Part shown: piece after piece, positions 1 through 64,000 of the stretch | Position numbering within the stretch: the stretch's first letter is position 1 | Layout of the letters: every line of letters starts with the position of its first letter | Origin: Intrasporangium calvum | GTDB lineage: Bacteria; Actinomycetota; Actinomycetes; Actinomycetales; Dermatophilaceae | Direction: 5' to 3' | Length of the DNA stretch: 64,000 nucleotides | NCBI RefSeq assembly: GCF_028446585.1 | Contig: NZ_JAPFQL010000011.1 | Span: 62,001-126,000, forward strand | Notes under the pieces: model-generated | Database searches by the model: none | What the model was told of the DNA's origin: nothing | The model's input: only the letters and a program-made list of their open reading frames with translations | Translations under genes and position numbers: made by a program

Positions 1-1
1 T

Positions 2-175
2 GTGTGGGACGGCCTCGACGCGCCGCGAGCCGCGCGCGTCCTCGGCATCTCGCCGGTGGCCTACCGGTTGCGCCTCAGCCGGGCGCGCAAGGCGCTGCGC
101 GCGCACACCCAGTCCCTTCCCGACCGGACGCCGGTCCGTGCGGCCGAAGCCGCAGCCCCCAGGAGCACCTCATGA
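2..175 (+). CDS. ECF-type RNA polymerase sigma factor, C-terminal fragment
   Basis: Only the last 57 codons lie in the window; the gene enters from the left edge. The peptide contains A-A-R-V-L-G-I-S-P-V-A-Y-R-L-R-L-S-R-A-R, the helix-turn-helix of sigma-70 region 4, which in this family reads the -35 element. The stop codon overlaps the ATG of the next gene (ATGA), so the two are translationally coupled. In this family that arrangement usually marks a sigma factor with its cognate membrane anti-sigma protein. The regulon cannot be inferred from this fragment. Confidence 0.8.
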   Translation: MWDGLDAPRAARVLGISPVAYRLRLSRARKALRAHTQSLPDRTPVRAAEAAAPRSTS

Positions 176-1140
176 ACCAGACCCAGTCGAACGAGTCGAT
201 GGACGTTGTCCTGCGCGATCTCGATGCAGCGCAGTCCCCGCCTGCCGGCCCCGAGAACGGCGAGCGGGCTCGCGCACTGTTCGCGCGCCTGGTCGCGACC
301 CCGGAGGAGGCAGCTGAACCGGCTGCCTGGGGCAGTTCGGCCCGTGGAACCAGCGGGCAGCGGGACAGTCGGGGGTCTGGCCGGCCGTCCGTGGCGCGGC
401 GCGCCGCGGCGGTCGGCGCCGTGGCCGCTGCCCTGGCCGCCGGGTCCGTCGTGGCGCCGAACTTCTTCGGGGCCAGTACGGCCCTGGCCTGGTCGGCCCG
501 GCCGCAGTCCCTGACGGCGGAGCAGGCACAGGAGGCGCAGAAAGCCTGTGACGCCAGCATCCGCGACTCGCAGGAACGCTGGGCCGGGCTCGATCTCCAA
601 ACCGACGAGCGCCCGGTCCGGACAGCGCTGCGCCCGGTCATCACCGAGCTGCGCGGGTCGCTGGTCCTCGTCTACGCCACCGACTCGAAGCCTGCCCCGA
701 CCCACGTGACCTGCTACGTCATGGACGGCAAGGTCGTCGCAACAGGTGGCTCGGCGGCGACGCCCACGAGCGAGCCACTGCCCGCGCTCGCGGCTGACTC
801 GTTGCACGGCGACCTCGGTGCCGTCTTCAGCACCTCGGGCGGAAGCATCCGCGGCGTCACGGGCAACGTGGGCTCGGACGTCGTCGGGGTGGTGCTCGAC
901 AGCGTGGCCAAGGGCCCGGTCACGGCCACCGTGAGGGATGGGCACTTCGCGGCGTGGTGGCCCGACGCTCCCACGACGGAGGCCAAGGAGAACGCCGCCA
1001 CGGCTCCCGAGATCACCGGTGCCACCGTGACGCTGCGCGACGGGACGACCCGCAAGGTGTCGGTCGAGGAGTTGAGCGGCCGTACGGCCGAGGAGCTGGC
1101 CCGGCCCGACACCGGGGGCGGCGTGGCCCCCCAAACGTAG
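172..1140 (+). CDS. Putative membrane-anchored anti-sigma factor-like protein
   Basis: This 322-residue protein starts at the ATG that overlaps the sigma-factor stop. An acidic, Ala-rich N-terminal part (about 1-75) is followed by R-R-A-A-A and one hydrophobic segment (about 77-100). The C-terminal part (about 105-322) is hydrophilic and probably extracytoplasmic. Coupling to an ECF sigma gene suggests it sequesters that sigma factor at the membrane. I see no H-x3-C-x2-C zinc motif of ZAS anti-sigma factors, so the role rests on position and topology only. It could be another sigma-linked membrane protein. Confidence 0.6.
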   Translation: MNQTQSNESMDVVLRDLDAAQSPPAGPENGERARALFARLVATPEEAAEPAAWGSSARGTSGQRDSRGSGRPSVARRAAAVGAVAAALAAGSVVAPNFFGASTALAWSARPQSLTAEQAQEAQKACDASIRDSQERWAGLDLQTDERPVRTALRPVITELRGSLVLVYATDSKPAPTHVTCYVMDGKVVATGGSAATPTSEPLPALAADSLHGDLGAVFSTSGGSIRGVTGNVGSDVVGVVLDSVAKGPVTATVRDGHFAAWWPDAPTTEAKENAATAPEITGATVTLRDGTTRKVSVEELSGRTAEELARPDTGGGVAPQT

Positions 1141-1186
1141 GCCCCGTGCCGGTGGGAGTCCTCCGGAGGCATCCCGCGGACGGGAC

Positions 1187-1277
1187 CGTGGGTCGTGGGT
1201 CGTGGGTCGTGGGTCGTGGGTCGTGGGTCGTGGGTCGTGGATCGTGGGCCGTGGGCCGTGGGCCGTGGATCGTGGGT
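1187..1277. repeat. 13-copy heptanucleotide tandem repeat (CGTGGGT)
   Basis: Thirteen contiguous 7-bp units fill the gap between two convergent genes. Nine units read CGTGGGT or CGTGGGC variants in two blocks and two read CGTGGAT; the register never slips. Seven is not a multiple of three and no gene covers the array, so it is unlikely to code. It looks like a mini-satellite that could vary in copy number by slippage. Confidence 0.9.
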
Positions 1278-1365
1278 CGCGGCGCCCGACCGGAGACTGT
1301 GCCCAGGTTCGTGCACCGGGCCACAGGCAAGGGCTCAGCCAGGGGGCGGTCCCGAATCCAGTGGC

Positions 1366-2958
1366 CTACTCCCGCCAGGTGGCGCTGGTGGTGGTCACGG
1401 TGGCGCTCAGGTCGTGGCGGTGCACGTGAGTGTGGTGTCGGCGGCACAGCAGGGCCAGGTTGAGCAGGCTGGTCCGCCCGCCCGCGGACCAGTGCTGCAC
1501 GTGGTGCGCGTCGGTCCATTGCGGCGCGATGGTGCACCCGGGGAAGCTGCATCCACCGTCGCGTTGCCACAGCGCCAACCGCAGGCCCTTGGTCACCAGG
1601 CGCCGTTCCCGGCCCACGTCCAACGGCTCACCCCTCGTGCCCAGGACCATCGGGATGATCGCGGCGTCGCAGGCCAGCCGGCGCACCGTCGAGCTGGACA
1701 GCACGTCGCCGGACATGGCCAGGCCCGCGCCCCGGACGGTCCCGGCCAGCACGTCGTGGTCGATGGTGACGACCACCTTCGCCTTGTCCGTGGTGGGCAG
1801 GTGCTCGCCTGCGGTCACGCCGCGCTCGATGACCTGCAGCAACGCGTCGGCGCGGCGTTTGGCCGGGGTGCGCGGGTCCGCGGCCACGGTGCGCCCGTAG
1901 CCGTCCGTGCTCGGACACGGCGTGGCCAGCGGGTCGAGCGCGGACTTGATGACCGCGGCGGCCTCGGGGTCGAGCACCGCACGCATCGGGACCATCCCGC
2001 TGCGCGACGGCGCCCCGAACCACAGCCCCCGCGAGGCCCGACGGCCCTCGTCGAGACGCTCCTCATCGCGCGGTGGACGGACCTGCTCGGTGTGCTGACG
2101 CACCAGGGCGGTGAAGTCCTCGTGGATCAGGTCCGGCGCCCGGGTCACCAGGTCCTGCACCGCCGATGTCATCTCCGCCGGGTCGGCGACCCGCTCGTTG
2201 CGCTCCTGGAACTCGATGATCCGCGCAGCCTTGGCGACCGTCACATGCTGCATCGTCACCCTGGACGCGAGCTCGGACCACCGGGGCTGCGTCACGGCGC
2301 GAGCCACCGTCACCAGGTCCTTGGCCGCCCCCGCGGTCAACCCCGGATCCAGGGTCCGCAACCAGTCGGTGACCCGCAGCCCGCCCGGCGGCTCCTCGCC
2401 GCGCGCGACCAGCTCGGCCAGCACGTTGACCAGCATCACCTCATGCTGGGCGCGCACGGCGGCCAGATGCTCCAGCGCATGCGAGAGCAGGTCCGAGGCA
2501 TGCCGAACCAGCGGCTTGCCGAGCAACGCGTCGATCTTCACCTCGACCGGCTCGCCGAACCTCGGACCGTCCGACGCCGCCCGGCCAGTGAAGTTCGCCT
2601 CGAACCAGTCCGCATCAGCCCCCTCCAGGTCCAGCTCCTCGAGACTGACCGACTCCACCTCCCGCGGATGAAACGGCAGCGGCTCATCAGGCCAGACCCC
2701 CGGCCACAACCCACTCGACCGAGGCCGAACCACCTCACGCAGCCTCGGACGCCGCCCCCTCCCCGCACCCTGGCCAGGTGCCGGTTCAGGCCGTCCGGCC
2801 GGGCTCGCGGCCCCGACCGCAGAGGCTCGAGCCTCACCTGATGCGCAGTCGAGCGACGACCAGAACGCTGCGGCGGCCGCCTGGCCATCGGCCCGATGGC
2901 GCGACTCGACCTCCGCGAGCCGCGCCCGCAGATCGTCAAGCGCCGATCCGTTTCCCAT
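1366..2958 (-). CDS. DUF222 domain HNH endonuclease (13E12 repeat family)
   Basis: The protein is 530 residues with the ATG at 2958. The DUF222 region covers roughly residues 30-380. The C-terminal HNH nuclease (about 470-513) shows the pattern C-S-F-P-G-C ... D-A-H-H-V-Q-H-W ... N-L-A-L-L-C-R-R-H-H. This family is abundant in actinobacteria, where some members belong to the LexA regulon. An ATG at 2988 would add ten residues but would put the SOS box and -10 element inside the gene; the ATG at 2958 sits 7 nt after a -10 element and fits a leaderless transcript. The substrate is unknown; the family is often suspected of mobility. Confidence 0.88.
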   Translation of the reverse strand: MGNGSALDDLRARLAEVESRHRADGQAAAAAFWSSLDCASGEARASAVGAASPAGRPEPAPGQGAGRGRRPRLREVVRPRSSGLWPGVWPDEPLPFHPREVESVSLEELDLEGADADWFEANFTGRAASDGPRFGEPVEVKIDALLGKPLVRHASDLLSHALEHLAAVRAQHEVMLVNVLAELVARGEEPPGGLRVTDWLRTLDPGLTAGAAKDLVTVARAVTQPRWSELASRVTMQHVTVAKAARIIEFQERNERVADPAEMTSAVQDLVTRAPDLIHEDFTALVRQHTEQVRPPRDEERLDEGRRASRGLWFGAPSRSGMVPMRAVLDPEAAAVIKSALDPLATPCPSTDGYGRTVAADPRTPAKRRADALLQVIERGVTAGEHLPTTDKAKVVVTIDHDVLAGTVRGAGLAMSGDVLSSSTVRRLACDAAIIPMVLGTRGEPLDVGRERRLVTKGLRLALWQRDGGCSFPGCTIAPQWTDAHHVQHWSAGGRTSLLNLALLCRRHHTHVHRHDLSATVTTTSATWRE

Positions 2959-2961
2959 GTC

Positions 2962-2979
2962 ATCGAACATATGTTCGAT
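2962..2979 (-). promoter_or_regulatory. SOS box (LexA operator) of the DUF222/HNH gene
   Basis: The 18-bp sequence ATCGAACATATGTTCGAT is a perfect palindrome. Its core TCGAACATATGTTCGA (2963-2978) fits the actinobacterial LexA consensus TCGAAC-N4-GTTCGA at every fixed position. It overlaps the predicted -10 element, where a repressor would block RNA polymerase. Confidence 0.9.
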
Positions 2980-2995
2980 TGGGTGCATAGGTCAA
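2966..2995 (-). promoter_or_regulatory. Predicted leaderless promoter of the DUF222/HNH gene
   Basis: Read on the minus strand, TTGACC (2990-2995) and TATGTT (2966-2971) are separated by 18 nt. Seven nucleotides separate the -10 element from the ATG at 2958, so transcription should begin at or next to the start codon. No Shine-Dalgarno sequence is present, which agrees with a leaderless mRNA. Confidence 0.65.
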
Positions 2996-3063
2996 CCCAT
3001 TTTCGCCACTATGGGCGCGTCTGCGTGGCTCGGCAGCCGATCACGCACGGGGGACGGAGACCG

Positions 3064-3082
3064 TCAGAAGTACCAGGGGAAC
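3064..3082 (-). other. Left attachment site with displaced menB 3' end
   Basis: The 14-bp AGTACCAGGGGAAC at 3069-3082 is identical to 25837-25850 in the 3' end of the intact menB. On the minus strand the left copy reads F-P-W-Y-F-stop (stop at 3064-3066), a typical MenB C-terminus with no menB body attached. This is the chromosomal menB tail displaced by integration at the gene's 3' end. Similarity continues imperfectly into the element (C-C-A-G around 3088-3091). Confidence 0.88.
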
Positions 3083-3130
3083 TGGGCCCAGCGTGGCGGT
3101 CCCCACCGACAAGAGTTGGCACCGTTGGCC

Positions 3131-3206
3131 TGACCTGCGGAGATGTGTTGGCTGGCGTTGGCGAGAGTTGGGCTCGGCTGGACTTCTTGCGGACTTTCTG
3201 CGGACT
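3131..3206 (+). other. Left arm-type integrase-site candidates
   Basis: TGACCTGCGGAGA (3131-3143) matches TGACCTGCGAAGA near the right core in 12 of 13 positions. TGCGGACT occurs at 3188-3195 and 3199-3206, an 11-bp period, and the same paired repeat lies at 25771-25789. Sharing of both motifs at the two element ends suggests integrase or excisionase arm sites. Confidence 0.65.
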
Positions 3207-3512
3207 GTCCGAGCTCGGGACGGAAGGCTGCGCCCTTCGACGGCACCCCGCGCGAGTCACACGCCTGCTCATGCGCGGTCTGGCCGCCTCCGGTGGCAGG
3301 TGGCGCCCGGGCGAATCCACCGCCCAGCTCCGCCTGGCAGACGCTGAACCTGTGGCCACCAAGCACGGCTCGCCGGCATATGTGTCCTTCAAGCGAGGCG
3401 CTGGAAGGGCCGCGACCTCTGCGATGGATGCCCTCGCGAGTCAAGGGCAATGTCAGTGCGGTGAGACAAGATGTGCCAGAGTGAAACCACCGCCTCCACG
3501 GAAGGATGTCTG
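3207..3512. other. Non-coding stretch at the element's left end
   Basis: Beyond the arm-site candidates I see no convincing gene here. Open frames lack ribosome-binding sites and read as low-complexity shadows. The last 20 bases carry the GGAAGG ribosome-binding site of the 60-residue gene that follows. Confidence 0.5.
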
Positions 3513-3695
3513 ATGGCCACGCTGCTCACGCCCACCGTTCCAGAGCTGGAATCGGAGCGCGCACGCCTGCTGGCGGAAACGCCGCGTGGTGAGGAGGACC
3601 TACGCGCACGCGCGGAGGACTTCCTCCTCACTCACGAGGAGGCGCGACTCCTGCGCCGTCTCGATGAGATCGACTTCCTCCTGGGACGGGACTGA
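3513..3695 (+). CDS. Small unknown protein, coiled-coil-like (60 aa)
   Basis: A 60-residue protein with GGAAGG eight bases before its ATG. It is highly charged and Leu/Glu/Arg rich, for example E-L-E-S-E-R-A-R-L-L and H-E-E-A-R-L-L-R-R-L-D-E-I-D-F-L-L, so it is probably a helical hairpin or coiled coil. The stop is 8 nt before the GTG of the next gene, which indicates an operon. Size and position would suit an antitoxin or accessory partner for the 248-residue protein, but no family is recognised. Confidence 0.65.
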   Translation: MATLLTPTVPELESERARLLAETPRGEEDLRARAEDFLLTHEEARLLRRLDEIDFLLGRD

Positions 3696-3703
3696 ACGCG
3701 CTT

Positions 3704-4450
3704 GTGACATCCCTTCACGACAAGGCGCAAGAGTTCGCAGACGAACTGACGGCGACGGTTCACGGGGCGCTTGGTAGCCACGTCCCAGCGTTCGTCGCGG
3801 AGCAGGCGCCAGAGCCCAGCGGTCCGGTGACGCGAGTGGCGGTCCATCCGGTCGGCAGCGCGGAGATCCCCCTGACCATCGACAGCGCCCGCGCCCTGTC
3901 ACTCATCGTGGACTTCCAGTGTCGATGGGACCACAAGGAAGCGTTCCTTGCCGTGAGTAAGGCGTCGATGGGTGTTGTGCCACGCAGTGGCTCGACGCCG
4001 TTGTTCCGCTACGAGTTCCACGACGCTGTCGGGGACGATGTGCCCTGCGCGCACCTCCACGTCCATGCTCACCGGGACGAGTTTGTGTTCGCGCTGTTCC
4101 GAGGAGGTCACGGCAAGCCGGCGGTGAGAGCCAAAGCGGTCGAGGGCACGAAGAAGCGGGCTACTCCCCAGTTGTCCGAGTTTCACTTCGCGCTGGGCGG
4201 GCCACGGATGAGGCCGTGCCTGGAGGACGTGCTACAGATGCTCCGAGTCGAGTGTTCCATCGACGTCACTCGCGATTTCACCTATGTCATCGAAGCGGGT
4301 CGAGCGCGATGGCGCAGACGGCAGGTCTCAGCGTCGGTCCGTGATGCTCCGGGCGCGGCCGCCACAACGCTGCGCGAGATGGGCTATCGCGTCGATGAGC
4401 CGGTGGCGGGCCCTGCGCCTGAGCGACTGACGAAGCTCACGAGGGCCTGA
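3704..4450 (+). CDS. Unknown protein with His-rich H-L-H-V-H-A-H motif (248 aa)
   Basis: GTG start at 3704, shortly after the 60-residue gene, with the next GTG 4 nt after its stop: three genes in one unit. The middle contains D-F-Q-C-R-W-D (about residue 70), P-L-F-R-Y-E-F (about 100) and A-H-L-H-V-H-A-H-R-D-E (about 115-125). This His cluster could bind metal or be catalytic. The C-terminal part is Arg-rich (R-A-R-W-R-R-R-Q). No family is assigned. A toxin-like or nucleic-acid-acting role is speculation from the neighbouring small gene and the defence genes downstream. Confidence 0.65.
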   Translation: MTSLHDKAQEFADELTATVHGALGSHVPAFVAEQAPEPSGPVTRVAVHPVGSAEIPLTIDSARALSLIVDFQCRWDHKEAFLAVSKASMGVVPRSGSTPLFRYEFHDAVGDDVPCAHLHVHAHRDEFVFALFRGGHGKPAVRAKAVEGTKKRATPQLSEFHFALGGPRMRPCLEDVLQMLRVECSIDVTRDFTYVIEAGRARWRRRQVSASVRDAPGAAATTLREMGYRVDEPVAGPAPERLTKLTRA

Positions 4451-4454
4451 TCCC

Positions 4455-4847
4455 GTGGCCCACTTCGACGACTACCCGGTTATCTCCACCCGAGCCAATG
4501 GCGACCGGCTCGTCGGCATTGCTGAGACCAGTGCCGAGGATCTGTACCGGGCCGGAACGCCACCCGTCCACGGCCTCGCGGCCAGACCCGCACCATCAGT
4601 GAGGGTCGGCGAGGTCCGCATTGGTGACCGCCTCGCGATCCGGCGTCACGACGATCATTGGGTCGCACAGGACGCGATAGGAGAACTCGGCCGGCTCAGG
4701 TGGCGAGCCAGCGACGATGGGCGGGCCCATGCCGTCACAGGAACGTTGATCGCTCTTCCCACCGAAGGCGTCCTACACGTGCAGCGCCTTGTCGTTGACG
4801 TCGATGGATGTGTGAAGGACTTCGGTGGATACGTCGAGCCCTCGTAG
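4455..4847 (+). CDS. Unknown protein, probably beta-rich (130 aa)
   Basis: The GTG at 4455 lies 4 nt after the preceding stop, so it is probably co-transcribed with the two genes before it. The 130 residues contain V-R-I-G-D-R-L-A-I-R-R-H-D-D-H-W and V-T-G-T-L-I-A-L-P-T-E-G-V-L-H-V, alternating patterns typical of small beta-barrels. No signal peptide or membrane segment is seen. I do not recognise the family. It precedes hsdR by about 180 bp but need not belong to the restriction system. Confidence 0.6.
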   Translation: MAHFDDYPVISTRANGDRLVGIAETSAEDLYRAGTPPVHGLAARPAPSVRVGEVRIGDRLAIRRHDDHWVAQDAIGELGRLRWRASDDGRAHAVTGTLIALPTEGVLHVQRLVVDVDGCVKDFGGYVEPS

Positions 4848-4987
4848 GTCACGCTGAGCAAGCCCTAACGCTGCCCCCAGCTACAACCAACGACCGCGAG
4901 CCCGATCGCCGTGACCCCCCGCGAGCCTGCGCCACTGCCCCAGACCTCTCCAGGCACGGCGCAGAGCCCACCGCGACCGAGCGATAT

Positions 4988-5019
4988 GTCCCATGAAGGG
5001 ACTTCGGTCTGGCTATGGT
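4988..5019 (+). promoter_or_regulatory. Candidate operator and -10 element of hsdR
   Basis: A GTCCC-N5-GGGAC inverted repeat (4988-5002) lies just upstream of TATGGT (5014-5019). TATGGT is 7 nt before the ATG at 5027, consistent with leaderless transcription of hsdR. No good -35 hexamer is visible, so the promoter is tentative; the dyad may bind a controller. Confidence 0.4.
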
Positions 5020-5026
5020 GGCGGAC

Positions 5027-7789
5027 ATGGGGGACGTCGACAGCGAGGCCCGGCTCGCCGCAGAGCAGCGCGCGCGGGTGATCATCGACCGCCAACTCAC
5101 CGAGGCAGGCTGGTCCGTCCAAGACAAGAAGAACCTGAACCTCTTCGCCGGGACCGGGATCGCGTGCCGTGAGGTGGTGATGAAGCCCGGCCACGGCCGG
5201 GCGGACTACCTGCTCTACGTCGACAAGAAGGTCGTCGGTGTCATCGAGGCCAAGCCCGAGGGCACGACCCTGAGCGGCGTGGAGTGGCAGTCGGCGATGT
5301 ATGCGGCCGGGCTGCCGGCTGACGTCCGGCTCAGCGCGCGAACGGTGGACGGGCGGCTACCCTTCGTCTTCGAGGCCAGTGGCACGGAGACCCACTTCAC
5401 CAACGGGTACGACCCGGACGCCCGCGCGCGCCGCGTCTTCAACTTCCCCAAGCCCGAGACCTTGGCCAAGATCCTCCGCGACGCTGAAGCCGACCCGGGC
5501 CGTCCGACGTGGCGCGCCAAGGTGCGCGACCTCCCAGAGCTCGACGAGACGCCCCTGCGACCTGCCCAGGTCACCGCGATCAACGGCATCGAGAACAGCC
5601 TCAAGAAGCAGCAGTTCGACCGCTCCCTCGTCCAGATGGCCACCGGCGCCGGCAAGACCTTCACCGCCGTCACCAGCGCCTACCGGCTCCTGACGTATGG
5701 CGGGTTCCAGCGGATCCTCTTCCTGGTCGACCGCAACAACCTCGCCGAGCAGACACTCGCGGAGTTCCAGAACTACCGCACGCCCGGCGACGGTCGACGG
5801 TTCACCGAGCTCTACGGCGTTGACAAGCTCTCCTCGGCCGGGATGCTGAGCTCGTCCAGCGTCGTCGTCTCCACGATTCAGCGAGTCTTCATGGCACTGA
5901 AGAACGAGGAAGTCACCACCGGCGACGACCCCGGGCTCGACGACTACGTCCCGGACGCGCCCGTCAACGTCGCGTATAACGCGGCGATGCCACCAGAGAC
6001 CTTCGACCTGGTCATCGTCGACGAGGCGCACCGCTCCATCTACGGGGTCTGGCGGGGCGTCCTGGAGTACTTCGACGCCCACGTCATCGGCCTGACAGCC
6101 ACCCCGGGTAAGCAGACCTTCGCGTTCTTTCGCCAGAACCTTGTCTCCGAGTACACCTATCCCCAGTCCGTCGCCGACCGGGTCAACGTCGACTTCGACA
6201 TCTACCGGATCCGCACCGAGATCTCCGAGAAGGGCGGAAAGATCGACGCCGGCCTCTACGTCCCCAAGGTCGATCGCCGCACCCGCAAGGAGCGCCTCGA
6301 GCAGCTCGAGGAGGACTACGAGTACACCCACAAGCAGCTCGACCGCGCCGTGACCGCCAAGTCCCAGATCCGTCTCGTCCTGGAGACCTTCCGGGATCGG
6401 CTCTTCACCGAGATCTTCCCCGGCCGCTCGACCGTCCCCAAGACGCTGATTTTCGCCAAGGACGACGCACACGCTGAGGAGGTCGTCACCACCGTCCGTG
6501 AGGTGTTCGGCAAGGGCAACGACTTCGCCGCCAAGATCACGTACGCCGCAAAGGACCCGAAGGGCCAACTGCAGGCCTTCCGAACCTCCCCGTCGCTGCG
6601 CATCGCGGTCACCGTGGACATGATCGCCACCGGCACCGACGTCAAGCCCCTCGAGTGCGTCTTCTTCATGCGTGACGTGCGCTCTGCGCAGTACTTCGAA
6701 CAGATGAAGGGCCGCGGCGCCCGCACCATCCCTCCCGCCGATTTCCAGTCGGTCACCCCGGACGCCACCGCCAAGACCCGGTTCGTCATCGTGGACGCCG
6801 TCGGCGTCACGGAACACGACTTTGTCGAGCCGCCTCTCAACCGGGACAAGGCCGTCCCCCTCAAGAAGCTGCTCGACAAGGCCGCCGCGCTGTCCCTGAC
6901 CGAGGACGAGACCGCCACGCTCGCCTCCCGCCTGGCCAAGCTCGAGCTCGAGCTCACCCCGGAGGAGCGGGCCGAGCTTGACGACGTCGCCGGCTCACCG
7001 GTGCGAGACATCGTCCGGCGCCTCGTTGATGCCGTCGATCCCGACGTCCAGGCACAGGTCACCCAAGGTGCCACCGACCCCGCCGCTGCCCTTCAGGACC
7101 TGCTCGATGAGGCGATCAGGCCTTTGGCGGCCAACCCTCAACTGAGGTCCCGCCTCTTGGAGCTCCGTGCCACCCACGACCGGGTCATCGATGAGATCAA
7201 CCAAGACACGCTCATCGACGCACACGGCGTCGTCGACACCACCCGCGCCAGGTCCATCGTCAAGTCCTGGGCCGCCTACCTGACCAAGCACCGCGACGAG
7301 ATCACCGCGATCCAGCTCGCCAGCGAGGCGAAGGAGCGCCGCATCGCTTTCGCGGACATCCAGGAACTCGCCGATCGCATCTCCCGGCCACCGTACAACT
7401 GGACGCCCGATCTCATCTGGGACGCGTACGCCGCCATCGACGTCGACCGGGTCCGCCGCAACGATCACCACACCCTGACCGACCTCGTGTCACTGCTGCG
7501 CTATACCGTCGGAACCGAACCAGAACTCGTCCCCTACGCCGACCGCGTCCGCGAACGGTATGCCGGGTGGCTCGCCCAACAGGAACAAGCCGGGACAACC
7601 TTCAGCCCACACGAAAGGTGGTGGCTCGACCGCATGGTCGAAGTGATCGCATCCTCCGCCGGCATCACCGCCGACAACCTCGACCAGGCCCCGTTCTTGG
7701 AAAAGGGCGGCGTCGACGGCGCACTTCGCGACCTCGGCGAACGCGCCGGCGAACTCCTCGACCAACTGAACGCGGAGCTGACGGCGTGA
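5027..7789 (+). CDS. hsdR: Type I restriction enzyme, R subunit (HsdR)
   Basis: This is the motor and nuclease subunit that translocates DNA with ATP and cuts away from the recognition site. In the 920 residues the N-terminal PD-(D/E)xK nuclease shows D60 and E74-A-K76 within A-D-Y-L-L-Y-V-D-K-K-V-V-G-V-I-E-A-K. The SF2 helicase has Walker A G-A-G-K-T at 207-211 and D-E-A-H at 332-335, followed by a C-terminal helicase and helical region. The ATG at 5027 is preferred for its -10 spacing; an in-frame ATG at 5015 would add four residues. The stop overlaps the GTG of hsdS. All key motifs are intact, so the enzyme is probably functional. Confidence 0.93.
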   Translation: MGDVDSEARLAAEQRARVIIDRQLTEAGWSVQDKKNLNLFAGTGIACREVVMKPGHGRADYLLYVDKKVVGVIEAKPEGTTLSGVEWQSAMYAAGLPADVRLSARTVDGRLPFVFEASGTETHFTNGYDPDARARRVFNFPKPETLAKILRDAEADPGRPTWRAKVRDLPELDETPLRPAQVTAINGIENSLKKQQFDRSLVQMATGAGKTFTAVTSAYRLLTYGGFQRILFLVDRNNLAEQTLAEFQNYRTPGDGRRFTELYGVDKLSSAGMLSSSSVVVSTIQRVFMALKNEEVTTGDDPGLDDYVPDAPVNVAYNAAMPPETFDLVIVDEAHRSIYGVWRGVLEYFDAHVIGLTATPGKQTFAFFRQNLVSEYTYPQSVADRVNVDFDIYRIRTEISEKGGKIDAGLYVPKVDRRTRKERLEQLEEDYEYTHKQLDRAVTAKSQIRLVLETFRDRLFTEIFPGRSTVPKTLIFAKDDAHAEEVVTTVREVFGKGNDFAAKITYAAKDPKGQLQAFRTSPSLRIAVTVDMIATGTDVKPLECVFFMRDVRSAQYFEQMKGRGARTIPPADFQSVTPDATAKTRFVIVDAVGVTEHDFVEPPLNRDKAVPLKKLLDKAAALSLTEDETATLASRLAKLELELTPEERAELDDVAGSPVRDIVRRLVDAVDPDVQAQVTQGATDPAAALQDLLDEAIRPLAANPQLRSRLLELRATHDRVIDEINQDTLIDAHGVVDTTRARSIVKSWAAYLTKHRDEITAIQLASEAKERRIAFADIQELADRISRPPYNWTPDLIWDAYAAIDVDRVRRNDHHTLTDLVSLLRYTVGTEPELVPYADRVRERYAGWLAQQEQAGTTFSPHERWWLDRMVEVIASSAGITADNLDQAPFLEKGGVDGALRDLGERAGELLDQLNAELTA

Positions 7790-9042
7790 GCAGTGTGCCC
7801 AAGGGTTGGCGGCGCAAGACCCTGTCTGAGGTGGCTAGCTGGGGCAGCGGCGGAACCCCAGCCGCTGGCAACAAGCAGTTCTACGGAGGCGACATTCCTT
7901 GGGCCGTTATTGGTGACTTGAGCGACGGTCTCGTGACCAAGACGGCTAAGAGCATCACGCAACTCGGGCTCGACTGCTCCTCCGCCAAGCGGGTCCCCGA
8001 GGGGGCTGTCTTGGTGGCCATGTACGGATCCATCGGCAAGCTGGGCATCGCGGGTATCCCTCTAACCACAAATCAGGCGATTGCCTTTGCAATCCCCGGG
8101 CACGAGCTCGATCCAAAGTTCCTCTTTTACTACCTCATGAGTCAGCGGCGCCAGTTGGACGCGATGGGCAAAGGTGCGACCCAGAGAAACATTAGTCAAA
8201 CGATCCTTAAGTCTTGGCCGATTGTTCTTCCCGATGCTATTCGGGAACAGCGAATGATCGTCGAACTCATCGAAGACCACCTCTCCCGCTTGGACGCTGC
8301 GAGTGTCGAACTTCGGCATCAACAGAAGCGCATAGAGGGGCTCCGCATCAGTGGGATCAATCGCGCGACCTCAACGCCTGAAGCAAAGTACGTTTCGCTC
8401 GTCGATCTGCTGACCCATTCCGTCGGTGGCCTCTGGGGCCGCGAGAGCGGTGCGGATGAGATGGACGTTCGCGTTATCCGGGTCACTGAACTGAAGCGTC
8501 ATGGAGAACTGGAGATCTCGACCGCCGCGACCCGGTCCCTGACACGAAATCAGTACGAAGGCCGAGCGCTCCACCCCGGTGATCTCCTCTTGGAAAAGTC
8601 TGGCGGGGGACCGAAGACCCCGGTAGGTCGTGTTGCGTTGGTGCGCCACGTAGATGAACCGTCGGTCTGTGCGAACTTCATGCACTTGATGCGCCCCAAT
8701 CCAGATCGCGTCCTGCCGCGCTTCCTGCATCTAGTACTCAACGCTTTTCACCAATCCGGTGGTACTGCGCCGATGCAGACTGCATCGACCAACATCCGCA
8801 ACATTAAGGCGAGCGAGTACCTTCAAATTCAACTACAGCTACCGAGCCTTGAGGAGCAGCAGTCTGCATTAGCCGAAGTCGAGCCACTCCTCGAGGCATG
8901 CACCCAACTCGAGAACTCGCTCGAGCTCGCCCGTCGACGGACTATGTCGCTCAGGCAAGCGGTGCTGACGGCGGCCTTCGAGGGCAGGTTGACTGGTGGG
9001 AGCATGCAGCCTGAACTGCTTTTGGAGTCTGCGAATGTCTGA
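7786..9042 (+). CDS. hsdS: Type I restriction-modification specificity subunit (HsdS)
   Basis: HsdS recognises the bipartite DNA target for both methylation and cleavage. The 418-residue protein has two target-recognition domains, the first beginning V-P-K-G-W-R-R-K-T-L-S-E-V-A and ending near A-I-P-G. Helical conserved regions follow each one (S-R-L-D-A-A-S-V-E-L-R-H-Q-Q-K-R-I-E-G-L and L-R-Q-A-V-L-T-A-A-F-E-G-R-L). The GTG start overlaps the hsdR stop (GTGA). The second half is visibly less GC-rich than its neighbours, as expected for exchangeable specificity domains. The recognition sequence cannot be predicted here. Confidence 0.92.
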   Translation: MSSVPKGWRRKTLSEVASWGSGGTPAAGNKQFYGGDIPWAVIGDLSDGLVTKTAKSITQLGLDCSSAKRVPEGAVLVAMYGSIGKLGIAGIPLTTNQAIAFAIPGHELDPKFLFYYLMSQRRQLDAMGKGATQRNISQTILKSWPIVLPDAIREQRMIVELIEDHLSRLDAASVELRHQQKRIEGLRISGINRATSTPEAKYVSLVDLLTHSVGGLWGRESGADEMDVRVIRVTELKRHGELEISTAATRSLTRNQYEGRALHPGDLLLEKSGGGPKTPVGRVALVRHVDEPSVCANFMHLMRPNPDRVLPRFLHLVLNAFHQSGGTAPMQTASTNIRNIKASEYLQIQLQLPSLEEQQSALAEVEPLLEACTQLENSLELARRRTMSLRQAVLTAAFEGRLTGGSMQPELLLESANV

Positions 9043-9162
9043 GGTCAGTAGCGCGGGCTTGGACCTTCAAACCTACGGTACGGTCAGCCAACTCCGTCTC
9101 GACGAGAATCCATCAAGACACTCTGAGCAAGTGCAGCCGCGAGGCGCACGGAGATGAACGAC

Positions 9163-10677
9163 ATGAATGATGCCCGCCGTCTGGTTGACAAGCTGTGGTC
9201 CTATTGCGACGTACTGCGCGATGACGGCGTCGGGGTCATCGAGTACACCGAGCAGCTGACCTACCTGCTCTTCCTGAAGATGGCCCACGAGCGGGCCACC
9301 CGGAGGCTCAGGCCCGAGCAGATCGTGCCGGACGAGTACTCCTGGCAGCGCCTGCTCGACGCCCAAGGAGACCAGCTCGAGCTGACCTACACCAAGATCC
9401 TCGTCGGGCTGGCAAGAGAGCCTGGCGTCATCGGGACGATCTTCCGAAAGGCTCAGAACCGGATCCAGGACCCGGCGAAACTGAAGCGGCTCATCGTCGA
9501 CCTGATCGACAAGGAGAACTGGTCGCAGTCAGGCACCGACATCAAGGGCGACGCGTACGAGGAGCTGCTGTCAAAGGGTGCCTCGGACAAGGGCTCCGGC
9601 GCCGGCCAGTACTTCACGCCCCGTCCACTCATCCAAGCCATCGTCGACGTCATCCAACCCACCGTCGCGGACACCGTCGTCGACCCGGCTTGCGGAACGG
9701 CTGGCTTCCTCCTGGTCGCCCATGAGCACGCCTCCCACGGGGCGGAGTCCATGACGCCCTCCGAGCGGGAGAAACTGCGCGACGGGCTGGTTAGCGGCTA
9801 CGAGCTCGTCGACAACACTGCCCGCCTTGCTGCGATGAACCTGCTCCTTCACGGCATGGGCACCGCGAACGGCGAGTCGCTCATCGAGGTCCGAGACTCC
9901 CTCATCGCCGACCCCGGTCAGAGGTGGTCCATCGTCCTGTCGAACCCGCCCTTCGGGCGCAAGTCGTCCCTGACGATGGTGGGAGCCGACGGCCGGGAGG
10001 TCCGCGAGGACAGGGAGATCGAGCGGCAGGACTTCGTCGCCACGACGAGCAACAAGCAGCTCAACTTCGTCCAGCACATCATGACCATCCTCGACACCAA
10101 CGGCCGCGCCGCCGTCGTCCTGCCCGACAACGTCCTCTTCGAGGGCGGCGCCGGCGAGACGATCCGCCGCAAGCTGCTGACCGACTTCGACCTGCACACC
10201 ATGCTCCGGCTGCCGACCGGCATCTTCTACGCCCAAGGCGTCAAGGCCAACGTGCTCTTCTTCGACAAGAAGGTCGCCCGGCCTGGCCACCCGTGGACCG
10301 AGAAGCTCTGGGTCTACGACCTGCGCACGAACAAGCACTTCACCCTTAAGCAGAACCCACTCCGTCGAGCCGACCTCGACGAGTTCGTGGCCGCCTACAG
10401 GCCCGGATCCCCCACGAGCGAGCGGAGCGAGTCGGAGCGGTGGAAGTCGTTCACCTACGACGAGATCATCGCTCGGGACAAGGCCAACCTCGACATCACC
10501 TGGCTGCGGGACGACTCGCTTGAGGACCTCGACAACCTGCCTTCCCCCGACGTGATCGCCCGGGAAATCGTCGAAGACCTCACCGCCGCCCTTGTCGAGT
10601 TCGAGGCAGTGGCGAGCGCGCTGGAGGCTCAGCTCGAGGGTGCCGGCGACCTCTCGGCATCCTCAGTCTCGGAGTAA
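9163..10677 (+). CDS. hsdM: Type I restriction-modification DNA methyltransferase (HsdM)
   Basis: HsdM transfers methyl groups from S-adenosylmethionine to adenine N6. The 504 residues contain the N-terminal helical HsdM region (L-V-D-K-L-W-S-Y-C), the SAM-binding motif D-P-A-C-G-T-A-G-F-L-L and the catalytic N-P-P-F motif (about residue 262). An ATG at 9154 is also in frame, but GGAG at 9150-9153 touches it and is spaced 9 nt from the ATG at 9163, which favours the latter. Gene order is R-S-M with about 120 bp between S and M, unlike the common M-S-R order. Confidence 0.93.
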   Translation: MNDARRLVDKLWSYCDVLRDDGVGVIEYTEQLTYLLFLKMAHERATRRLRPEQIVPDEYSWQRLLDAQGDQLELTYTKILVGLAREPGVIGTIFRKAQNRIQDPAKLKRLIVDLIDKENWSQSGTDIKGDAYEELLSKGASDKGSGAGQYFTPRPLIQAIVDVIQPTVADTVVDPACGTAGFLLVAHEHASHGAESMTPSEREKLRDGLVSGYELVDNTARLAAMNLLLHGMGTANGESLIEVRDSLIADPGQRWSIVLSNPPFGRKSSLTMVGADGREVREDREIERQDFVATTSNKQLNFVQHIMTILDTNGRAAVVLPDNVLFEGGAGETIRRKLLTDFDLHTMLRLPTGIFYAQGVKANVLFFDKKVARPGHPWTEKLWVYDLRTNKHFTLKQNPLRRADLDEFVAAYRPGSPTSERSESERWKSFTYDEIIARDKANLDITWLRDDSLEDLDNLPSPDVIAREIVEDLTAALVEFEAVASALEAQLEGAGDLSASSVSE

Positions 10678-10690
10678 CGGGCGGGTCGGC

Positions 10691-11182
10691 ATGACGATCG
10701 ACGTCACCTTCGACTTCCGCTCGGATGCGACGACGGACGACCCCGACCGGAGCAGCCCGACTCTTCGCCGCTACCACCAAGCCTTATGGAGCAAGCCGCT
10801 GCCCAACGGCCACCGATTCGACCTCGACACCACCACCCCATGGGAGTACCTGCACCACAGATCGGATCTCGGGGAGTTCTTCCTGAGCAGCGACTCCGTG
10901 ATCCCCACGTACGACCATTGGCAGTCAACCGCTGCACGGATCGCTCGCGTGCCACCGAACGAAGTGGAGAGCTTCGTGGCGGTCGGCTACACCATCGGCG
11001 GGATGATGGTCTTCCCGAGTAACAAGGTGGACGGGAAGTGGACCATCAACATGGCGCGCGGGATGAGCCGTGCGATCGCCGATCGGATGGATCTGACGCT
11101 CGAGTGCGCAAGGTCCCGAAGCAAGCCGGGGTCGGTGCAACACGGGCGCCCCGCTCTGCCGGACCGGGGCGCTCCCCATTAA
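10691..11182 (+). CDS. DUF6994-like protein, apparently C-terminally truncated
   Basis: The 163 residues begin M-T-I-D-V-T-F-D-F-R-S-D and contain T-L-R-R-Y-H-Q-A-L-W-S-K-P-L and G-E-F-F-L-S-S-D-S-V-I-P. I match these from memory to the DUF6994 family, whose function is unknown. Family-like sequence appears to stop near D-L-T-L-E-C (about residue 135); the tail R-S-R-S-K-P-G-S-V-Q-H-G is unrelated low-complexity sequence. The downstream bases contain no continuation that I can find. The gene is thus probably cut by a deletion or rearrangement upstream of the next HTH gene. It starts 14 nt after hsdM. Confidence 0.6.
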   Translation: MTIDVTFDFRSDATTDDPDRSSPTLRRYHQALWSKPLPNGHRFDLDTTTPWEYLHHRSDLGEFFLSSDSVIPTYDHWQSTAARIARVPPNEVESFVAVGYTIGGMMVFPSNKVDGKWTINMARGMSRAIADRMDLTLECARSRSKPGSVQHGRPALPDRGAPH

Positions 11183-11249
11183 GGGAAGACGCGCGACCGT
11201 CGTGCGGTCGATCTCGTCCCTTGGAGGCAACCCATAGGCAGGCAACCCG

Positions 11250-11678
11250 TCATAGGCCCAAGGCCGCCCGGTCGTCGGCCGTGAGGACGACGGTCCTCGG
11301 CTGCCAGGGCTCGTTGAGCCCCTTCGGCCGGTCGAGGAGCCCGAGTAGCCGGCATCGGGACATGACGATGCACAGGGCCGCTTGAGCGGCGTCCACATCG
11401 CCGGACATGGCCTGTTCCCAGATGGCCGCCTGCAGCGCATCCAGGCGAGCGGCCTCGAGCTGCTGCAGCTCCTCGACGGCATCGCTGATCTCCCGCGCCA
11501 GTGCCTGGGCCACGAGCCGATACACGGTGCCCTTGCTGGCGTAGCCGAGCTCGTCGGCGATGGCTTGGTAAGTCCAGCCTTGGGTGCGTAGCTCGATTGC
11601 CCGGGCACGACGAGCAGCGGCGAGGGCCGTGTTGCGGTGCCGTCCCTCGACCCGGGGGAGCGCTGCTGCGGTGCTCAT
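11250..11678 (-). CDS. HTH protein resembling a phage terminase small subunit
   Basis: The 142-residue protein has an N-terminal helix-turn-helix, A-I-E-L-R-T-Q-G-W-T-Y-Q-A-I-A-D-E-L-G-Y (about 25-45), followed by G-T-V-Y-R-L-V. A helical C-terminal part contains L-D-A-L-Q-A-A-I-W-E-Q-A and I-V-M-S-R-C-R-L-L-G-L. This architecture occurs in actinobacterial phage and plasmid proteins similar to terminase small subunits, which bind packaging sites. No large terminase is nearby. The ATG at 11678 is chosen; one at 11687 would add three residues. It could equally be a small regulator. Confidence 0.6.
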   Translation of the reverse strand: MSTAAALPRVEGRHRNTALAAARRARAIELRTQGWTYQAIADELGYASKGTVYRLVAQALAREISDAVEELQQLEAARLDALQAAIWEQAMSGDVDAAQAALCIVMSRCRLLGLLDRPKGLNEPWQPRTVVLTADDRAALGL

Positions 11679-11771
11679 GAGAACCATTGTCACAGCCACC
11701 CCGGTCGAACATCCGCAGCACGCCCGTGTCGCGTCACCATGGACTGAGACGACCGAGTCACGGAGGAACCG

Positions 11772-11948
11772 ATGGATCGTCAAACGTGGACCTTGGCAGA
11801 CCTTGAGCGAGAACTGGAACGCTTCGAACGAGAGTTGAAAGCCGCTGGGCTACGGCGCAACACCGTCCAGACCTACGTCGGGCGCACCGCCACCTTCCTC
11901 GCCTGGCTAGCGGGCGACTACCACCCTCGAGGTCCCGTCCGGATGTGA
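11772..11948 (+). CDS. Small protein resembling an integrase core-binding (SAM-like) domain (58 aa)
   Basis: GGAGG precedes the ATG at 11772 by 6 nt. The 58 residues include L-E-R-F-E-R-E-L-K-A-A-G-L and N-T-V-Q-T-Y-V-G-R-T-A-T-F-L-A-W-L. This resembles the helical core-binding domain at the start of tyrosine recombinases, with no catalytic domain after it. It ends H-P-R-G-P-V-R-M-stop. It may be a free-standing DNA-binding protein or a remnant; the good ribosome-binding site suggests it is translated. Confidence 0.65.
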   Translation: MDRQTWTLADLERELERFERELKAAGLRRNTVQTYVGRTATFLAWLAGDYHPRGPVRM

Positions 11949-12016
11949 GTCGTGCGTGGAGCCATCCGGTCAAAGATGAACGCCCCAACGTCCGAGCGGT
12001 GTGGCACGCTCAGCAC

Positions 12017-12223
12017 ATGCCGAAGCTGTCGACTCCTGTCATCGAGGTTGCCTGGCGTCACACGGGCGAGACCGGAAAGATCCACTACCGGGCGCGGCGC
12101 CCGGACGGCTCGAGCCGGCACTTGGTCAGCCGTGACGGCGAGGCCCTGTACGAGGTGCTCGAGGCGCATCTGGCCGCCATCGGGTACACCGGGCCCAAGT
12201 CCGACACTGGCGAGATGGGGTGA
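12017..12223 (+). CDS. Small unknown protein (68 aa)
   Basis: The reading frame from the ATG at 12017 gives 68 residues beginning M-P-K-L-S-T-P-V-I-E-V-A-W-R, with R-H-L-V-S-R-D-G-E-A-L-Y-E-V-L-E-A-H-L in the second half. Its composition is more protein-like than the competing frames, but no clear ribosome-binding site precedes the start. An upstream start at 11945 is possible and would overlap the 58-residue gene. It ends 94 nt before the Mrr-type gene. Confidence 0.4.
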   Translation: MPKLSTPVIEVAWRHTGETGKIHYRARRPDGSSRHLVSRDGEALYEVLEAHLAAIGYTGPKSDTGEMG

Positions 12224-12317
12224 TCCAGTTGCCCGCCACAGGAGGCTCATGGTTGGGGTCGGCGCGCGGGCACCCCGCCACGCGACGGACAGGCATCAGC
12301 GACGTGGAGCGTGACGG

Positions 12318-13349
12318 ATGACCAACATGTGGGGCATCCACAACGATGCCTTCGGCTCCGAGCTGGTGGAGCAGGGGTTCATCTCCATCGGCTGGGAAGA
12401 GATGCCTGACCTGCGCACGATCGGTGACGACCGTGAGCGTATGAAGGCGAGCCTGGAGCGGACCTACCCCAGCGCCAAGGCCGGAGCCATCCCGGTGTGG
12501 GCAGGCATCCTGCTGCGCTTCGCCTACACCATGCAGGTCGGTGACATCGTTGTGGCCCCCTACAGACCGGACGGGACTATCAACTTCGGCGTCGTCGAAG
12601 GACCTTACGAGTACCACCAGCACGTCAAACGGCACCCCCACCGGCGCCGGGTGCGATGGACCAGGACTGGCGTCTCGCGGGGCCTGTTCCCCCAAACCGT
12701 GCTGTACGAGATCGGGTCGGCTCTCACCCTGTTCCAGGTGCGCAAGGGCGTAGAGACGTTCGAACGCTTCCTCGACTCAGAGTCGGATGAGCCGTTCGAC
12801 CCGGCGCCGACCCCCATCACGAACCAGAGCGAGCGGGCGACCGTGTGGGCCGAGGAAGAGCCCAACGCAACCCGGATCGAGCAGTACTCGCGCGACTTCA
12901 TCCTGCGCACCCTCCTCACCGACCTCTCCCACGAGGAGTTCGAACACTTCACTGCAGATCTACTCCGCACCCTTGGCTACCAAGCCCGAGTCACCCCCTA
13001 CGCGTCCGACGGCGGCATCGACGTCATCGCCCACCGCGACCCGCTGGGTCTTGAGCCGCCCATCATCAAGGTCCAGTGCAAACACACGACCGGCACCCAG
13101 AGCCGGCCCGATGTTCAGCGACTGATCGGCACACTCTCATCGAGCGAGCTGGGGCTGTTCGTCACCCTCGGTACGTACAGCCGAGACGCCCTGGAGCTCG
13201 AGCGCGAGCGGCAGAACCTACGGCTCTTCAGCGGTGCCGACATCACCACCCTGACCTTGGACAACTACTCATCCCTCCCGGGCCGGTGGCGCGCCCGGCT
13301 GCCCCTGAGGCAGGTCCTAGTCGTGGACCGGGAACCCGAGGTCGACTGA
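12318..13349 (+). CDS. Mrr-type restriction endonuclease with N-terminal EVE/PUA-like domain
   Basis: The 343-residue protein appears to be a fusion. The N-terminal half (about 1-150) contains G-I-H-N-D, G-F-I-S-I-G-W, Y-T-M-Q-V-G-D-I-V-V-A-P-Y and F-G-V-V-E-G-P-Y. This pattern resembles EVE/PUA-like domains that read modified bases. The C-terminal Mrr domain (about 205-320) has L-S-H-E-E-F-E-H-F, G-G-I-D-V-I-A-H and V-Q-C-K-H, the D...QxK nuclease core. Mrr-family enzymes cut methylated DNA, so this could be a modification-dependent (type IV) enzyme. It must tolerate the adenine methylation by the nearby HsdM. GGAG lies 9 nt before the ATG. Confidence 0.82.
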   Translation: MTNMWGIHNDAFGSELVEQGFISIGWEEMPDLRTIGDDRERMKASLERTYPSAKAGAIPVWAGILLRFAYTMQVGDIVVAPYRPDGTINFGVVEGPYEYHQHVKRHPHRRRVRWTRTGVSRGLFPQTVLYEIGSALTLFQVRKGVETFERFLDSESDEPFDPAPTPITNQSERATVWAEEEPNATRIEQYSRDFILRTLLTDLSHEEFEHFTADLLRTLGYQARVTPYASDGGIDVIAHRDPLGLEPPIIKVQCKHTTGTQSRPDVQRLIGTLSSSELGLFVTLGTYSRDALELERERQNLRLFSGADITTLTLDNYSSLPGRWRARLPLRQVLVVDREPEVD

Positions 13350-13424
13350 CAACACCTCGCGTCGCGTCGCGGAAGCGCCGGGAGGCACTGTTCAGGTTCG
13401 CCGGAGTGATCAACCAAGCCAAAG

Positions 13425-13454
13425 TTCTTCTTACAGAAAGAAATACGCTATACT
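13425..13454 (+). promoter_or_regulatory. Candidate promoter upstream of the DUF4192 gene
   Basis: TATACT (13449-13454) is an almost perfect -10 element inside a short AT-rich stretch. The best -35 with 18-nt spacing is the poor hexamer TTCTTC (13425-13430). A terminator-like hairpin follows before the gene, so readthrough or attenuation is possible. Confidence 0.5.
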
Positions 13455-13520
13455 AGGTGCTACGAGGAACTGGGATCACCACGCCCGCACGAGGGCTGGA
13501 CAAACCCCCTCGGCACCAAA

Positions 13521-13550
13521 GGCTCGACGCTCCCGTGTCGGGCCTTTTCT
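13521..13550 (+). terminator. Rho-independent terminator-like hairpin before the DUF4192 gene
   Basis: GGCTCGAC and GTCGGGCC pair over 8 bp (one G-T) around an 8-nt loop and are followed by TTTTCT. It lies between the TATACT promoter and the next start codon, and is the first of three similar hairpins (also 14652 and 15631). Confidence 0.65.
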
Positions 13551-13593
13551 CATGCCCTGACGCAGTTCCGGGCCAGACCGGAAGGACGCCCTC

Positions 13594-14610
13594 GTGAGCA
13601 CTACGACCATGCATCTGCGCTCCCCAGCGGAACTACTCGCCGCAGTCCCCTACATCCTTGGCTTCCAGCCGACCGACTCCATCGTCGCGATCGCCCTGAA
13701 GGACGGGCGCGTCGGGCTCACTGCCCGTATCGACCTCCCCGCCCCCGACCATCCCGAGCGCGCCGTTGATGCGCTCATGCCTGCACTGCTCCGGGAGGAA
13801 CCCGACCAGGTCATCGCGATCGGGTACGGCGACAGCGCGGGACACGCGGCGACCGTTCTCGACGGTTTCGCCGCCGTGCTGGCCGAAGAGGGCATCGGGA
13901 TCAGAGACCGACTGCTCGTCACGGGTGGCCGGTGGCGATCCCTCGAGTGCGCCGACCCGGGCTGCTGCCCCCCGGAGGGCACGCTGCTCGAGCAGGACGA
14001 GTCGGCCACCGCGGTCGCGTCCGAGTTCGTCGGGCAGGGCGTCGCGCCGCTGCCGGACCGCGCCGCGCTTGCCGCCCAGCTCGAACCGACGGAGAAGGCC
14101 CGGCTCGTCGGACGGCTGCTCGACCGGCCCCGACCCCGGCGGGTCCTCCAGCCGCGGGTCGTCGCCGGCATCTGGGCCAGGGTCCTCGACCCGGACGAGG
14201 ACCCACCCGAGCTCATGGCACAGGACGCCTCCTGGGCGACCCGCACCCTGCAGGACGTGGGCCTGCGCGACGGGATCATCGCCTGGCTCACCCCAGGCAC
14301 CCTCAAGCCGGCCGACCTGCCCGACGACGTCCAGGCAGTCCTGAAGCTCCTCGGGCCGGCACCCCACACGAGCGGCGACCCGAGCGTTGACCTGCGTCTG
14401 CGTTCCCGGCTGGTCCGGCTATGCACTCTGCTGCCCGACAGTCACGCCGCACCGGCCCTGACCGTGCTGGCGGCCCATGCCTGGTGGCACGGCAACGGCG
14501 CCTTGACTCGGGTCGCGCTCGACCGGACCCTGCGCTGCGATCCCGACTACCGGCTCGCGCAGCTGCTCACGCTCATGGTCGACCAGGGCATCTCCCCCAC
14601 CGACCGCTAG
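13594..14610 (+). CDS. DUF4192 family protein
   Basis: A GTG start with GGAAGGACG upstream gives 338 residues. The N-terminus M-H-L-R-S-P-A-E-L-L-A-A-V-P-Y-I-L-G-F-Q and the following P-T-D-S-I-V match DUF4192, a cytoplasmic actinobacterial family of unknown function. Further conserved-looking pieces are V-I-A-I-G-Y-G-D and A-H-A-W-W-H-G-N-G-A near the C-terminus (about 300). Members occur on chromosomes and on mobile elements. It stands as a single gene between two hairpins. Confidence 0.85.
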   Translation: MSTTTMHLRSPAELLAAVPYILGFQPTDSIVAIALKDGRVGLTARIDLPAPDHPERAVDALMPALLREEPDQVIAIGYGDSAGHAATVLDGFAAVLAEEGIGIRDRLLVTGGRWRSLECADPGCCPPEGTLLEQDESATAVASEFVGQGVAPLPDRAALAAQLEPTEKARLVGRLLDRPRPRRVLQPRVVAGIWARVLDPDEDPPELMAQDASWATRTLQDVGLRDGIIAWLTPGTLKPADLPDDVQAVLKLLGPAPHTSGDPSVDLRLRSRLVRLCTLLPDSHAAPALTVLAAHAWWHGNGALTRVALDRTLRCDPDYRLAQLLTLMVDQGISPTDR

Positions 14611-14651
14611 GACGCGAGCCGTCACCCACAACAGAACAGCACCGAAGAACC

Positions 14652-14680
14652 AGGCCCGACCACACCGATGTGGCGGGCCT
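14652..14680 (+). terminator. Strong intergenic hairpin between the DUF4192 gene and the 293-aa gene
   Basis: AGGCCCG and CGGGCCT pair outside, CCACA and TGTGG pair inside, with one bulged base and a 4-nt loop. It is followed by TTCGTTATGCC. It probably terminates the DUF4192 transcript. Confidence 0.7.
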
Positions 14681-14739
14681 TCGTTATGCCCGGCGCGCCA
14701 AGCGGTGCCGGGCGACTCATCCCACAGAAGGAGAAGATC

Positions 14740-15621
14740 ATGAGCACCGCCACCATGGACGGGCGTCTCTACGCCGTCCCCGACCCGACCACCAAGGAAC
14801 GCCTCGGGATCCTGCTCCGCCTGCGACGCGGCGCACGCCGAGCCCTCGACACCGCCCTCGCCCTCCCCCGCGCAGCCGCGGGCTGGGTGCTCCGGCACGC
14901 CCGCACCGTCTTGTCCGCCTTCGCCAACAACCCGACCCTCGCCCGCCTCAGCGCCCGCCTGCGCGGCCTCGGGAGCCTCATCCGGACGGCCGGGCCAGGG
15001 ACGGTGACTGCCGCCGTGCTGAGCGTCCCGGCGGTCTGGCGCGCCGCGACCCGAGCCGTCTGCTGGATCGGGGCCAAGCTGACCGCGGGCGCCAGCGCCC
15101 TCTGGCAGTGGACCAGGGGCACGCTCGCCAGGTTCGGGCCGACCGGCGTCCGCATCGCCAACAGCCTCGGTGAGGCCGGCTCTGCCGTCGGCGGGTTCGT
15201 CACCCGCGTGGCGACCCACCCGATCAGCCAGGCCCTCGCCCGAACAGTGAGGTCGGTGGCTCGGCTGGTCCGTCCGGTCAGCCAGTCCCTGGTCGTGCAC
15301 CGGCTCGCCGCGGTCTTCGTCGCGGCGCCGTGGCTGCGGGGCCTGCTCGAGGTCCTGGTCCTGCCGTTCGTCATCGCACCGGGCTTGACCGCCCACGTCG
15401 GCCGGCACCTGCGATCGGTGCCAGAGAACCCCTCCGGCTCGGCTCCGAACGCGGCCGCGACCTCCAGCGGCACGCCGCGCGCGGCCAGCACCACAGCGGC
15501 GGAGGCGGTCCCCACCGAGGCGGACGCGTGGGACGAGCTGCTCACACCGCGCAACCGGGCCGAGCGCCGCGCCCAACAGCAGGCTCAGGCCCACGCCAAG
15601 CGCACCCGCGCCCGGCACTGA
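14740..15621 (+). CDS. Unknown membrane-associated protein (293 aa)
   Basis: The ATG at 14740 follows GAAGGAGAAG. The 293 residues carry a basic N-terminal region (L-R-R-G-A-R-R-A-L), several Ala/Val-rich stretches and one clear hydrophobic segment near residues 225-245 (L-L-E-V-L-V-L-P-F-V-I-A-P). A charged tail follows (R-N-R-A-E-R-R-A-Q-Q-Q-A-Q-A). The repeated amphipathic helices suggest membrane surface association. No family is recognised. It is flanked by hairpins on both sides, so it is a self-contained transcription unit. Confidence 0.65.
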   Translation: MSTATMDGRLYAVPDPTTKERLGILLRLRRGARRALDTALALPRAAAGWVLRHARTVLSAFANNPTLARLSARLRGLGSLIRTAGPGTVTAAVLSVPAVWRAATRAVCWIGAKLTAGASALWQWTRGTLARFGPTGVRIANSLGEAGSAVGGFVTRVATHPISQALARTVRSVARLVRPVSQSLVVHRLAAVFVAAPWLRGLLEVLVLPFVIAPGLTAHVGRHLRSVPENPSGSAPNAAATSSGTPRAASTTAAEAVPTEADAWDELLTPRNRAERRAQQQAQAHAKRTRARH

Positions 15622-15630
15622 CCCCACGCA

Positions 15631-15660
15631 CAGGAGGCCCGTCGCGTGGCGGGCCTCCTG
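15631..15660 (+). terminator. Perfect 11-bp hairpin between the 293-aa and 89-aa genes
   Basis: CAGGAGGCCCG and CGGGCCTCCTG are perfect inverted repeats around an 8-nt loop. The sequence CCCATGCC follows, as ATGCC follows the two similar hairpins upstream. No T-run is present, so it may act as a bidirectional or Rho-assisted terminator. Confidence 0.6.
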
Positions 15661-15680
15661 CCCATGCCAAAGGAGAACCC

Positions 15681-15950
15681 ATGCTGATCGTCCTGTCCGT
15701 CGCGGCAGCCGCTGCCCTGGTGGTCGTCGCCTACAGCAAGCTCCGAGAACACTCACCCGACGCCGGTACAGCGGGCCTCCGGGCCGTCCGCGACCTCGCC
15801 GACGTCGTCATCGTCTGCGTCAAGGCCGTCGAAGGCGTCGTCGACGTGCTGTCCCGCTCCCCCCAAGCCCCGCTCAATGCCTCGACGAGTTGGGGCGGCT
15901 ACAGCGCGGGCTACCCGTACGCCCCGGACTTCGGCGACGAGCCCTTGTAG
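15681..15950 (+). CDS. Small membrane-anchored unknown protein (89 aa)
   Basis: AGGAGA precedes the ATG at 15681 by 5 nt. The N-terminus M-L-I-V-L-S-V-A-A-A-A-A-L-V-V-V-A-Y is a signal-anchor segment, and the rest is mostly hydrophilic with V-V-I-V-C-V-K-A-V-E-G-V-V-D in the middle. The C-terminus is rich in Tyr/Gly/Pro. Function is unknown. It follows its own upstream hairpin, like its two neighbours. Confidence 0.65.
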   Translation: MLIVLSVAAAAALVVVAYSKLREHSPDAGTAGLRAVRDLADVVIVCVKAVEGVVDVLSRSPQAPLNASTSWGGYSAGYPYAPDFGDEPL

Positions 15951-15984
15951 CCACTACCACGGCTCGGCTGCAGAACCGAACGAC

Positions 15985-16533
15985 TCATACGCCGGGTGCT
16001 CGATGCTCTGGGGCCGCGCCCTCGATCGGCTTGAACCGACGGTCGACGCGCACGACCGCCACGAGCTTCTCTATAGCGGCATCCAGATCCGCCAACGCCT
16101 CGTTGACTCGTCGGCCGCGTTCGCGCCGCGAGGATGCGTGGAAGACTTCGCTGGCTCGGTCCAGTGAGACAAGCACCGAGTCCGCTTCCGCCAGCACGGA
16201 CGCCGAACCGACGGTGTAGAAGGCCGCGTACGCATCCGTGACCTCCGTGGTCAGGTGCGGGATCCGATTGATCTGACGCACGAGCAGCGGGACCGTGATG
16301 AACACGCCGCTGAGGGTGGCGCGGACGCCGGCCAGGACAGTCAGCGTCGTCCTGTAGTCGATGACGGCATGCAGGAACCTGGCCGCGGCCTGGGCCCTCT
16401 CGGCGTCCGTGCCCCCATCCGACGGCTTCCGTCGGCGCCCGAGCAAGTGGACCAAGCCGCCGAACCCCGCGCCAACGGATCGCTGGGCCACCGTGGTCAC
16501 GACGACGTCCACGACGCTGGTCACGTCCGCCAT
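15985..16533 (-). CDS. Unknown helical protein (182 aa)
   Basis: The ATG at 16533 gives 182 residues. A moderately hydrophobic N-terminal region (V-V-D-V-V-V-T-T-V) is followed by a charged segment (L-L-G-R-R-R-K-P-S-D) and then predicted helices, including A-S-E-V-F-H-A-S-S-R-R-E-R-G-R-R-V and L-D-A-A-I-E-K-L-V-A-V-V. No catalytic motif or family is recognised. It runs convergently toward the 89-residue gene and in the same direction as the XRE regulator. Confidence 0.6.
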   Translation of the reverse strand: MADVTSVVDVVVTTVAQRSVGAGFGGLVHLLGRRRKPSDGGTDAERAQAAARFLHAVIDYRTTLTVLAGVRATLSGVFITVPLLVRQINRIPHLTTEVTDAYAAFYTVGSASVLAEADSVLVSLDRASEVFHASSRRERGRRVNEALADLDAAIEKLVAVVRVDRRFKPIEGAAPEHRAPGV

Positions 16534-16621
16534 CTCATCCCCTGTCGACTCTGCCTGACATCGAGACTACGGCCAGCGCCGGACAACGGCCGTCTGGATC
16601 CAGCTCATGACGCCCGTCCGC

Positions 16622-16840
16622 CTACCGGTCAATCAGGAACAGGCCCAAGGGATCCACGCCGAGTCGGTCAGCGATCCGCTCGACACTGCGCAGGGTCAGG
16701 TTCCGCTCACCCCGCTCCAGATCACCCATGTACGTGCGGTGTACCCCGACGAACTCGGCGAAGGCCTCCTGTGACAGGCCTCTCTCCAGCCGGTAGCGCC
16801 GCAGGTTCACACCCACAGCCCGCTGAAGATCGCCTTCCAC
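16622..16840 (-). CDS. XRE-family HTH transcriptional regulator (72 aa)
   Basis: The protein is little more than one Cro/CI-type helix-turn-helix (about 9-65): N-L-R-R-Y-R-L-E-R-G-L-S-Q-E-A-F-A-E-F, V-H-R-T-Y-M-G-D-L-E-R-G and L-T-L-R-S-V-E-R-I-A-D. Such small proteins act as dimeric repressors. It is divergent from the zinc-ribbon gene, and the space between carries a symmetrical 30-bp dyad (16863-16892) that is a good candidate for its operator. Autorepression and control of the divergent gene are inferred. Confidence 0.85.
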   Translation of the reverse strand: MEGDLQRAVGVNLRRYRLERGLSQEAFAEFVGVHRTYMGDLERGERNLTLRSVERIADRLGVDPLGLFLIDR

Positions 16841-16862
16841 GAACAGGAAGGCTTCCCGCCCG

Positions 16863-16892
16863 CTACTTTTCGGTCTACAGACCTATGAGTAG
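16863..16892. promoter_or_regulatory. Compound dyad operator between the XRE and zinc-ribbon genes
   Basis: The pattern CTACT-N4-GGTCT-AC-AGACC-N4-AGTAG is symmetrical over 30 bp: two nested 5-bp inverted repeats share one centre. It lies 22 bp before the XRE start and 51 bp before the divergent gene, which is the usual place for a small repressor's operator. Confidence 0.7.
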
Positions 16893-16943
16893 CAGCCGCG
16901 CCACTCCCACTCGCCCACCCAACGACCTTGAAGGGAAACCCCA

Positions 16944-17492
16944 ATGACCTGCCAACTCTGCGGCGCGGCCAACGAACCGTCGTCCAAGTTTTGCTCAAAT
17001 TGCGGCCGGCACCTGCCACAGGCAGCGGCAGCACCTGAGGCGCCGTGGGTCCACCCCCCGACCCATCCCGGACCGAAACCTCGGCGGTCGCCGCGGATCC
17101 TTCTCGGCGTTGTCCTGATCGCCATCCTGGCCGCTGCCTACGCGATCTACCAAGGCACCCGCCCGGATACCCATGCCCTCATGGTGGCCATCAGCGATCT
17201 GCCCTCCGGAGACTCGGACTGCACCAGCACCAGCTACTCGGCGAAGTACATCGTCGGCACGAACGTCACCCTGCGCCTGGCCAACGGTGAAATCGCAGGA
17301 ACAGGAACAATGGCAGGCGACGGGACGGGAGGCGCCAACTCCTGCACGTGGATCGTCTTCCTTTCCGAGGTCGTCGACTCAGCGGCATACACCCTGGAGA
17401 TCAACGGCCCTGCTGGCAACGAGACCCTCAACTACAGCAAGAGCGAGATGGAGTCTCAGAGCTGGAACATAGCTCTCTCGAAGAACTTCTAG
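16944..17492 (+). CDS. Zinc-ribbon single-pass membrane protein (182 aa)
   Basis: The N-terminus holds a zinc ribbon with Cys at 3, 6, 17 and 20 (C-x2-C and C-S-N-C). A Pro-rich linker and a basic patch (K-P-R-R-S-P-R) lead to one transmembrane helix at about 52-70. The outer domain (about 72-182) is Ser/Thr/Gly-rich with two Cys (D-C-T-S-T-S and S-C-T-W-I-V) that could form a disulfide. Topology is cytoplasmic zinc ribbon, external beta-rich domain. Function is unknown. GAAGGGAAA precedes the start, and it is divergent from the XRE regulator. Confidence 0.7.
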   Translation: MTCQLCGAANEPSSKFCSNCGRHLPQAAAAPEAPWVHPPTHPGPKPRRSPRILLGVVLIAILAAAYAIYQGTRPDTHALMVAISDLPSGDSDCTSTSYSAKYIVGTNVTLRLANGEIAGTGTMAGDGTGGANSCTWIVFLSEVVDSAAYTLEINGPAGNETLNYSKSEMESQSWNIALSKNF

Positions 17493-17808
17493 GAGCTGGA
17501 GACTTCCGGCAGGACCAACTTCCATGTCCCCGGAATGGGCCCCGCAGACCCGCCTGCCAAGACATGGTGCCGGAAGGGGGACACGAGATCGGCGTGGGCC
17601 TCCTGCCGGGCGGCGTCACACCCGACGCTGCCCCGCGACAGCGTGATGCGCGCAAATGGGCAATATCGCGCCGGCAATGCGTTCCTGAGTGCTCGCGTCC
17701 CATGCCCAACCAAGTACACCTCAGCCGGACACCACATCAGCGCGCCCCAGTCTGTCCGGTTGGGGTCTGTTCCGATGACGATCGACACATCCGAAGGGAG
17801 GTCAAGAC
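17493..17808. other. Gene-free gap with candidate resolution site
   Basis: No gene is seen. A perfect 7-bp inverted repeat, CCGGACA (17725-17731) and TGTCCGG (17753-17759), spans 35 bp about 50 bp before the resolvase gene. GTCTGTTCCG (17765-17774) partly repeats the right arm region. This spacing is close to that of a resolvase dimer site, so it may be a res subsite. GAAGGGAGG before 17809 is the resolvase ribosome-binding site. Confidence 0.45.
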
Positions 17809-18411
17809 ATGCCCGGACAGGTTCTCGCTTACGTGCGAGTCTCCACCAACGACCAGAGCCCCGACCGGCAGTTCACGGCCATCCGCGATGCTCTGCCCGG
17901 CGAGCCCGACCGATGGTTCACCGATCGCGCCTCCGGCGCCAGCACAGACCGCCCGGCCCTGAGGTCCATGCTCGGTCACGCCAGAGACGAGGACACGATC
18001 ATCGTCGCGTCCATGGACCGACTTGCCCGCAGCGTCATCGATCTCGACCAGCTCGTCACCAACCTCACGCGCGACGGTGTCGCGGTCTGCTTCCTAAAGG
18101 AAGGACTCACCTTCCAGCCGGCAGTCCGGGCGGACCCACTAGCCATCTTCCAACTCCAGGTCATGGCAGCCTTCGCCCAGCTCGAACGAGCACTCATCAA
18201 AGATCGACAGCGCGAGGGGATCGAAGCTGCCAAGGCCCGAGGGGTCTACCGAGGCCGGGCCCGCCGACTCAGCCCCGAACAGGTGGAGGCCGCCCGAGCG
18301 AAGGTGGAGGCCGGGGTTCCTAAGGCTCGGATCGCGCGTGACCTCGGCGTCGCCCGTCAAACTCTTTACGACGCCCTGAGGCCTTGCTCGCAGCCCTCCC
18401 GGCTGCCGTAA
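17809..18411 (+). CDS. Serine recombinase, resolvase family (200 aa)
   Basis: The catalytic domain starts V-L-A-Y-V-R-V-S-T-N-D-Q, with the nucleophile at Ser12 and Arg10 beside it. It continues with D-R-A-S-G-A-S-T-D-R-P and the conserved A-S-M-D-R-L-A-R-S (about 67). The long E helix (about 100-135) and a C-terminal helix-turn-helix, A-R-I-A-R-D-L-G-V-A-R-Q-T-L-Y (about 172-186), complete a resolvase/invertase of normal length. Tn3-type transposase and terminal repeats are absent. It may resolve dimers of a replicating element or be left over from a lost transposon. Confidence 0.9.
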   Translation: MPGQVLAYVRVSTNDQSPDRQFTAIRDALPGEPDRWFTDRASGASTDRPALRSMLGHARDEDTIIVASMDRLARSVIDLDQLVTNLTRDGVAVCFLKEGLTFQPAVRADPLAIFQLQVMAAFAQLERALIKDRQREGIEAAKARGVYRGRARRLSPEQVEAARAKVEAGVPKARIARDLGVARQTLYDALRPCSQPSRLP

Positions 18412-18773
18412 GCACGCGCAACGGTGGCCACGATCTCAGGTGGGGCCATCCGGTGACCTGGGACGCGGCGATGCAGCACGACTAGCAGTTCTTCCGTTCC
18501 CTACCTGGCCCCTCTCATCAGTCGGCGGGAGGGGCCATGGCCGCCCTCTTCCGTTCTCGTGGCACGAACCTGACCCCTCCCCACGCCGGCACTTGAGCCC
18601 AGCCACGGCTGGAGCTCCCGCACGAAGCCGCACTATCCAGAGCAACTAGATACCTTTAGAGTCTTGTGTATACCTGTTGTCGTCTATAGAGTTCTGTTGT
18701 CAGAGAAAACCAGTCCCGGGACGTCTCCTGCACAGAGAATCACCGCCCCGGGGCCAGCACTCAGGAGGATCCC
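18412..18773. other. Gene-free region with AT-rich promoter and direct repeats
   Basis: No gene is supported. The last 130 bases switch to AT-rich sequence. CTGTTGTC occurs at 18674-18681 and 18694-18701, 20 bp apart (two helical turns), and TAGAG at 18657 and 18687. The same CTGTTGTC lies in the promoter region at 23713. This looks like an operator/promoter for the 172-residue gene. Confidence 0.45.
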
Positions 18774-19292
18774 ATGAACGGGGTCAACATCACCATCGAC
18801 GTGTCGAGCTGGCCTACGCCGGTGCGGATCGAGTTGCTCCAGGTCATCGACCAGCTCGAGGCTCGTGTGACCGGCCAGTCGTCCATCGTGACGAACGGTA
18901 ACGTGTCGACTTCGACAGAGGCGATCGAGCCGTCGGGATGGACCCAGGAGGCGTACCTGGATGTGATCGGGAAGCTGCTCAGCCGGCACTTCGTCCAGGT
19001 AGCCGTCATCTTCGACGCGATCAAGAACGGCACTGGATACGTCTCGCGGGAGCGCGTATACGAGCTGGGAAACTACCCGGCGAACCGCTCGCTCAAGGGC
19101 TTCACCCGCCCGGTCAACCGACTGACTGCCGAAGCGGTGGAGGCCGGGCTGCTTCCCGAGGACGCCGATGACCTTCTCGCCCCCGACTACGATCCGAACG
19201 TGTCGGGGTTCCAGCGCGCGAAGGGGTTCGTCGTGCCGGCTGAGGTCGTCAAGATGGCGCTGGAGTGGCGCGACGAAACGGCAAAGGCCTGA
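18774..19292 (+). CDS. Unknown protein (172 aa)
   Basis: AGGAGG lies 6 nt before the ATG. The protein begins with a possible beta strand (V-N-I-T-I-D-V-S-S-W) and a helix (R-I-E-L-L-Q-V-I-D-Q-L-E). The second half, from about residue 60, has W-T-Q-E-A-Y-L-D-V-I-G-K-L-L and S-R-E-R-V-Y-E-L-G-N-Y-P-A-N-R-S-L-K-G-F, which could form a winged-helix-like DNA-binding domain. No membrane segment or catalytic motif is visible, and no family is recognised. It has its own repeat-containing promoter region. Confidence 0.65.
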   Translation: MNGVNITIDVSSWPTPVRIELLQVIDQLEARVTGQSSIVTNGNVSTSTEAIEPSGWTQEAYLDVIGKLLSRHFVQVAVIFDAIKNGTGYVSRERVYELGNYPANRSLKGFTRPVNRLTAEAVEAGLLPEDADDLLAPDYDPNVSGFQRAKGFVVPAEVVKMALEWRDETAKA

Positions 19293-19595
19293 TAGCAGTC
19301 GCGGGGCCGGTCAGGACTTCTGGTCGGCCTCTCGCATGTTCGAACCTGTGTGGCGGATCGACCCTGGTCAACTGGCTTCCCTTGGTGTCGCCTGGTGGCA
19401 TGTCGTCAACACGCCACCGGCGGCGACCAACGCAACGAGTGCGTTCGCCTGACCTCCATCGTGCAGCGGGGGCGGCCGCCTCAGTACGCCGGCAGTCACG
19501 GTTTGGTCTCAACCGAAGCCTCGGCGAGCGGGTCGGAGACAGTTCGGGCAAACTCCGTTGAACTGGTGCAAAGATCAATCCGGGGGGAGCGGATC
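19293..19595. other. Gene-free gap before the nucleotidyltransferase-like gene
   Basis: I see no credible gene. A short inverted repeat, GGTGGC and GCCACC, lies around 19395-19420 but lacks a T-run. GGGGGGAG before 19596 is the ribosome-binding site of the next gene. Confidence 0.4.
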
Positions 19596-20192
19596 ATGTC
19601 GTCATCGTGGGCGGGCTGGTTGGATGACGGCGCCCAGTTTCCGCCGCCCGGTCGGGTCCGCGTTTCGCTGGACGAGGCCAAGGCCGTGCTCGTGCACCAC
19701 CCCAAGTTCCAACGTTCTAGAACGCGGGCAAAGATCTGGGACGGCCTCGAACGGTACTGGGCGACCTTCCTGAGAGTCCAGGAGATGAACGCACCGGTGC
19801 TCGGCGACCGCGACATCGTCCAAGCGATGTGGCTAGGCGGAAGCTTCGTGAGCAGCAAACTGGACCCCAACAACCTCGACCTCTCAGTACTGCTCGATGG
19901 AGAGTCTCGGGACGCCATCAAGGGGAAGCCTGGCTCGGGGTGGATAACAGGGGCCTTCCAGCGGGAGTCCATCGGGCGCGAGTACCTGTTGAGTCCACTT
20001 GAGGTTCCATACAGACCTGTCGTGTCTCCGTTCAAGACTAACGAGCTCACGCCAACGGACTACCGCTACCTCAGCGCGCGTGGCGCTTGGGACGACTGGT
20101 GGCAAAGATGCCGCACTCCAGGAGTGACACCGGGTGGCCCTACCGTCGACACTGTAAAGACGGTCCGAGGCTACGTGGAGGTGACGTTGTGA
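19596..20192 (+). CDS. DUF6932-like nucleotidyltransferase-fold protein with altered active site
   Basis: The ATG at 19596 follows GGGGGGAGC. The 198 residues contain G-G-S-F at 81-84 and P-N-N-L-D-L-S-V-L-L-D at 91-101. This is the G-S-F...P-N-D-x-D pattern of the nucleotidyltransferase superfamily as found in DUF6932, recalled from memory. The first expected acidic residue is Asn93 here, while Asp95 remains, so metal binding may be weakened. The stop overlaps the next GTG (GTGA), so the pair is coupled. Such two-gene units often act in toxin-antitoxin or defence systems, but that is inference. Confidence 0.65.
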   Translation: MSSSWAGWLDDGAQFPPPGRVRVSLDEAKAVLVHHPKFQRSRTRAKIWDGLERYWATFLRVQEMNAPVLGDRDIVQAMWLGGSFVSSKLDPNNLDLSVLLDGESRDAIKGKPGSGWITGAFQRESIGREYLLSPLEVPYRPVVSPFKTNELTPTDYRYLSARGAWDDWWQRCRTPGVTPGGPTVDTVKTVRGYVEVTL

Positions 20193-21082
20193 ACGAAGCC
20201 CAGCGTCGTCTCCTCGCGCGCCACCGAAGGGACGCGATGTCGGATCTGGAGCGGTTCCTTGTGGATCGACTTGTGGCCCCTGACGCCTTCGAGACGGAGA
20301 GCCGTAGGAACTACTTGGATGCCCTCCGGTCCTTCGACCCGGACGCGACGCTGACTGAAGAACTCACGCTGCGGCTGGTGGGACCTAGTGCCAGCGGGGG
20401 ACTGACCTTCGACATAGGCGACGCGCTTTTCCGTCCTCTTCAAGACACTGTGTCCGCAGCAGCCCACGACGAGGTGCCCCTGGAACTAACGGGCCTCTCC
20501 TCGGGCAGCACGGTGCTTCATGTACGGCCTCTGGTGACGCAGCGGGACCGCGTTGCAGACGTTCCCGTGGACTCCAGTGTGGCTGACGGCGCTGTGCGCA
20601 GGACCATGCAACTCTTTGCAGAGGTCGAGAACGAGGGTGACCTAGTGCCCTTCTCAGACGTCCTTACCTCGGCGAGCAAGTTCGTGGACGTCCTGCGTAA
20701 ACACGAGCTCGACCTGGACATGACGTGGGCTGCCTCAGGCGGGGAAGTGCGCGCGGTGAGTCTCACTAGTCGCGGTCGTGAGTACCTTGCTAGACAGAGC
20801 GAGGTCACAACGCGAACCGAGTACACGTTCGTCTCGGGGCGCATCACCGAGCTGCGCATGTCTGGCATGGCCAAGGTGAAGACGACCGTGGCGAAGAACT
20901 CCCCGGCGCATGAGGTCCATTTCGAGCCAGAACAACTTCTACTGAAGCATCTCTCCCTTGGGGATCAGGTCAACTTCCGCGTCGCACGGATTGTGGAAGT
21001 TGACAGGATCGGACGCGAGCTCTCAGAGCGGATCGAGTACGTGTCCGACGCCAGTGACTCTCGGCGCTTGTTCGAGGACTGA
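20189..21082 (+). CDS. Unknown protein coupled to the nucleotidyltransferase-like gene (297 aa)
   Basis: The GTG start overlaps the previous stop. The N-terminal half (about 1-150) contains D-L-E-R-F-L-V-D-R-L and P-L-E-L-T-G-L-S-S-G-S-T-V-L-H-V. The C-terminal half has alternating hydrophobic stretches typical of beta sheet (T-R-T-E-Y-T-F-V-S-G-R-I-T-E-L-R-M). A segment near 215-275 resembles small beta-barrel or Sm-like folds only loosely. No family, membrane segment or catalytic motif is recognised. Strict coupling suggests it works with, or neutralises, the upstream protein. Confidence 0.65.
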   Translation: MNEAQRRLLARHRRDAMSDLERFLVDRLVAPDAFETESRRNYLDALRSFDPDATLTEELTLRLVGPSASGGLTFDIGDALFRPLQDTVSAAAHDEVPLELTGLSSGSTVLHVRPLVTQRDRVADVPVDSSVADGAVRRTMQLFAEVENEGDLVPFSDVLTSASKFVDVLRKHELDLDMTWAASGGEVRAVSLTSRGREYLARQSEVTTRTEYTFVSGRITELRMSGMAKVKTTVAKNSPAHEVHFEPEQLLLKHLSLGDQVNFRVARIVEVDRIGRELSERIEYVSDASDSRRLFED

Positions 21083-21405
21083 TAGTTCCCGGAGTGCGAC
21101 GCAAGACGCCCTGGCCTCGCCTAGAGGGTGATGCAGCTCGGGCCGGTCTCAGTAGCCAAGCAGGCAGCCACTGCTGCACCACCATGACCTCGCCCACGAC
21201 GGTCCACACGACGTAGGCCCACCAGCCGTCGCCGCGCGGGCTGAGTCGCTCGAGCGAACGTGACAGGAAGCCCTGGGGACAACGATGGCGTCTAGCAAAA
21301 GACCGTGTCCCACCGTGTCCCCACCACGTCCCCGACACGGTGATCGAGTGTGTCCCCGTCCCGTTCTCTAGGACGGGGACACGGTCACAGTGCCTGGCGA
21401 TCCAC
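21083..21405. other. Gene-free region holding the putative replication origin
   Basis: No gene is seen between two converging genes. The interval 21302-21385 is filled with repeats described in the next entry; the first 200 bases show nothing distinctive. Confidence 0.5.
21302..21385. repeat. GTGTCC iteron and hairpin cluster, candidate replication origin
   Basis: ACCGTGTCC occurs in tandem at 21302 and 21312, with a third degenerate unit (ACCACGTCCCC) at 21323 and inverted copies GACACGGT at 21334-21341 and 21378-21385. A perfect 12-bp inverted repeat, GTGTCCCCGTCC (21350-21361) and GGACGGGGACAC (21371-21382), surrounds a 9-nt loop. The cluster lies just beyond the stop codon of the primase-helicase gene, the position expected for an initiator-bound origin. 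It might instead serve as a bidirectional terminator. Confidence 0.65.
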
Positions 21406-23376
21406 CTAGTGCGTCCCGGACTGGTACTGGTCTGATTTCTCGTCGTCACGTTGCCGATAGGCTCGGACCCGGTGGTGGATGTGGGCGCCCTTCGGCCCGT
21501 CTTCGACTCGGACGTAGCCTTCATCAATCAAGACCTTCAACGCCCTCCGCACGTGCTCAGCCTTCCCGCGGATACTCCTATTGACCGCGTTGAGTCCAAG
21601 TGGCTCATCCTCCAACACATCGCTGATGCGCTCCATGAGCGTGGTCGGGCGGAACTCGGTCGGATCGTCTCGGCGTTGCGGGGGCTCGACGGAGACGATC
21701 ACTGTCTCGCCGGTCGAGTCCACCACCACTCGGGCAGCCTCCTGAGTCCGATCAGCTCGCCAGGCACCCGAGTGCCCGCGAACATAGCCGGGCCGGTCCT
21801 TGGCGACTCGGAGGACGATCACTCCTCGCAGTCCGCGTCCAAGTGGCTTGTCGACCGCCACGGTGTAGGCCGCTCCGGTGAGACCGGCCATCTTGGTCTG
21901 GCCACCGATGGCGAAGCGGCCTCGCGTGCTTCCCTCTTTGGTGACGTGGTCGATCATGACCACAGCCGCCCCGGTCTCACGAGCCAACCGCGCCGGGTAG
22001 GTCCTGTTCCACGCGGCGATGTGGTCGTTGTTGATCGTCTCGTAGCCCAAGAGCACGAGGGCGTCAGTGACTCCGTCGAAGACCACCAGAGAGTAGGACT
22101 CCGTGAGCAGGGCCTCCCACTCCGCCCACTCACTGGCGTCAGTGTGCGGACTCACCTCGGGGTGAACGTAGCGGAACCCGGCGCCCATCTGCTCATCGGT
22201 GGCTCCGAGTAGCCTCAGGCGTTCCACTACCGATGCGGGGTCCGAGTCGAAGTCGAGCCACAAGACGAGCTCGCCAGCCTGTAGCAGCCGGACGGCCTCG
22301 CTCTGCATCACCATGGACTTGCCCGACTCGCTCTCGCCGTGGAGCGAGTGTGTCAGCCCGCGATACAGCAGGCTGACGCCGTCGCTACGTGCCAGCAGTG
22401 TTGGTTCATGCGCGCGGAAAGTGCCGTCGAGGTAGGCGCTCAAGTCCATCGGGGCCCAGGAAGGGCCACGATCGTCGGAGCTCGCATCCTCCATGGGGGC
22501 CGGCCCCATCTCATACGGCTCGAAGTCCTCGACCCCGCGCTCAGCAGCGACGTGGTCGGCGGCGTCCTTCCCAACTGCCGCCCGCACGAACGTCACCGAG
22601 GCACCCACCTCGCGCAGCTTCTTCCGGACCTGCAACGCCCAGCCGTCGCCGGCCCCATCGCGGTCCACGACCGCGACTACGCGCGCGCCGCTGAGCGGAG
22701 TCGCATCCACACGATGGAAGCTGCTGGCGCCCATCGGCGCTGTCGTGGCAGTGACGCCGAGCGCCTGGAGCGCGAAAACGTCCTTCTCACCTTCGACGAG
22801 ATAGACCACCTCGCCGGTGATCACGGCAGAAAGTACTTCCGGCAGCCGGAACAGTTCACTCGCATGGCTGCCGCCGGTCTGGCTGAACCGCTTGTCGGCC
22901 GAGCGGGTCACCGTGCGCGTCGGGCGACCGGCCCCGTCTACGTACTCATAGTGTGCGCCGGCGGGGTTGTCATACAGATCCGCCTTCGTGAGGTCCAGCG
23001 CCTCGAGGACGTCCTCGGTGTCGCAGCCGGCGTGACAGTACACCAGGACCGAGCCCTCGATCCCGGTGATGGAGAGTGACGGCTCGGAGTCCTCGTGTCC
23101 GGGGCAGAGGGCCCGAGCCTTGGTTGCGCTTCGGGTGATCGCAGATCCCTGTCGATCCTCCAGGGCCTCACAGAGCCGCTGGAAGGCCGCGAAGCGTGGC
23201 GCTGTGGAGCCCGCCTTCCGGAGCGGTCGTAGCGGGGTGGGCTCTCGACGGCGCCGTCGCGGCGAGGGACCGCTGTCATGGCCCCCTCCTTGACTGGCAT
23301 CGGGCTCAAGGCTCGCTGCCGAGTTGTTCAGCGCCGTGTCGGATCCGCCTCGGGCACGGCGCGTTCCATGGCTCAT
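21406..23376 (-). CDS. Primase-helicase replication protein (CHC2 zinc finger, TOPRIM, RepA-like ATPase)
   Basis: The 656-residue protein combines priming and helicase parts. A disordered basic N-terminus (1-60) leads to a zinc-binding module with Cys91, His94, Cys114 and Cys118. The TOPRIM domain has E195 (L-V-E-G-E-K-D) and D238-R-D240. A RecA-like ATPase has Walker A G-E-S-E-S-G-K-S at 347-354 and a likely Walker B (L-V-V-F-D-G near 425). The C-terminal part (about 590-645) looks winged-helix. It probably replicates the excised element, as primase-replicases do in satellites and integrative plasmids. Iterons lie directly downstream. Confidence 0.87.
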   Translation of the reverse strand: MSHGTRRARGGSDTALNNSAASLEPDASQGGGHDSGPSPRRRRREPTPLRPLRKAGSTAPRFAAFQRLCEALEDRQGSAITRSATKARALCPGHEDSEPSLSITGIEGSVLVYCHAGCDTEDVLEALDLTKADLYDNPAGAHYEYVDGAGRPTRTVTRSADKRFSQTGGSHASELFRLPEVLSAVITGEVVYLVEGEKDVFALQALGVTATTAPMGASSFHRVDATPLSGARVVAVVDRDGAGDGWALQVRKKLREVGASVTFVRAAVGKDAADHVAAERGVEDFEPYEMGPAPMEDASSDDRGPSWAPMDLSAYLDGTFRAHEPTLLARSDGVSLLYRGLTHSLHGESESGKSMVMQSEAVRLLQAGELVLWLDFDSDPASVVERLRLLGATDEQMGAGFRYVHPEVSPHTDASEWAEWEALLTESYSLVVFDGVTDALVLLGYETINNDHIAAWNRTYPARLARETGAAVVMIDHVTKEGSTRGRFAIGGQTKMAGLTGAAYTVAVDKPLGRGLRGVIVLRVAKDRPGYVRGHSGAWRADRTQEAARVVVDSTGETVIVSVEPPQRRDDPTEFRPTTLMERISDVLEDEPLGLNAVNRSIRGKAEHVRRALKVLIDEGYVRVEDGPKGAHIHHRVRAYRQRDDEKSDQYQSGTH

Positions 23377-23428
23377 CTGTCCAGACCTCCGTCCTGCTTT
23401 TCATGCGAGCCGCGGTTACCGCACCGCC

Positions 23429-23647
23429 TCACGTGGACCGGCGTCGGGGCGTTGATGATGCTTGGGCTGTGGGATCTCCGGCGGCCTGCTCCTGAAGCCA
23501 GCGCTCAACCGCCGCCTGTCGGTACATGACGCGGCGACCTAGCCGGAAGCTCGCCGGTCCCTGTCTGCAGTGGCGCCACCACCGCAAGGTGGCCTCGGGA
23601 ACCCTGAGCCAGTCCGCCACCTCTCTGAGTGTGAGCAGTTCATCCAT
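23429..23647 (-). CDS. AlpA/excisionase-type MerR-like HTH protein (72 aa)
   Basis: The single domain (about 3-55) reads L-L-T-L-R-E-V-A-D-W-L-R-V-P-E-A-T-L-R-W-W and then R-L-G-R-R-V-M-Y-R-Q-A-A-V-E-R-W-L, the winged-helix pattern of DNA-binding excisionases and AlpA-like regulators. It lies between the primase and integrase units, as expected for a recombination directionality factor. It is on the primase strand and 52 nt upstream of it, so the two are probably co-transcribed. It may also activate integrase expression. Confidence 0.87.
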   Translation of the reverse strand: MDELLTLREVADWLRVPEATLRWWRHCRQGPASFRLGRRVMYRQAAVERWLQEQAAGDPTAQASSTPRRRST

Positions 23648-23769
23648 GTCTCAACGCCTTTCGTCGTTGGTTCCGGTCGGAACCTCTTGACTCAGCGTGG
23701 TCAAGCATGTGACTGTTGTCGAGCATGTATTGGTTATTCAGCGGTTACGTCAATGGTTAGAGGTGGAAA
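23648..23769. promoter_or_regulatory. Divergent AT-rich control region between the xis-like and zinc-finger/integrase genes
   Basis: AGCATGT is repeated at 23704-23710 and 23722-23728 on either side of CTGTTGTC (23713-23720). The last motif is also duplicated in front of the gene at 18774. AGGTGGAAAG provides the ribosome-binding site of the gene at 23770. The repeats may be bound by an element regulator. Confidence 0.45.
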
Positions 23770-24705
23770 GTGGACGTGCTGAGCCCAGGGATTTGGCGGT
23801 ACGAGACGGCCAACGCCAAGCTCCTTGAGGGGGAGTGGTGGGTGATGCTCCCGGGCCAGCCCGAGTTGGTGTCGCCGAGAGGCGTGCGGCCGGACGACGA
23901 CTACGACAGTCGGGCTCGTCCGTTGGGGGACACCCTTCACGAGGTGATGACTCACCTTGGCGAGCTCGAGATGATGGAGCGCGAGGCAGCTGCCCAGCAG
24001 CTCGCGTCTCACTGCAGACTCTTCGGCGCACCTGACCTGTGCGGCGAGCATGGTTTGCCGCTCTGGCATGACGGACCACGCGTCCGTCGGGCATCGTCTA
24101 GGCAGTTCGGCTCCCTGAACCCATCATGCGCCCCAGGCACCGGTCCAGATGGTGCGCTGGGACTCAAGGTTTCGGCCGTGACCAAGTTCGTGAAGCATCT
24201 CCGGGGCCTCGAGCACATCGCCGACCACCTACGACTGCGCAGAGAACGGACTCCCGACTGGATGGTCGATGACGTACTCAAGGGTGGGATCCTCGACGAG
24301 CACTATGTAAGAAGAGTCCGAGAGGCCCGCGAGAGGGGCGATTTCGACCAGGATGCGACGCGTCATCTGTTGACCTACTCACTCGATCGCGTAATGGCCT
24401 CTAGCTGGCTGGCGCCGACGATGCGTTGGCCAAAGCAGAGACGGCCCGAACTGGCGCTGGTCGCGAACACGACGTGCGCCCTCTACGTCGCCGATGTGCT
24501 GGCCCACGTGGGAGCTCCAGATGATGCCGATCGGACGTACGTCTGCTCGGCGTGCAGTATGCCGTTCACTCCCAAGCGGAGGCTGAAGGAGAGTGAGGGC
24601 ACGTACTGTCGCAAGCCCGAGTGCCAGAGGGAACGCAATCGACTGAAGCAGGTGCGTCGTCGTGAAAGGGAGACGGCAAATGGCAAGCATCGCGAAGAGG
24701 CCTGA
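23770..24705 (+). CDS. Unknown protein with C-terminal zinc finger, upstream of the integrase (311 aa)
   Basis: A GTG start with a good ribosome-binding site. The C-terminus has Cys259, Cys262, Cys280 and Cys285 (C-x2-C-x17-C-x4-C) within C-S-A-C-S-M-P-F-T-P and Y-C-R-K-P-E-C-Q-R-E-R. A basic tail follows (R-N-R-L-K-Q-V-R-R-R-E-R). The rest is helical, with no catalytic motif that I recognise. It resembles CGNR-type zinc fingers only in layout. It overlaps the integrase start by 26 bp, so the two are co-expressed, and it may be a regulator or recombination accessory factor. Confidence 0.7.
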   Translation: MDVLSPGIWRYETANAKLLEGEWWVMLPGQPELVSPRGVRPDDDYDSRARPLGDTLHEVMTHLGELEMMEREAAAQQLASHCRLFGAPDLCGEHGLPLWHDGPRVRRASSRQFGSLNPSCAPGTGPDGALGLKVSAVTKFVKHLRGLEHIADHLRLRRERTPDWMVDDVLKGGILDEHYVRRVREARERGDFDQDATRHLLTYSLDRVMASSWLAPTMRWPKQRRPELALVANTTCALYVADVLAHVGAPDDADRTYVCSACSMPFTPKRRLKESEGTYCRKPECQRERNRLKQVRRRERETANGKHREEA

Positions 24706-25801
24706 CGGCCGATGGAGAGCCCGCTACCGCGACGACGCTGGCAAGGAGCATGCGAGGCACTTCTCGCGCAAGTTCGATGCCCAGCGATGGCTTGACGAGG
24801 TCACGACCGCTGTCGTGACGGGGACGTACGTCGACCCGAGTGCCGGCAAGATCACGTTCTCGAGGTTTTACGCGGACTGGTCCGTTCGCCAACTCTGGGT
24901 CGCGTCGACAAGAGACAACGCGGACCGCACGATCAAGGCCGTGCCCTTCGGGGACCTGCCAATGAAGACCATCCGGCGGTCCCACGTCGAGGCATGGGTC
25001 AAGTCCATGAGCGTGGACGGTCTGGCCGCGACGACGATCAAGACCAAGTTCGTGATCCTTCGCTCGGTGTTCCGTGCGGCCGTCAAGGACAAGGTGATCG
25101 CGGCCGACCCGGCCGATGGCGTGGTCCTGCCGCGCGCGCGGAAGCCTGAGGCTGCCATGCGGGTTCCGAATGTTGAGGAGGTCGGGCGACTGCTGGCGTG
25201 TGCGGACAGTGGGCGCGTCTCGTCGCGAAAGGGTTTTCGGCCGTATGTTGCTCTGTGTGCTTTCGCCGGTCTCCGGCTCGGGGAGGCGTCCGGCCTGCAA
25301 GTCACAGACATCGACTTTCTGCGGCGTGAACTGAAGGTGTCCCGCCAGATCCAGCGAGACGGCCGGGGCTACATGGTTGCGCCCCCGAAGTACGGATCAG
25401 AGCGTGTCGTCTCTCTCCCGGACGAGTTGCTGGCGCTGCTGTCAGAGCATGTGAAGTCACTCACCGATGAGACGCCGGAGCCGTGGCTCTTCTCGATAGA
25501 CGGTCTGCCGATGCATGACAACGCGGTGACATGGCGATGGAGGGCGACCAGGAAGTCGGCCGGCCTCGAGTGGGTGCGCCTTCATGACCTGAGGCACTTC
25601 TACGCGAGCGGGCTGATCGCGGACGGGTGCAGCGTCGTGACGGTCCAGCGAGCACTCGGGCACGCCACGGCCACCACCACCTTGAGCACCTATGCACACC
25701 TGTGGCCCACGGCAGGGGACCAGACCAGGAAGGCTGCGGCAGGCCTCATGCGGGCGGCCTTGGCCCCTCCTGCGGACTCACTGCGGACCGCGGAGCCCTA
25801 A
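24680..25801 (+). CDS. int: Tyrosine site-specific integrase
   Basis: The integrase inserts and excises the element by recombination at the menB core. The 373 residues show an N-terminal arm-binding region (A-S-I-A-K-R-P-D-G-R-W-R-A-R-Y), a core-binding domain (about 60-150), and the catalytic set Arg199 (F-A-G-L-R-L-G-E), Lys237, His302-x2-Arg305 (L-H-D-L-R-H), His328 (L-G-H-A) and nucleophile Tyr338. The ATG at 24680 is chosen because GGGAG lies 7-8 nt upstream; a GTG at 24662 is possible. The gene ends 35 bp from the right core, the usual place for an integrase. All catalytic residues are intact. Confidence 0.93.
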   Translation: MASIAKRPDGRWRARYRDDAGKEHARHFSRKFDAQRWLDEVTTAVVTGTYVDPSAGKITFSRFYADWSVRQLWVASTRDNADRTIKAVPFGDLPMKTIRRSHVEAWVKSMSVDGLAATTIKTKFVILRSVFRAAVKDKVIAADPADGVVLPRARKPEAAMRVPNVEEVGRLLACADSGRVSSRKGFRPYVALCAFAGLRLGEASGLQVTDIDFLRRELKVSRQIQRDGRGYMVAPPKYGSERVVSLPDELLALLSEHVKSLTDETPEPWLFSIDGLPMHDNAVTWRWRATRKSAGLEWVRLHDLRHFYASGLIADGCSVVTVQRALGHATATTTLSTYAHLWPTAGDQTRKAAAGLMRAALAPPADSLRTAEP

Positions 25802-25822
25802 AGTGCCGCTGACCTGCGAAGA
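25771..25822 (+). other. Right arm-type integrase-site candidates
   Basis: TGCGGACT (25771-25778) and TGCGGACC (25782-25789) repeat with an 11-bp period inside the end of int. TGACCTGCGAAGA (25810-25822) lies 14 bp from the core. Both motifs recur at the left end (3131-3206) in the same orientation. Confidence 0.65.
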
Positions 25823-25831
25823 CACCGGGGC

Positions 25832-26767
25832 TTAGTAGTACCAGGGGAACGGCGTCCAGTCGGGGTCGCGCTTCTCGAGGAACTGGTCTCGTCCCTCGAC
25901 GGCCTCATCCGTCATGTAGGCCAGCCGCGTCGCCTCCCCGGCGAAGACCTGCTGGCCCATCAGCCCGTCGTCGGTGAGGTTGAAGGCGAACTTCAGCATC
26001 CGCTGCGCCTGCGGGCTCTTGCCCATGATCTCGGAGGCGGCCTGGAGGGCCTCCTTCTCGAGGTCGGCGTGGTCGGCGACGATGTTGACCGCGCCCATCC
26101 GGTGCATGTCCTCGGCGGTGTAGGTGCGCCCCAGGTGGAAGATCTCGCGGGCGAACTTCTGGCCGACGGACTTGGCCAGGTAGGCAGATCCGTAGCCGCC
26201 GTCGAAGGACCCGACGTCCGCGTCGGTCTGCTTGAAGCGGGCGTGCTCGCGCGACGCGATCGTGAGGTCGCAGATGACGTGGAGCGAGTGGCCCCCGCCC
26301 GCGGCCCAGCCGTTGACGACGGCGATGACGATCTTGGGCATCGTCCGGATGAGTCGCTGGACCTCGAGGATGTGCAGGCGGCCGCCCTGCGCCTTGACGC
26401 GCGCCTCGTCGACCGTTTCGGCGGTCTCACCGTCGGCGTACTGGTAGCCGGAGCGGCCCCGGATCCGCTGGTCGCCGCCCGAGCAGAAGGCCCACTTGCC
26501 GTCCTTGGGTGACGGTCCGTTGCCGGTGATGAGCACGACGCCGACGTCCGGGGTCATCCGGGCGTGGTCGAGGGCCCGGTAGAGCTCGTCGACCGTGTGC
26601 GGTCGGAAGGCATTGAGCACCTCTGGCCGATCGAAGGCGACCCGCACGACACCGGACTCCGGACGCGGACGGCCCTCGACATGGCGGCGCCGGTGGTACG
26701 TGATGTCGGTGAAGTCGAAACCGGGGACGACGTCCCACTCGGCCGGGTCGAAGATCTCGCTGCTCAC
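25832..26767 (-). CDS. menB: 1,4-dihydroxy-2-naphthoyl-CoA synthase (MenB)
   Basis: MenB closes the second aromatic ring of menaquinone from o-succinylbenzoyl-CoA. The 311 residues carry crotonase-fold motifs: F-C-S-G-G-D-Q, N-G-W-A-A-G-G-G-H-S-L-H and D-V-G-S-F-D-G-G-Y-G, with the typical C-terminus F-P-W-Y-Y. The gene starts with GTG 6 nt after TAGGGT, so it is probably leaderless. Its 3' end is the integration site of the 22.8-kb element. The displaced native end read F-P-W-Y-F, so integration changed one residue. menC, menD and menF lie nearby. Confidence 0.95.
   Translation of the reverse strand: MSSEIFDPAEWDVVPGFDFTDITYHRRRHVEGRPRPESGVVRVAFDRPEVLNAFRPHTVDELYRALDHARMTPDVGVVLITGNGPSPKDGKWAFCSGGDQRIRGRSGYQYADGETAETVDEARVKAQGGRLHILEVQRLIRTMPKIVIAVVNGWAAGGGHSLHVICDLTIASREHARFKQTDADVGSFDGGYGSAYLAKSVGQKFAREIFHLGRTYTAEDMHRMGAVNIVADHADLEKEALQAASEIMGKSPQAQRMLKFAFNLTDDGLMGQQVFAGEATRLAYMTDEAVEGRDQFLEKRDPDWTPFPWYY
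25837..25850. other. Right attachment-site core in menB
   Basis: AGTACCAGGGGAAC, identical to 3069-3082. On the minus strand it encodes the F-P-W-Y of the MenB C-terminus. The element supplies the final Tyr codon and TAA stop, so menB remains complete after integration. Confidence 0.88.
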
Positions 26768-26800
26768 GGGCCGACCCTAGCGGGCGGCTAGGGTCGGCCC
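26768..26800. promoter_or_regulatory. Mirror-image divergent leaderless promoters of menB and the Nudix gene
   Basis: The 33-bp gap is a perfect inverted repeat: GGGCCGACCCTAGC (26768-26781), a 5-nt centre, and GCTAGGGTCGGCCC (26787-26800). Each arm carries TAGGGT as a -10 element followed by exactly CGGCCC and then a start codon, GTG for menB and ATG for the Nudix gene. The -35 regions must overlap the opposite gene's first codons, so the two promoters may compete. Confidence 0.75.
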
Positions 26801-27382
26801 ATGCCCATCCCGCCCTATGTCGCCCACCTGCGCACCAAGGTCGGCCAGGACCTGCTGTGGCTGCCCGGCGCCACCGCGGTGGTGCTGCGTCCGGCGACGG
26901 AGGGCGCCGACGAGGGCACTGAGGTCGGCGTTGAGGACGGCGCTGAGGACGGCGCTGAGGACGGCACTGACAGGGCCGGTTACGAGGTGCTCCTCATCCG
27001 GCGGGCCGACAACGGGGAGTGGACGCCGGTCACCGGCATCGTCGACCCGGGAGAGGACCCGCACGTGACGGCTGTGCGCGAGGTTCTCGAAGAAGCGTCG
27101 GTCGTGGTCGAGGTGGAACGCCTCGTCTGGGTGTCGGCCGGACCTCCCGTCGTTCACGACAACGGCGACGTGGCGCAGTATCTCGACCACACGTTCCGAT
27201 GCCGCTGGGTGTCCGGGAAGCCCCGTCCGGGCGACGACGAGGCGACCGAGGCTCGATGGCACCGACTCCATGCGCTGCCCGCGATGCGACGGCACTTCCT
27301 CGACCGGATCGCTTGCGCTGTCGACAACCCCCGGGACGTGCGGCTGGGAGGGTGGACCAGCTCGTCACGAGACGTGTCGTAG
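26801..27382 (+). CDS. Nudix hydrolase
   Basis: The Nudix box G-x5-E-x7-R-E-V-L-E-E-A-S-V is present (G-I-V-D-P-G-E ... R-E-V-L-E-E), with Ser in place of the usual final Gly. Nudix enzymes hydrolyse nucleoside-diphosphate-linked compounds. The 193-residue protein carries an acidic insertion near residues 35-60 encoded by a 12-bp tandem repeat (E-D-G-A-E-D-G-A-E-D-G), probably a surface loop. It is divergent from menB with a shared leaderless promoter region. The substrate cannot be predicted. Confidence 0.9.
   Translation: MPIPPYVAHLRTKVGQDLLWLPGATAVVLRPATEGADEGTEVGVEDGAEDGAEDGTDRAGYEVLLIRRADNGEWTPVTGIVDPGEDPHVTAVREVLEEASVVVEVERLVWVSAGPPVVHDNGDVAQYLDHTFRCRWVSGKPRPGDDEATEARWHRLHALPAMRRHFLDRIACAVDNPRDVRLGGWTSSSRDVS
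26915..26970. repeat. 12-bp tandem repeat inside the Nudix gene
   Basis: GGCGCTGAGGAC occurs twice exactly (26939-26962), preceded by GGCACTGAGGTC and GGCGTTGAGGAC and followed by a partial copy. The unit is a multiple of three and adds an acidic E-D-G-A loop, so copy-number change would keep the frame. Confidence 0.85.
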
Positions 27383-28246
27383 GTCGAGCTCCAGGTCAGT
27401 CGGCTGGGTGGATTCTCGGGCGACCACCTGGGCCTCGGCCTCCCGCGCCCTGTCCCGGAGGGAGCAGATCTCCCGCTTCGTCCGGGAGGTGAGGAGGTCG
27501 GTGCGTGCGAGGACCTCGAGGTCCAGGGCACCCGCGGGTCGCCTCACCCACGCTGGCTGCGGCACGCCGAGCAGGCGGTTGACGGCGTGGGCCCGCGACG
27601 AGGGGAATCCGGAGAGGCCGAGCCGGGCGGTGAGCTCCTTCTGGGTCAGCGGGCCGATCGGGGGTTTGAGCCCGTTGGCCCGGATCAGGGTCCAGCTGAT
27701 GGCTGCGGCGGTCTGGGCGGGGTCGATGGAGGAGCCGTTGCGAAACAGGTGGGGCCCCGCGGCGGTGAGGGCTCGACGGAAGGCCGTGCGCAGCTCCACG
27801 TCGAAGAAGGTGTCGGCGATCCCGTCCAGATGCGCCACGGTCCTGCGAAACCGGGCGACGACGTCCCCGTCGCCGAACGCGAGCTCCGGCAGCTCGAACT
27901 CCTCGTCCGGGAGCGGGTCGGCAGCCAGGGACGCGAGGACATCCGACCCGCCCACGACATGCTCGAGCCATCGCACCGTCTCGACCCAGGGCCGGGGCTC
28001 CGGGACCGGCTTGGGTTCCTCCCGCCACGGTCGGTGCGACCGCTCCACCCGCGGGTCGTGGCGCCACGGCGAATCATGCAGTGACTCCTGCCACGTGTCG
28101 ATGACCCGCCCGTCGACGAGCACGACGTACGCCACCGTCCGGTCGGGGGAGGGTGGCTGGTCCATGAGCCAGTAGGGCGGAACCGGGTCGTCCATCTCGT
28201 AGGACTCGGCCCGCCACGGGTCGTCCATCCAGCTCGAGCCGTCCAT
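27365..28246 (-). CDS. Unknown protein with possible C-terminal HTH (293 aa)
   Basis: The ATG at 28246 follows GAGGAAGG. The N-terminal third is acidic and Pro/Trp-rich (W-M-D-D-P-W-R-A-E-S-Y) and includes V-A-Y-V-V-L-V-D-G-R-V-I-D-T-W. The C-terminal part has L-T-Q-K-E-L-T-A-R-L-G-L-S-G-F-P-S-S-R-A, which could be a helix-turn-helix, and ends in a charged helix (R-D-R-A-R-E-A-E-A). It overlaps the end of the convergent Nudix gene by 18 bp. No family is recognised. Confidence 0.65.
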   Translation of the reverse strand: MDGSSWMDDPWRAESYEMDDPVPPYWLMDQPPSPDRTVAYVVLVDGRVIDTWQESLHDSPWRHDPRVERSHRPWREEPKPVPEPRPWVETVRWLEHVVGGSDVLASLAADPLPDEEFELPELAFGDGDVVARFRRTVAHLDGIADTFFDVELRTAFRRALTAAGPHLFRNGSSIDPAQTAAAISWTLIRANGLKPPIGPLTQKELTARLGLSGFPSSRAHAVNRLLGVPQPAWVRRPAGALDLEVLARTDLLTSRTKREICSLRDRAREAEAQVVARESTQPTDLELDLRHVS

Positions 28247-28435
28247 CGCATCGCCTTCCTCGGGGCTTCGGGGTGATGCCCCGACTGTTCCCCGGGGCCC
28301 CGAGACCAGCCACCGCGCAACCGCCCGGTTGTGGACAACCGGGCCCGGTCCAGGGGGATGTGGATACCGCCTGCGGGTTCTGCCGGCGGTCGGACAGGAT
28401 GGGACGACCTGATGACATCGAGCAACGGAGGCCCC

Positions 28436-29488
28436 ATGCCGACCCAGACGTCCACCATCACGCCGCCCGACGAGCGGACCCACGCGGCCGCTCTCGAGCG
28501 GCTCGACGGCCTCGCGAAGCCGCTCGGGTCCCTCGGACGTCTGGAGCAGGTGGGCGCGTGGCTGGCCGCGTGTCAGGGCGTCTGTCCGCCGGACCCCATC
28601 GAGCGGGTGCGGGCCGTCGTCCTCGCAGGGGACCACGGGGTCACCGACTCCGGCGTCTCCGCCTACCCCAAGGACGTGACCGCCGCGATGGTGCACGCCT
28701 TCGTCGCGGGAGTCGCGGGCGTCAGCGTCCTGGCCCGACAGCACGGCGCGACCGTGCGCGTCCTCGACATCGGCGTCGACGCGGACCTCTCGAGCGCCCC
28801 CGGCGACGTCACGGCGCACAAGCTCACCCGCTCGTCCGGCCCGATCGACGTCACCGACGCGATCAGCCGTGATCTGGCCGAGAGGGCGATCGCTGTCGGC
28901 GCCGAGATCGCCGACGCCGAGGTCGACGCAGGCGCGCAGCTCCTGGTCCTCGGCGACATGGGCATCGGCAACACCACCCCGTCGGCCGCCCTCATCGCCT
29001 CGAGCCTCGGGCTGGAGGCCGACGCCGTCATCGGCCGCGGCACCGGCATCGACGATGCGGCCCGCGCCCGCAAGCTCGACGTCCTCGCCCGGGCCCTGGC
29101 GCGGGTCTGCGACGAGGACCGTCGCGTTGCCGACCCGGTCGCGCGCCTGGCGGCGCTGGGATCGGCCGACCTTGCGGCAGGGGCGGGCTTCCTCGTCCAG
29201 GCCGCCCGTCGTGGTGTGCCGGTCCTCCTCGACGGGGTCATCGCGTGCGCCGAGGCCCTGGTCGCAGCGGACCTCGCCCCCGGCGCGCAGGCGTGGTTCG
29301 TCGCAGGCCACCGCTCTCCGGAGCCGGCCCAGGCCCACGCGCTCGCGGCTCTCGGCCTGGAGCCGATCCTCGACCTCGGGATGCGTCTCGGCGAGGGCTC
29401 GGGCGCCATGGCCGCAGTGCCGCTCGTGCGGTCCGCAGCCCTGCTCATGCGCGAGATGGCCCTGCTCGCGGACCTCGTGGCGCCCTGA
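28436..29488 (+). CDS. cobT: Nicotinate-nucleotide--dimethylbenzimidazole phosphoribosyltransferase (CobT)
   Basis: CobT activates the lower-ligand base for cobalamin assembly. The 350 residues include the start L-A-K-P-L-G-S-L-G-R-L-E, A-G-D-H-G-V, the glycine-rich G-D-M-G-I-G-N-T-T-P-S-A-A and the C-terminal R-L-G-E-G-S-G-A-M holding the expected catalytic Glu. The ATG at 28436 is preferred for its GGAGG 4 nt upstream; an ATG at 28412 is in frame. No other cobalamin gene and no cobalamin riboswitch is seen here, so lower-ligand attachment in a salvage setting is likely. Confidence 0.93.
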   Translation: MPTQTSTITPPDERTHAAALERLDGLAKPLGSLGRLEQVGAWLAACQGVCPPDPIERVRAVVLAGDHGVTDSGVSAYPKDVTAAMVHAFVAGVAGVSVLARQHGATVRVLDIGVDADLSSAPGDVTAHKLTRSSGPIDVTDAISRDLAERAIAVGAEIADAEVDAGAQLLVLGDMGIGNTTPSAALIASSLGLEADAVIGRGTGIDDAARARKLDVLARALARVCDEDRRVADPVARLAALGSADLAAGAGFLVQAARRGVPVLLDGVIACAEALVAADLAPGAQAWFVAGHRSPEPAQAHALAALGLEPILDLGMRLGEGSGAMAAVPLVRSAALLMREMALLADLVAP

Positions 29489-29535
29489 CCGCAGCTTCAC
29501 CGGCGTCGAGTCACCCCCTCAGTCATGATGTGGGG

Positions 29536-30540
29536 GTGACCGACCTGCCAGCCGCCGCCGCGCTCCTCGAGGGGGCGCACGTCGTGTCGATACCGATGCG
29601 CGTGCGCTTCCGCGGGGTCGAGGTGCGGGAGGCCCTCGTCTTCGAGGGCCCGTCCGGCTGGGGCGAGTTCGCGCCCTTCCCGGAGTACGGCGACGACGAG
29701 GCCTCCCGATGGCTCGCCGCCGGCATCGAGGAGGCCTATGCCGATCGCCCCGCCCCTGTGCGGGACGCCGTTCCCGTCAATGCCACCGTGCCGGCTGTCC
29801 GGCCGGAGCGGGTGCCAGAGGTCCTCGCTCGGTTCGTCGGCTGCACCACCGCCAAGGTCAAGGTCGCCGAGCCGGGCCAGTCCCTGGACGACGACCTCGA
29901 CCGCATCGCCGCGGTGCGGGACGCGATGGGGCCACAGGCCCGGATCCGGATCGACGCCAACGGGGCGTGGGACGTCGAGACGGCGACGGAGGCCCTGCGA
30001 AGGTCGGCGGCCCACGACCTCGAGTACGCCGAGCAGCCCTGCGCGACCGTCGACGAGCTCGCCGCGCTCCGAAAGCAGCTGGCCCGCAAGGGTATCGACG
30101 TCCCGATCGCCGCCGATGAGTCGATCCGCAAGGCCGAGGACCCCCTGCTCGTCGCCCGCCAGAACGCAGCCGACCTCATTGTCGTCAAGGTCGCCCCGCT
30201 GGGCGGGGTGACCGCCGCGCTCGAGATCGTCGAGGCCTGCGGGCTGCCCGCAGTGGTCTCGTCGGCCCTCGACACGAGCGTTGGCATCTCGGCCGGCGTC
30301 GCGCTCGCGGCAGCCCTTCCACACCTTGACCATGCCTGCGGCCTCGGCACCGTCGGCCTCTTCGTGACGGACGTGGCGGCCGAGCCGATGCGCCCCCACG
30401 ACGGCGTCCTGCGCCCGCGCCGAGTCGTGCCCGACCCGGACGTGCTCGTCTCCCTGGCCGCGCCGCCGGACCGGCAGCGATGGTGGCGCGACCGGCTCGC
30501 CCGCTGCCACGCAGTCCTGCGCTCCGGAGCGGTTCCATGA
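29536..30540 (+). CDS. menC: o-Succinylbenzoate synthase (MenC)
   Basis: MenC, an enolase-superfamily enzyme, dehydrates SHCHC to o-succinylbenzoate. The 334 residues show the K-x-K motif (T-A-K-V-K-V-A-E), metal ligands in R-I-R-I-D-A-N-G-A-W, Y-A-E-Q-P and A-D-E-S, and the second catalytic Lys in V-V-K-V-A-P. The GTG at 29536 starts the protein. Its stop overlaps the ATG of the BKACE gene (ATGA), so both are coupled. With menB, menD and menF nearby, it completes the route to dihydroxynaphthoate except menE and menH, which are not in the window. Confidence 0.93.
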   Translation: MTDLPAAAALLEGAHVVSIPMRVRFRGVEVREALVFEGPSGWGEFAPFPEYGDDEASRWLAAGIEEAYADRPAPVRDAVPVNATVPAVRPERVPEVLARFVGCTTAKVKVAEPGQSLDDDLDRIAAVRDAMGPQARIRIDANGAWDVETATEALRRSAAHDLEYAEQPCATVDELAALRKQLARKGIDVPIAADESIRKAEDPLLVARQNAADLIVVKVAPLGGVTAALEIVEACGLPAVVSSALDTSVGISAGVALAAALPHLDHACGLGTVGLFVTDVAAEPMRPHDGVLRPRRVVPDPDVLVSLAAPPDRQRWWRDRLARCHAVLRSGAVP

Positions 30541-31298
30541 TCACCGCGTGCCTCAACGGTGACCGAGCGCCCCGCGCGCACCCCCGCCTGCCGGTCACCC
30601 CGGATGCGGTGGCCCGCGCGGCCCGTGACGTCGTCGACGTCGGTGCCTTCATGGTCCACGTGCATCCGCGTGACGCCCAGGGGAGGGAGTCGCTCGACGT
30701 GGACGACGTCGTCGCCACGGTGGGTGCGATCCGTGCGCTCGTCCCGGACGTCCGCGTCAGCGTCACCACTCGTGACGGCATCGCCACGGACGAGCGCGAC
30801 AAGCTCGCGCAGATCCGCGCCTGGCCGGCTCCCGAAGACGGTGGCCCCGACTGCGCCACGGTCAACTGGCACGAGCCCGGCGCCGTGCGGCTGGCGGGCG
30901 TCCTGCGCACCACCGGGATCGCGGTCGAGGCCGGCATCTGGACTCCACACGCCGCGACGGCCTTCGTCTCGACGAACTGGCCGTGGCAGGTCGAGCGCGT
31001 CCTCGTCGAGGTGATCCCAGGGCACACGCGGGGGAGTGACGGCCTGTGGGCCTCGGAGCGGGTCCTCGCCGCCCTGGGCATGTCACCGGCGCCGGTCCTG
31101 GTCCACGGCGAACGAGCGTGGGCCTGGCCGGTGCTGCGCTGGGCGCAGCGGTCCGGCTATGACGTGCGGATCGGGTTGGAGGACACGTTGGTGCTGCCGG
31201 ACGGTCGCGAGGCACGCGACAACACCGAGCTCGTCGCCGCCGCCCTCGCGTCGGACGGCGGCGCGCCCACCCAGTGGCCGGTCCCGGACCCGCTCTAG
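30537..31298 (+). CDS. BKACE-family beta-keto acid cleavage enzyme (DUF849-like)
   Basis: The 253 residues contain the zinc-binding H-V-H-P-R-D near residue 40 and V-R-I-G-L-E-D-T near 225, both hallmarks of 3-keto-5-aminohexanoate cleavage (BKACE) proteins. These condense a beta-keto acid with acetyl-CoA to give acetoacetate and a new CoA ester. It is short for the family (usually about 270-310). It is coupled to menC by an ATGA overlap and ends 4 bp into the convergent menD stop. Why such an enzyme sits in a menaquinone cluster is unclear; the substrate is unknown. Confidence 0.85.
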   Translation: MITACLNGDRAPRAHPRLPVTPDAVARAARDVVDVGAFMVHVHPRDAQGRESLDVDDVVATVGAIRALVPDVRVSVTTRDGIATDERDKLAQIRAWPAPEDGGPDCATVNWHEPGAVRLAGVLRTTGIAVEAGIWTPHAATAFVSTNWPWQVERVLVEVIPGHTRGSDGLWASERVLAALGMSPAPVLVHGERAWAWPVLRWAQRSGYDVRIGLEDTLVLPDGREARDNTELVAAALASDGGAPTQWPVPDPL

Positions 31299-32980
31299 GT
31301 CAGCTGGGCGAGCTCGCGCAGGTGCTCGCCCTCGGCTCGCCGGTCGGCTCGCGAGACCGGCACCTCGATGAGACGTATGCCGCTGGGCTCGCTTCGCAGG
31401 GCCGTGGCCAGCCGCTCGGGCTCGGTGATCGTCTCGTGCTCGATGCCGTGGGCGCGGCAGAGGGCGGCGAGGTCCGTGCCGTGTGGCGTGCCGAAGACCC
31501 GCTCGAAGGCGGGCGCGTAGGGGACGCCCCCTTGCTCGAGGCCCGCGAAGATCGCCCCGCCGTCGTCGTTGAGGACGACGAAGGTGACGTCGGGCCGTGG
31601 CTCCTCCGGCCCGATGAGCAGGCCGTTGGTGTCGTGCAGGAAGGTCAGGTCGCCCAGGTAGGCGATGGTGCGGGACGCGCCAGCGCGTCCGAGGGCCAGG
31701 CCGATGGCGGTCGAGACGGTGCCGTCGATGCCGGCGAGGCCCCGGTTGCCGACGACGAAGCGGTGCTCGTGCGGGGGCCACGGCGGGGCGATGACGTCGA
31801 GGTCGCGCACCACGTTGGACGAGCCGAGGAGCAGCGTCGTGTGGCCCGTGACGGCCTCAGCGACAACCCGGGCGAGGGCGAGCGGGCTCGCCGGCCGCTC
31901 CGCGACGTAGGAGTCGATCCGGGCGGACAGGGCCTCGTCAGCGGCCCGCCAGCGCTCGAACCAATCCGACCTGCCGGTCCCGCTGGTCGCGGTGGGGGAG
32001 TCCTCGAGCGTGGGCACCTCGTCCAGGACCTGCGCGACCCGTCCGGGATCCGTTGCGGTGCCGGACCGGTCGCGGACCGCCAGGATCTCGAGCGCCGGGT
32101 CGCTGATGAGGCCCGAGATCGGACGGGAGAGCGTCGGGTGGCCGACGACGACGACGCGCTCGACCTCCTCGCGCAGCGGACCGCCGAGGAGCAGGCGGTA
32201 GGTGCGGATGGCCTGCCGGCCGATCCGCGCCCCGGACGTCGGCTCGGCGAGCAGCGGCCAGTCGCCGGCCTCGGCGAGGAGCCGGGCCGCCGGGCCCGCC
32301 CCGTCGCCCGCGACGACGACGGTGCGCGGCCCCCGGGAGAGGACCACCGGCCCACCGTGCACGCCGGCACCGACCAGAGGTGCACCCGCCACCGTCGGCT
32401 CGCTGGCGGCGTCCGGCCGGGACCACCACGTCGAGGGATCGGGATCCTGCGGCATGAGGTCACCGTCGAGCTGGAGGTTCAGCTGGGTCGGGCCGGTGGC
32501 GACGCAGGCCGAACCGGCCGCGGCCGCAAGGGATTCCGGTGAGACGTCCGATGCCAGGTCATGGCAGGCCGCGAAGGGGCCGAAGATGCCGGCCTGGACC
32601 GTGGTCTGGTTCGCTCCCGTGCCCCGCAGCCGCTCCGGCCGGTCAGCGGACACCACGACCAGGGGAACGCCCGTGTGGTGCGCCTCCATCACGGCTGGCA
32701 GGAGGTTGCCCACGGCCGTGCCAGAGGTCGTCACGACCGCGACCGGCCTCCGGGACCCCTTGGCCAGGCCGAGGGCGAGGAAGCCGGCCGAGCGCTCGTC
32801 GACCCGGACGTGCAACCGCACGTCGCCGACCGCGTCGGCCCGGTGGAGCGCGAGCGCCAGGGGGGCGGAGCGAGAACCGGGAGCGAGGACGAACTCACGC
32901 ACCCCTCGGGTCCACAGCGCCTGCAGGAGAGCGAGCGACAGCGCGTGGGCACCGGGGGCTGGGAGCGAGCTCAGCGGCAT
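31295..32980 (-). CDS. menD: SEPHCHC synthase (MenD)
   Basis: MenD is a thiamine-diphosphate enzyme joining isochorismate and 2-oxoglutarate. The 561 residues begin with the typical R-E-F-V-L-A-P-G-S-R-S-A-P and have V-D-E-R-S-A-G-F, T-T-S-G-T-A-V-G-N and S-A-D-R-P-E-R-L-R. The ThDP region contains V-G-N-R-G-L-A-G-I-D-G-T-V-S-T. Length is normal. It starts 9 nt after the menF stop, so the two form an operon. The start codon lies inside a copy of the dispersed GTATGCCGCTG motif. Confidence 0.95.
   Translation of the reverse strand: MPLSSLPAPGAHALSLALLQALWTRGVREFVLAPGSRSAPLALALHRADAVGDVRLHVRVDERSAGFLALGLAKGSRRPVAVVTTSGTAVGNLLPAVMEAHHTGVPLVVVSADRPERLRGTGANQTTVQAGIFGPFAACHDLASDVSPESLAAAAGSACVATGPTQLNLQLDGDLMPQDPDPSTWWSRPDAASEPTVAGAPLVGAGVHGGPVVLSRGPRTVVVAGDGAGPAARLLAEAGDWPLLAEPTSGARIGRQAIRTYRLLLGGPLREEVERVVVVGHPTLSRPISGLISDPALEILAVRDRSGTATDPGRVAQVLDEVPTLEDSPTATSGTGRSDWFERWRAADEALSARIDSYVAERPASPLALARVVAEAVTGHTTLLLGSSNVVRDLDVIAPPWPPHEHRFVVGNRGLAGIDGTVSTAIGLALGRAGASRTIAYLGDLTFLHDTNGLLIGPEEPRPDVTFVVLNDDGGAIFAGLEQGGVPYAPAFERVFGTPHGTDLAALCRAHGIEHETITEPERLATALRSEPSGIRLIEVPVSRADRRAEGEHLRELAQLT
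31375..31388 (+). repeat. Dispersed 14-mer GTATGCCGCTGGGC, copy 1
   Basis: Exact copy inside the 3' end of menD, antisense to the gene. It is followed by TCGCTT, matching the extended pattern N2-GCTT. Confidence 0.8.
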
Positions 32981-32989
32981 ACGGCCACG

Positions 32990-34294
32990 TCAGCTGCTCG
33001 TCAGCGCATCACGCATGGGGATGAGCTTGGCGTTGGACTCGGCGACCTCCGACTCGGGGTCGGAGCCGGCCACGATCCCGCACCCGGCGTAGAGCCGGAT
33101 GCTCGTCGGGTCGTCGGGCAGGATCGCGCCGCTGCGCAGCGCGATGCCCCAGGCCCCGTCACCGCGGGCGTCCATCCACCCGACCGGGCCGGCGTAGCGA
33201 CCGCGGTCCATGTGCTCGAGCTCGCCGATCAGCGCGACCGCCTCAGCGGTGGGCGTCCCGCCGACCGCCGCAGACGGATGCAGCGACGCGGCGAGCGTGA
33301 GCGAGGAGGCGTCGTCCGCGCTGACCGCGGCAACGTCCGTCGCGAGGTGCATGACGTTGGGCAGGTGCAGGACGAACGGCGCCTCGGGGACGTTCATCGA
33401 CGACGAGTGCGGGGCGAGCGCCTCGGCGACCGAGCGGACGGCGTACTCGTGCTCCTCGAGGTCCTTGGACGAGCGGGCCAGCGAGGCAGCGAGCGCGAGG
33501 TCGGCCTCGTCGTCCCCGGTCCGGCGGATCGTGCCGGCGAGGACGCGGGAGGTGATCAGCCCCTGGTCGCGCCGGACGAGCAGCTCCGGCGTCGCGCCGA
33601 GCAGCCCGGCGACCGCGAAGACCCAGGTGTTCTCGTAGCGCTCCGCCAGCCGCCGCAGCACCCACCGCGGGTCGATCGGCTCCCGGGCCGTGGCGATGAG
33701 GTCGCGCGCGAGGACGACCTTGTCGAGGCGGCCGGAGCTGATCCGCTGCACGGCCTCGGCGACGGCGTGGGCGTAGTCGCTGGGGGAGACCGAGCCGTCC
33801 GCGAAGGTGACGCCGACCGGTGACGGGGGATCGCTTGCGACAGTGGGTGCCTCGAGGGGTCGAAGCTGAGGCTCCAACGTCACGGACGTCAGCCAGGTCT
33901 GCCCGTCGCGGCGGCCCACGATGGTGGACGGGACGACGAGGCGCGCGGAGTCGGACGAGTCGTCGGCGAAGGGGAAGGAACCGAAACAGACCAGCCCGGT
34001 GCCCGGCACGCCGACCTCGTCGCGGACGACGGCACGGGAGGCGACGGAGCGCCACCAGGCCTCGGCCGCACGGAACCGGTCCGCCCCCATGGCCGAGAAC
34101 TCGAGCGCCGTGCCCCAGCCGACGAGGCCATCGCCCCGGCGGACCCAGGAGACGAGCGTCTCCGGCTGGCCGTCCGCCCCCGCTGCCGGCAGGTAGGCGA
34201 GCAGCGACTCCTCGGAGTCGAGCGGCACGGTCCGCACGACGACCGCGGGGGCGGTCGCTGCGGCCGGTGCCTCGGGGGCGGGAAGCGATGACAT
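32990..34294 (-). CDS. menF: Isochorismate synthase (MenF)
   Basis: This enzyme converts chorismate to isochorismate, the first committed step of menaquinone synthesis. The 434 residues contain the chorismate-binding signatures K-V-V-L-A-R-D, S-R-V-L-A-G-T-I-R-R, S-S-K-D-L-E-E-H-E-Y, L-H-P-S-A-A-V-G-G-T-P and R-L-Y-A-G-C-G-I-V-A-G-S-D-P. The adjacent menD argues for menaquinone rather than siderophore use. The first about 110 residues are variable. It is divergent from menG with about 110 bp between starts. Confidence 0.93.
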   Translation of the reverse strand: MSSLPAPEAPAAATAPAVVVRTVPLDSEESLLAYLPAAGADGQPETLVSWVRRGDGLVGWGTALEFSAMGADRFRAAEAWWRSVASRAVVRDEVGVPGTGLVCFGSFPFADDSSDSARLVVPSTIVGRRDGQTWLTSVTLEPQLRPLEAPTVASDPPSPVGVTFADGSVSPSDYAHAVAEAVQRISSGRLDKVVLARDLIATAREPIDPRWVLRRLAERYENTWVFAVAGLLGATPELLVRRDQGLITSRVLAGTIRRTGDDEADLALAASLARSSKDLEEHEYAVRSVAEALAPHSSSMNVPEAPFVLHLPNVMHLATDVAAVSADDASSLTLAASLHPSAAVGGTPTAEAVALIGELEHMDRGRYAGPVGWMDARGDGAWGIALRSGAILPDDPTSIRLYAGCGIVAGSDPESEVAESNAKLIPMRDALTSS

Positions 34295-34405
34295 CGCCCG
34301 TAACTCTACGACCGCGGGACCGCCTCCGAGGCCATCGTCCGGTCAGCGGGGGCTCGGTGCGACCAGCGCCACACCCCTGCCCCGTCGGGGTGGGAGGATG
34401 GGGCC

Positions 34406-35098
34406 ATGACTCGCGCCCAGCTCGACAAGAAGCCCGTCGACGTCGCATCGATGTTCGACACCGTCGCCGAGAAGTACGACGTCACCAACGACGTCATGAC
34501 CGCGGGGATCGACCGGCTCTGGCGTCGCGCCGTGGTCAAGGCCGTCGCGGCCAAGCCGGGTGAGCGGATCCTCGACATCGCGGCCGGCACCGGCACGTCG
34601 AGCGAGCCGTGGGCCGACCGGGAGATCGAGGTCGTGCCGGCCGACTTCAGCCTCGGGATGCTGCGCGTCGGTCGGCGCCGACGGCCCGACATGGCCTTCA
34701 CCGCCGCCGACGCGATGAACCTGCCGTTCGCCGACGCGAGCTTCGACGTCGTGACGATGAGCTACGGCCTGCGCAACGTGGCCGACATCGACCAGGCGCT
34801 CCGCGAGTTCCTCCGCGTGACGAAGCCGGGTGGCCGCCTGGTCAACTGCGAGTTCAGCCAGCCGGTCAACAGGGTTGTTCGCGGCGTCTACGGCAACGTG
34901 GTCCTGCGGGTGCTGCCGGCCGTCGCGCGGCGCACGGCGAGCAACCCCGAGTCCTACGTCTACCTGGCCGATACGATCCGCGAGTGGCCGCCGCAGGGTG
35001 AGCTGGCCCGCCGCATCGAGCAGGCCGGTTGGTCGAGTGTCGGCTGGAAGAACCTGACCGGGGGCATCGTCGCCCTGCACACGGCCGTCAAGCGTTAG
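34406..35098 (+). CDS. menG: Demethylmenaquinone methyltransferase (MenG/UbiE)
   Basis: MenG adds the final methyl group of menaquinone from S-adenosylmethionine. The 230 residues include [13 protein letters not shown] near the start, the SAM motif [11 protein letters not shown] and S-Y-G-L-R-N-V with L-R-V-T-K-P-G-G-R, all characteristic of UbiE. GGGAGG lies 10 nt before the ATG. It is read in the same direction as menJ, which lies about 110 bp downstream. Confidence 0.94.
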
Positions 35099-35143
35099 TA
35101 AGGGCTGCCTTATCTGACAACGTCGAACCCTCCGGAGTAGGGT
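35099..35143 (+). promoter_or_regulatory. Predicted promoter and dyad upstream of menJ
   Basis: CTGACA (35114-35119) and TAGGGT (35138-35143) are spaced 18 nt. Just upstream, TAAGG-GCTG-CCTTA (35099-35112) forms a dyad that faintly resembles DtxR/IdeR iron boxes (about 12 of 19 positions). It may be an operator; iron control is not established. Confidence 0.55.
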
Positions 35144-35207
35144 GCTGGAGAGTTCGTGAACTGATTCACAAGCAGCGCGAGCGAGCATGCTGAACCTGCA
35201 GGGAGCC

Positions 35208-36515
35208 ATGAGCACTACGAATGTCGACAGTCGGGTCGATGCTGCGGACGTCATCGTCGTCGGCGCCGGCCCCGGAGGATCTGCCACCGCGGCCTACCTC
35301 GCGATGGCGGGCCTGGACGTGCTGCTCCTCGAGAAGACGTACTTCCCCCGCGAGAAGGTCTGCGGCGACGGCCTGACGCCGCGCGCCGTGCGCGAGCTGA
35401 TCAACCTGGGCATCCCGACGCCCGAGGACGACGGCTGGATCCGCAACAAGGGCCTCCGGATCATCGGTGCCGGCATGCGCCTCCAGCTCGACTGGCCGGA
35501 GAACTCCGCCTTCCCGCCCTACGGCCTCGTCCGCACCCGGATGGACTTCGACGACATCCTGGCCCAGCACGCGGTGAAGAACGGCGCGCGCCTCATCCAG
35601 GGCTGCAACGTCAGCGGCCCGATCACGGACGCGCGCGGCGCGATCGTCGGCGTCACCGCCAAGTCGGTGGACGAGAACGGCCGGGCCACGGGGGAGACCC
35701 ACGAGTACCGCGCGCCGCTCGTCATCGCGGCGGACGGCAACTCCAGCCGCCTGTCGCTGGCGATGGGCCGTGAGAAGCGCGACGACCGCCCGATGGGCGT
35801 CGCGGTCCGCACCTACTACACGAGCCCGCGCACCAACGACGACTACCTCGAGTCCTGGCTGGAGCTCTGGGCCAAGGACCCGTCCGGCAAGGACGTCCTC
35901 CTGCCCGGCTACGGGTGGATCTTCGGGGTCGGCGACGGCACGAGCAACGTCGGTCTCGGCATCCTCAACACCTCCAAGGCGTTCGGCAACGTCGACTACA
36001 AGGACGTCATGCGTCGCTGGGTCGCGACGATGCCCGAGGAGTGGACCTACAACGACGAGACGATGACGCAGCCGATCCGGGGCGCCGCGCTGCCGATGGG
36101 CTTCAACCGGCAGCCGCACTACGCGGACGGGCTGCTCCTCGTCGGCGACTCCGGCGGCATGGTCAACCCGTTCAACGGCGAGGGCATCGCCTACGCGATG
36201 GAGTCGGGCCGGACCGCGGCCGAGGTCGTGGCGCACGCGTTCGCGCGAGCCGACGTGGCGAGCCGGGAGCGCGTCCTGCAGTCCTACAACACGCGGATGA
36301 AGCAGGACCTCGGCGGCTACTACACGCTGGGCCGGCACTTCGCGACGATCATCGGCAACCCCGAGGTGATGCGCCTCGCGACGAAGTACGGCCTGCCGCG
36401 CACGACGCTGATGAAGTTCCTGCTGAAGATCATGGCCAACCTGGCCGAGCCCGGTGGCAAGGGTGCGAGCGACCGCATCATCAACGCCCTGTCGAAGATC
36501 GCGCCGGACGCATGA
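35208..36515 (+). CDS. menJ: Geranylgeranyl reductase family FAD enzyme, likely menaquinone saturase (MenJ)
   Basis: The 435 residues start with an FAD-binding Rossmann motif (V-I-V-V-G-A-G-P-G-G-S-A-T-A-A-Y-L-A) and have G-D-S-G-G-M-V-N-P-F-N-G-E-G-I-A-Y-A, the second FAD motif, near residue 320. The family reduces isoprenoid double bonds; mycobacterial MenJ saturates one unit of the menaquinone chain and is found near menaquinone genes. GGGAG lies 3 nt before the ATG at 35208, which favours it over an upstream ATG at 35187. It sits between menG and nuo, which supports the quinone role. Confidence 0.87.
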   Translation: MSTTNVDSRVDAADVIVVGAGPGGSATAAYLAMAGLDVLLLEKTYFPREKVCGDGLTPRAVRELINLGIPTPEDDGWIRNKGLRIIGAGMRLQLDWPENSAFPPYGLVRTRMDFDDILAQHAVKNGARLIQGCNVSGPITDARGAIVGVTAKSVDENGRATGETHEYRAPLVIAADGNSSRLSLAMGREKRDDRPMGVAVRTYYTSPRTNDDYLESWLELWAKDPSGKDVLLPGYGWIFGVGDGTSNVGLGILNTSKAFGNVDYKDVMRRWVATMPEEWTYNDETMTQPIRGAALPMGFNRQPHYADGLLLVGDSGGMVNPFNGEGIAYAMESGRTAAEVVAHAFARADVASRERVLQSYNTRMKQDLGGYYTLGRHFATIIGNPEVMRLATKYGLPRTTLMKFLLKIMANLAEPGGKGASDRIINALSKIAPDA

Positions 36516-36528
36516 CCCGAGCCCTGTC

Positions 36529-36542
36529 GTATGCCGCTGGGC
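36529..36542 (+). repeat. Dispersed 14-mer GTATGCCGCTGGGC, copy 2
   Basis: Exact copy in the menJ-nuoA gap. Identity with the nuoG copy continues five more bases (CGGCT), giving 19 bp. Confidence 0.8.
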
Positions 36543-36569
36543 CGGCTTCCCGGGGCGGCGTTCGCCCCC

Positions 36570-36597
36570 GCTCGGGGTGGGGTTTGTGACCCCGAGC
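36570..36597. terminator. Perfect 9-bp hairpin between menJ and nuoA
   Basis: GCTCGGGGT (36570-36578) and ACCCCGAGC (36589-36597) enclose a 10-nt loop. It probably ends the menJ transcript or attenuates readthrough into nuo. TAGGAT at 36618-36623 is a possible nuo -10 element; no good -35 is seen. Confidence 0.6.
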
Positions 36598-36698
36598 ACA
36601 ATCGTCTCCGACGCCCCTAGGATGGGTGCGCCGAGCACCGTCAGCCAGGGTGGCCGCCACCGCCACTGCTGCCACGACCGAAAGGCATGTGACCGAGG

Positions 36699-37058
36699 AT
36701 GAACCCGTACGTCCCGATCCTGTTCATGTTGGGGCTCGGCTTCGCGTTCGCAGTGTTGTCCGTGGGGACCTCGCTCCTCGTCGGGCCGAAGCGCTACAAC
36801 CGGGCCAAGCTCGAGGCGTACGAGTGCGGGATCCAGCCCTCGCCGCACCCCGCCGGTGGCGGGCGCGTGCCGATCAAGTACTACCTGACGGCGATGCTCT
36901 TCATCATCTTCGACATCGAGTCGGTCTTCCTCTATCCGTTCGCCGTCGCGTTCAACCAGCTTGGCCTCTTCGCGCTCGTGGAGATGGTCCTGTTCATCCT
37001 CACCGTGTTCGTCGCCTACGCCTACGTGTGGCGCCGCGGCGGCCTCGAGTGGGACTGA
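36699..37058 (+). CDS. nuoA: NADH-quinone oxidoreductase subunit A
   Basis: NuoA is a small membrane subunit at the junction of complex I arms. The 119 residues have three transmembrane helices (about 5-27, 60-83 and 88-110) and the conserved loop Y-E-C-G-I-Q-P with the family Cys, plus I-F-D-I-E-S-V-F-L-Y-P. It is first of the 14-gene nuo operon, with 91 bp before nuoB. The start follows GACCGAGG. Confidence 0.96.
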   Translation: MNPYVPILFMLGLGFAFAVLSVGTSLLVGPKRYNRAKLEAYECGIQPSPHPAGGGRVPIKYYLTAMLFIIFDIESVFLYPFAVAFNQLGLFALVEMVLFILTVFVAYAYVWRRGGLEWD

Positions 37059-37149
37059 GCGACTTGGTGAGCCGTGAAGTGATGCGCAACGTGGAGCACC
37101 TGGTGGACGTGGCCGAGCCACAGCGAGCACGAAGGACTTAGGAGAAACC

Positions 37150-37704
37150 ATGGGGATCGAAGAGAAGCTGCCAGCCGGATTCCTGCTCTCGACTGTCGAA
37201 GGGCTCGCCGGCTACATGCGCAAGGCGTCGATGTGGCCGGTCACCTTCGGCCTCGCCTGCTGCGCGATCGAGATGATGGCCGTCGGCACGCCGGACTACG
37301 ACATCGCCCGTTTCGGCATGGAGCGGTTCTCCGCGACGCCGCGGCAGGCCGACCTGATGATCGTGGCCGGGCGCGTGAGCCAGAAGATGGCTCCGGTCGT
37401 GCGCCAGGTCTACGACCAGATGCCCAACCCCAAGTGGGTCATCTCCATGGGCGTGTGCGCGAGCTCCGGTGGCATGTTCAACAACTACGCCATCGTCCAG
37501 GGCGTCGACCACATCGTCCCGGTCGACATCTACCTGCCCGGCTGTCCGCCGCGGCCGCAGATGCTCCTCAACGCGATCATCGAGCTGCACAAGCAGGTCC
37601 AGAGCATGCCGCTCGGCGTCAACCGCGAGGCGGCGGCCCGCGCCGCCGAGGCCGCGGCGCTCGAGGCGACGCCGACCCACCAGATGAAGGGGCTGCTCGC
37701 ATGA
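37150..37704 (+). CDS. nuoB: NADH-quinone oxidoreductase subunit B
   Basis: NuoB carries the terminal iron-sulfur cluster N2 that reduces quinone. The 184 residues show [19 protein letters not shown] and P-G-C-P-P-R-P, which provide the four Cys ligands, and [17 protein letters not shown] lies 7 nt before the ATG. The C-terminal 25 residues are Ala/Glu-rich. Confidence 0.97.
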
Positions 37705-37771
37705 CGACGCCGTGTGAGGAAACGAGGAACGAGGCCCGGAGCACGGTAGGAGTCGTGCGGGGAGGTGCGGC

Positions 37772-38527
37772 ATGAGTGAAGAGGTGGCCAAGGGCCTCGA
37801 GAAGACCCAGGAGAGCGGCCTGACCCCCGGCGAGATCGAGCTCGTCCAGCCGGGCGAGACGACGCCGAAGGTCGTCGGCTACCGGCAGGGCATGTTCGGC
37901 GCCAAGCAGGGCGCCGACACCTCCGGCTACGGCCTGCTCCGCCGGCCCATCCTCGTCGCCGGTGAGACGTCCCGCCCCTACGGCGGCTACTTCGACGAGG
38001 TCGCCGACTCGCTCGAGCGCGCCCTCGTCGGCGGCCCCGCGTCGTTCGGCGAGGCCGTTGCTGCGGTCGTGGTCGACCGCGGCGAGATGACGATCAACGT
38101 CCACCGCGAGCACCTCGTCGCCGTGGCTCGGGCCCTGCGGGACGACCCCGCGCTGCGCTTCGAGATCTGCACCGGCGTGTCCGGGGTGCACTATCCCGAC
38201 CGCGTCGGCGAGGAGCTGCACGCCGTCTACCACTTCCTGTCGATCACCCACGGCAGCAGGCGCATCCGCGTCGAGGTCTCCTGCCCCGAGGACGACCGGC
38301 ACATCCCGTCGATCGTCGAGGTCTATCCCGCGAACGACTGGCACGAGCGCGAGACGTGGGACATGTTCGGCATCATCTTCGACGGTCACCCGGCGCTGAC
38401 CCGGGTCCTCATGCCCGACGACTGGCCGGGCCACCCCCAGCGCAAGGACTATCCGCTCGGCGGCATCCCCGTCGAGTACAAGGGCGCGACGGTCCCCCCG
38501 CCGGACCAGCGGAGGTCGTACAACTGA
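37772..38527 (+). CDS. nuoC: NADH-quinone oxidoreductase subunit C
   Basis: NuoC is a peripheral-arm subunit without cofactors. The 251 residues contain the 30-kDa subunit signature [10 protein letters not shown] and the following [15 protein letters not shown]. An N-terminal extension of about 60 residues ([13 protein letters not shown]) precedes the domain, as in other actinobacterial versions. Its stop overlaps the nuoD ATG by one base. Confidence 0.96.
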
Positions 38528-39966
38528 TGAGCACGCACACCAACACCCACCCCGGCACCGACAGCGGGGACGACGAGACGGTGCACGGCACCAGCCCGGG
38601 TCTCGACCCGCGCCTCGGCGCGGACCCCTACGCGACGACGCCCGCCGACGAGGCCGCCGCGGGTGACGCCACCGTCTTCAACGCCTCGGGCGGCGACTGG
38701 GACGACCTCGTCGACGAGGCGACCGCGCTCCACGAGGAGCGGATCGTCGTCAACATGGGTCCGCAGCACCCGTCGACCCACGGCGTCCTGCGGCTCATCC
38801 TCGAGCTCGACGGTGAGACGGTCACCGAGGCCCGCGCGGGCATCGGCTACCTGCACACCGGCATCGAGAAGAACATGGAGTACCGCACCTGGGTGCAGGG
38901 CGTCACGTTCTGCACGCGGATGGACTACCTGACGCCGATGTTCCAGGAGGCGGCCTACTGCCTCGCCATCGAGAAGCTGCTCGGCATCACCGATGACATC
39001 CCGGAGCGGGCCAGCGTCCTGCGCGTCCTGATGATGGAGCTGACCCGGATCAGCTCGCACCTCGTCTGCATCGGCACCGGCGGCATGGAGATGGGCGCGA
39101 CCACGGTCATGACCGTCGGCTTCCGCGAGCGCGAGCGGATCCTGCGCATCTTCGAGATGGTCACCGGCCTCCGGATGAACAACGCCTACATCCGCCCCGG
39201 CGGTGTGGCCCAGGACCTGCCGCCCGGCGCGATCGACGCGCTGCGCGAGATGGTGCCGCAGCTGCGCCGCGGGATCGGCGAGCTCGAGGCCCTGGTCAAC
39301 GAGAACCCCATCGTCAAGGGCCGGATGACCGACGTCGGCATCCTCAGCCTGGCCGGCTGCATGGCCCTCGGCGTCACCGGTCCGATCCTGCGCTCCACCG
39401 GCCTGCCGCACGACCTGCGCAAGTCCGCCCCGTACTGCGGCTACGAGACGTACGACTTCGACGTCATCACGCGCACCAGCTCCGACGCCTACGGCCGGAT
39501 GCGGATCCGCCTCGACGAGATGTACGAGTCGCTCAAGATCGTCGAGCAGTGCACCGACCGCCTTCAGGCGACCGAGGGCAGCCAGGGCGCCGTCATGGTC
39601 GAGGACAAGAAGATCGCGTGGCCGGCGCAGCTCGCGCTCGGCGGGGACGGCCTGGGCAACAGCCTCGACCACATCCGCGAGATCATGGGCACCTCGATGG
39701 AGTCGCTCATCCACCACTTCAAGCTGGTGACCGAGGGCTTCCGCGTCCCGCCGGGCCAGGCCTACGTCGCGGTCGAGTCCGCCAAGGGCGAGCTCGGCTG
39801 CCACCTCGTCTCCGACGGCGGCACCCGCCCCTACCGGGCCCACTTCCGGGACCCGAGCTTCAACAACCTGCAGGCCGTTGCCGCGATGTGTGAGGGCGGC
39901 CAGCTCGGCGACGTCATCGTCGCCGTGGCCTCGATCGATCCCGTGATGGGAGGAGTGGACCGATGA
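38527..39966 (+). CDS. nuoD: NADH-quinone oxidoreductase subunit D
   Basis: NuoD forms the quinone pocket together with NuoB. The 479 residues contain [12 protein letters not shown], whose His faces quinone, then [14 protein letters not shown] and the C-terminal D-P-V-M-G-G-V-D-R. The first about 70 residues are a low-complexity acidic extension. The ATG overlaps the nuoC stop (TGATG), so the two are coupled. Confidence 0.96.
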
Positions 39967-40045
39967 GCGCGACAGAGCGCGAGGATCGCAGCGAGCTCCA
40001 GCGAGCGAGGACCGGAACGCTCGTCGTCGTGCGAAAGGACAACTC

Positions 40046-40810
40046 ATGAGCGGCAACGACACGTCCCACGCCTCCGGGCACCTGCACCTGCGCCCGGAGT
40101 CGAAGGAGCCCTACGCCCCGGACGTCCTCGAGCAGCTGCGCACCGACGCGGCCGAGGTCATCGCCCGCTATCCCCAGAAGCGGTCCGCGTTGCTTCCGCT
40201 GCTCCACCTGGTTCAGTCGGTCGACGGCTACGTCACCGGCCGCGGCGTGTCGCTGTGCGCCGAGCTGCTCGACCTCACCGAGGCCGAGGTCAGCGGCGTC
40301 GCGACCTTCTACACGCAGTTCAAGCGGCACCCCAACGGTGAATACACCGTCGGCGTCTGCACCAACACGCTGTGCGCCATCATGGGCGGCGACCAGATCT
40401 TCGACACGGTCGCCGAGCACCTCGGCATCGGGCACGACGAGACGACCGCCGACGGCAAGATCACGCTCGAGCGCGTCGAGTGCAACGCCGCCTGCGACTA
40501 CGCCCCGGTCGTCATGACCAACTGGGAGTTCTTCGACAACCAGACGCCGGAGAGCACCGTGCAGCTCGTCGACGACCTGCGGGCGGGCAAGGAGGTCCGG
40601 CCGACGCGCGGTCCCGACCGGGTCTGCACGTTCAAGCAGGTCTCGCGCGTCCTCGCCGGCTTCCACGACGGGCTCGCCGACCAGGGCCCGGGCGCCGGGC
40701 CCGCTTCGTTGCTCGGCCTGCGGATCGCCAAGGACAACGGCTGGACCGCTCCCGCCGGCGAGAGCGACTCCACCGCGGCGCCGACCGACGGGACGGAGGG
40801 CTCGAAGTGA
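40046..40810 (+). CDS. nuoE: NADH-quinone oxidoreductase subunit E
   Basis: NuoE holds a [2Fe-2S] cluster in the NADH module. The 254 residues carry the Cys ligands in C-T-N-T-L-C-A-I-M-G-G and C-N-A-A-C-D-Y-A-P, and the N-terminal helical region R-S-A-L-L-P-L-L-H-L-V-Q. The C-terminal about 60 residues are an extension. A 79-bp gap separates it from nuoD; GAAAGGA precedes the ATG. The stop overlaps the nuoF start by 4 bp. Confidence 0.96.
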   Translation: MSGNDTSHASGHLHLRPESKEPYAPDVLEQLRTDAAEVIARYPQKRSALLPLLHLVQSVDGYVTGRGVSLCAELLDLTEAEVSGVATFYTQFKRHPNGEYTVGVCTNTLCAIMGGDQIFDTVAEHLGIGHDETTADGKITLERVECNAACDYAPVVMTNWEFFDNQTPESTVQLVDDLRAGKEVRPTRGPDRVCTFKQVSRVLAGFHDGLADQGPGAGPASLLGLRIAKDNGWTAPAGESDSTAAPTDGTEGSK

Positions 40811-42138
40811 CTGACACGCTGACCCCGATCCTCACCAAGTTCTGGGACGCCCCGCAGTCCTGGACCCTGGCCACCTACGAGCAGCACGACGGCTACCGCG
40901 CGCTGCGCAAGGCGCTCGACATGGCGCCCGCCGACGTCCTGGGCGCCGTCAAGGACTCGAGCATCCGGGGCCGTGGTGGCGCCGGCTTCCCGACCGGCAT
41001 GAAGTGGTCGTTCATGAGCCCGCCCGACGGCGGCCCTCGCTACCTCGTCGTCAACGCCGACGAGTCCGAGCCGGGGACGTGCAAGGACATCCCGCTCATG
41101 ATGGCCAACCCGCACGCGCTGATCGAGGGCGTCATCATCAGCTCCTACGCCATCGGCTGCGAGCACGCCTTCATCTACCTGCGTGGCGAGGTCGTCCACG
41201 TCTACCGCCGCCTGCTGCGAGCGGTCGAGGAGGCCCGTGCGGCGGGCTACCTCGGTGACAACGTCGGTGGCAAGGGTGTCAAGGTCAACATCACCGTCCA
41301 CGCCGGCGCCGGCGCCTACATCTGCGGTGAGGAGACGGCGCTGCTCGACTCGCTCGAGGGCCGCCGCGGCCAGCCGCGTCTCAAGCCGCCGTTCCCCGGA
41401 GCCGCCGGCCTCTACGCCCGCCCGACGTCGGTCAACAACGTCGAGTCGATCGCCTCGGTGCCGGGGATCATCCTCGAGGGACCGGACTGGTTCAAGGGGA
41501 TGGGCACCGAGAAGTCGACCGGTTTCGGCATCTTCAGCCTCTCCGGCCACGTCGCCAACCCGGGCCAGTTCGAGGCCCCGCTCGGCATCACCATGCGTGA
41601 GCTCATCGAGCTCGCGGGCGGGATGCGCCAGGGACACAAGCTGAAGTTCTGGACGCCCGGTGGCTCCTCGACGCCGATCTTCACCGAGGAGCACCTCGAC
41701 GTGCCGCTCGACTTCGACTCGGTCGCCGCGGCCGGCTCGATGCTCGGCACCCGCGCGCTGCAGGTCTTCGACGAGACGGTCTCCGTCGTCCGCGCCGTGT
41801 CGCGCTGGACGGACTTCTACGCCCACGAGTCCTGCGGCAAGTGCACGCCCTGTCGCGAGGGCACCTGGTGGCTGCGCCAGATCATGAACCGCATCGAGAA
41901 CGGCCAGGGCACGCAGGACGACATCGACAAGCTCGTCGACATCTGCGACAACATCCTCGGCCGCAGCTTCTGCGCCCTCGGGGACGCGGCGACCAGCCCG
42001 ATCACCTCGGCCGTCAAGTACTTCCGCGAGGAGTTCGAGGCAGGCATGCACACGCCCGCCCACGTGCTCTTCCCGCCGGAGAAGTCGGTCCTCTTCGACG
42101 TCCAGACCAAGGAGACCAGCGGGATGGTGACCGCATGA
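40807..42138 (+). CDS. nuoF: NADH-quinone oxidoreductase subunit F
   Basis: NuoF binds NADH and FMN and is the electron entry point. The 443 residues include [14 protein letters not shown] (FMN/NADH), [13 protein letters not shown] (FMN) and the [4Fe-4S] motif [12 protein letters not shown] with the later F-C-A-L-G-D. The GTG start overlaps the nuoE stop. All cofactor motifs are intact. Confidence 0.97.
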
Positions 42139-44633
42139 CCGCCACCTCGACCAACGCCGCCGCGAGCGGCGCGGCAGCCCCGGCCAACCCCGATCTCGTA
42201 GACCTGACGATCGACGGGGTCGACGTCAGCGTTCCCAAGGGGACCCTCGTCATCCGGGCTGCCGAGACGATCGGCATCGAGATCCCGCGTTTCTGCGACC
42301 ACCCGCTCCTCGAGCCCGTCGGCGCGTGCCGGCAGTGCCTCGTGGACGTCGCCCTCCCGGACAAGGAGGGCGTCCCGCGCGCCATGCCCAAGCCGCAGGC
42401 GTCGTGCACGATGACGGTGTCGGCCGGCATGGTCGTCAACACGCAGCACAGCTCGCCGGTGGCCGACAAGGCCCAGCAGGGCGTCATGGAGCTGCTGCTC
42501 ATCAACCACCCGCTCGACTGCCCGGTCTGCGACAAGGGTGGCGAGTGCCCCCTGCAGAACCAGGCGATGAGCAACGGCCGGGCCGTGTCCCGCTTCGAGG
42601 ACGTCAAGCGGACCTACCCGAAGCCGATCAACATCTCCTCGCAGGTCCTGCTCGACCGCGAGCGGTGCGTGCTCTGTGCCCGCTGCACCCGGTTCTCCGA
42701 CCAGATCGCCGGCGACCCGTTCATCGCTCTCGTCGAGCGCGGTGCTCTCCAGCAGGTCGGCATCTACGAGGAGCAGCCGTTCGAGAGCTACTTCTCGGGC
42801 AACACCGTCCAGATCTGTCCGGTCGGCGCGCTGACCGGCGCCGCCTACCGCTTCCGCAGCCGGCCGTTCGACCTCGTGTCGACGCCGTCCGTCTGTGAGC
42901 ACTGCGCGAGCGGCTGCGCCATCCGCACGGACCACCGGCGCGGCGTCGTGCTGCGCCGGATGGCCCTGCGCGACCCGGATGTCAACGAGGAGTGGAACTG
43001 CGACAAGGGTCGCTGGGCCTTCACCTACGCGACGCAGCCGGACCGCATCGAGTTCCCGATGGTGCGTCAGCCCAACGGTGAGCTCAAGGCCGTCGGCTGG
43101 CCCGAGGCCCTCGCGGCCGCTGCGGCCGGTCTCTCCGGGGCCCGGGCCGGCGTGCTCGTCGGTGGCCGCGTGTCCACTGAGGACGCCTACGCCTACGGCA
43201 AGTTCGCCCGGGTCGTGCTCGGCACCAACGACGTCGACTTCCGCTCGCGGCCGCACTCGGCCGAGGAGGTCGCCTTCCTCGCCCAGCACGTCGCGGCCAC
43301 CGGCCCCGAGGGCGGGTCCGTGACCTACGCCGACCTCGAGAAGGCCGGCACGGTCCTCCTCGTCGGGTTCGAGCCCGAGGACGAGAGCCCGATCGTCTTC
43401 CTGCGGCTGCGCAAGGCGTTCCGCCGCAACAAGACCAAGGTGTATGCCGCTGGGCCGGCTCCCACGCGCGGGCTCGCCAAGATGGGTGGCTCGCTCATCC
43501 CGACGGTGCCCGGCCAGGAGGCCAACGTCCTGCGCGACCTCCGCAGCACCGAGCTGGGCAGCGCGGCCAGGGACGGCCTCGCCGAAGGCGGAGTCATCCT
43601 CGTCGGCGAGCGGGCGGCCACGTCGCCCGGGGCCCTCGCAGCCGCAGCCCAGCTCGCGGCCGAGACGGGTGCCCGGCTGGCCTGGGTGCCGCGCCGCGCC
43701 GGTGAGCGTGGGGCCCTCGAGGCAGGCGCCCTCGGGGCGCTGCTGCCCGGCGGGCGTCCGACGGCCGACGCCGCCGCGCGCGCCGAGGTCGCCTCGGCCT
43801 GGGAGGTCGGCTCCCTGCCCGACGCCCCGGCGCGCGACACCGCAGCCATCATCGCCGCAGCCGCGGCGGGCGACCTGGATGCTCTCGTCGTCGGTGGGAT
43901 CGACCCCGCCGACCTCGGCCTGTCCGACACCCGCAACGCGCTCGAGAAGGCCTTCGTCGTCTCCCTGGAGATCCGCGAGTCCGCGGTGACCCAGCTCGCC
44001 GACGTCGTGCTGCCCGTCGCGCCGCAGGCCGAGAAGGTGGGCTCCTACGTCAACTGGGAGGGCCGGGTCCGGCCCTTCGAGAAGGCCCTCGCGAGCAACC
44101 ACGTCAGCGACCACCGCGCCCTCGACATGCTGGCCAGCGAGCTCGGCCACTTCCTCGAGACGCGCACCACGGACCAGGTCCACGCCCAGTTCGCGGCGCT
44201 CGGCCCCTGGTCCGGCGACCGCGGCGTGGCTGCCTCCGGCCAGGCCGCAGCCGCGCCGGCCGTCGGCGACGGTCTCGGCGACCACGTCCTCGCCACCTGG
44301 CCGACGCTGCTCGACCAGGGCCGGATGCAGGACGGGGAGCCCTTCCTCGCCGGCACCGCGCAGGCCCCCGCGGCTCGACTGTCGCCCACGTCGGCCGAGC
44401 GCCTCGGCGTGGTCGACGGTGGCCCGGTCACCGTCACCGGCCCCCGCGGCAGCGTCACGGTGCCCGCCCTCGTCACCGCCGGCATGGTCGACGGCGTCGT
44501 GTGGCTGCCGACCAACTCCCGGGGCGTCTCGGTGCGAGCCGGGCTCGGCTCCGATGCCGGGCGCCGGGTCGCCGTGACCGCTGGCGCCGCAGCCTCTGAC
44601 CCCGCCACCCACGCAAAGGACGGTGTCGCATGA
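42135..44633 (+). CDS. nuoG: NADH-quinone oxidoreductase subunit G
   Basis: NuoG, 832 residues, carries several iron-sulfur clusters. Visible motifs are the [2Fe-2S] group (P-R-F-C-D-H and G-A-C-R-Q-C-L-V), [15 protein letters not shown] and [11 protein letters not shown], and the N7-type [11 protein letters not shown] molybdopterin-oxidoreductase-like region fills the C-terminal two thirds but should lack the cofactor, as in other NuoG. One exact copy of the dispersed 14-mer lies in the gene at 43442, read as Y-A-A-G-P-A. The ATG overlaps the nuoF stop. Confidence 0.96.
43442..43455 (+). repeat. Dispersed 14-mer GTATGCCGCTGGGC, copy 3
   Basis: Exact copy inside nuoG, sense orientation, translated within V-Y-A-A-G-P-A. 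Confidence 0.8.
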
Positions 44634-46075
44634 CACTCAGCCCAGCGGCATACGGCCTCGTCTCGGCGCTGCCCGCGACGGAGAACCCGGCGGCCGACTT
44701 CAGCGACACGCCGCTCTGGCTGTCGCTGATCAAGGCCGTCCTGATCTTCGTCTACCTGCTCCTGTCGACCCTGGTCGTCATCTGGTTCGAGCGGCGCATC
44801 ATCGGCCGGATGCAGCAGCGTCCCGGCCCCAACCGCAACGGCCCCTTCGGCCTGCTGCAGACCCTCGCCGACGGCATGAAGTCCATGCTCAAGGAGGACA
44901 TCGCGCCGGCCAACGCCGAGAAGGTCATCTACCGGGCGGCCGCGATCCTCATGGCGACCGTGGCGTTCGTGTCGTTCTCGATCATCCCGATCGGCGGGGT
45001 CGTGTCCCTCTTCGGCCACGAGACGCCGCTGCAGCTGACCGACGTGCCGGTGGCCGTGCTCCTCGTGCTCGCCGTCGCCTCCGTCGGCGCCTACGGCGTC
45101 GTCCTCGCGGGCTGGAGCTCGGGCTCGACCTACCCGCTCCTCGGCGGGCTGCGCTCCACCGCGCAGATCATCTCCTACGAGATCGCGATGGGCCTCTCGC
45201 TCGTCGCCGTATTCCTCTACAGCGGCTCGATGTCGACCTCCCAGATCGTCTCGGCCCAGAGCTCGCTCTGGTACATCCTGCCCGCGTTCTTCAGCTTCGT
45301 CGTCTACGTCATCACGATGGTCGGCGAGACCAACCGTCTCCCGTTCGACCTCGCCGAGGGCGAGGGCGAGCTCGTCGGTGGCTTCCACACCGAGTACTCC
45401 GCGATGACCTTCGCGATGTTCTACCTCGGCGAGTACATCAACATGTTCACCGTCTCGGCGCTGGCCACGACGATGTTCCTCGGCGGCCCGGCGGCACCCC
45501 CGCTGATCTCGATGATCGGCGACGGCATGCTGACCGGCGGCTGGTGGGGCCTGCTCTGGTTCACGATGAAGATGTGGTTCTTCATGTGGTTCTTCGTGTG
45601 GCTGCGCGGCACGCTGCCCCGCGTCCGCTACGACCAGTTCATGCGCTTCGGCTGGAAGTTCCTCATCCCGATCACCCTCGCCTGGGTCGTCGCCGTCGCC
45701 TTCATCCGGGGCGCCCAGCTCGGCTTCCTCGGTGACGACAGCGTCACCATCGCCGGCCTCGTCTTCAACCGGGCGACGCTCATCCTGATCAGCGTCGTCG
45801 CCGTGCTCGCCCTGGTCGTCACGTGGATCTGGGGCGACCGGGTCGACGCCAAGCAGGCCGCCGCCGAGACGGCTCCACCCGAGGAGATCGACCCGTTCGC
45901 CGACGGCTACCCCGTGCCCCCGCTGCCTGGGCAGCGACTGCGCGAGCCGGCCCGGCCCGACCGCGTCCTCGCGGGCTCGGCCTCCCGAGGCACGACGGTG
46001 CAGGGCTCGGCCTCCGACCCCACCGCTCCCAGCTCGACCGACGGCATCGCCGGCAAGGAGGAGACCCATGGCTGA
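44630..46075 (+). CDS. nuoH: NADH-quinone oxidoreductase subunit H
   Basis: NuoH links the quinone site to the proton-pumping arm. The 481 residues contain about eight transmembrane helices and the conserved [16 protein letters not shown] and [19 protein letters not shown] hydrophilic C-terminal tail of about 75 residues follows the last helix. The dispersed 14-mer lies at the very start (44640-44653) and encodes P-A-A-Y, so the N-terminus was shaped by that repeat. The ATG overlaps the nuoG stop. Confidence 0.96.
44640..44653 (-). repeat. Dispersed 14-mer GTATGCCGCTGGGC, copy 4
   Basis: Exact reverse-complement copy within the first codons of nuoH. Confidence 0.8.
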
Positions 46076-46820
46076 CGACAACGTCAGCAAGGACCGCGGC
46101 AGGAAGCGCAAGAGCGCCCTCGCCGAGATGTTCGCGCCCGTCGCGGGCTTCGGTGTGTCGTTCTCGACGATGTTCCGGAAGGTGGCGACCGAGGAGTACC
46201 CCGAGAAGCCACGTCCCACCCAGCCGCGCTTCCACGGGCGTCACCAGCTCAACCGGCACCCCGACGGACTGGAGAAGTGCGTCGGCTGCGAGCTGTGCGC
46301 CTGGGCCTGCCCGGCTGACGCCATCCTCGTCGAGGGCGCCGACAACGACGACACCCCGGTCGAGCTCGGCGGCAAGGGCCGGTTCAGCCCCGGCGAGCGC
46401 TACGGCCGCGTCTACCAGATCAACTACCTGCGGTGCATCTTCTGCGGGCTCTGCATCGAGGCCTGCCCGACCCGGGCGCTCACGATGACGAACTTCTACG
46501 AGCTCGCCGACAACGACCGCGGCAAGCTGATCTTCACCAAGGACCAGCTGCTGGCCCCGCTCCAGGAGGGCATGCTCCCGCCGCCGTTCCCCATGGCCGA
46601 CGGCATGGAGGAGCGCGACTACTACCAGGGCAAGGTCACCGGTCCCACGACGGCCCAGCGTGGCTACGTCGAGGCCCGTGACGCGCGGGTGGCCGTGGAC
46701 GAGAGTCCGCTGGCCCACAACGAGCCCGGCAACCTCGCCGCGAGCGTGCCGGGCGAGCACGACGTGGTCCACACGACGGCGCCGACGGCGGCGCAGACCC
46801 GGGAAGGGGCCAACCCGTGA
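46068..46820 (+). CDS. nuoI: NADH-quinone oxidoreductase subunit I
   Basis: NuoI is a ferredoxin-like subunit with two [4Fe-4S] clusters, seen as [14 protein letters not shown] and [14 protein letters not shown]. The 250 residues are longer than the usual 160-210 because of a C-terminal extension rich in Thr/Ala/Pro. It overlaps nuoH by 8 bp and nuoJ by 4 bp. Confidence 0.97.
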
Positions 46821-47671
46821 CCTCCGGCACCGAATCCGCCTTCTTCTGGGTCCTGGCCCCGCTGGCCGTGCTCGCGGCGTTGGCCCTCGTGTTCGCGCGC
46901 AAGGCGGTCCACGCCGCCATCGGGATGGCCATCACGATGACCGTCCTCGGCGTCTTCTACCTGATGCAGAAGGCCGACTTCCTCGGGACCGTCCAGGTGT
47001 TCGTCTACACCGGGGCCGTGATGATGCTCTTCCTCTTCGTCATCATGCTCGTCGGCGTCGACTCGTCCGACTCCCTCGTCGAGACGATCAAGGGGCACCG
47101 CTGGTCGTCCGCGATTCTCGCCGTCGGCCTCGTCGGACTGCTCTCCTCGACGATCGGCTCGGCCACGTTCGACGAGGGCGCCGTCCAGGCCGGGATCGAG
47201 CGCCTCGAGGCGAGCAACGCCCAGACCGGCAACATCACCGGGATGGCGGAGCTGATCTTCGGCCAGTACGTCTGGATCTTCGAGATCACCTCGGCCCTGC
47301 TGATCACCGCTGCGCTGGCCGCGATGGTCCTCGCGCACCGTGAGCGCATCGCCCCCAAGCTGACCCAGGCCGAGTGGGCGGCGCGCCGCGTCCGCGACAA
47401 CGAGTTCGTCGCCGGCCTGCCGGCCCCCGGTGTCTACGCCCGGCACAACGCCGTCGACACGCCGGCCCTGCTCCCGGACGGCACGCCGAGCGACAAGTCG
47501 GTCTCCCGGGTCCTCGTGGCCCGCGAGCAGGTGGCCCGGCCCGACGAGTTCCTCGACGTCGAGCGCCACATCCTCCGGTCGGCCCACGGTGAAGAGCTGC
47601 CGGGCCGCGCCGCCGGCCCCGGCGCCGCGGACGACTCCGCCACGACTGCCGAGAAGGGGGCGGACCAGTGA
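46817..47671 (+). CDS. nuoJ: NADH-quinone oxidoreductase subunit J
   Basis: NuoJ is a membrane subunit with five transmembrane helices in its first about 175 residues. The conserved helix region is [17 protein letters not shown]. The C-terminal about 100 residues are hydrophilic and extend beyond the common length, giving 284 in total. The start overlaps the nuoI stop and the stop overlaps the nuoK start. Confidence 0.95.
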
Positions 47672-47967
47672 GCCCGTTGAACTACATCTACCTGTCCATC
47701 GTGCTCTTCTCGATCGGCACGGCCACGGTCCTGATGCGCCGCAACGCGATCATCGTCTTCATGGGCGTCGAGCTGATGCTCAACGCGGCGAACCTCGCGC
47801 TCGTGACGTTCTCCCGGATCCACGGGGGCCTCGACGGGCAGGTCATGGCGCTATTCGTCATGGTCGTCGCCGCCGCTGAGGTCGTCGTCGGACTCGCGAT
47901 CATCATGGCGATCTTCCGGGCCCGCCGGTCGGCTTCCGTCGACGACGCCAACCTGCTGAAGCTGTAA
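47668..47967 (+). CDS. nuoK: NADH-quinone oxidoreductase subunit K
   Basis: NuoK is a three-helix membrane subunit of 99 residues. The conserved acidic residues of the proton path lie in [12 protein letters not shown] and [12 protein letters not shown]. The GTG start overlaps the nuoJ stop, and nuoL follows after 14 bp. Confidence 0.96.
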
Positions 47968-47981
47968 GGGAGCCTCACTCG

Positions 47982-49964
47982 ATGTCACTAGGCATGGGAA
48001 ACCTTCTCCAAGCCCCCAGCGGCGCCGGCACGTATGCCGCTGGCCTGGCGGCGCACTCGGGCGAGGCACACGCCGCCACCGGGATCACCTCGGCCGCGTG
48101 GCTGCTCATCGCGCTGCCGCTCCTCGGCGCTGCGGTGCTCCTCCTCGGCGGTCGCCGCACCAACGGCTTCGGCCCGGTGCTCGCGACGGCGCTGTCCTGG
48201 GGCTCGTTCGTGGTCGGCGCCCTGGTCTTCATCCAGATGCTCGGGCTCGACGCGGAGGAGCGGCACGCCAACGTGCCGATGTTCGACTTCGTCACCGCCG
48301 GGTCGTTCTCCGTCGACGCTGCGCTCCTCGTGGACCAGCTGTCCATCGCGTTCGTCCTGCTGATCACCTTCGTCGGTTCGCTGATCCACGTGTACTCGCT
48401 CGGGTACATGGAGCACGACCCCGACAAGCGGCGCTTCTTCGCCTACCTCAACCTCTTCGTTGCGGCGATGCTTCTGCTCGTCCTCGCCGACAACTACCTG
48501 CTCCTCTACGTCGGCTGGGAAGGCGTCGGTCTGGCGTCCTACCTGCTCATCGGCTTCTGGAACTGGAACCCCGCCTACGCCACCGCCGCCAACAAGGCGT
48601 TCGTGGCCAACCGGGTCGGTGACTTCGGTCTGTCCGTCGCCGTGATGATCATGTTCTTCCACTTCGGCGCGGTCGACTTCAGCACCGTCCTCGGGGCGGC
48701 CGGCAACGAGGCCAACCAAGGCTTCATGACGGCCCTCGGCCTGATGCTGCTGCTCGGCGCGACCGGTAAGTCGGCGCAGTTCCCGCTGCAGAGCTGGCTC
48801 GGCGACGCCATGGCGGGTCCCACGCCGGTGTCCGCCCTGATCCACGCGGCAACGATGGTCACCGCCGGCGTCTACCTCGTCGTCCGGTCCGGCCCGATCT
48901 TCGAGGCGTCGCCCGACGCGCAGCTCGCCGTCGTCATCGTCGGCGCGATCACCCTGCTCTTCGGGGCGATCGTCGGCACGGCCAAGGACGACATCAAGAA
49001 GGCGCTCGCGGCCTCGACGATGTCGCAGATCGGCTACATGATGCTCGCGGCGGGTCTTGGCCCGGTCGGCTACGCCTTCGCGATCTTCCACCTGCTGACG
49101 CACGGCTTCTTCAAGGCCGGGATGTTCCTCGGTGCCGGGTCAGTGATGCACGGCATGAACGACCAGGTCGACATGCGCCGGTTCGGCGGGCTCTCCGGGA
49201 TCATGAAGATCACGTGGGCGACCTTCGCGCTCGGCTGGCTCGCCATCATCGGTGTGCCCCCGTTCTCCGGCTTCTGGTCGAAGGACAAGGTCATCGAGGC
49301 GGCCTTCATCGGCGAGGGTTGGCGGCCCTGGGTCTTCGGCGGCGCGGCGCTCATCGGCGCCGGGATCACGGCGTTCTACATGTCGCGCCTGTTCTTCATG
49401 ACCTTCCACGGCAAGAAGCGCTGGACCGAGGACGTCCACCCGCACGAGTCCGGGCTGCTCATGACGGTCCCGATGATGGTGCTGGCCGTCGGCTCGGCCT
49501 TCCTCGGCCTGATCATCGGCCCGACGGGACTGTTCACGTCGTGGCTCGAGCCGGTCACCGGCGGCCACGGCGACGAGCACCCGGTCCTCGCAGTGCCCGT
49601 CATCATGGCGCTGACGCTGATCCTCGTCGCTGGTGGCGTCGCCCTCGCCTGGATGCGCTACTGGCGGGACGAGGTGCCCGTCGTGGCACCGGCCGGCAAC
49701 CTGCTCACGCAGGCTGCGCGCAACGACCTCTACCAGGACCAGGTCAACGAGGCCCTCCTCATGCGACCCGGCATCCACCTGACCCGCTCGCTCGTCTTCA
49801 TCGACGGCAAGGGTGTCGACGGTGGCGCCGGTGGCCTCGCGGCCCTGGTCGGCGGCACGTCGTCGCGCCTGCGCAGGCTGCAGAACGGCTTCGCGCGCTC
49901 CTATGCCCTGACGATGCTCACCGGTGTCGTCGCCATCCTCGGTGCACTGTGGGTGATCTCCTGA
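47982..49964 (+). CDS. nuoL: NADH-quinone oxidoreductase subunit L
   Basis: NuoL is the distal antiporter-like proton pump with its long lateral helix. The 660 residues contain [38 protein letters not shown] and [13 protein letters not shown], which hold the key Glu, Lys and His residues. A copy of the dispersed 11-bp core lies at 48032-48042 near the N-terminus (T-Y-A-A-G-L). Its stop overlaps the nuoM start. Confidence 0.96.
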
Positions 49965-51583
49965 TGAACGAAACCACTGCGATGTCCAGCATCCCGTGGC
50001 TGTCCATCCTTGTCCTCCTCCCGCTCGTGGGGTCGCTCGTCGTGGCGTTCGCGCCGGGGACGGTGGAGAACGCCAAGCGCATTGCGCTCGGCACCTCGCT
50101 GGTCACCCTCGTGGTCGGCATCGTGGCGGCACTCCAGTACGACAGCGCGTCGACGAAGCAGTTCCAGCTCGGTGAGTACGTCGAGTGGATCCCCCAGTTC
50201 GGGGTCAGCTACGCCCTGGGGGTGGACGGGATCGCTCTCGTCCTCATCCTCATGGCGCTCGTTCTCACGCCGATCTGCCTGCTCGCCGCGTGGCACGACG
50301 TCCCCGAGGAGGCGGACGCCGGCGGCGCCCGCCGGGTCAAGGGCTACTTCGCCCTCCTGCTCTCCCTGGAGACCTTCATGGTCGGGGTGTTCGCGGCGAC
50401 GGACGTGTTCCTCTTCTACGTCTTCTTCGAGGCGATGCTCATCCCGGTGTACTTCCTGATCGGCCGCTTCGGTGGCCCGCGTCGCCAGTACGCCGCGATG
50501 AAGTTCCTCCTCTTCTCGCTCGCTGGCGGGCTGATCATGCTCGTCGCGGTCATCGCGGTCTACCTGCAGGGTCCCGGAGGAGCCGACGGCTTCCTCGTCA
50601 GCAACCTCACCGGGCTCACCCTCGACCCCACGACCGAGCGGCTGCTCTTCGTCGGATTCTTCATCGCCTTCGCGGTCAAGGCCCCGATGGTGCCGGTGCA
50701 CACCTGGCTGCCGGATGCGGCGACCGAGTCGACGCCTGCCACCGCGACCCTCCTCGTCGGCGTCCTCGACAAGGTCGGAACCTTCGGCATGATCCGGTTC
50801 TGCCTCCAGATGTTCCCCAACGCGAGCGAGTGGGCGACGCCCGTGGTGGTCGCGCTGGCGGTCATCTCGGTGCTCTACGGGGCGCTGCTCGCCATCGGCC
50901 AGACCGACATGATGCGCCTGATCTCCTACACGTCGGTGAGCCACTTCGGCTTCATCGTCCTGGGCATCTTCGCCTTCACCGATGTCGCCGGAGCGGGCTC
51001 GTCGCTCTACATGCTCAACCACGGGTTCTCGACGGCCGCGCTCTTCCTCTTCGCAGCGATGCTCATCCGGCGCGGCGGGAGCAAGCGGATCGCCGACTAC
51101 GGCGGGTGGCAGCGGGTCACCCCCGGTCTGGCCGGGATCTTCCTCGTCGCCAGCCTCTCCGGTCTGGCCCTGCCGGGACTGGCCAGCTTCGTCTCGGAGT
51201 TCCTCGTCTACGTGGGGACCTTCCCGACGCAGCCAGTCGCGGCAGTCGTCGCCACGGGTGGCATCATCCTGGCCGCGCTCTACATGCTGCTCCTCTACAA
51301 GCGCGTCATGACCGGCCCCAAGCCGGAGTCGCTGGCCAGCGACCCGGCCGCGGTCGACGACCGCTGGCGCCGATCCTCCGGCGGCACCGTGATCGCCGAC
51401 CTGTCCCTGCGCGAGAAGGCGGTGGCGGCCCCGCTCATCGCCGCGTTCCTCGTCCTCGGCTTCTTCCCGAACCTCGCCCTGGGCGTCATCAACCCGGCCG
51501 TCAAGACGTCGCTGTCCCACGTCTCGACCGCCGACACGTCACCATCCGCGGCAGGCGCCGCGGCTGAAGGGAGCTCGAAGTGA
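49964..51583 (+). CDS. nuoM: NADH-quinone oxidoreductase subunit M
   Basis: NuoM is an antiporter-like pump of 539 residues. It shows F-Y-V-F-F-E-A-M-L-I-P-V-Y-F-L-I-G, K-A-P-M-V-P-V-H-T-W-L-P-D-A and Y-T-S-V-S-H-F-G-F. The ATG overlaps the nuoL stop (TGATG). A short hydrophilic C-terminal tail ends 4 bp into nuoN. Confidence 0.96.
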   Translation: MNETTAMSSIPWLSILVLLPLVGSLVVAFAPGTVENAKRIALGTSLVTLVVGIVAALQYDSASTKQFQLGEYVEWIPQFGVSYALGVDGIALVLILMALVLTPICLLAAWHDVPEEADAGGARRVKGYFALLLSLETFMVGVFAATDVFLFYVFFEAMLIPVYFLIGRFGGPRRQYAAMKFLLFSLAGGLIMLVAVIAVYLQGPGGADGFLVSNLTGLTLDPTTERLLFVGFFIAFAVKAPMVPVHTWLPDAATESTPATATLLVGVLDKVGTFGMIRFCLQMFPNASEWATPVVVALAVISVLYGALLAIGQTDMMRLISYTSVSHFGFIVLGIFAFTDVAGAGSSLYMLNHGFSTAALFLFAAMLIRRGGSKRIADYGGWQRVTPGLAGIFLVASLSGLALPGLASFVSEFLVYVGTFPTQPVAAVVATGGIILAALYMLLLYKRVMTGPKPESLASDPAAVDDRWRRSSGGTVIADLSLREKAVAAPLIAAFLVLGFFPNLALGVINPAVKTSLSHVSTADTSPSAAGAAAEGSSK

Positions 51584-53253
51584 CCGCCGTCGCTGCGCTC
51601 ACGGCGCCGTCCGCGTCCTCTGCCCTGCTGCCCACGGCCTTCGAGCCGGCCCAGGTCGACTACCTCGCCGTCCTGCCGTTCCTCGTGGTCTTCGGTGCCG
51701 CGGTCATCGCCGTGCTCATCGAGGCCTTCGCGCCCCGCGAGCGTCGCCACGTCGTCCAGGCGACCCTGAGCGTCGTCGCACTGCTGGCCGCCTTCGCGGC
51801 GGTCATCGTCGCGGTCGACCACCAGGGCTACACGATGGGCATCGCCGACAGTGCGACCGGGCGACCGCTCTTCGCCCTGTCCATCGACGGGCCGGCCCTG
51901 TTCATGCAGGGCGCCATCATCCTCATGGGTGTCCTCGGCGTCCTGACGATGGCGGAGCGACTCGGTGGGGTGGGACCTGACGCCTTCACCCCGAGCGGTG
52001 CCTCGACGCCCGGCTCTCCCGTGGAGAGCGCGGCGACCCGGGCGGGTGCGGTGACGACAGAGGTCTTCCCGCTGACCCTCTTCGCCATCGCCGGCATGAT
52101 GCTCTTCCCGACGGCGAACGACCTCATCGGCATGTTCGTCGCCCTCGAGGTCCTGTCGCTCCCGCTCTACATCCTCACCGGCCTGGCCCGACGCCGGCGC
52201 CTGCTCTCGCAGGAGGCGTCGCTGAAGTACTTCCTGCTCGGGGCGTTCAGCTCGGCGTTCTTCCTCTTCGGCACGGCCCTGCTCTACGGCTACGCCGGCT
52301 CGGTGTACTTCGCCGACCTCAGCGCCGCCATCGCCTCGGGTCCGTTGGCGATGAACGGCCTGCTCGTTCCGGGCGCGTTCCTCGTCCTCGTCGGGTTGCT
52401 CTTCAAGGTCGGCGCGGTGCCGTTCCATGCCTGGACGCCTGACGTCTACCAGGGCGCCCCGACTCCGGTGACGGGCTTCATGGCCGCCGCCACCAAGGCC
52501 GCCGCGTTCGGCGCGATCCTCCGACTCGCCTACGTCGGGCTCGACACGGCACGGTGGGAGTGGACCAACGCGGTCGTCATCATCGCCTTCCTGACGATGG
52601 TCGTCGGTGCGGTGCTCTCGGTCACCCAGACCGACATCAAGCGGCTGCTCGCCTACTCCTCGATCGCGCACGCCGGCTTCATCCTCGTCGGCGTCCTCGC
52701 GTTCGACCGCAAGGGCATCAGCGCGGTGCTCTTCTACCTCGTGGCCTACGGTTTCGCGACCATCGCTGCCTTCGCCATCGTCAACCTGGTCCGGCAGAAC
52801 GGCGCCGAGGCGACACACCTGTCGCAGTGGGCCGGGCTCGGCAAGCGTCACCCGGTGGTGGCCGGCGCCTTCGCGTTCCTCATGCTCGCGTTCGCCGGCA
52901 TCCCGCTCACGTCCGGCTTCGTGTCGAAGTTCGCGGTGTTCTCCGCGGCGATCGGCACCGGGGGAGCGACCGGCACCGTGCTGGCCGTCGTCGGTGTCGT
53001 CTGCTCGGCGATCACCGTCTTCGTCTACGCCCGGATCATCGTCCTCATGTTCTTCAGTGAGCCGCCGAGCGAGTCAGTTGCCACCGGTGCCGCGGCCACG
53101 TCGGTCGGCGGTCCGGGGCCGGTCGCCGTCGTGACTCCGTCGGTCGGGACGACGTTCGCCATCGCGGTCGGCACGATGATCACGCTGGCTCTCGGGGTCC
53201 TGCCGTCGGCTCTGCTCGACCTCGCTGACCGGGCCTCGCAGTTCGTCCGCTGA
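51580..53253 (+). CDS. nuoN: NADH-quinone oxidoreductase subunit N
   Basis: NuoN is the third antiporter-like subunit, 557 residues, with about 14 helices. Typical motifs are A-L-E-V-L-S-L-P-L-Y-I-L-T-G, G-A-V-P-F-H-A-W-T-P-D-V-Y-Q-G-A-P-T and L-L-A-Y-S-S-I-A-H-A-G-F. It completes nuoA-N. A polyprenyl diphosphate synthase follows after 38 bp in the same direction. Confidence 0.96.
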   Translation: MTAVAALTAPSASSALLPTAFEPAQVDYLAVLPFLVVFGAAVIAVLIEAFAPRERRHVVQATLSVVALLAAFAAVIVAVDHQGYTMGIADSATGRPLFALSIDGPALFMQGAIILMGVLGVLTMAERLGGVGPDAFTPSGASTPGSPVESAATRAGAVTTEVFPLTLFAIAGMMLFPTANDLIGMFVALEVLSLPLYILTGLARRRRLLSQEASLKYFLLGAFSSAFFLFGTALLYGYAGSVYFADLSAAIASGPLAMNGLLVPGAFLVLVGLLFKVGAVPFHAWTPDVYQGAPTPVTGFMAAATKAAAFGAILRLAYVGLDTARWEWTNAVVIIAFLTMVVGAVLSVTQTDIKRLLAYSSIAHAGFILVGVLAFDRKGISAVLFYLVAYGFATIAAFAIVNLVRQNGAEATHLSQWAGLGKRHPVVAGAFAFLMLAFAGIPLTSGFVSKFAVFSAAIGTGGATGTVLAVVGVVCSAITVFVYARIIVLMFFSEPPSESVATGAAATSVGGPGPVAVVTPSVGTTFAIAVGTMITLALGVLPSALLDLADRASQFVR

Positions 53254-53291
53254 TCGAGTCACGACAGCTCAACCCGACACCCAGGAACCAC

Positions 53292-54302
53292 ATGACCTCG
53301 CACGCCACGCCGCCGGTCCTCACCGTTCCCGGAGCGACGCCCGAACTCATGGCGCACCTCCAGGACGGTCTGGCTCGGGTCGACGCCCTCCTCCGGGAGG
53401 TCGTCGACCACGAGGACCCCTTCATCGCGGGGGCCTCGGCGCACTTGGCCGCGGCGGGTGGCAAGCGCTTCCGGCCGTTGCTGACGCTCTTGTCGGCAGA
53501 GCTCGGCGACGGCATCACCGACGAGGTCGTCCGGGCGGCAGCCGGGGTGGAGCTCACGCACCTCGCGTCGCTCTACCACGACGACGTGATGGACGAGGCG
53601 GAGGTTCGCCGAGGCGTGCCGTCGGCCAATGCCGTCTACGACAACTCGACGGCGATCCTCGTCGGGGACCTGCTCTTCGGCAAGGCCTCCGAGCTGATTG
53701 CCGGCCTTGGGGCCGAGGCGGTCCTCATCCAGGCCCAGACCTTCGTCCGGCTCTGCTCCGGCCAGATCCGCGACGACCGGCCCTGTCCGCCTGGCGTGGA
53801 CCCGATCGAGTACTACCTGGCGGCGCTCGCGGACAAGACCGGCTCGCTGACGGCCACCGCATGCCGCTACGGCGCCATGTTCAGTGGCGGTTCAGCAGAC
53901 GTCGTGGAGACGATGCGCGCCTATGGCGAGCGGGTCGGCATGGCGTTCCAGCTGGCCGACGACCTCATCGACATCGCGTCGGACTCCGATGCGAGTGGCA
54001 AGACCCCCGGCACCGACCTGCGCGAAGGGGTCGACACCCTCGCCGTCCTGCGTGCCAAGGGCTCGACCGACCCCGCGGATGCGCGCCTCCTCGAGCTGCT
54101 CGGCTCGGACCTGTCGGACGACGAGGCCGGGGTGACCGAGGCGCTCGGGCTGCTGCGACAGCACCCTGCTCTCGAGGCGGCTCGGGAGGAGACCTACGGC
54201 GTGGCCCGGGAGGCGCAGCGTCTCCTCGACCCCCTGCCCGACCGTCCCGCCAAGGCGGCGCTCCAGACACTCGCCCTGTCTGTCGTGGAGCGCGTGGGCT
54301 GA
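53292..54302 (+). CDS. Long-chain polyprenyl diphosphate synthase
   Basis: The enzyme extends isoprenoid diphosphates by adding isopentenyl units. The 336 residues contain G-G-K-R-F-R-P-L-L, the first Asp-rich motif L-Y-H-D-D-V-M-D (the D-D-x2-D arrangement) and the second, L-A-D-D-L-I-D, near residue 220. In this setting it probably makes the menaquinone side chain (hepta- to nonaprenyl; the length cannot be read). The gene is 38 bp after nuoN and likely co-transcribed with the operon, linking quinone tail synthesis to the enzyme that uses it. Confidence 0.92.
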   Translation: MTSHATPPVLTVPGATPELMAHLQDGLARVDALLREVVDHEDPFIAGASAHLAAAGGKRFRPLLTLLSAELGDGITDEVVRAAAGVELTHLASLYHDDVMDEAEVRRGVPSANAVYDNSTAILVGDLLFGKASELIAGLGAEAVLIQAQTFVRLCSGQIRDDRPCPPGVDPIEYYLAALADKTGSLTATACRYGAMFSGGSADVVETMRAYGERVGMAFQLADDLIDIASDSDASGKTPGTDLREGVDTLAVLRAKGSTDPADARLLELLGSDLSDDEAGVTEALGLLRQHPALEAAREETYGVAREAQRLLDPLPDRPAKAALQTLALSVVERVG

Positions 54303-54309
54303 CTCTCGG

Positions 54310-54321
54310 TAGGGTGCGGTC
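54310..54321 (+). promoter_or_regulatory. Predicted leaderless promoter element of the aldolase gene
   Basis: TAGGGT (54310-54315) is followed by exactly 6 nt and the ATG at 54322, the same layout as for menB and the Nudix gene. No Shine-Dalgarno sequence is present. Confidence 0.6.
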
Positions 54322-55494
54322 ATGAGCCGTCGCCCGTCCCTCGCGGTGGCCGACCGCCTGTCCCACGCGACGCGACACCTGCCGGCTCCGCTGGCGGTCG
54401 TCGACCTCACCGCGTTCGACCACAACGCCGCGACCCTGGTCGGGCGCGCCCACGGCAAGCCGGTCCGCGTGGCCACGAAGTCACTGCGCAGTCGCCCGAT
54501 GATCGAGCGGGCCCTGGCGACCGACGGCTTCGCCGGCCTCATGTGCTACTCGGTGCGCGAGGCCATCTGGTGGGCCGGCGAAGGCAGCCGCGACATCCTC
54601 GTCGCCTACCCGAGCGTCGACCTGCCCGCCCTGCGCGAGCTGGCCTCGGACTCCTCGCTCCGCGCGGCCGTCTGCGTCATGGTCGACAGCGTCGAGATCG
54701 TCGACCTCATCGCCGGCGGAGTGGGAGCGGACAGCGGGCTGCGGGTGGCCGTCGACGTCGACGCCTCGCTGCGGATCGGTCCAGCGCACCTCGGCGTGCG
54801 ACGCTCGCCACTCCGGGAGCCCGAGCAGGTCGAGTCCGTCGTCCGTCGGGCGCACGAGCATGGCCTGGTGGTGGCGGGACTGATGTTCTATGACGCACAG
54901 ATCGCGGGTCTGCCCGACTCGTCGCCGCTCGTCCGCCGCGTGAAGTCCCGCTCCGCCGCCCAGTTGAGCGAACGGCGGGCGGCCGTCACCGATGCGGTTC
55001 GACAGCTCGCCGACCTCGAGTTCGTCAACGGCGGGGGCACGGGCAGCCTGCACGTGACCGGGCTGGACCCGACCCTCACCGAGCTGGCGGCCGGTTCCGG
55101 CCTCTATGCCCCGACCCTGTTCGACGGCTACGACGGTCTGGAGCTGACTCCTGCCGCCTTCTTCGCGTGCCCTGTCGTGCGCCGCCCGGCAGAGGACATC
55201 GTCACGGTCTACTCGGGTGGCTACGTGGCGTCGGGCCCGGCCGGCTGGTCGCGCGTGCCCACTCCGCTACCCGAGCACGAGCTGCGGCTGCTGCGCACCG
55301 AGGGCACGGGAGAGGTCCAGACGCCCCTGCGCGGATCGGCTGCGGCGCGGGTCGGCCTCGGTGATCGGATCTGGTTCCGCCACGCCAAGGCGGGCGAGCT
55401 CGCTGAGCGATTCACGCAGCTGGTGCTCGTCGAGGGAGACGAGGTCGTCGGTCATGCTGCGACCTACCGGGGAGAAGGGCAGTGCTTTGGCTGA
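54322..55494 (+). CDS. PLP-dependent amino acid deaminase/aldolase (alanine racemase N-terminal fold)
   Basis: The 390 residues begin with a TIM-barrel domain of the alanine racemase/D-threonine aldolase type. The likely PLP Lys lies in V-R-V-A-T-K-S-L-R-S (about residue 53). Further motifs are V-A-V-D-V-D-A-S-L-R-I-G and F-V-N-G-G-G-T-G-S-L, and a C-terminal beta domain near 280-390. The family includes D-threonine aldolases and D-serine dehydratase-like enzymes. It overlaps the lactone oxidase start, a pairing that suggests one pathway, but the substrate is not identifiable. It ends in A-T-Y-R-G-E-G-Q-C-F-G. Confidence 0.85.
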   Translation: MSRRPSLAVADRLSHATRHLPAPLAVVDLTAFDHNAATLVGRAHGKPVRVATKSLRSRPMIERALATDGFAGLMCYSVREAIWWAGEGSRDILVAYPSVDLPALRELASDSSLRAAVCVMVDSVEIVDLIAGGVGADSGLRVAVDVDASLRIGPAHLGVRRSPLREPEQVESVVRRAHEHGLVVAGLMFYDAQIAGLPDSSPLVRRVKSRSAAQLSERRAAVTDAVRQLADLEFVNGGGTGSLHVTGLDPTLTELAAGSGLYAPTLFDGYDGLELTPAAFFACPVVRRPAEDIVTVYSGGYVASGPAGWSRVPTPLPEHELRLLRTEGTGEVQTPLRGSAAARVGLGDRIWFRHAKAGELAERFTQLVLVEGDEVVGHAATYRGEGQCFG

Positions 55495-56818
55495 GACCAA
55501 GCGGGAGATCGTCCGGAGCATCGAGTGGTCCAACTGGGCTGGCACGGAGTCGAGCCGGCTGGCCCGCATCGCCACCCCTCGGTCCGAGGAGGAGGTCGCC
55601 GAGGAGATCGTCCGCGCCGGCGACCGCGGTCTGCGGGTCAAGGCCATCGGGGCCGGGCACTCCTTCACGGGAGCTGCCGTCACGGACGGGGTCCAGCTGC
55701 GGCTCGGCGGCCTGACGGGGGTCACGACGATCGACTCGACCCGGGGCGAGGCGACCGTGCGTGCAGGCACACCCCTGCACGTGCTCAACGACGAGCTCGC
55801 CCAGCTCGGTCTGGCGCTGCCCAACCTCGGTGATGTCGACCGGCAGTCGATCGCCGGAGCCCTGGGCACCGGGACCCACGGCACGGGGCTGCGTCTCACC
55901 GGCCTCGCGGGTGGGGTGCGCGGCCTGCGCATCGTCCTCGCCGACGGGTCGGTGGTCGACTGCTCACCGCGACGCGAGCCGGAGCTCTTCCAGGCTGCTC
56001 GCCTCGGCCTCGGAGCGCTCGGCGTCATCACCGAGGTGACCCTGGCGGTCGTCCCCGCGTTCCTGCTGCACGCGGTCGAGCGGCCCGAGCCGCTCGCCGG
56101 GGTGCTGGAGGCATTCGACGACGAGGTCGCACGCAACGACCACTTCGAGTTCTACTGGTATCCGCACACCGAGCGGGCGCTCACCAAGCGCAACAACCGG
56201 GTCGAGCCCGGCAGCTCGGCACGGCCGCTGCCCCGGTGGCGCGCCTACGTGGACGACGAGCTGTTGAGCAACCGCGCCTACGAGCTGCTCAACCGACTCG
56301 TCACCAAGGTGCCTCGCGCGACCAAGCCGGTGAGCGCGGTGGCAGCGCGCGCCCTGACCGCCCGCGAGTACGTCGACGCCTCCCATCGCGTCTTCATCAC
56401 CGAGCGGGACGTGCGCTTCATGGAGGCCGAGTGGGCCTTCCCCCGGCACGCTCTCGTCGCCGTGCTCCGGGACCTCAAGTCGTGGGTGGACAGCCATGAC
56501 GAGCTCATCTCGTTCCCCGTCGAGTGCCGCGTCGCCGCTCCGGACGACGTGTGGCTCTCGACCGCCTACGAGCGCGAGAGCTGTTACGTGGCGGTGCACC
56601 GCTACCACCGACAGGCCAGGGGTGCCTACTTCGACGCCTTCGAGGCCATCGCGATCGACCACGGCGGCCGGCCTCACTGGGGCAAGCTGCACTCGCGCGG
56701 CGCTGCCTTCTTCCGCGAGGCCTACCCGCGCTTCGACGACTTCCTGGCCGTGCGCGACGCGGTCGATCCCGGTCGGCTCTTCAGCAACCCGTATCTCGAG
56801 CGCGTCCTCGGCCCCTGA
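55487..56818 (+). CDS. FAD-dependent sugar-1,4-lactone oxidase
   Basis: This VAO-family oxidase resembles D-arabinono-1,4-lactone and L-gulono-1,4-lactone oxidases. The FAD domain has I-G-A-G-H-S-F-T-G-A, where His is the usual FAD-contacting residue, and G-A-L-G-T-G-T-H-G-T-G; the C-terminal domain ends with R-L-F-S-N-P-Y-L. The start chosen is TTG at 55487, with GGAGAAGGG about 8 nt upstream (443 residues); an in-frame ATG at 55454 would add 11 residues. It overlaps the aldolase by 8 bp and probably shares its transcript. Confidence 0.88.
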   Translation: MAETKREIVRSIEWSNWAGTESSRLARIATPRSEEEVAEEIVRAGDRGLRVKAIGAGHSFTGAAVTDGVQLRLGGLTGVTTIDSTRGEATVRAGTPLHVLNDELAQLGLALPNLGDVDRQSIAGALGTGTHGTGLRLTGLAGGVRGLRIVLADGSVVDCSPRREPELFQAARLGLGALGVITEVTLAVVPAFLLHAVERPEPLAGVLEAFDDEVARNDHFEFYWYPHTERALTKRNNRVEPGSSARPLPRWRAYVDDELLSNRAYELLNRLVTKVPRATKPVSAVAARALTAREYVDASHRVFITERDVRFMEAEWAFPRHALVAVLRDLKSWVDSHDELISFPVECRVAAPDDVWLSTAYERESCYVAVHRYHRQARGAYFDAFEAIAIDHGGRPHWGKLHSRGAAFFREAYPRFDDFLAVRDAVDPGRLFSNPYLERVLGP

Positions 56819-56820
56819 CC

Positions 56821-56924
56821 ATCGAAAGAGCCCGCATCGAAAGAGCCCGCATCGAAAGAGCAGTTCGCGACACCCCACCCATCGAAAGAGCAGTTCGCGA
56901 CACGTCGCGAACTGCTCTTTCGAT
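56821..56924. repeat. ATCGAAAGAGC repeat cluster with 21-bp perfect palindrome arms
   Basis: ATCGAAAGAGC starts at 56821, 56836, 56851 and 56881; the first two units are exact 15-bp repeats ending in CCCGC and the third is 30 bp long. The last unit (56881-56901) is a perfect inverted repeat with 56904-56924, 21 bp per arm with 2 nt between. It lies between the convergent lactone oxidase and fumC genes, so it may terminate both. A second copy of the arm is at 63273-63293. Confidence 0.88.
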
Positions 56925-56963
56925 TGAGGGGGCTGGGGGTGTGCTGCCCTTTGGACCGGAAGG

Positions 56964-58394
56964 TCAGTCCGAAGGGGGCCTGGTCATCGCCAGGACGTCG
57001 AGGGCCTCGTCGAGCTGGGTCTCGGTGAGCGGGCCGTCACGAACGTGCCCGTCCTCGATGACGACCTCGCGAATCGTCTTGCGCTCCTTGACCGCCCGCT
57101 TCACCACAGCGGCAGCCGCCTCGTAGCCGATGTAGCGGTTGAGCGGCGTGACGATCGACGGTGAGCTCTCGGCGAGGGTCCGGGCATGCTCGACATCGGC
57201 GGTGATGCCGTCGACGCAGCGGTCGGCGAGCAGGCGGCTCGTGGCCGCGAGCAGCCCGATCGACTCGAGGACGTTCTTGGCGAGGACGGGCAACATGACG
57301 TTCAGCTCGAAGTTCCCGGCGGCACCGGCCGTGGTGATCGCCACGTCGTTGCCGATGACCTGCGCGCAGGCCATCAGCGTCGCCTCGGGGATGACCGGGT
57401 TGACCTTGCCCGGCATGATGCTCGAGCCCGGCTGGAGGTCCGGCAGGTGGATCTCGCCCAAGCCGGTGCGGGGACCCGACGACATCCATCGCAGGTCGTT
57501 GCAGATCTTGGTCAGACTGACCGCGACGACCTTGAGCGCACCGGACAGCTCCACCACCGCGTCCTGCGCGGACTGGGCCTCGAAGTGGTTGTCGGCCTCG
57601 CGGAACACCTGTCCCGTCGTCGCCGACACCCGCTCGATGACCGCCCGGGCGAAACCGGGCGCGGCGTTGAGGCCGGTCCCAGCCGCGGTGCCGCCCAGCG
57701 GCAGCTCCGCCGTCGCCTCCGCCGCATGATCGACGCGGGCGGCGCCCAGCTCGATCTGGCGTCGATAACCGCCGAACTCCTGGCCCAGGGTCACGGGCAC
57801 CGCGTCCATGAGGTGGGTGCGGCCCGCCTTGACGACGTCCGCGAACTCCGCCTCCTTGCGACCGAGCGCTGCGGCGAGGTGCGTGAGCGCGGGCACGAGG
57901 TCGTCGCGGGCAGCGATCGTCGCCGCGATGCGCAGGGCTGACGGGAAGGTGTCGTTGCTCGACTGCCCGTAGTTGACGTGGTCGTTCGGGTGGACGTCGA
58001 CCCCGGTCGCCATCGGCCCGGTGCTCGCCAGCCGCGCCACGACCTCGTTGACGTTCATGTTGGTCGACGTGCCGGACCCGGTCTGGAAGACGTCGATCGG
58101 GAAGTGGGCGTCGTGCCGCCCTTCGGCGACCTCCCGGGCCGCCGCCGCGATTGCCTGCGCCCGGTCGGCATCGAGCACACCCAGCTCGGCGTTGACCTCG
58201 GCCGCGGCCGCCTTGAGCCGGGCCAGGGCGTGAACCACGCCGGCGGGGACGGGTTGGCCGCTGATCGGGAAGTTGTCGATCGCCCGCGCCGTCTGCGCCC
58301 CGTAGAGGGCATCCGCGGGAACCTGCACCTCTCCCATCGAGTCGTGCTCGGTCCGGAACTCCGTGCCGTTGTCCTCGCTCATGCTGACCATCAT
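56964..58394 (-). CDS. fumC: Class II fumarate hydratase (FumC)
   Basis: FumC interconverts fumarate and malate in the citric acid cycle without an iron-sulfur cluster. The 476 residues contain the superfamily signature [25 protein letters not shown] and [11 protein letters not shown]. The ATG at 58394 overlaps the ackA stop (ATGA); the ATG at 58391 has better spacing to GGAG. It is last in the pta-ackA-fumC unit and ends facing the palindromic repeat. Confidence 0.95.
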
Positions 58395-59587
58395 GCTCCA
58401 GCAGCGACCCCCGCAGCCTCGCGAGCGATCTCGAGCTCCTCCTCGGTGGGGATGACGAGGACGGCGACGCGGCTCGACGCCGTGGAGATGCGGTGTTCCC
58501 CGGACATCGCTGCGTCGTTGGCTGCAGCGTCGACCTCGATGCCGAGCAGGTCGTCCAGGCCGTCCAGGCAGGCCCGGCGCAGCATCGGGCTGTGCTCACC
58601 CACGCCGGCAGTGAAGGCCACGGCATCGACGCGACCCAGCACAGCGGCATACGCCCCGATGTACTTGCGCAGGCGGTGGGCCACGACGTCGAAGGCCAGC
58701 CGGGCGTCACCGTCCCCGGCCACGACCTGCTCCTCGAGCTCACGGAAGTCGTTGCTCCCGGTCAGGCCCTTGAGGCCGCTCTCCTTGTTGAGCGCCCGGT
58801 CGTACTCCTCCAGGGACACGCCCGCCCGCGCCAGGTGGGCCGGCAGCGACGGGTCGAGATCGCCCGGACGGGTGCCCATGACGAGGCCCTCGAGCGGCGA
58901 GAGGCCCATCGACGTGTCGACGCTCCGGCCGCCGGCGACCGCAGTCGCGCTGGCGCCGTTGCCGAGGTGGAGCACGATGACGTTGGCCGTTTCGACCGGC
59001 AGCTCGAGCAGCTCCGCCGCGCGCCGGGACACGTAGGCGTGGGACGTGCCGTGGAAGCCGTAGCGGCGCACCCGGTGCTCGTCCCGCCACTGGCGGCTCA
59101 CCGCATAGGTGTAGGCGTGAGGCGGCAGCGTCTGGTGGAAGGCCGTGTCGAAGACGGCGACCTGAGGCACGGCGGGGAAGTGGGCGCGGGCCACCCGGAT
59201 TCCCTCCAGGTTGGCGGGGTTGTGCAGCGGAGCCAGCGGGACGAGCCGCTCGATCGTCGCCTCGACCTCGTCGTCGATCAACGTCGGCGCACTGAACTGT
59301 GCACCGCCGTGGACGACCCGGTGGCCGACAGCGGTCAGCTCGAGGCCGGCGAGATCGGGCCCGTGCTGGTGGAACGCGCCGAGGAGCAGGTCGAACGCCG
59401 CGCCGTGGTCCGCGCACTCGCCCTCTGTGCGGTGGTGCGCGCCCCCGACCGAGTGCTTCGCGCGGGACGTCGCCTCGCCGATGCGCTCGACGATGCCGCT
59501 GGCCAGCGACTCACCCGCGTCGACGTCGATGAGGTCGTACTTCAACGACGACGACCCGGCGTTGACGACGAGGACGAGGCGGCTCAC
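58391..59587 (-). CDS. ackA: Acetate kinase (AckA)
   Basis: AckA forms ATP and acetate from acetyl phosphate. The 398 residues include the start [32 protein letters not shown] and H-L-G-N-G-A-S-A. It overlaps pta by 4 bp upstream and fumC by 4 bp downstream, so all three are coupled. A reverse-orientation core of the dispersed motif lies within it (58642-58652). Confidence 0.96.
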
Positions 59588-61656
59588 GAGAGACCCTCGG
59601 CCTGGATCGCGGTGATGGCGATGGTGTTGACGATGTCCCGCACGAGGGCTCCTCGGGAGAGGTCGTTGACCGGCTTGTTGAGACCCTGGAGCACCGGGCC
59701 GATGGCCACGGCGCCGGAGGTCCGCTGCACGGCCTTGTAGGTGTTGTTGCCGGTGTTGAGGTCGGGGAAGACGAACACCGTGGCCCGCCCGGCCACGGGG
59801 CTGTCCTTGATCTTGGCGGCCGCCACCGCGGCGTCCACCGCGGCGTCGTACTGGATGGGGCCCTCCACCGACAGCTGCGGCGCCCGTGTCCGCACCAGCT
59901 CGGTGGCGGTGCGGACCTTGTCGACGTCGGCGCCGGTTCCGGAGCCACCCGTGGAGTAGGAGAGCATCGCGATGCGCGGCTCGATCCCGAACTGCTGCGC
60001 CGTGGCGGCCGAGGAGATGGCGATGTCGGCGAGCTGCTCGGCGGTGGGGTCGGGGATGACGGCGCAGTCGCCGTAGACGAGGACCCGGTCGGCCATGGAC
60101 ATGAGGAAGACGGACGAGACCGTCTTGATGTCAGGCGTCGTCTTGACGACCTCGAGGGCGGGACGGATCGTGTGGGCCGTGGTGTGGATGGCCCCGGACA
60201 CCATCCCGTCCGCCAGCCCGTCGCGGACCATCATCGTGCCGAAGTAGCTCGGGTCGACGACGATGTCGCGGGCCTGCTCCACGGTGACGCCCTTGTGCGC
60301 CCGCAGCGTGGCGTACTCCTCGGCGAAGCGGCTGCGGAGCTCGTCGTCATGGGGGTCGAGCAGCGTGGCGCCCTCGATGTCGAGACCGAGCTGGGCGGCT
60401 CGACGACGGATCGCACCGGGGTCGCCGAGGAGGGTGAGCCGGACGACCCGCCGGCGCAGGAGCTGGTCGGCGGCGCGGAGGATCCGGTCCTCCTCGCCCT
60501 CGGGCAGGACGATGTGCTTGTCGGCGGCGCGCGCCCGGTCGAGCAGCTGGTGCTCGAACATCAGCGGCGTCACGACATGGCTGGGCACGAGGTTGAGCCG
60601 GTCGAGCAGCTCTGCGCCGTCCACGTGCTCGTCGAAGAGGCTGAGCGCGGTCTCGATCTTGCGGGTCGCCGAGCGCGTCATCCGGGGGACCACGGCGGAC
60701 AGCGTCGCGGCCGTCTGCATGGTGCCGGTGGCGCAGCTGATCACCGGCACGTGGACCTCGAGGCCCTCGACCAGGGTGGTGATCGGGGCCGGCAGGTCGA
60801 AGCCGCCGTTGAGGACGATGCCGGAGGGCGTGGGCAGGGTCTGGGAGCGGTGGGCGAGCAGGAGGCCGAGGAGCACGTCGCCGCGGTCGGCGGGTGCGAC
60901 GGCCACGCAACCCTCGAAGATCCGGTCGAGGACGTTGGGCAGGGTCATGGCGGCCACGACGAGACCGAGGGACTCGCGGTCGAGCAGGTCGTCGTCGCCG
61001 TAGAGGTGCTTGCCGTCCACGGCAGCGAGGAGGTCTCGCACGGTGGGGGACTCGAGCACCGGGGCGCTCGGGATGACGTAGGTGGCTGTGTCACCCAGTG
61101 CTTCCGCGAGCGCGCTGCGGGTGGCCGGCACGGCGTCGGGGACGGCTCGGTTGGACACCACCGCGAGCACGTGGGCGTGGTTGGCCCGGGCCTCGTCCGC
61201 GGCGATCTCCGCCGCGACGCGGACCTGCTCGGGGGTCCGGCCCGTGCTCGAGATGACGAGCACCATCGGGGAGTCCAGGTTGGCCGCGATCTTCGCGTTG
61301 TAGGAGAACTCGGTCGGCGACGTGACGTCGGTGTAGTCGGAGCCGATGACGAGCATGGCGTCGAACTGCTCGGCGACAGCGTGGAACCGGTCGACGATGG
61401 TGGCCATCGCCCGCTCCGGGTCAGCGTGGACGTCCTCGTAGCCGACGCCCGAGGCATCCTCCGCCGTGAGGCCGGTGTCGAGCCGCGAGAGGAGCAGGTC
61501 GAGCACATGGTCGCTCGCGGCGCTCTCGGAGCGCACGATGGGCCGGAAGATCCCGACGCGCTCGACGCGTCGGCTCAGCTGGTCGAGGATGCCGAGGGCC
61601 ACGGCGGACTTGCCCGACAGCCCTTCCGATGAGGCGAGGTACACGCTGGTGGACAC
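59584..61656 (-). CDS. pta: Phosphate acetyltransferase (Pta), long form
   Basis: Pta exchanges CoA and phosphate on acetyl groups. The 690 residues combine an N-terminal P-loop, DRTGG-containing regulatory half (S-S-E-G-L-S-G-K-S-A-V near the start) with the catalytic C-terminal half (R-A-A-D-K-H-I-V-L-P-E-G-E, V-Y-G-D-C-A-V-I-P-D-P and S-Y-S-T-G-G-S-G). A GTG start at 61656 follows TAGCCT after exactly 6 nt, so it is probably leaderless. Overlap with ackA gives the usual pta-ackA pair. Confidence 0.95.
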   Translation of the reverse strand: MSTSVYLASSEGLSGKSAVALGILDQLSRRVERVGIFRPIVRSESAASDHVLDLLLSRLDTGLTAEDASGVGYEDVHADPERAMATIVDRFHAVAEQFDAMLVIGSDYTDVTSPTEFSYNAKIAANLDSPMVLVISSTGRTPEQVRVAAEIAADEARANHAHVLAVVSNRAVPDAVPATRSALAEALGDTATYVIPSAPVLESPTVRDLLAAVDGKHLYGDDDLLDRESLGLVVAAMTLPNVLDRIFEGCVAVAPADRGDVLLGLLLAHRSQTLPTPSGIVLNGGFDLPAPITTLVEGLEVHVPVISCATGTMQTAATLSAVVPRMTRSATRKIETALSLFDEHVDGAELLDRLNLVPSHVVTPLMFEHQLLDRARAADKHIVLPEGEEDRILRAADQLLRRRVVRLTLLGDPGAIRRRAAQLGLDIEGATLLDPHDDELRSRFAEEYATLRAHKGVTVEQARDIVVDPSYFGTMMVRDGLADGMVSGAIHTTAHTIRPALEVVKTTPDIKTVSSVFLMSMADRVLVYGDCAVIPDPTAEQLADIAISSAATAQQFGIEPRIAMLSYSTGGSGTGADVDKVRTATELVRTRAPQLSVEGPIQYDAAVDAAVAAAKIKDSPVAGRATVFVFPDLNTGNNTYKAVQRTSGAVAIGPVLQGLNKPVNDLSRGALVRDIVNTIAITAIQAEGLS

Positions 61657-61662
61657 ATAGGC

Positions 61663-61668
61663 AGGCTA
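61663..61668 (-). promoter_or_regulatory. Predicted leaderless -10 element of pta
   Basis: On the minus strand TAGCCT is followed by 6 nt and the GTG start at 61656. The layout matches the TAGGGT-N6-start sites at menB, the Nudix gene and the aldolase gene. Confidence 0.5.
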
Positions 61669-61737
61669 TCGCCCGCGGGCAGGTGGTCTGACCACATGAG
61701 GCCGTTGGGCTGGCTCAGCATGAAAGGGTGGCCAACC

Positions 61738-63249
61738 TCACTCCGTCTCGGCGGGCTGGCCGGGGCATCCTTCAGACCCTGCGCAGGACCAGCCCACCGG
61801 TGCCGTATGCCGCTGGGCTTGCTTGTCGAGCTCCGTGACGTCCGTGCGTGGCTGGGTCTCGTCGGTCCGGTTCGGGTTGCGGATGAGCAGCCACGAGACG
61901 ACGCCTCCGCCGGTCAGGAGGGCCGCGCAGACCCACATGGCCCTGCCGTAGCCCGTGTCGAACGCGACCGCGCTCTGGTAGTCCGCGCCGCTCAGGCCGA
62001 CCGCCGCGGGGAGTGCGGCGACCGCCAGCAGGCTCCCTGCGCGGGCCACCGCATTGTTGACCCCGCTCGCGATGCCGGCCCAGCGGTCCGGTGCGGCGGC
62101 CAGGACGGTGGCGGTGAGTGGCGCCACGAGGATGCACAGCCCCAGACCGAACACGCTGATGCCGGGCAGGACTGCGGTCCAGTAGGAGTCGCCGGCCCCG
62201 ACGCCCGTCAGCAGGGCGGCGCCTGCGGCACAGACGAGCGGTCCGACGGCCATCGGCACGCGAGGGCCGATCCTTGTGGCGATCTCGCCGCCCTGGGCAG
62301 CGAGAAAGAGCATGAGCACCGTCACCGGCAGGGTGGCGAGCCCGGCCAGGAGGGGGCCGTAGCCGAGGACCGTCTGCAGCTGGAGGGTGAGGAAGAAGAA
62401 GACTGCTCCCAGCGCCGCGTAGACGAGCATGGTCATGAGGTTCGCGGCGGTGAACTGGCGCGAGGCGAAGAGGGACGGCTGGACCATCGGGTGCCGGCTG
62501 CGAATCTCGACCACGGCGAAGCCGACCGCAGCAGCGACGGCAAGGAGGACCAGCGTCGTCGCGGTGGCGGCGCCGAGGGCCTCGAGCTGGATGAGGGCGT
62601 AGGTCAGCAGGGCCAGCGCCAGACTGGCCAGGACGGCGCCCGCGACATCGAACTGTCGGGGCGCCGACGGGTCCCGGGTCTCGGGCACGGCGGTGCGGGC
62701 GATCCAGACCGTGACCGCGGCCAGGGGGAGGTTGAGCAGGAACGCCCAACGCCACGAGGCGTACTCGACGAGCCAGCCGCCGACGAACGGACCGGTGGCA
62801 GCGGCGATCCCGCCCAGCCCGGACCAGGCGCCGATGGCCTTGGCCCGGTCCTCGGGGCGAAAGACCGACTGGATGATCGAGAGGCTGCCCGGCGTCAGCA
62901 ACGCGCCGCCGACGCCCTGCAGCAGCCGGGCGGCGATGAGCTGCCCGGCGCTCTGCGACAGCCCACAGGCCAACGAGGCGAGCGCGAACCACACGACGCC
63001 GATGACGAAGACCTTGCGCCGTCCGAAGCGGTCGCCGAGCGAGCCACCGAGCAGGATCAGCGACGCCAGGGCGAGGAGGTAGCCGTTGGTGATCCACTGC
63101 AGGTCAGCGAGGCTCGCGTCGAGCTCGGCGCCGATCCGCACCAGCGCCACGTTGACGACGGTGCCGTCGAGCAGCGCCATCCCCGACCCGAGCACCGCCG
63201 CCGCGATGACGAGCCGCCCGGCGGGGGTCCCCAGCTCGATGCCGGCCAC
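61738..63249 (-). CDS. MFS drug exporter, DHA2 (EmrB/QacA) family
   Basis: The 503 residues form about 14 transmembrane helices. Motifs are L-D-G-T-V-V-N-V-A-L near residue 27, the MFS motif G-S-L-G-D-R-F-G-R-R-K (about 72-82) and R-L-L-Q-G-V-G-G-A-L-L-T-P-G. These identify proton-driven 14-TMS exporters of drugs or dyes. The C-terminal about 40 residues are hydrophilic and variable, and an exact copy of the dispersed 14-mer overlaps this tail (61805-61818). A GTG at 63249 is the start. The substrate is unknown. Confidence 0.92.
   Translation of the reverse strand: MAGIELGTPAGRLVIAAAVLGSGMALLDGTVVNVALVRIGAELDASLADLQWITNGYLLALASLILLGGSLGDRFGRRKVFVIGVVWFALASLACGLSQSAGQLIAARLLQGVGGALLTPGSLSIIQSVFRPEDRAKAIGAWSGLGGIAAATGPFVGGWLVEYASWRWAFLLNLPLAAVTVWIARTAVPETRDPSAPRQFDVAGAVLASLALALLTYALIQLEALGAATATTLVLLAVAAAVGFAVVEIRSRHPMVQPSLFASRQFTAANLMTMLVYAALGAVFFFLTLQLQTVLGYGPLLAGLATLPVTVLMLFLAAQGGEIATRIGPRVPMAVGPLVCAAGAALLTGVGAGDSYWTAVLPGISVFGLGLCILVAPLTATVLAAAPDRWAGIASGVNNAVARAGSLLAVAALPAAVGLSGADYQSAVAFDTGYGRAMWVCAALLTGGGVVSWLLIRNPNRTDETQPRTDVTELDKQAQRHTAPVGWSCAGSEGCPGQPAETE
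61805..61818 (+). repeat. Dispersed 14-mer GTATGCCGCTGGGC, copy 5
   Basis: Exact copy in the hydrophilic tail of the MFS gene, antisense to it, followed by TTGCTT. Confidence 0.8.
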
Positions 63250-63272
63250 CGACCCACTTTGTCACGCGCCTC

Positions 63273-63310
63273 ATCGAAAGAGCAGTTCGCGACGGCGCGA
63301 CACAGGGCTC
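63273..63310. repeat. Second copy of the ATCGAAAGAGC palindromic repeat
   Basis: Positions 63273-63293 match the 21-bp left arm of the palindrome at 56881 exactly. The right arm has decayed: GCTCTTT remains at 63307-63313, leaving an imperfect hairpin. It lies between the MFS gene and the RarD-type gene, downstream of the latter. Confidence 0.8.
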
Positions 63311-63319
63311 TTTGGACGG

Positions 63320-64000
63320 TCAGCGGGGGTAGTCGTCGGTGGGGATGGCGGCAGCGGCCCGGCGGCCCCGGCGCAGGGCGAGCACGGAGTCGACACTGAG
63401 CACGGCAAGTGCCACCCAGACGATGCCGAAACCGATCCACCGCTCCCTCGACATCAGCTCGTCGAGCAGCAGCACGGCGACCAGGAGCTGCATGAGCGGG
63501 GTGATGAACTGGATCAGGCCGATGCTGACCAGCGGGATGCGCCGGGCGGCCGCGGCGAAGAACAGCAAGGGGACGGCGGTGGCGACACCCGAGCCGACGA
63601 GCAGCCACGTGTGCAGGGCCCCGTGGTCGCCGAACTCCAGGCCGGTGCGGCTGGACACGACGAGGAGGATGACAACTGCTGCGGGCGCGAGGATGACCGT
63701 CTCCAGGGTCAGGCCGTGGACGGCCTGGAGGGAGCCGCCGACCTTCTTCTTCGTGAGGCTGTAGAGGCCGAAGGACATGGCCAGGGCGAGCGCTGCGTAG
63801 GGCACCCGACCGCTCGCGACCGCGAGATAGACGCCCGCCCCGAGGCCGATGGCCACGGCGATCCACTGCAGCACGCGGAGTCGCTCGCCGAGCACGAGGA
63901 CCCCGAGGGCCACGGTGACGAGCGGGTTGAGGAAGTAGCCGAGCGCGGCCTCACTCGTGTGGCCGGCGGTGACGACCGCGACGTAGATCACCCAGTTGGC
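63320..64000 (-). CDS. RarD-type EamA-family transporter, C-terminal part (truncated by window edge)
   Basis: The gene is read leftward and its start lies beyond the right edge; about 226 residues are visible. They include A-L-G-Y-F-L-N-P-L-V-T-V, the RarD-typical loop preceding a hydrophobic helix, and repeated pairs of helices such as L-Q-W-I-A-V-A-I-G-L-G-A-G-V-Y and F-I-T-P-L-M-Q-L-L-V-A-V. EamA/RarD proteins are ten-helix metabolite exporters. The C-terminus is basic (R-R-G-R-R-A-A-A). The substrate is unknown. Confidence 0.88.
   Translation of the reverse strand, partial: ANWVIYVAVVTAGHTSEAALGYFLNPLVTVALGVLVLGERLRVLQWIAVAIGLGAGVYLAVASGRVPYAALALAMSFGLYSLTKKKVGGSLQAVHGLTLETVILAPAAVVILLVVSSRTGLEFGDHGALHTWLLVGSGVATAVPLLFFAAAARRIPLVSIGLIQFITPLMQLLVAVLLLDELMSRERWIGFGIVWVALAVLSVDSVLALRRGRRAAAAIPTDDYPR

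Follow-up and report, generated by a model that had tools for sequence, protein, structure and literature searches.

The genome of Intrasporangium calvum carries a family of short palindromes, dispersed at about a hundred copies and lying mostly at the 3' ends of genes, and a linked gene whose product is predicted to join an AbiEi-like part to an EDxHD-nuclease-like part. Together they probably form a system comparable to REPIN/RAYT but built on an unrelated nuclease, in which a hairpin element that carries the gene has given rise to the palindromes as non-autonomous copies.

The window analysed here, meaning the whole stretch of 64,000 nucleotides, holds two members of the family. The first (56821-56924) is an array of units in the order + + + + -, in which ATCGAAAGAGC starts at 56821, 56836, 56851 and 56881 on the forward strand and occupies 56914-56924 on the reverse strand. 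Its outermost units (56821-56831 and 56836-56846, +) are bare half-units, 15-bp tandem copies without AGTTCGCGAC, followed by a full forward arm, ATCGAAAGAGCAGTTCGCGAC (56851-56871, +; inverted repeat I3), and then by a perfect palindrome whose 21-nt left (56881-56901, +) and right (56904-56924, -) arms are fully complementary across a gap of 2 nt; the arm at 56851-56871 is likewise fully complementary to 56904-56924. The second element has an intact forward arm (63273-63293, +; read and measured) and a degenerate reverse arm read by eye (63305-63316, -; core GGGCTCTTTGGA), and its counterpart site in genome G001 (L106) is a + + + - array. The original prediction had described exactly such a pair, a perfect palindrome with 21-bp arms at 56.9 kb and a partly decayed copy at 63.3 kb, and placed both downstream of genes. 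This position holds for the 56.9-kb cluster, which sits between convergent genes for an ALO-type oxidase and fumarase C, and in part for the 63.3-kb copy, which lies 3' of an EamA gene yet also 5' of an MFS gene. Six matches at ≤1 mismatch occur in the window vs 0.68 expected, a number reached by none of 100 shuffles, and the 56.9-kb palindrome is one of only two hairpins scoring ≥14 in the whole 64 kb. An Rfam scan of the window gave no match at gathering score.

Searched through the genome of the window (G000, 4.12 Mb), the arm yields 98 exact 11-mers (50 forward, 48 reverse) vs 0 + 0 for a reversed-pattern control, rather than the two copies of the window alone; among the stretches read they fall in 45 places, mainly at gene 3' ends. 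The palindromes are thus a dispersed, REP-like family that has been amplified and locally expanded in tandem, as had been proposed from the window. The 15-mer is present in four of 149 family genomes at 78-103 copies each and missing from the other 145; among the matches listed, 100 of 103 copies in G001 and 100 of 101 in G039 were placed, with some of the places fetched. The length of the hairpin is fixed, 40 of 50 measuring exactly 60 bp from TCGA to TCGA (one hairpin, L196/L295, counted twice), with a variable loop and arms of 17-25 nt inside the constant total. A related arm pattern, built from the hairpins found beside homologues of the linked gene, reaches at least five dispersed copies in 24 of the 149 genomes, all of which have a homologue, and in none of 21 homologue-free genomes (p 0.019). 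A closer-relative pattern detected CGAAAGGGCAGTTCG 14 times in G063, including a pair that makes up the hairpin at the 3' end of L214, a broken homologue, and no amplification of the g53-type hairpin within the variants that it covers, which are only some.

Two other origins for the repeat were rejected. The 44-nt palindrome has no match in plasmid and phage collections, which sets aside a plasmid or phage repeat; the 18 genome_contigs records with one exact 18-mer each belong to scattered unrelated taxa (records near the window's genome may have been omitted) and are taken as chance. DNA uptake sequences occur at about one copy per 1-2 kb, and 98 copies in 4.12 Mb are too few.

The linked gene lies outside the window, on contig C159 of the same genome. 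In all four carriers it stands between + units at one flank and - units at the opposite flank, and its neighbourhood differs between the two carrier genera. The product of ~335 aa, modelled with a pLDDT of 95, is predicted to combine an AbiEi-like part, residues 2-191 resembling AbiEi 6y8q (Z 12.6, rmsd 5.8, 177 aligned), with an EDxHD nuclease part, residues 196-300 resembling I-Bth0305I (Z 11.2) and Vsr (Z 10.5). Residues 47-190 also resemble MenT nucleotidyltransferases (MenT1 Z 10.4), which makes it uncertain that the N-terminal part reads DNA; a Foldseek search with the model returned no match at E ≤0.001. The nuclease residues are kept throughout the homologues, with E199 and D232 in 55 of 55 members, D259 in 54 and the motif H in 52. 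PF04480 is matched by 23 of the 55 at E ≤0.1 and PADLOC AbiEi models match up to 30; for the G000 protein itself Pfam DUF559 stays below cut-off and no PADLOC AbiEi model matches. DUF559-like genes occur in 128 of the 149 family genomes, with 1-9 matches each. A search of the open PMC literature, which includes few subscription papers and no bioRxiv-only work, yielded no paper tying dispersed palindromes to genes of the DUF559 or AbiEi-like kind.

Homologues in other genera often adjoin hairpins of other sequence. Across 70 homologue loci, 34 hairpins lie within 0-150 bp downstream (67 flanking windows) vs 5 farther downstream, 21 lie upstream (69 flanking windows) vs 12 farther upstream, and 3 fall within the genes. 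The arms are gene-specific: 5' and 3' arms are 97% identical around the same gene and 60% identical between genes (15 genes), with some arms of different genes identical (maximum 1.0). Furthermore, arm distance follows protein distance (Mantel r 0.71, p 0.0002, 29 genes), a correlation that could arise from shared descent. No strong hairpin lies near 31 of the 70 homologues; these include the clade closest to the carriers and the second copy examined in the own genome. In a phylum-wide draw 105 of 396 genomes match at E ≤1e-10, and a hairpin lies within 150 bp of 6 of the 29 new loci; outside the family this is so at 5 of 26 loci, which have no common arm type.

Comparison with a sister species reveals that the copies change together. 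Among 42 stretches 18 sites are shared, and at 15 of these 18 the inner stem is genome-specific, from which it follows that the copies evolve in concert. Inner-stem positions 17-19 are paired in 95-97% of doublets vs 34-62% when shuffled across genomes and 88-93% when shuffled within them (78 of 90 doublets, 12 with an outer length under 44 being dropped); given the high pairing of within-genome shuffles, only the between-genome contrast carries weight. Constancy of the outer arm is partly by construction, since that arm belongs to the search pattern. At the loci compared, no insertion or excision event was seen, and neither a clean empty site nor a target-site duplication was found. L162 was rejected as an empty site for the linked gene, its hairpin lying past the neighbouring gene; the matching G039 interval (L278) lacks the linked gene but has another ORF, and therefore shows that the gene is located elsewhere, not that the site is cleanly empty; and what had been taken for an insertion/absence pair at L090/L091, G039 against G075, is an inversion.

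From these patterns we infer that the protein binds and cleaves the palindromes and that they are copied or mobilised as a result. The complete element would consist of one or more arms, the gene and one or more inverted arms, with the palindromes as its non-autonomous copies. The AbiEi-like N-terminal part would be expected to recognise the inverted repeat formed by the ~20-bp arm, the protein would bind and cut or nick cognate palindromes, and break repair templated by a further copy would spread the sequence to new intergenic sites, homogenise the copies of a genome and expand the tandem half-units. Our bolder proposal is offered tentatively, as one that may well not hold in full: a new class in which an AbiEi-like/EDxHD nuclease reads its own ~60-72-bp palindrome through the N-terminal part and cuts it, so that mending of the break would carry the palindrome, at times together with the gene, to new intergenic sites, giving each gene lineage its own hairpin population and concerted evolution at fixed sites. 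Given that gene 3' ends hold the majority of the classified copies, the hairpins probably also affect the host, as a structure in transcription or at mRNA 3' ends. An active process rather than a simple terminator, as first suggested, is accordingly plausible as a contrast, with the reservation that a terminator side effect may coexist.

The strongest competing explanation, though an unlikely one, is that the palindromes are host structures kept by selection, serving between convergent genes to terminate transcription in both directions or to stabilise mRNA 3' ends, the gene-side hairpins being the gene's operator and terminator. It would account for the excess of convergent over divergent settings (52 vs 11 among 107 classified places, p 1.7e-7, by a crude GC3 frame rule that left out 28 of 135 places as unclear), for a very stable RNA fold (z = -5.5 for the 56.9-kb palindrome) and for the sites shared with a sister species. 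A terminator, however, requires structure and not one sequence fixed across ~100 sites; a scan for T-tract hairpins, in which a run of T comes after a G+C stem, called none on either strand at 56.9 kb and a weak minus-strand stem at 63300-63287; the 15-mer is missing from nearly all family genomes; and the reading explains neither the genome-specific inner stems nor the agreement between the arms 5' and 3' of a single gene. Less probable again is an operator network, in which the AbiEi-like protein would act as regulator or nucleoid protein at dispersed binding sites, the palindromes, without moving them. AbiEi-type antitoxins do bind paired inverted repeats, according to the available text of PMC7319586, and a fixed 60-bp spacing with variable loop suits binding to duplex DNA, but the sites lie mainly at gene 3' ends and not in divergent promoter regions, the nuclease residues are conserved, and amplification is lineage-specific with tandem expansion. 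Miniature relics of an ordinary DDE transposon with an unrecognised transposase are improbable: the arm-gene-inverted arm layout would fit, and a transposase-like ORF (named by reading) lies between two units once (G039 C3:181745-183110; the transposase survey covered PF01797 only), but the gene between inverted units is AbiEi/EDxHD-like in all four carriers and homologues in other genera have their own matching hairpins. A classical REP/RAYT element, for whose transposase the original prediction had advised a search and which the inverted doublets would suit, as would a size, a copy number and a position at gene 3' ends like those of REPINs (PMC3116915, in the parts available), is scarcely credible and a RAYT-type mover is rejected, Y1_Tnp (PF01797) being found 0 times in the own genome and in 0 of 10 relatives with a control that matched in 5 of 14 genomes, the arm foot having no constant GTAG tetranucleotide (element flanks, by eye), and the linked gene being AbiEi-like/EDxHD-nuclease-like instead.

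The proposed REPIN/RAYT-like system on an unrelated nuclease offers a concrete, testable pairing of gene and repeat outside the RAYT family, whose arm specificity can be swapped and assayed, together with a testable function for DUF559-like genes; it also hints at another route by which very short repeats might spread and keep their sequence uniform. Residues 196-300 of the protein are predicted to fold like the EDxHD nucleases (Vsr, I-Bth0305I, DUF559 proteins), whose E, D, H and D residues it also has; unlike them, it is linked to palindromes and not to an intron or mismatch repair. I-Bth0305I has a homing role, which is suggestive only for the palindromes here. With AbiEi antitoxins (Streptococcus AbiEi, Rv2827c) it shares the predicted fold of residues 2-191, and their inverted repeats, of 23 bp for AbiEi, are similar in arm length (PMC7319586, available text); unlike them, it is fused to a nuclease-like part and its repeats are dispersed through the genome. 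For many bacterial palindromic repeats no mover is known, and the 2013 survey of CGTC-tagged REPs, in its available text, reports no dedicated transposase or other enzyme and names Actinobacteria 0 times in the main text (PMC3733652). Those repeats are likewise palindromes at gene 3' ends, and many arms here start (C)GTCGA, but they are described in that text with 8-9-bp stems, 4-5-nt loops and no linked gene (PMC3733652). From REP/REPIN-RAYT the system differs in its predicted AbiEi-like/EDxHD-like enzyme, no Y1 transposase having been found, and in a single unit that bears no GTAG tag and is not itself palindromic, with 17-25 nt arms and a fixed total length. It resembles REP/REPIN-RAYT, as far as the available texts describe it (PMC2817692, PMC3116915), in its small inverted doublets, in ~100 dispersed copies at gene 3' ends, in arms that track the gene lineage and in a gene whose presence is tied to copy number; and in both, though the enzyme differs, a dedicated gene lies between repeats in inverted orientation, here in four of four carriers.

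At 56821-56924 of the window, sequence reading and a repeat search resolve a hairpin array in which ATCGAAAGAGC occurs four times forward and then once in reverse; forward copies one and two are bare half-units of 15 bp each, and the fourth, together with the reverse copy, forms a perfect palindrome with arms of 21 nt and a gap of 2 nt. A second element at 63273 keeps one arm intact beside a decayed partner (sequence reading and motif search), so that the original prediction of a perfect 21-bp-arm palindrome at 56.9 kb and a partly decayed copy at 63.3 kb is upheld. Only two hairpins in the 64-kb window score at least 14, the 56.9-kb palindrome being one; the other, at 26768-26800, appears unrelated to the palindrome family. 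The genome-wide arm search proposed in the prediction extends the family beyond the window's two sites, to 50 + 48 exact 11-mer copies in the own genome, an assembly of 163 contigs and 4.12 Mb (none for the reversed control), falling in 45 places among the stretches read. Elements here usually comprise a run of forward units and then a run of reverse units, with a commonest length of 42 bp and a second group at 71-72 bp; 70-74 bp is commonest in the sister species (G001) and in G039, a carrier in another genus. The 15-mer CGAAAGAGCAGTTCG is present in 78 copies in the own genome (G000), 103 in G001, and 101 and 91 respectively in the two other-genus carriers, and is absent from the remaining 145 of 149 family genomes. 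Fifteen own-genome contigs end within 50 bp of an element (C12, C21, C39, C40, C41, C51, C88, C98, C109, C110, C119, C147, C149, C158 and C159), from which it follows that the assembly breaks at palindromes and that the own-genome count is probably too low. Convergent and divergent junctions are necessarily about equally frequent along a chromosome; among the 107 classifiable of 135 element places in three genomes, 52 were convergent, 44 codirectional and 11 divergent (convergent versus divergent, p 1.7e-7).

In G000, G001, G039 and G075 the repeats flank a single gene, with forward units at one end and reverse units at the other. This gene has the same neighbours in G000 and G001; G039 and G075 (the other-genus carriers) share a neighbourhood unlike that one, and the G039 interval matching the G000/G001 locus holds a different ORF in place of the gene. 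The G000 protein shares 66% identity with its G001 counterpart, 64% with that of G075, and 67% and 57% with the two pieces, in different frames, of the G039 gene; the next best genome reaches 56%. At 70 homologue loci of the family (30 from the homologue search and 40 more taken in rank order), hairpins scoring at least 14 were concentrated beside the gene, numbering 34 in 67 windows 0-150 bp downstream versus 5 in windows farther downstream, 21 in 69 near-upstream windows versus 12 farther upstream, and 3 over ~444 window-equivalents within the genes. Of the 70 genes, 39 have a close hairpin and 15 have hairpins on both sides, a close strong hairpin being missing at 31; beyond the family, gene and hairpin are weakly linked. 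Arms of the same gene averaged 97% identity versus 60% between different genes (15 two-sided genes), although a few arm pairs from different genes are identical. From TCGA to TCGA the hairpin measured exactly 60 bp in 40 of 50 cases, 59 or 61 in 8 and 39 in 2, total length being fixed and the loop variable. The hairpin is particular to each gene lineage. Arm distance tracks protein distance across 29 genes (Mantel r 0.71, p 0.0002), a correlation that shared descent could also explain. Close non-carrier homologues at L190, L191, L194, L215, L216 and L217 are followed after 70-335 bp by a different hairpin, its arm mostly GAACGGGCCGG, with 1-3 matches per genome (the pattern covers some variants). 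At L214 (contig C99 of the family genome G063), a homologue with an in-frame stop has on each side a hairpin resembling the window's arm; the arm sequence of these hairpins, CGAAAGGGCAGTTCG, has 14 copies in G063.

Related arms are dispersed elsewhere as well. A degenerate pattern derived from homologue-flanking arms reached at least 5 copies in 24 of 149 family genomes (maximum 51; reversed control at most 2 throughout), all 24 carrying a homologue, while the 21 homologue-free genomes had at most one copy each (p 0.019 versus genomes with a homologue). In G102, another family genome, 15 stretches were read around matches remote from linked genes: 11 held a hairpin scoring at least 13, 7 of these being 61-62 bp long, and 5 hairpins shared the arm type found next to one linked gene. 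When 42 own-genome stretches were compared with G001, a counterpart with an element occupied the same gap at 18, including the two sites in the window. At these 18 sites the recognised G000 units have the inner stem GCGAC or ACGAC, and at 15 G001 has neither, mostly carrying GTCCC or GTCCG; stem pairing is maintained across genomes, the within-genome version of this test having little power. Such genome-specific stems are expected of a copying process but not of independent drift of single sites, and the sequence comparison shows concerted evolution of the hairpin copies at shared sites.

An AlphaFold2 model of the G000 protein (pLDDT 95, pTM 0.91) matches the AbiEi antitoxin 6y8q over residues 2-191 (Z 12.6, rmsd 5.8, 177 aligned), with residues 47-190 also matching MenT1 (Z 10.4); residues 196-300 match the I-Bth0305I catalytic domain (Z 11.2, rmsd 2.6) and Vsr (Z 10.5, rmsd 2.4). 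Foldseek alone gave no match to the model at E <=0.001, and DUF559 fell below its cut-off in a profile search of the G000 protein. Among the 55 aligned members, 23 matched PF04480 at E <=0.1 and 30 matched a single PADLOC AbiEi model, the G000 protein not among these 30. E199 and D232 are present in 55/55 members, D259 in 54/55 and the histidine of the EYQG-x-H motif in 52/55. In Caulobacter, responsibility for an SOS response has been attributed to a Vsr-like protein containing DUF559 (PMC12907096). AbiEi-type proteins are reported to bind paired inverted repeats of 23 bp (PMC7319586), a binding mode consistent with the ~20-bp arms and the fixed palindrome length. By analogy, the AbiEi-like part would be the putative reader of the arm, and the nuclease part joined to it could introduce a break in the palindrome. 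If the break is then repaired from another copy, the palindrome would both spread and become homogenised, and slippage during repair may yield tandem half-units, as in the window and elsewhere. We infer that the linked protein probably binds and cuts the palindromes and thereby brings about their copying, and that the elements may be mobile.

A second dispersed motif, GTATGCCGCTGGG, occurs in the window at 17378, 31375, 32970, 36529, 43442, 44641, 48032, 58640 and 61805 (9 matches at no more than one mismatch versus 0.08 expected), several within open frames. It also adjoins hairpin elements in G000, G001 and G039, and its frequency is reminiscent of uptake or recombination motifs. Between L090 (G039) and L091 (G075), a ~2.5-kb block with the ALO-gene region is inverted, around 580-1004 and 3511-3729, with hairpin-type units at three of the four junctions.

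The palindrome had no match in a plasmid or a phage collection, and our search of the openly accessible literature found no published description of the hairpin-gene system. The RAYT-type transposase that the original prediction proposed to look for did not materialise: PF01797 had no match in the own genome or 10 relatives, which rules out a RAYT-driven repeat as far as this profile can tell, and a constant GTAG tag is absent from the flanks of own-genome elements. A DNA uptake sequence is ruled out, as 50 + 48 copies in 4.12 Mb are too rare. The system does show the association marks of REP-RAYT pairs given in PMC2817692 and PMC3116915, but differs in its enzyme, for want of a PF01797 match, and is therefore not assigned to that family. 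Without such membership, the hairpin-gene system appears, by analogy, to resemble a REP-RAYT pair in its working.
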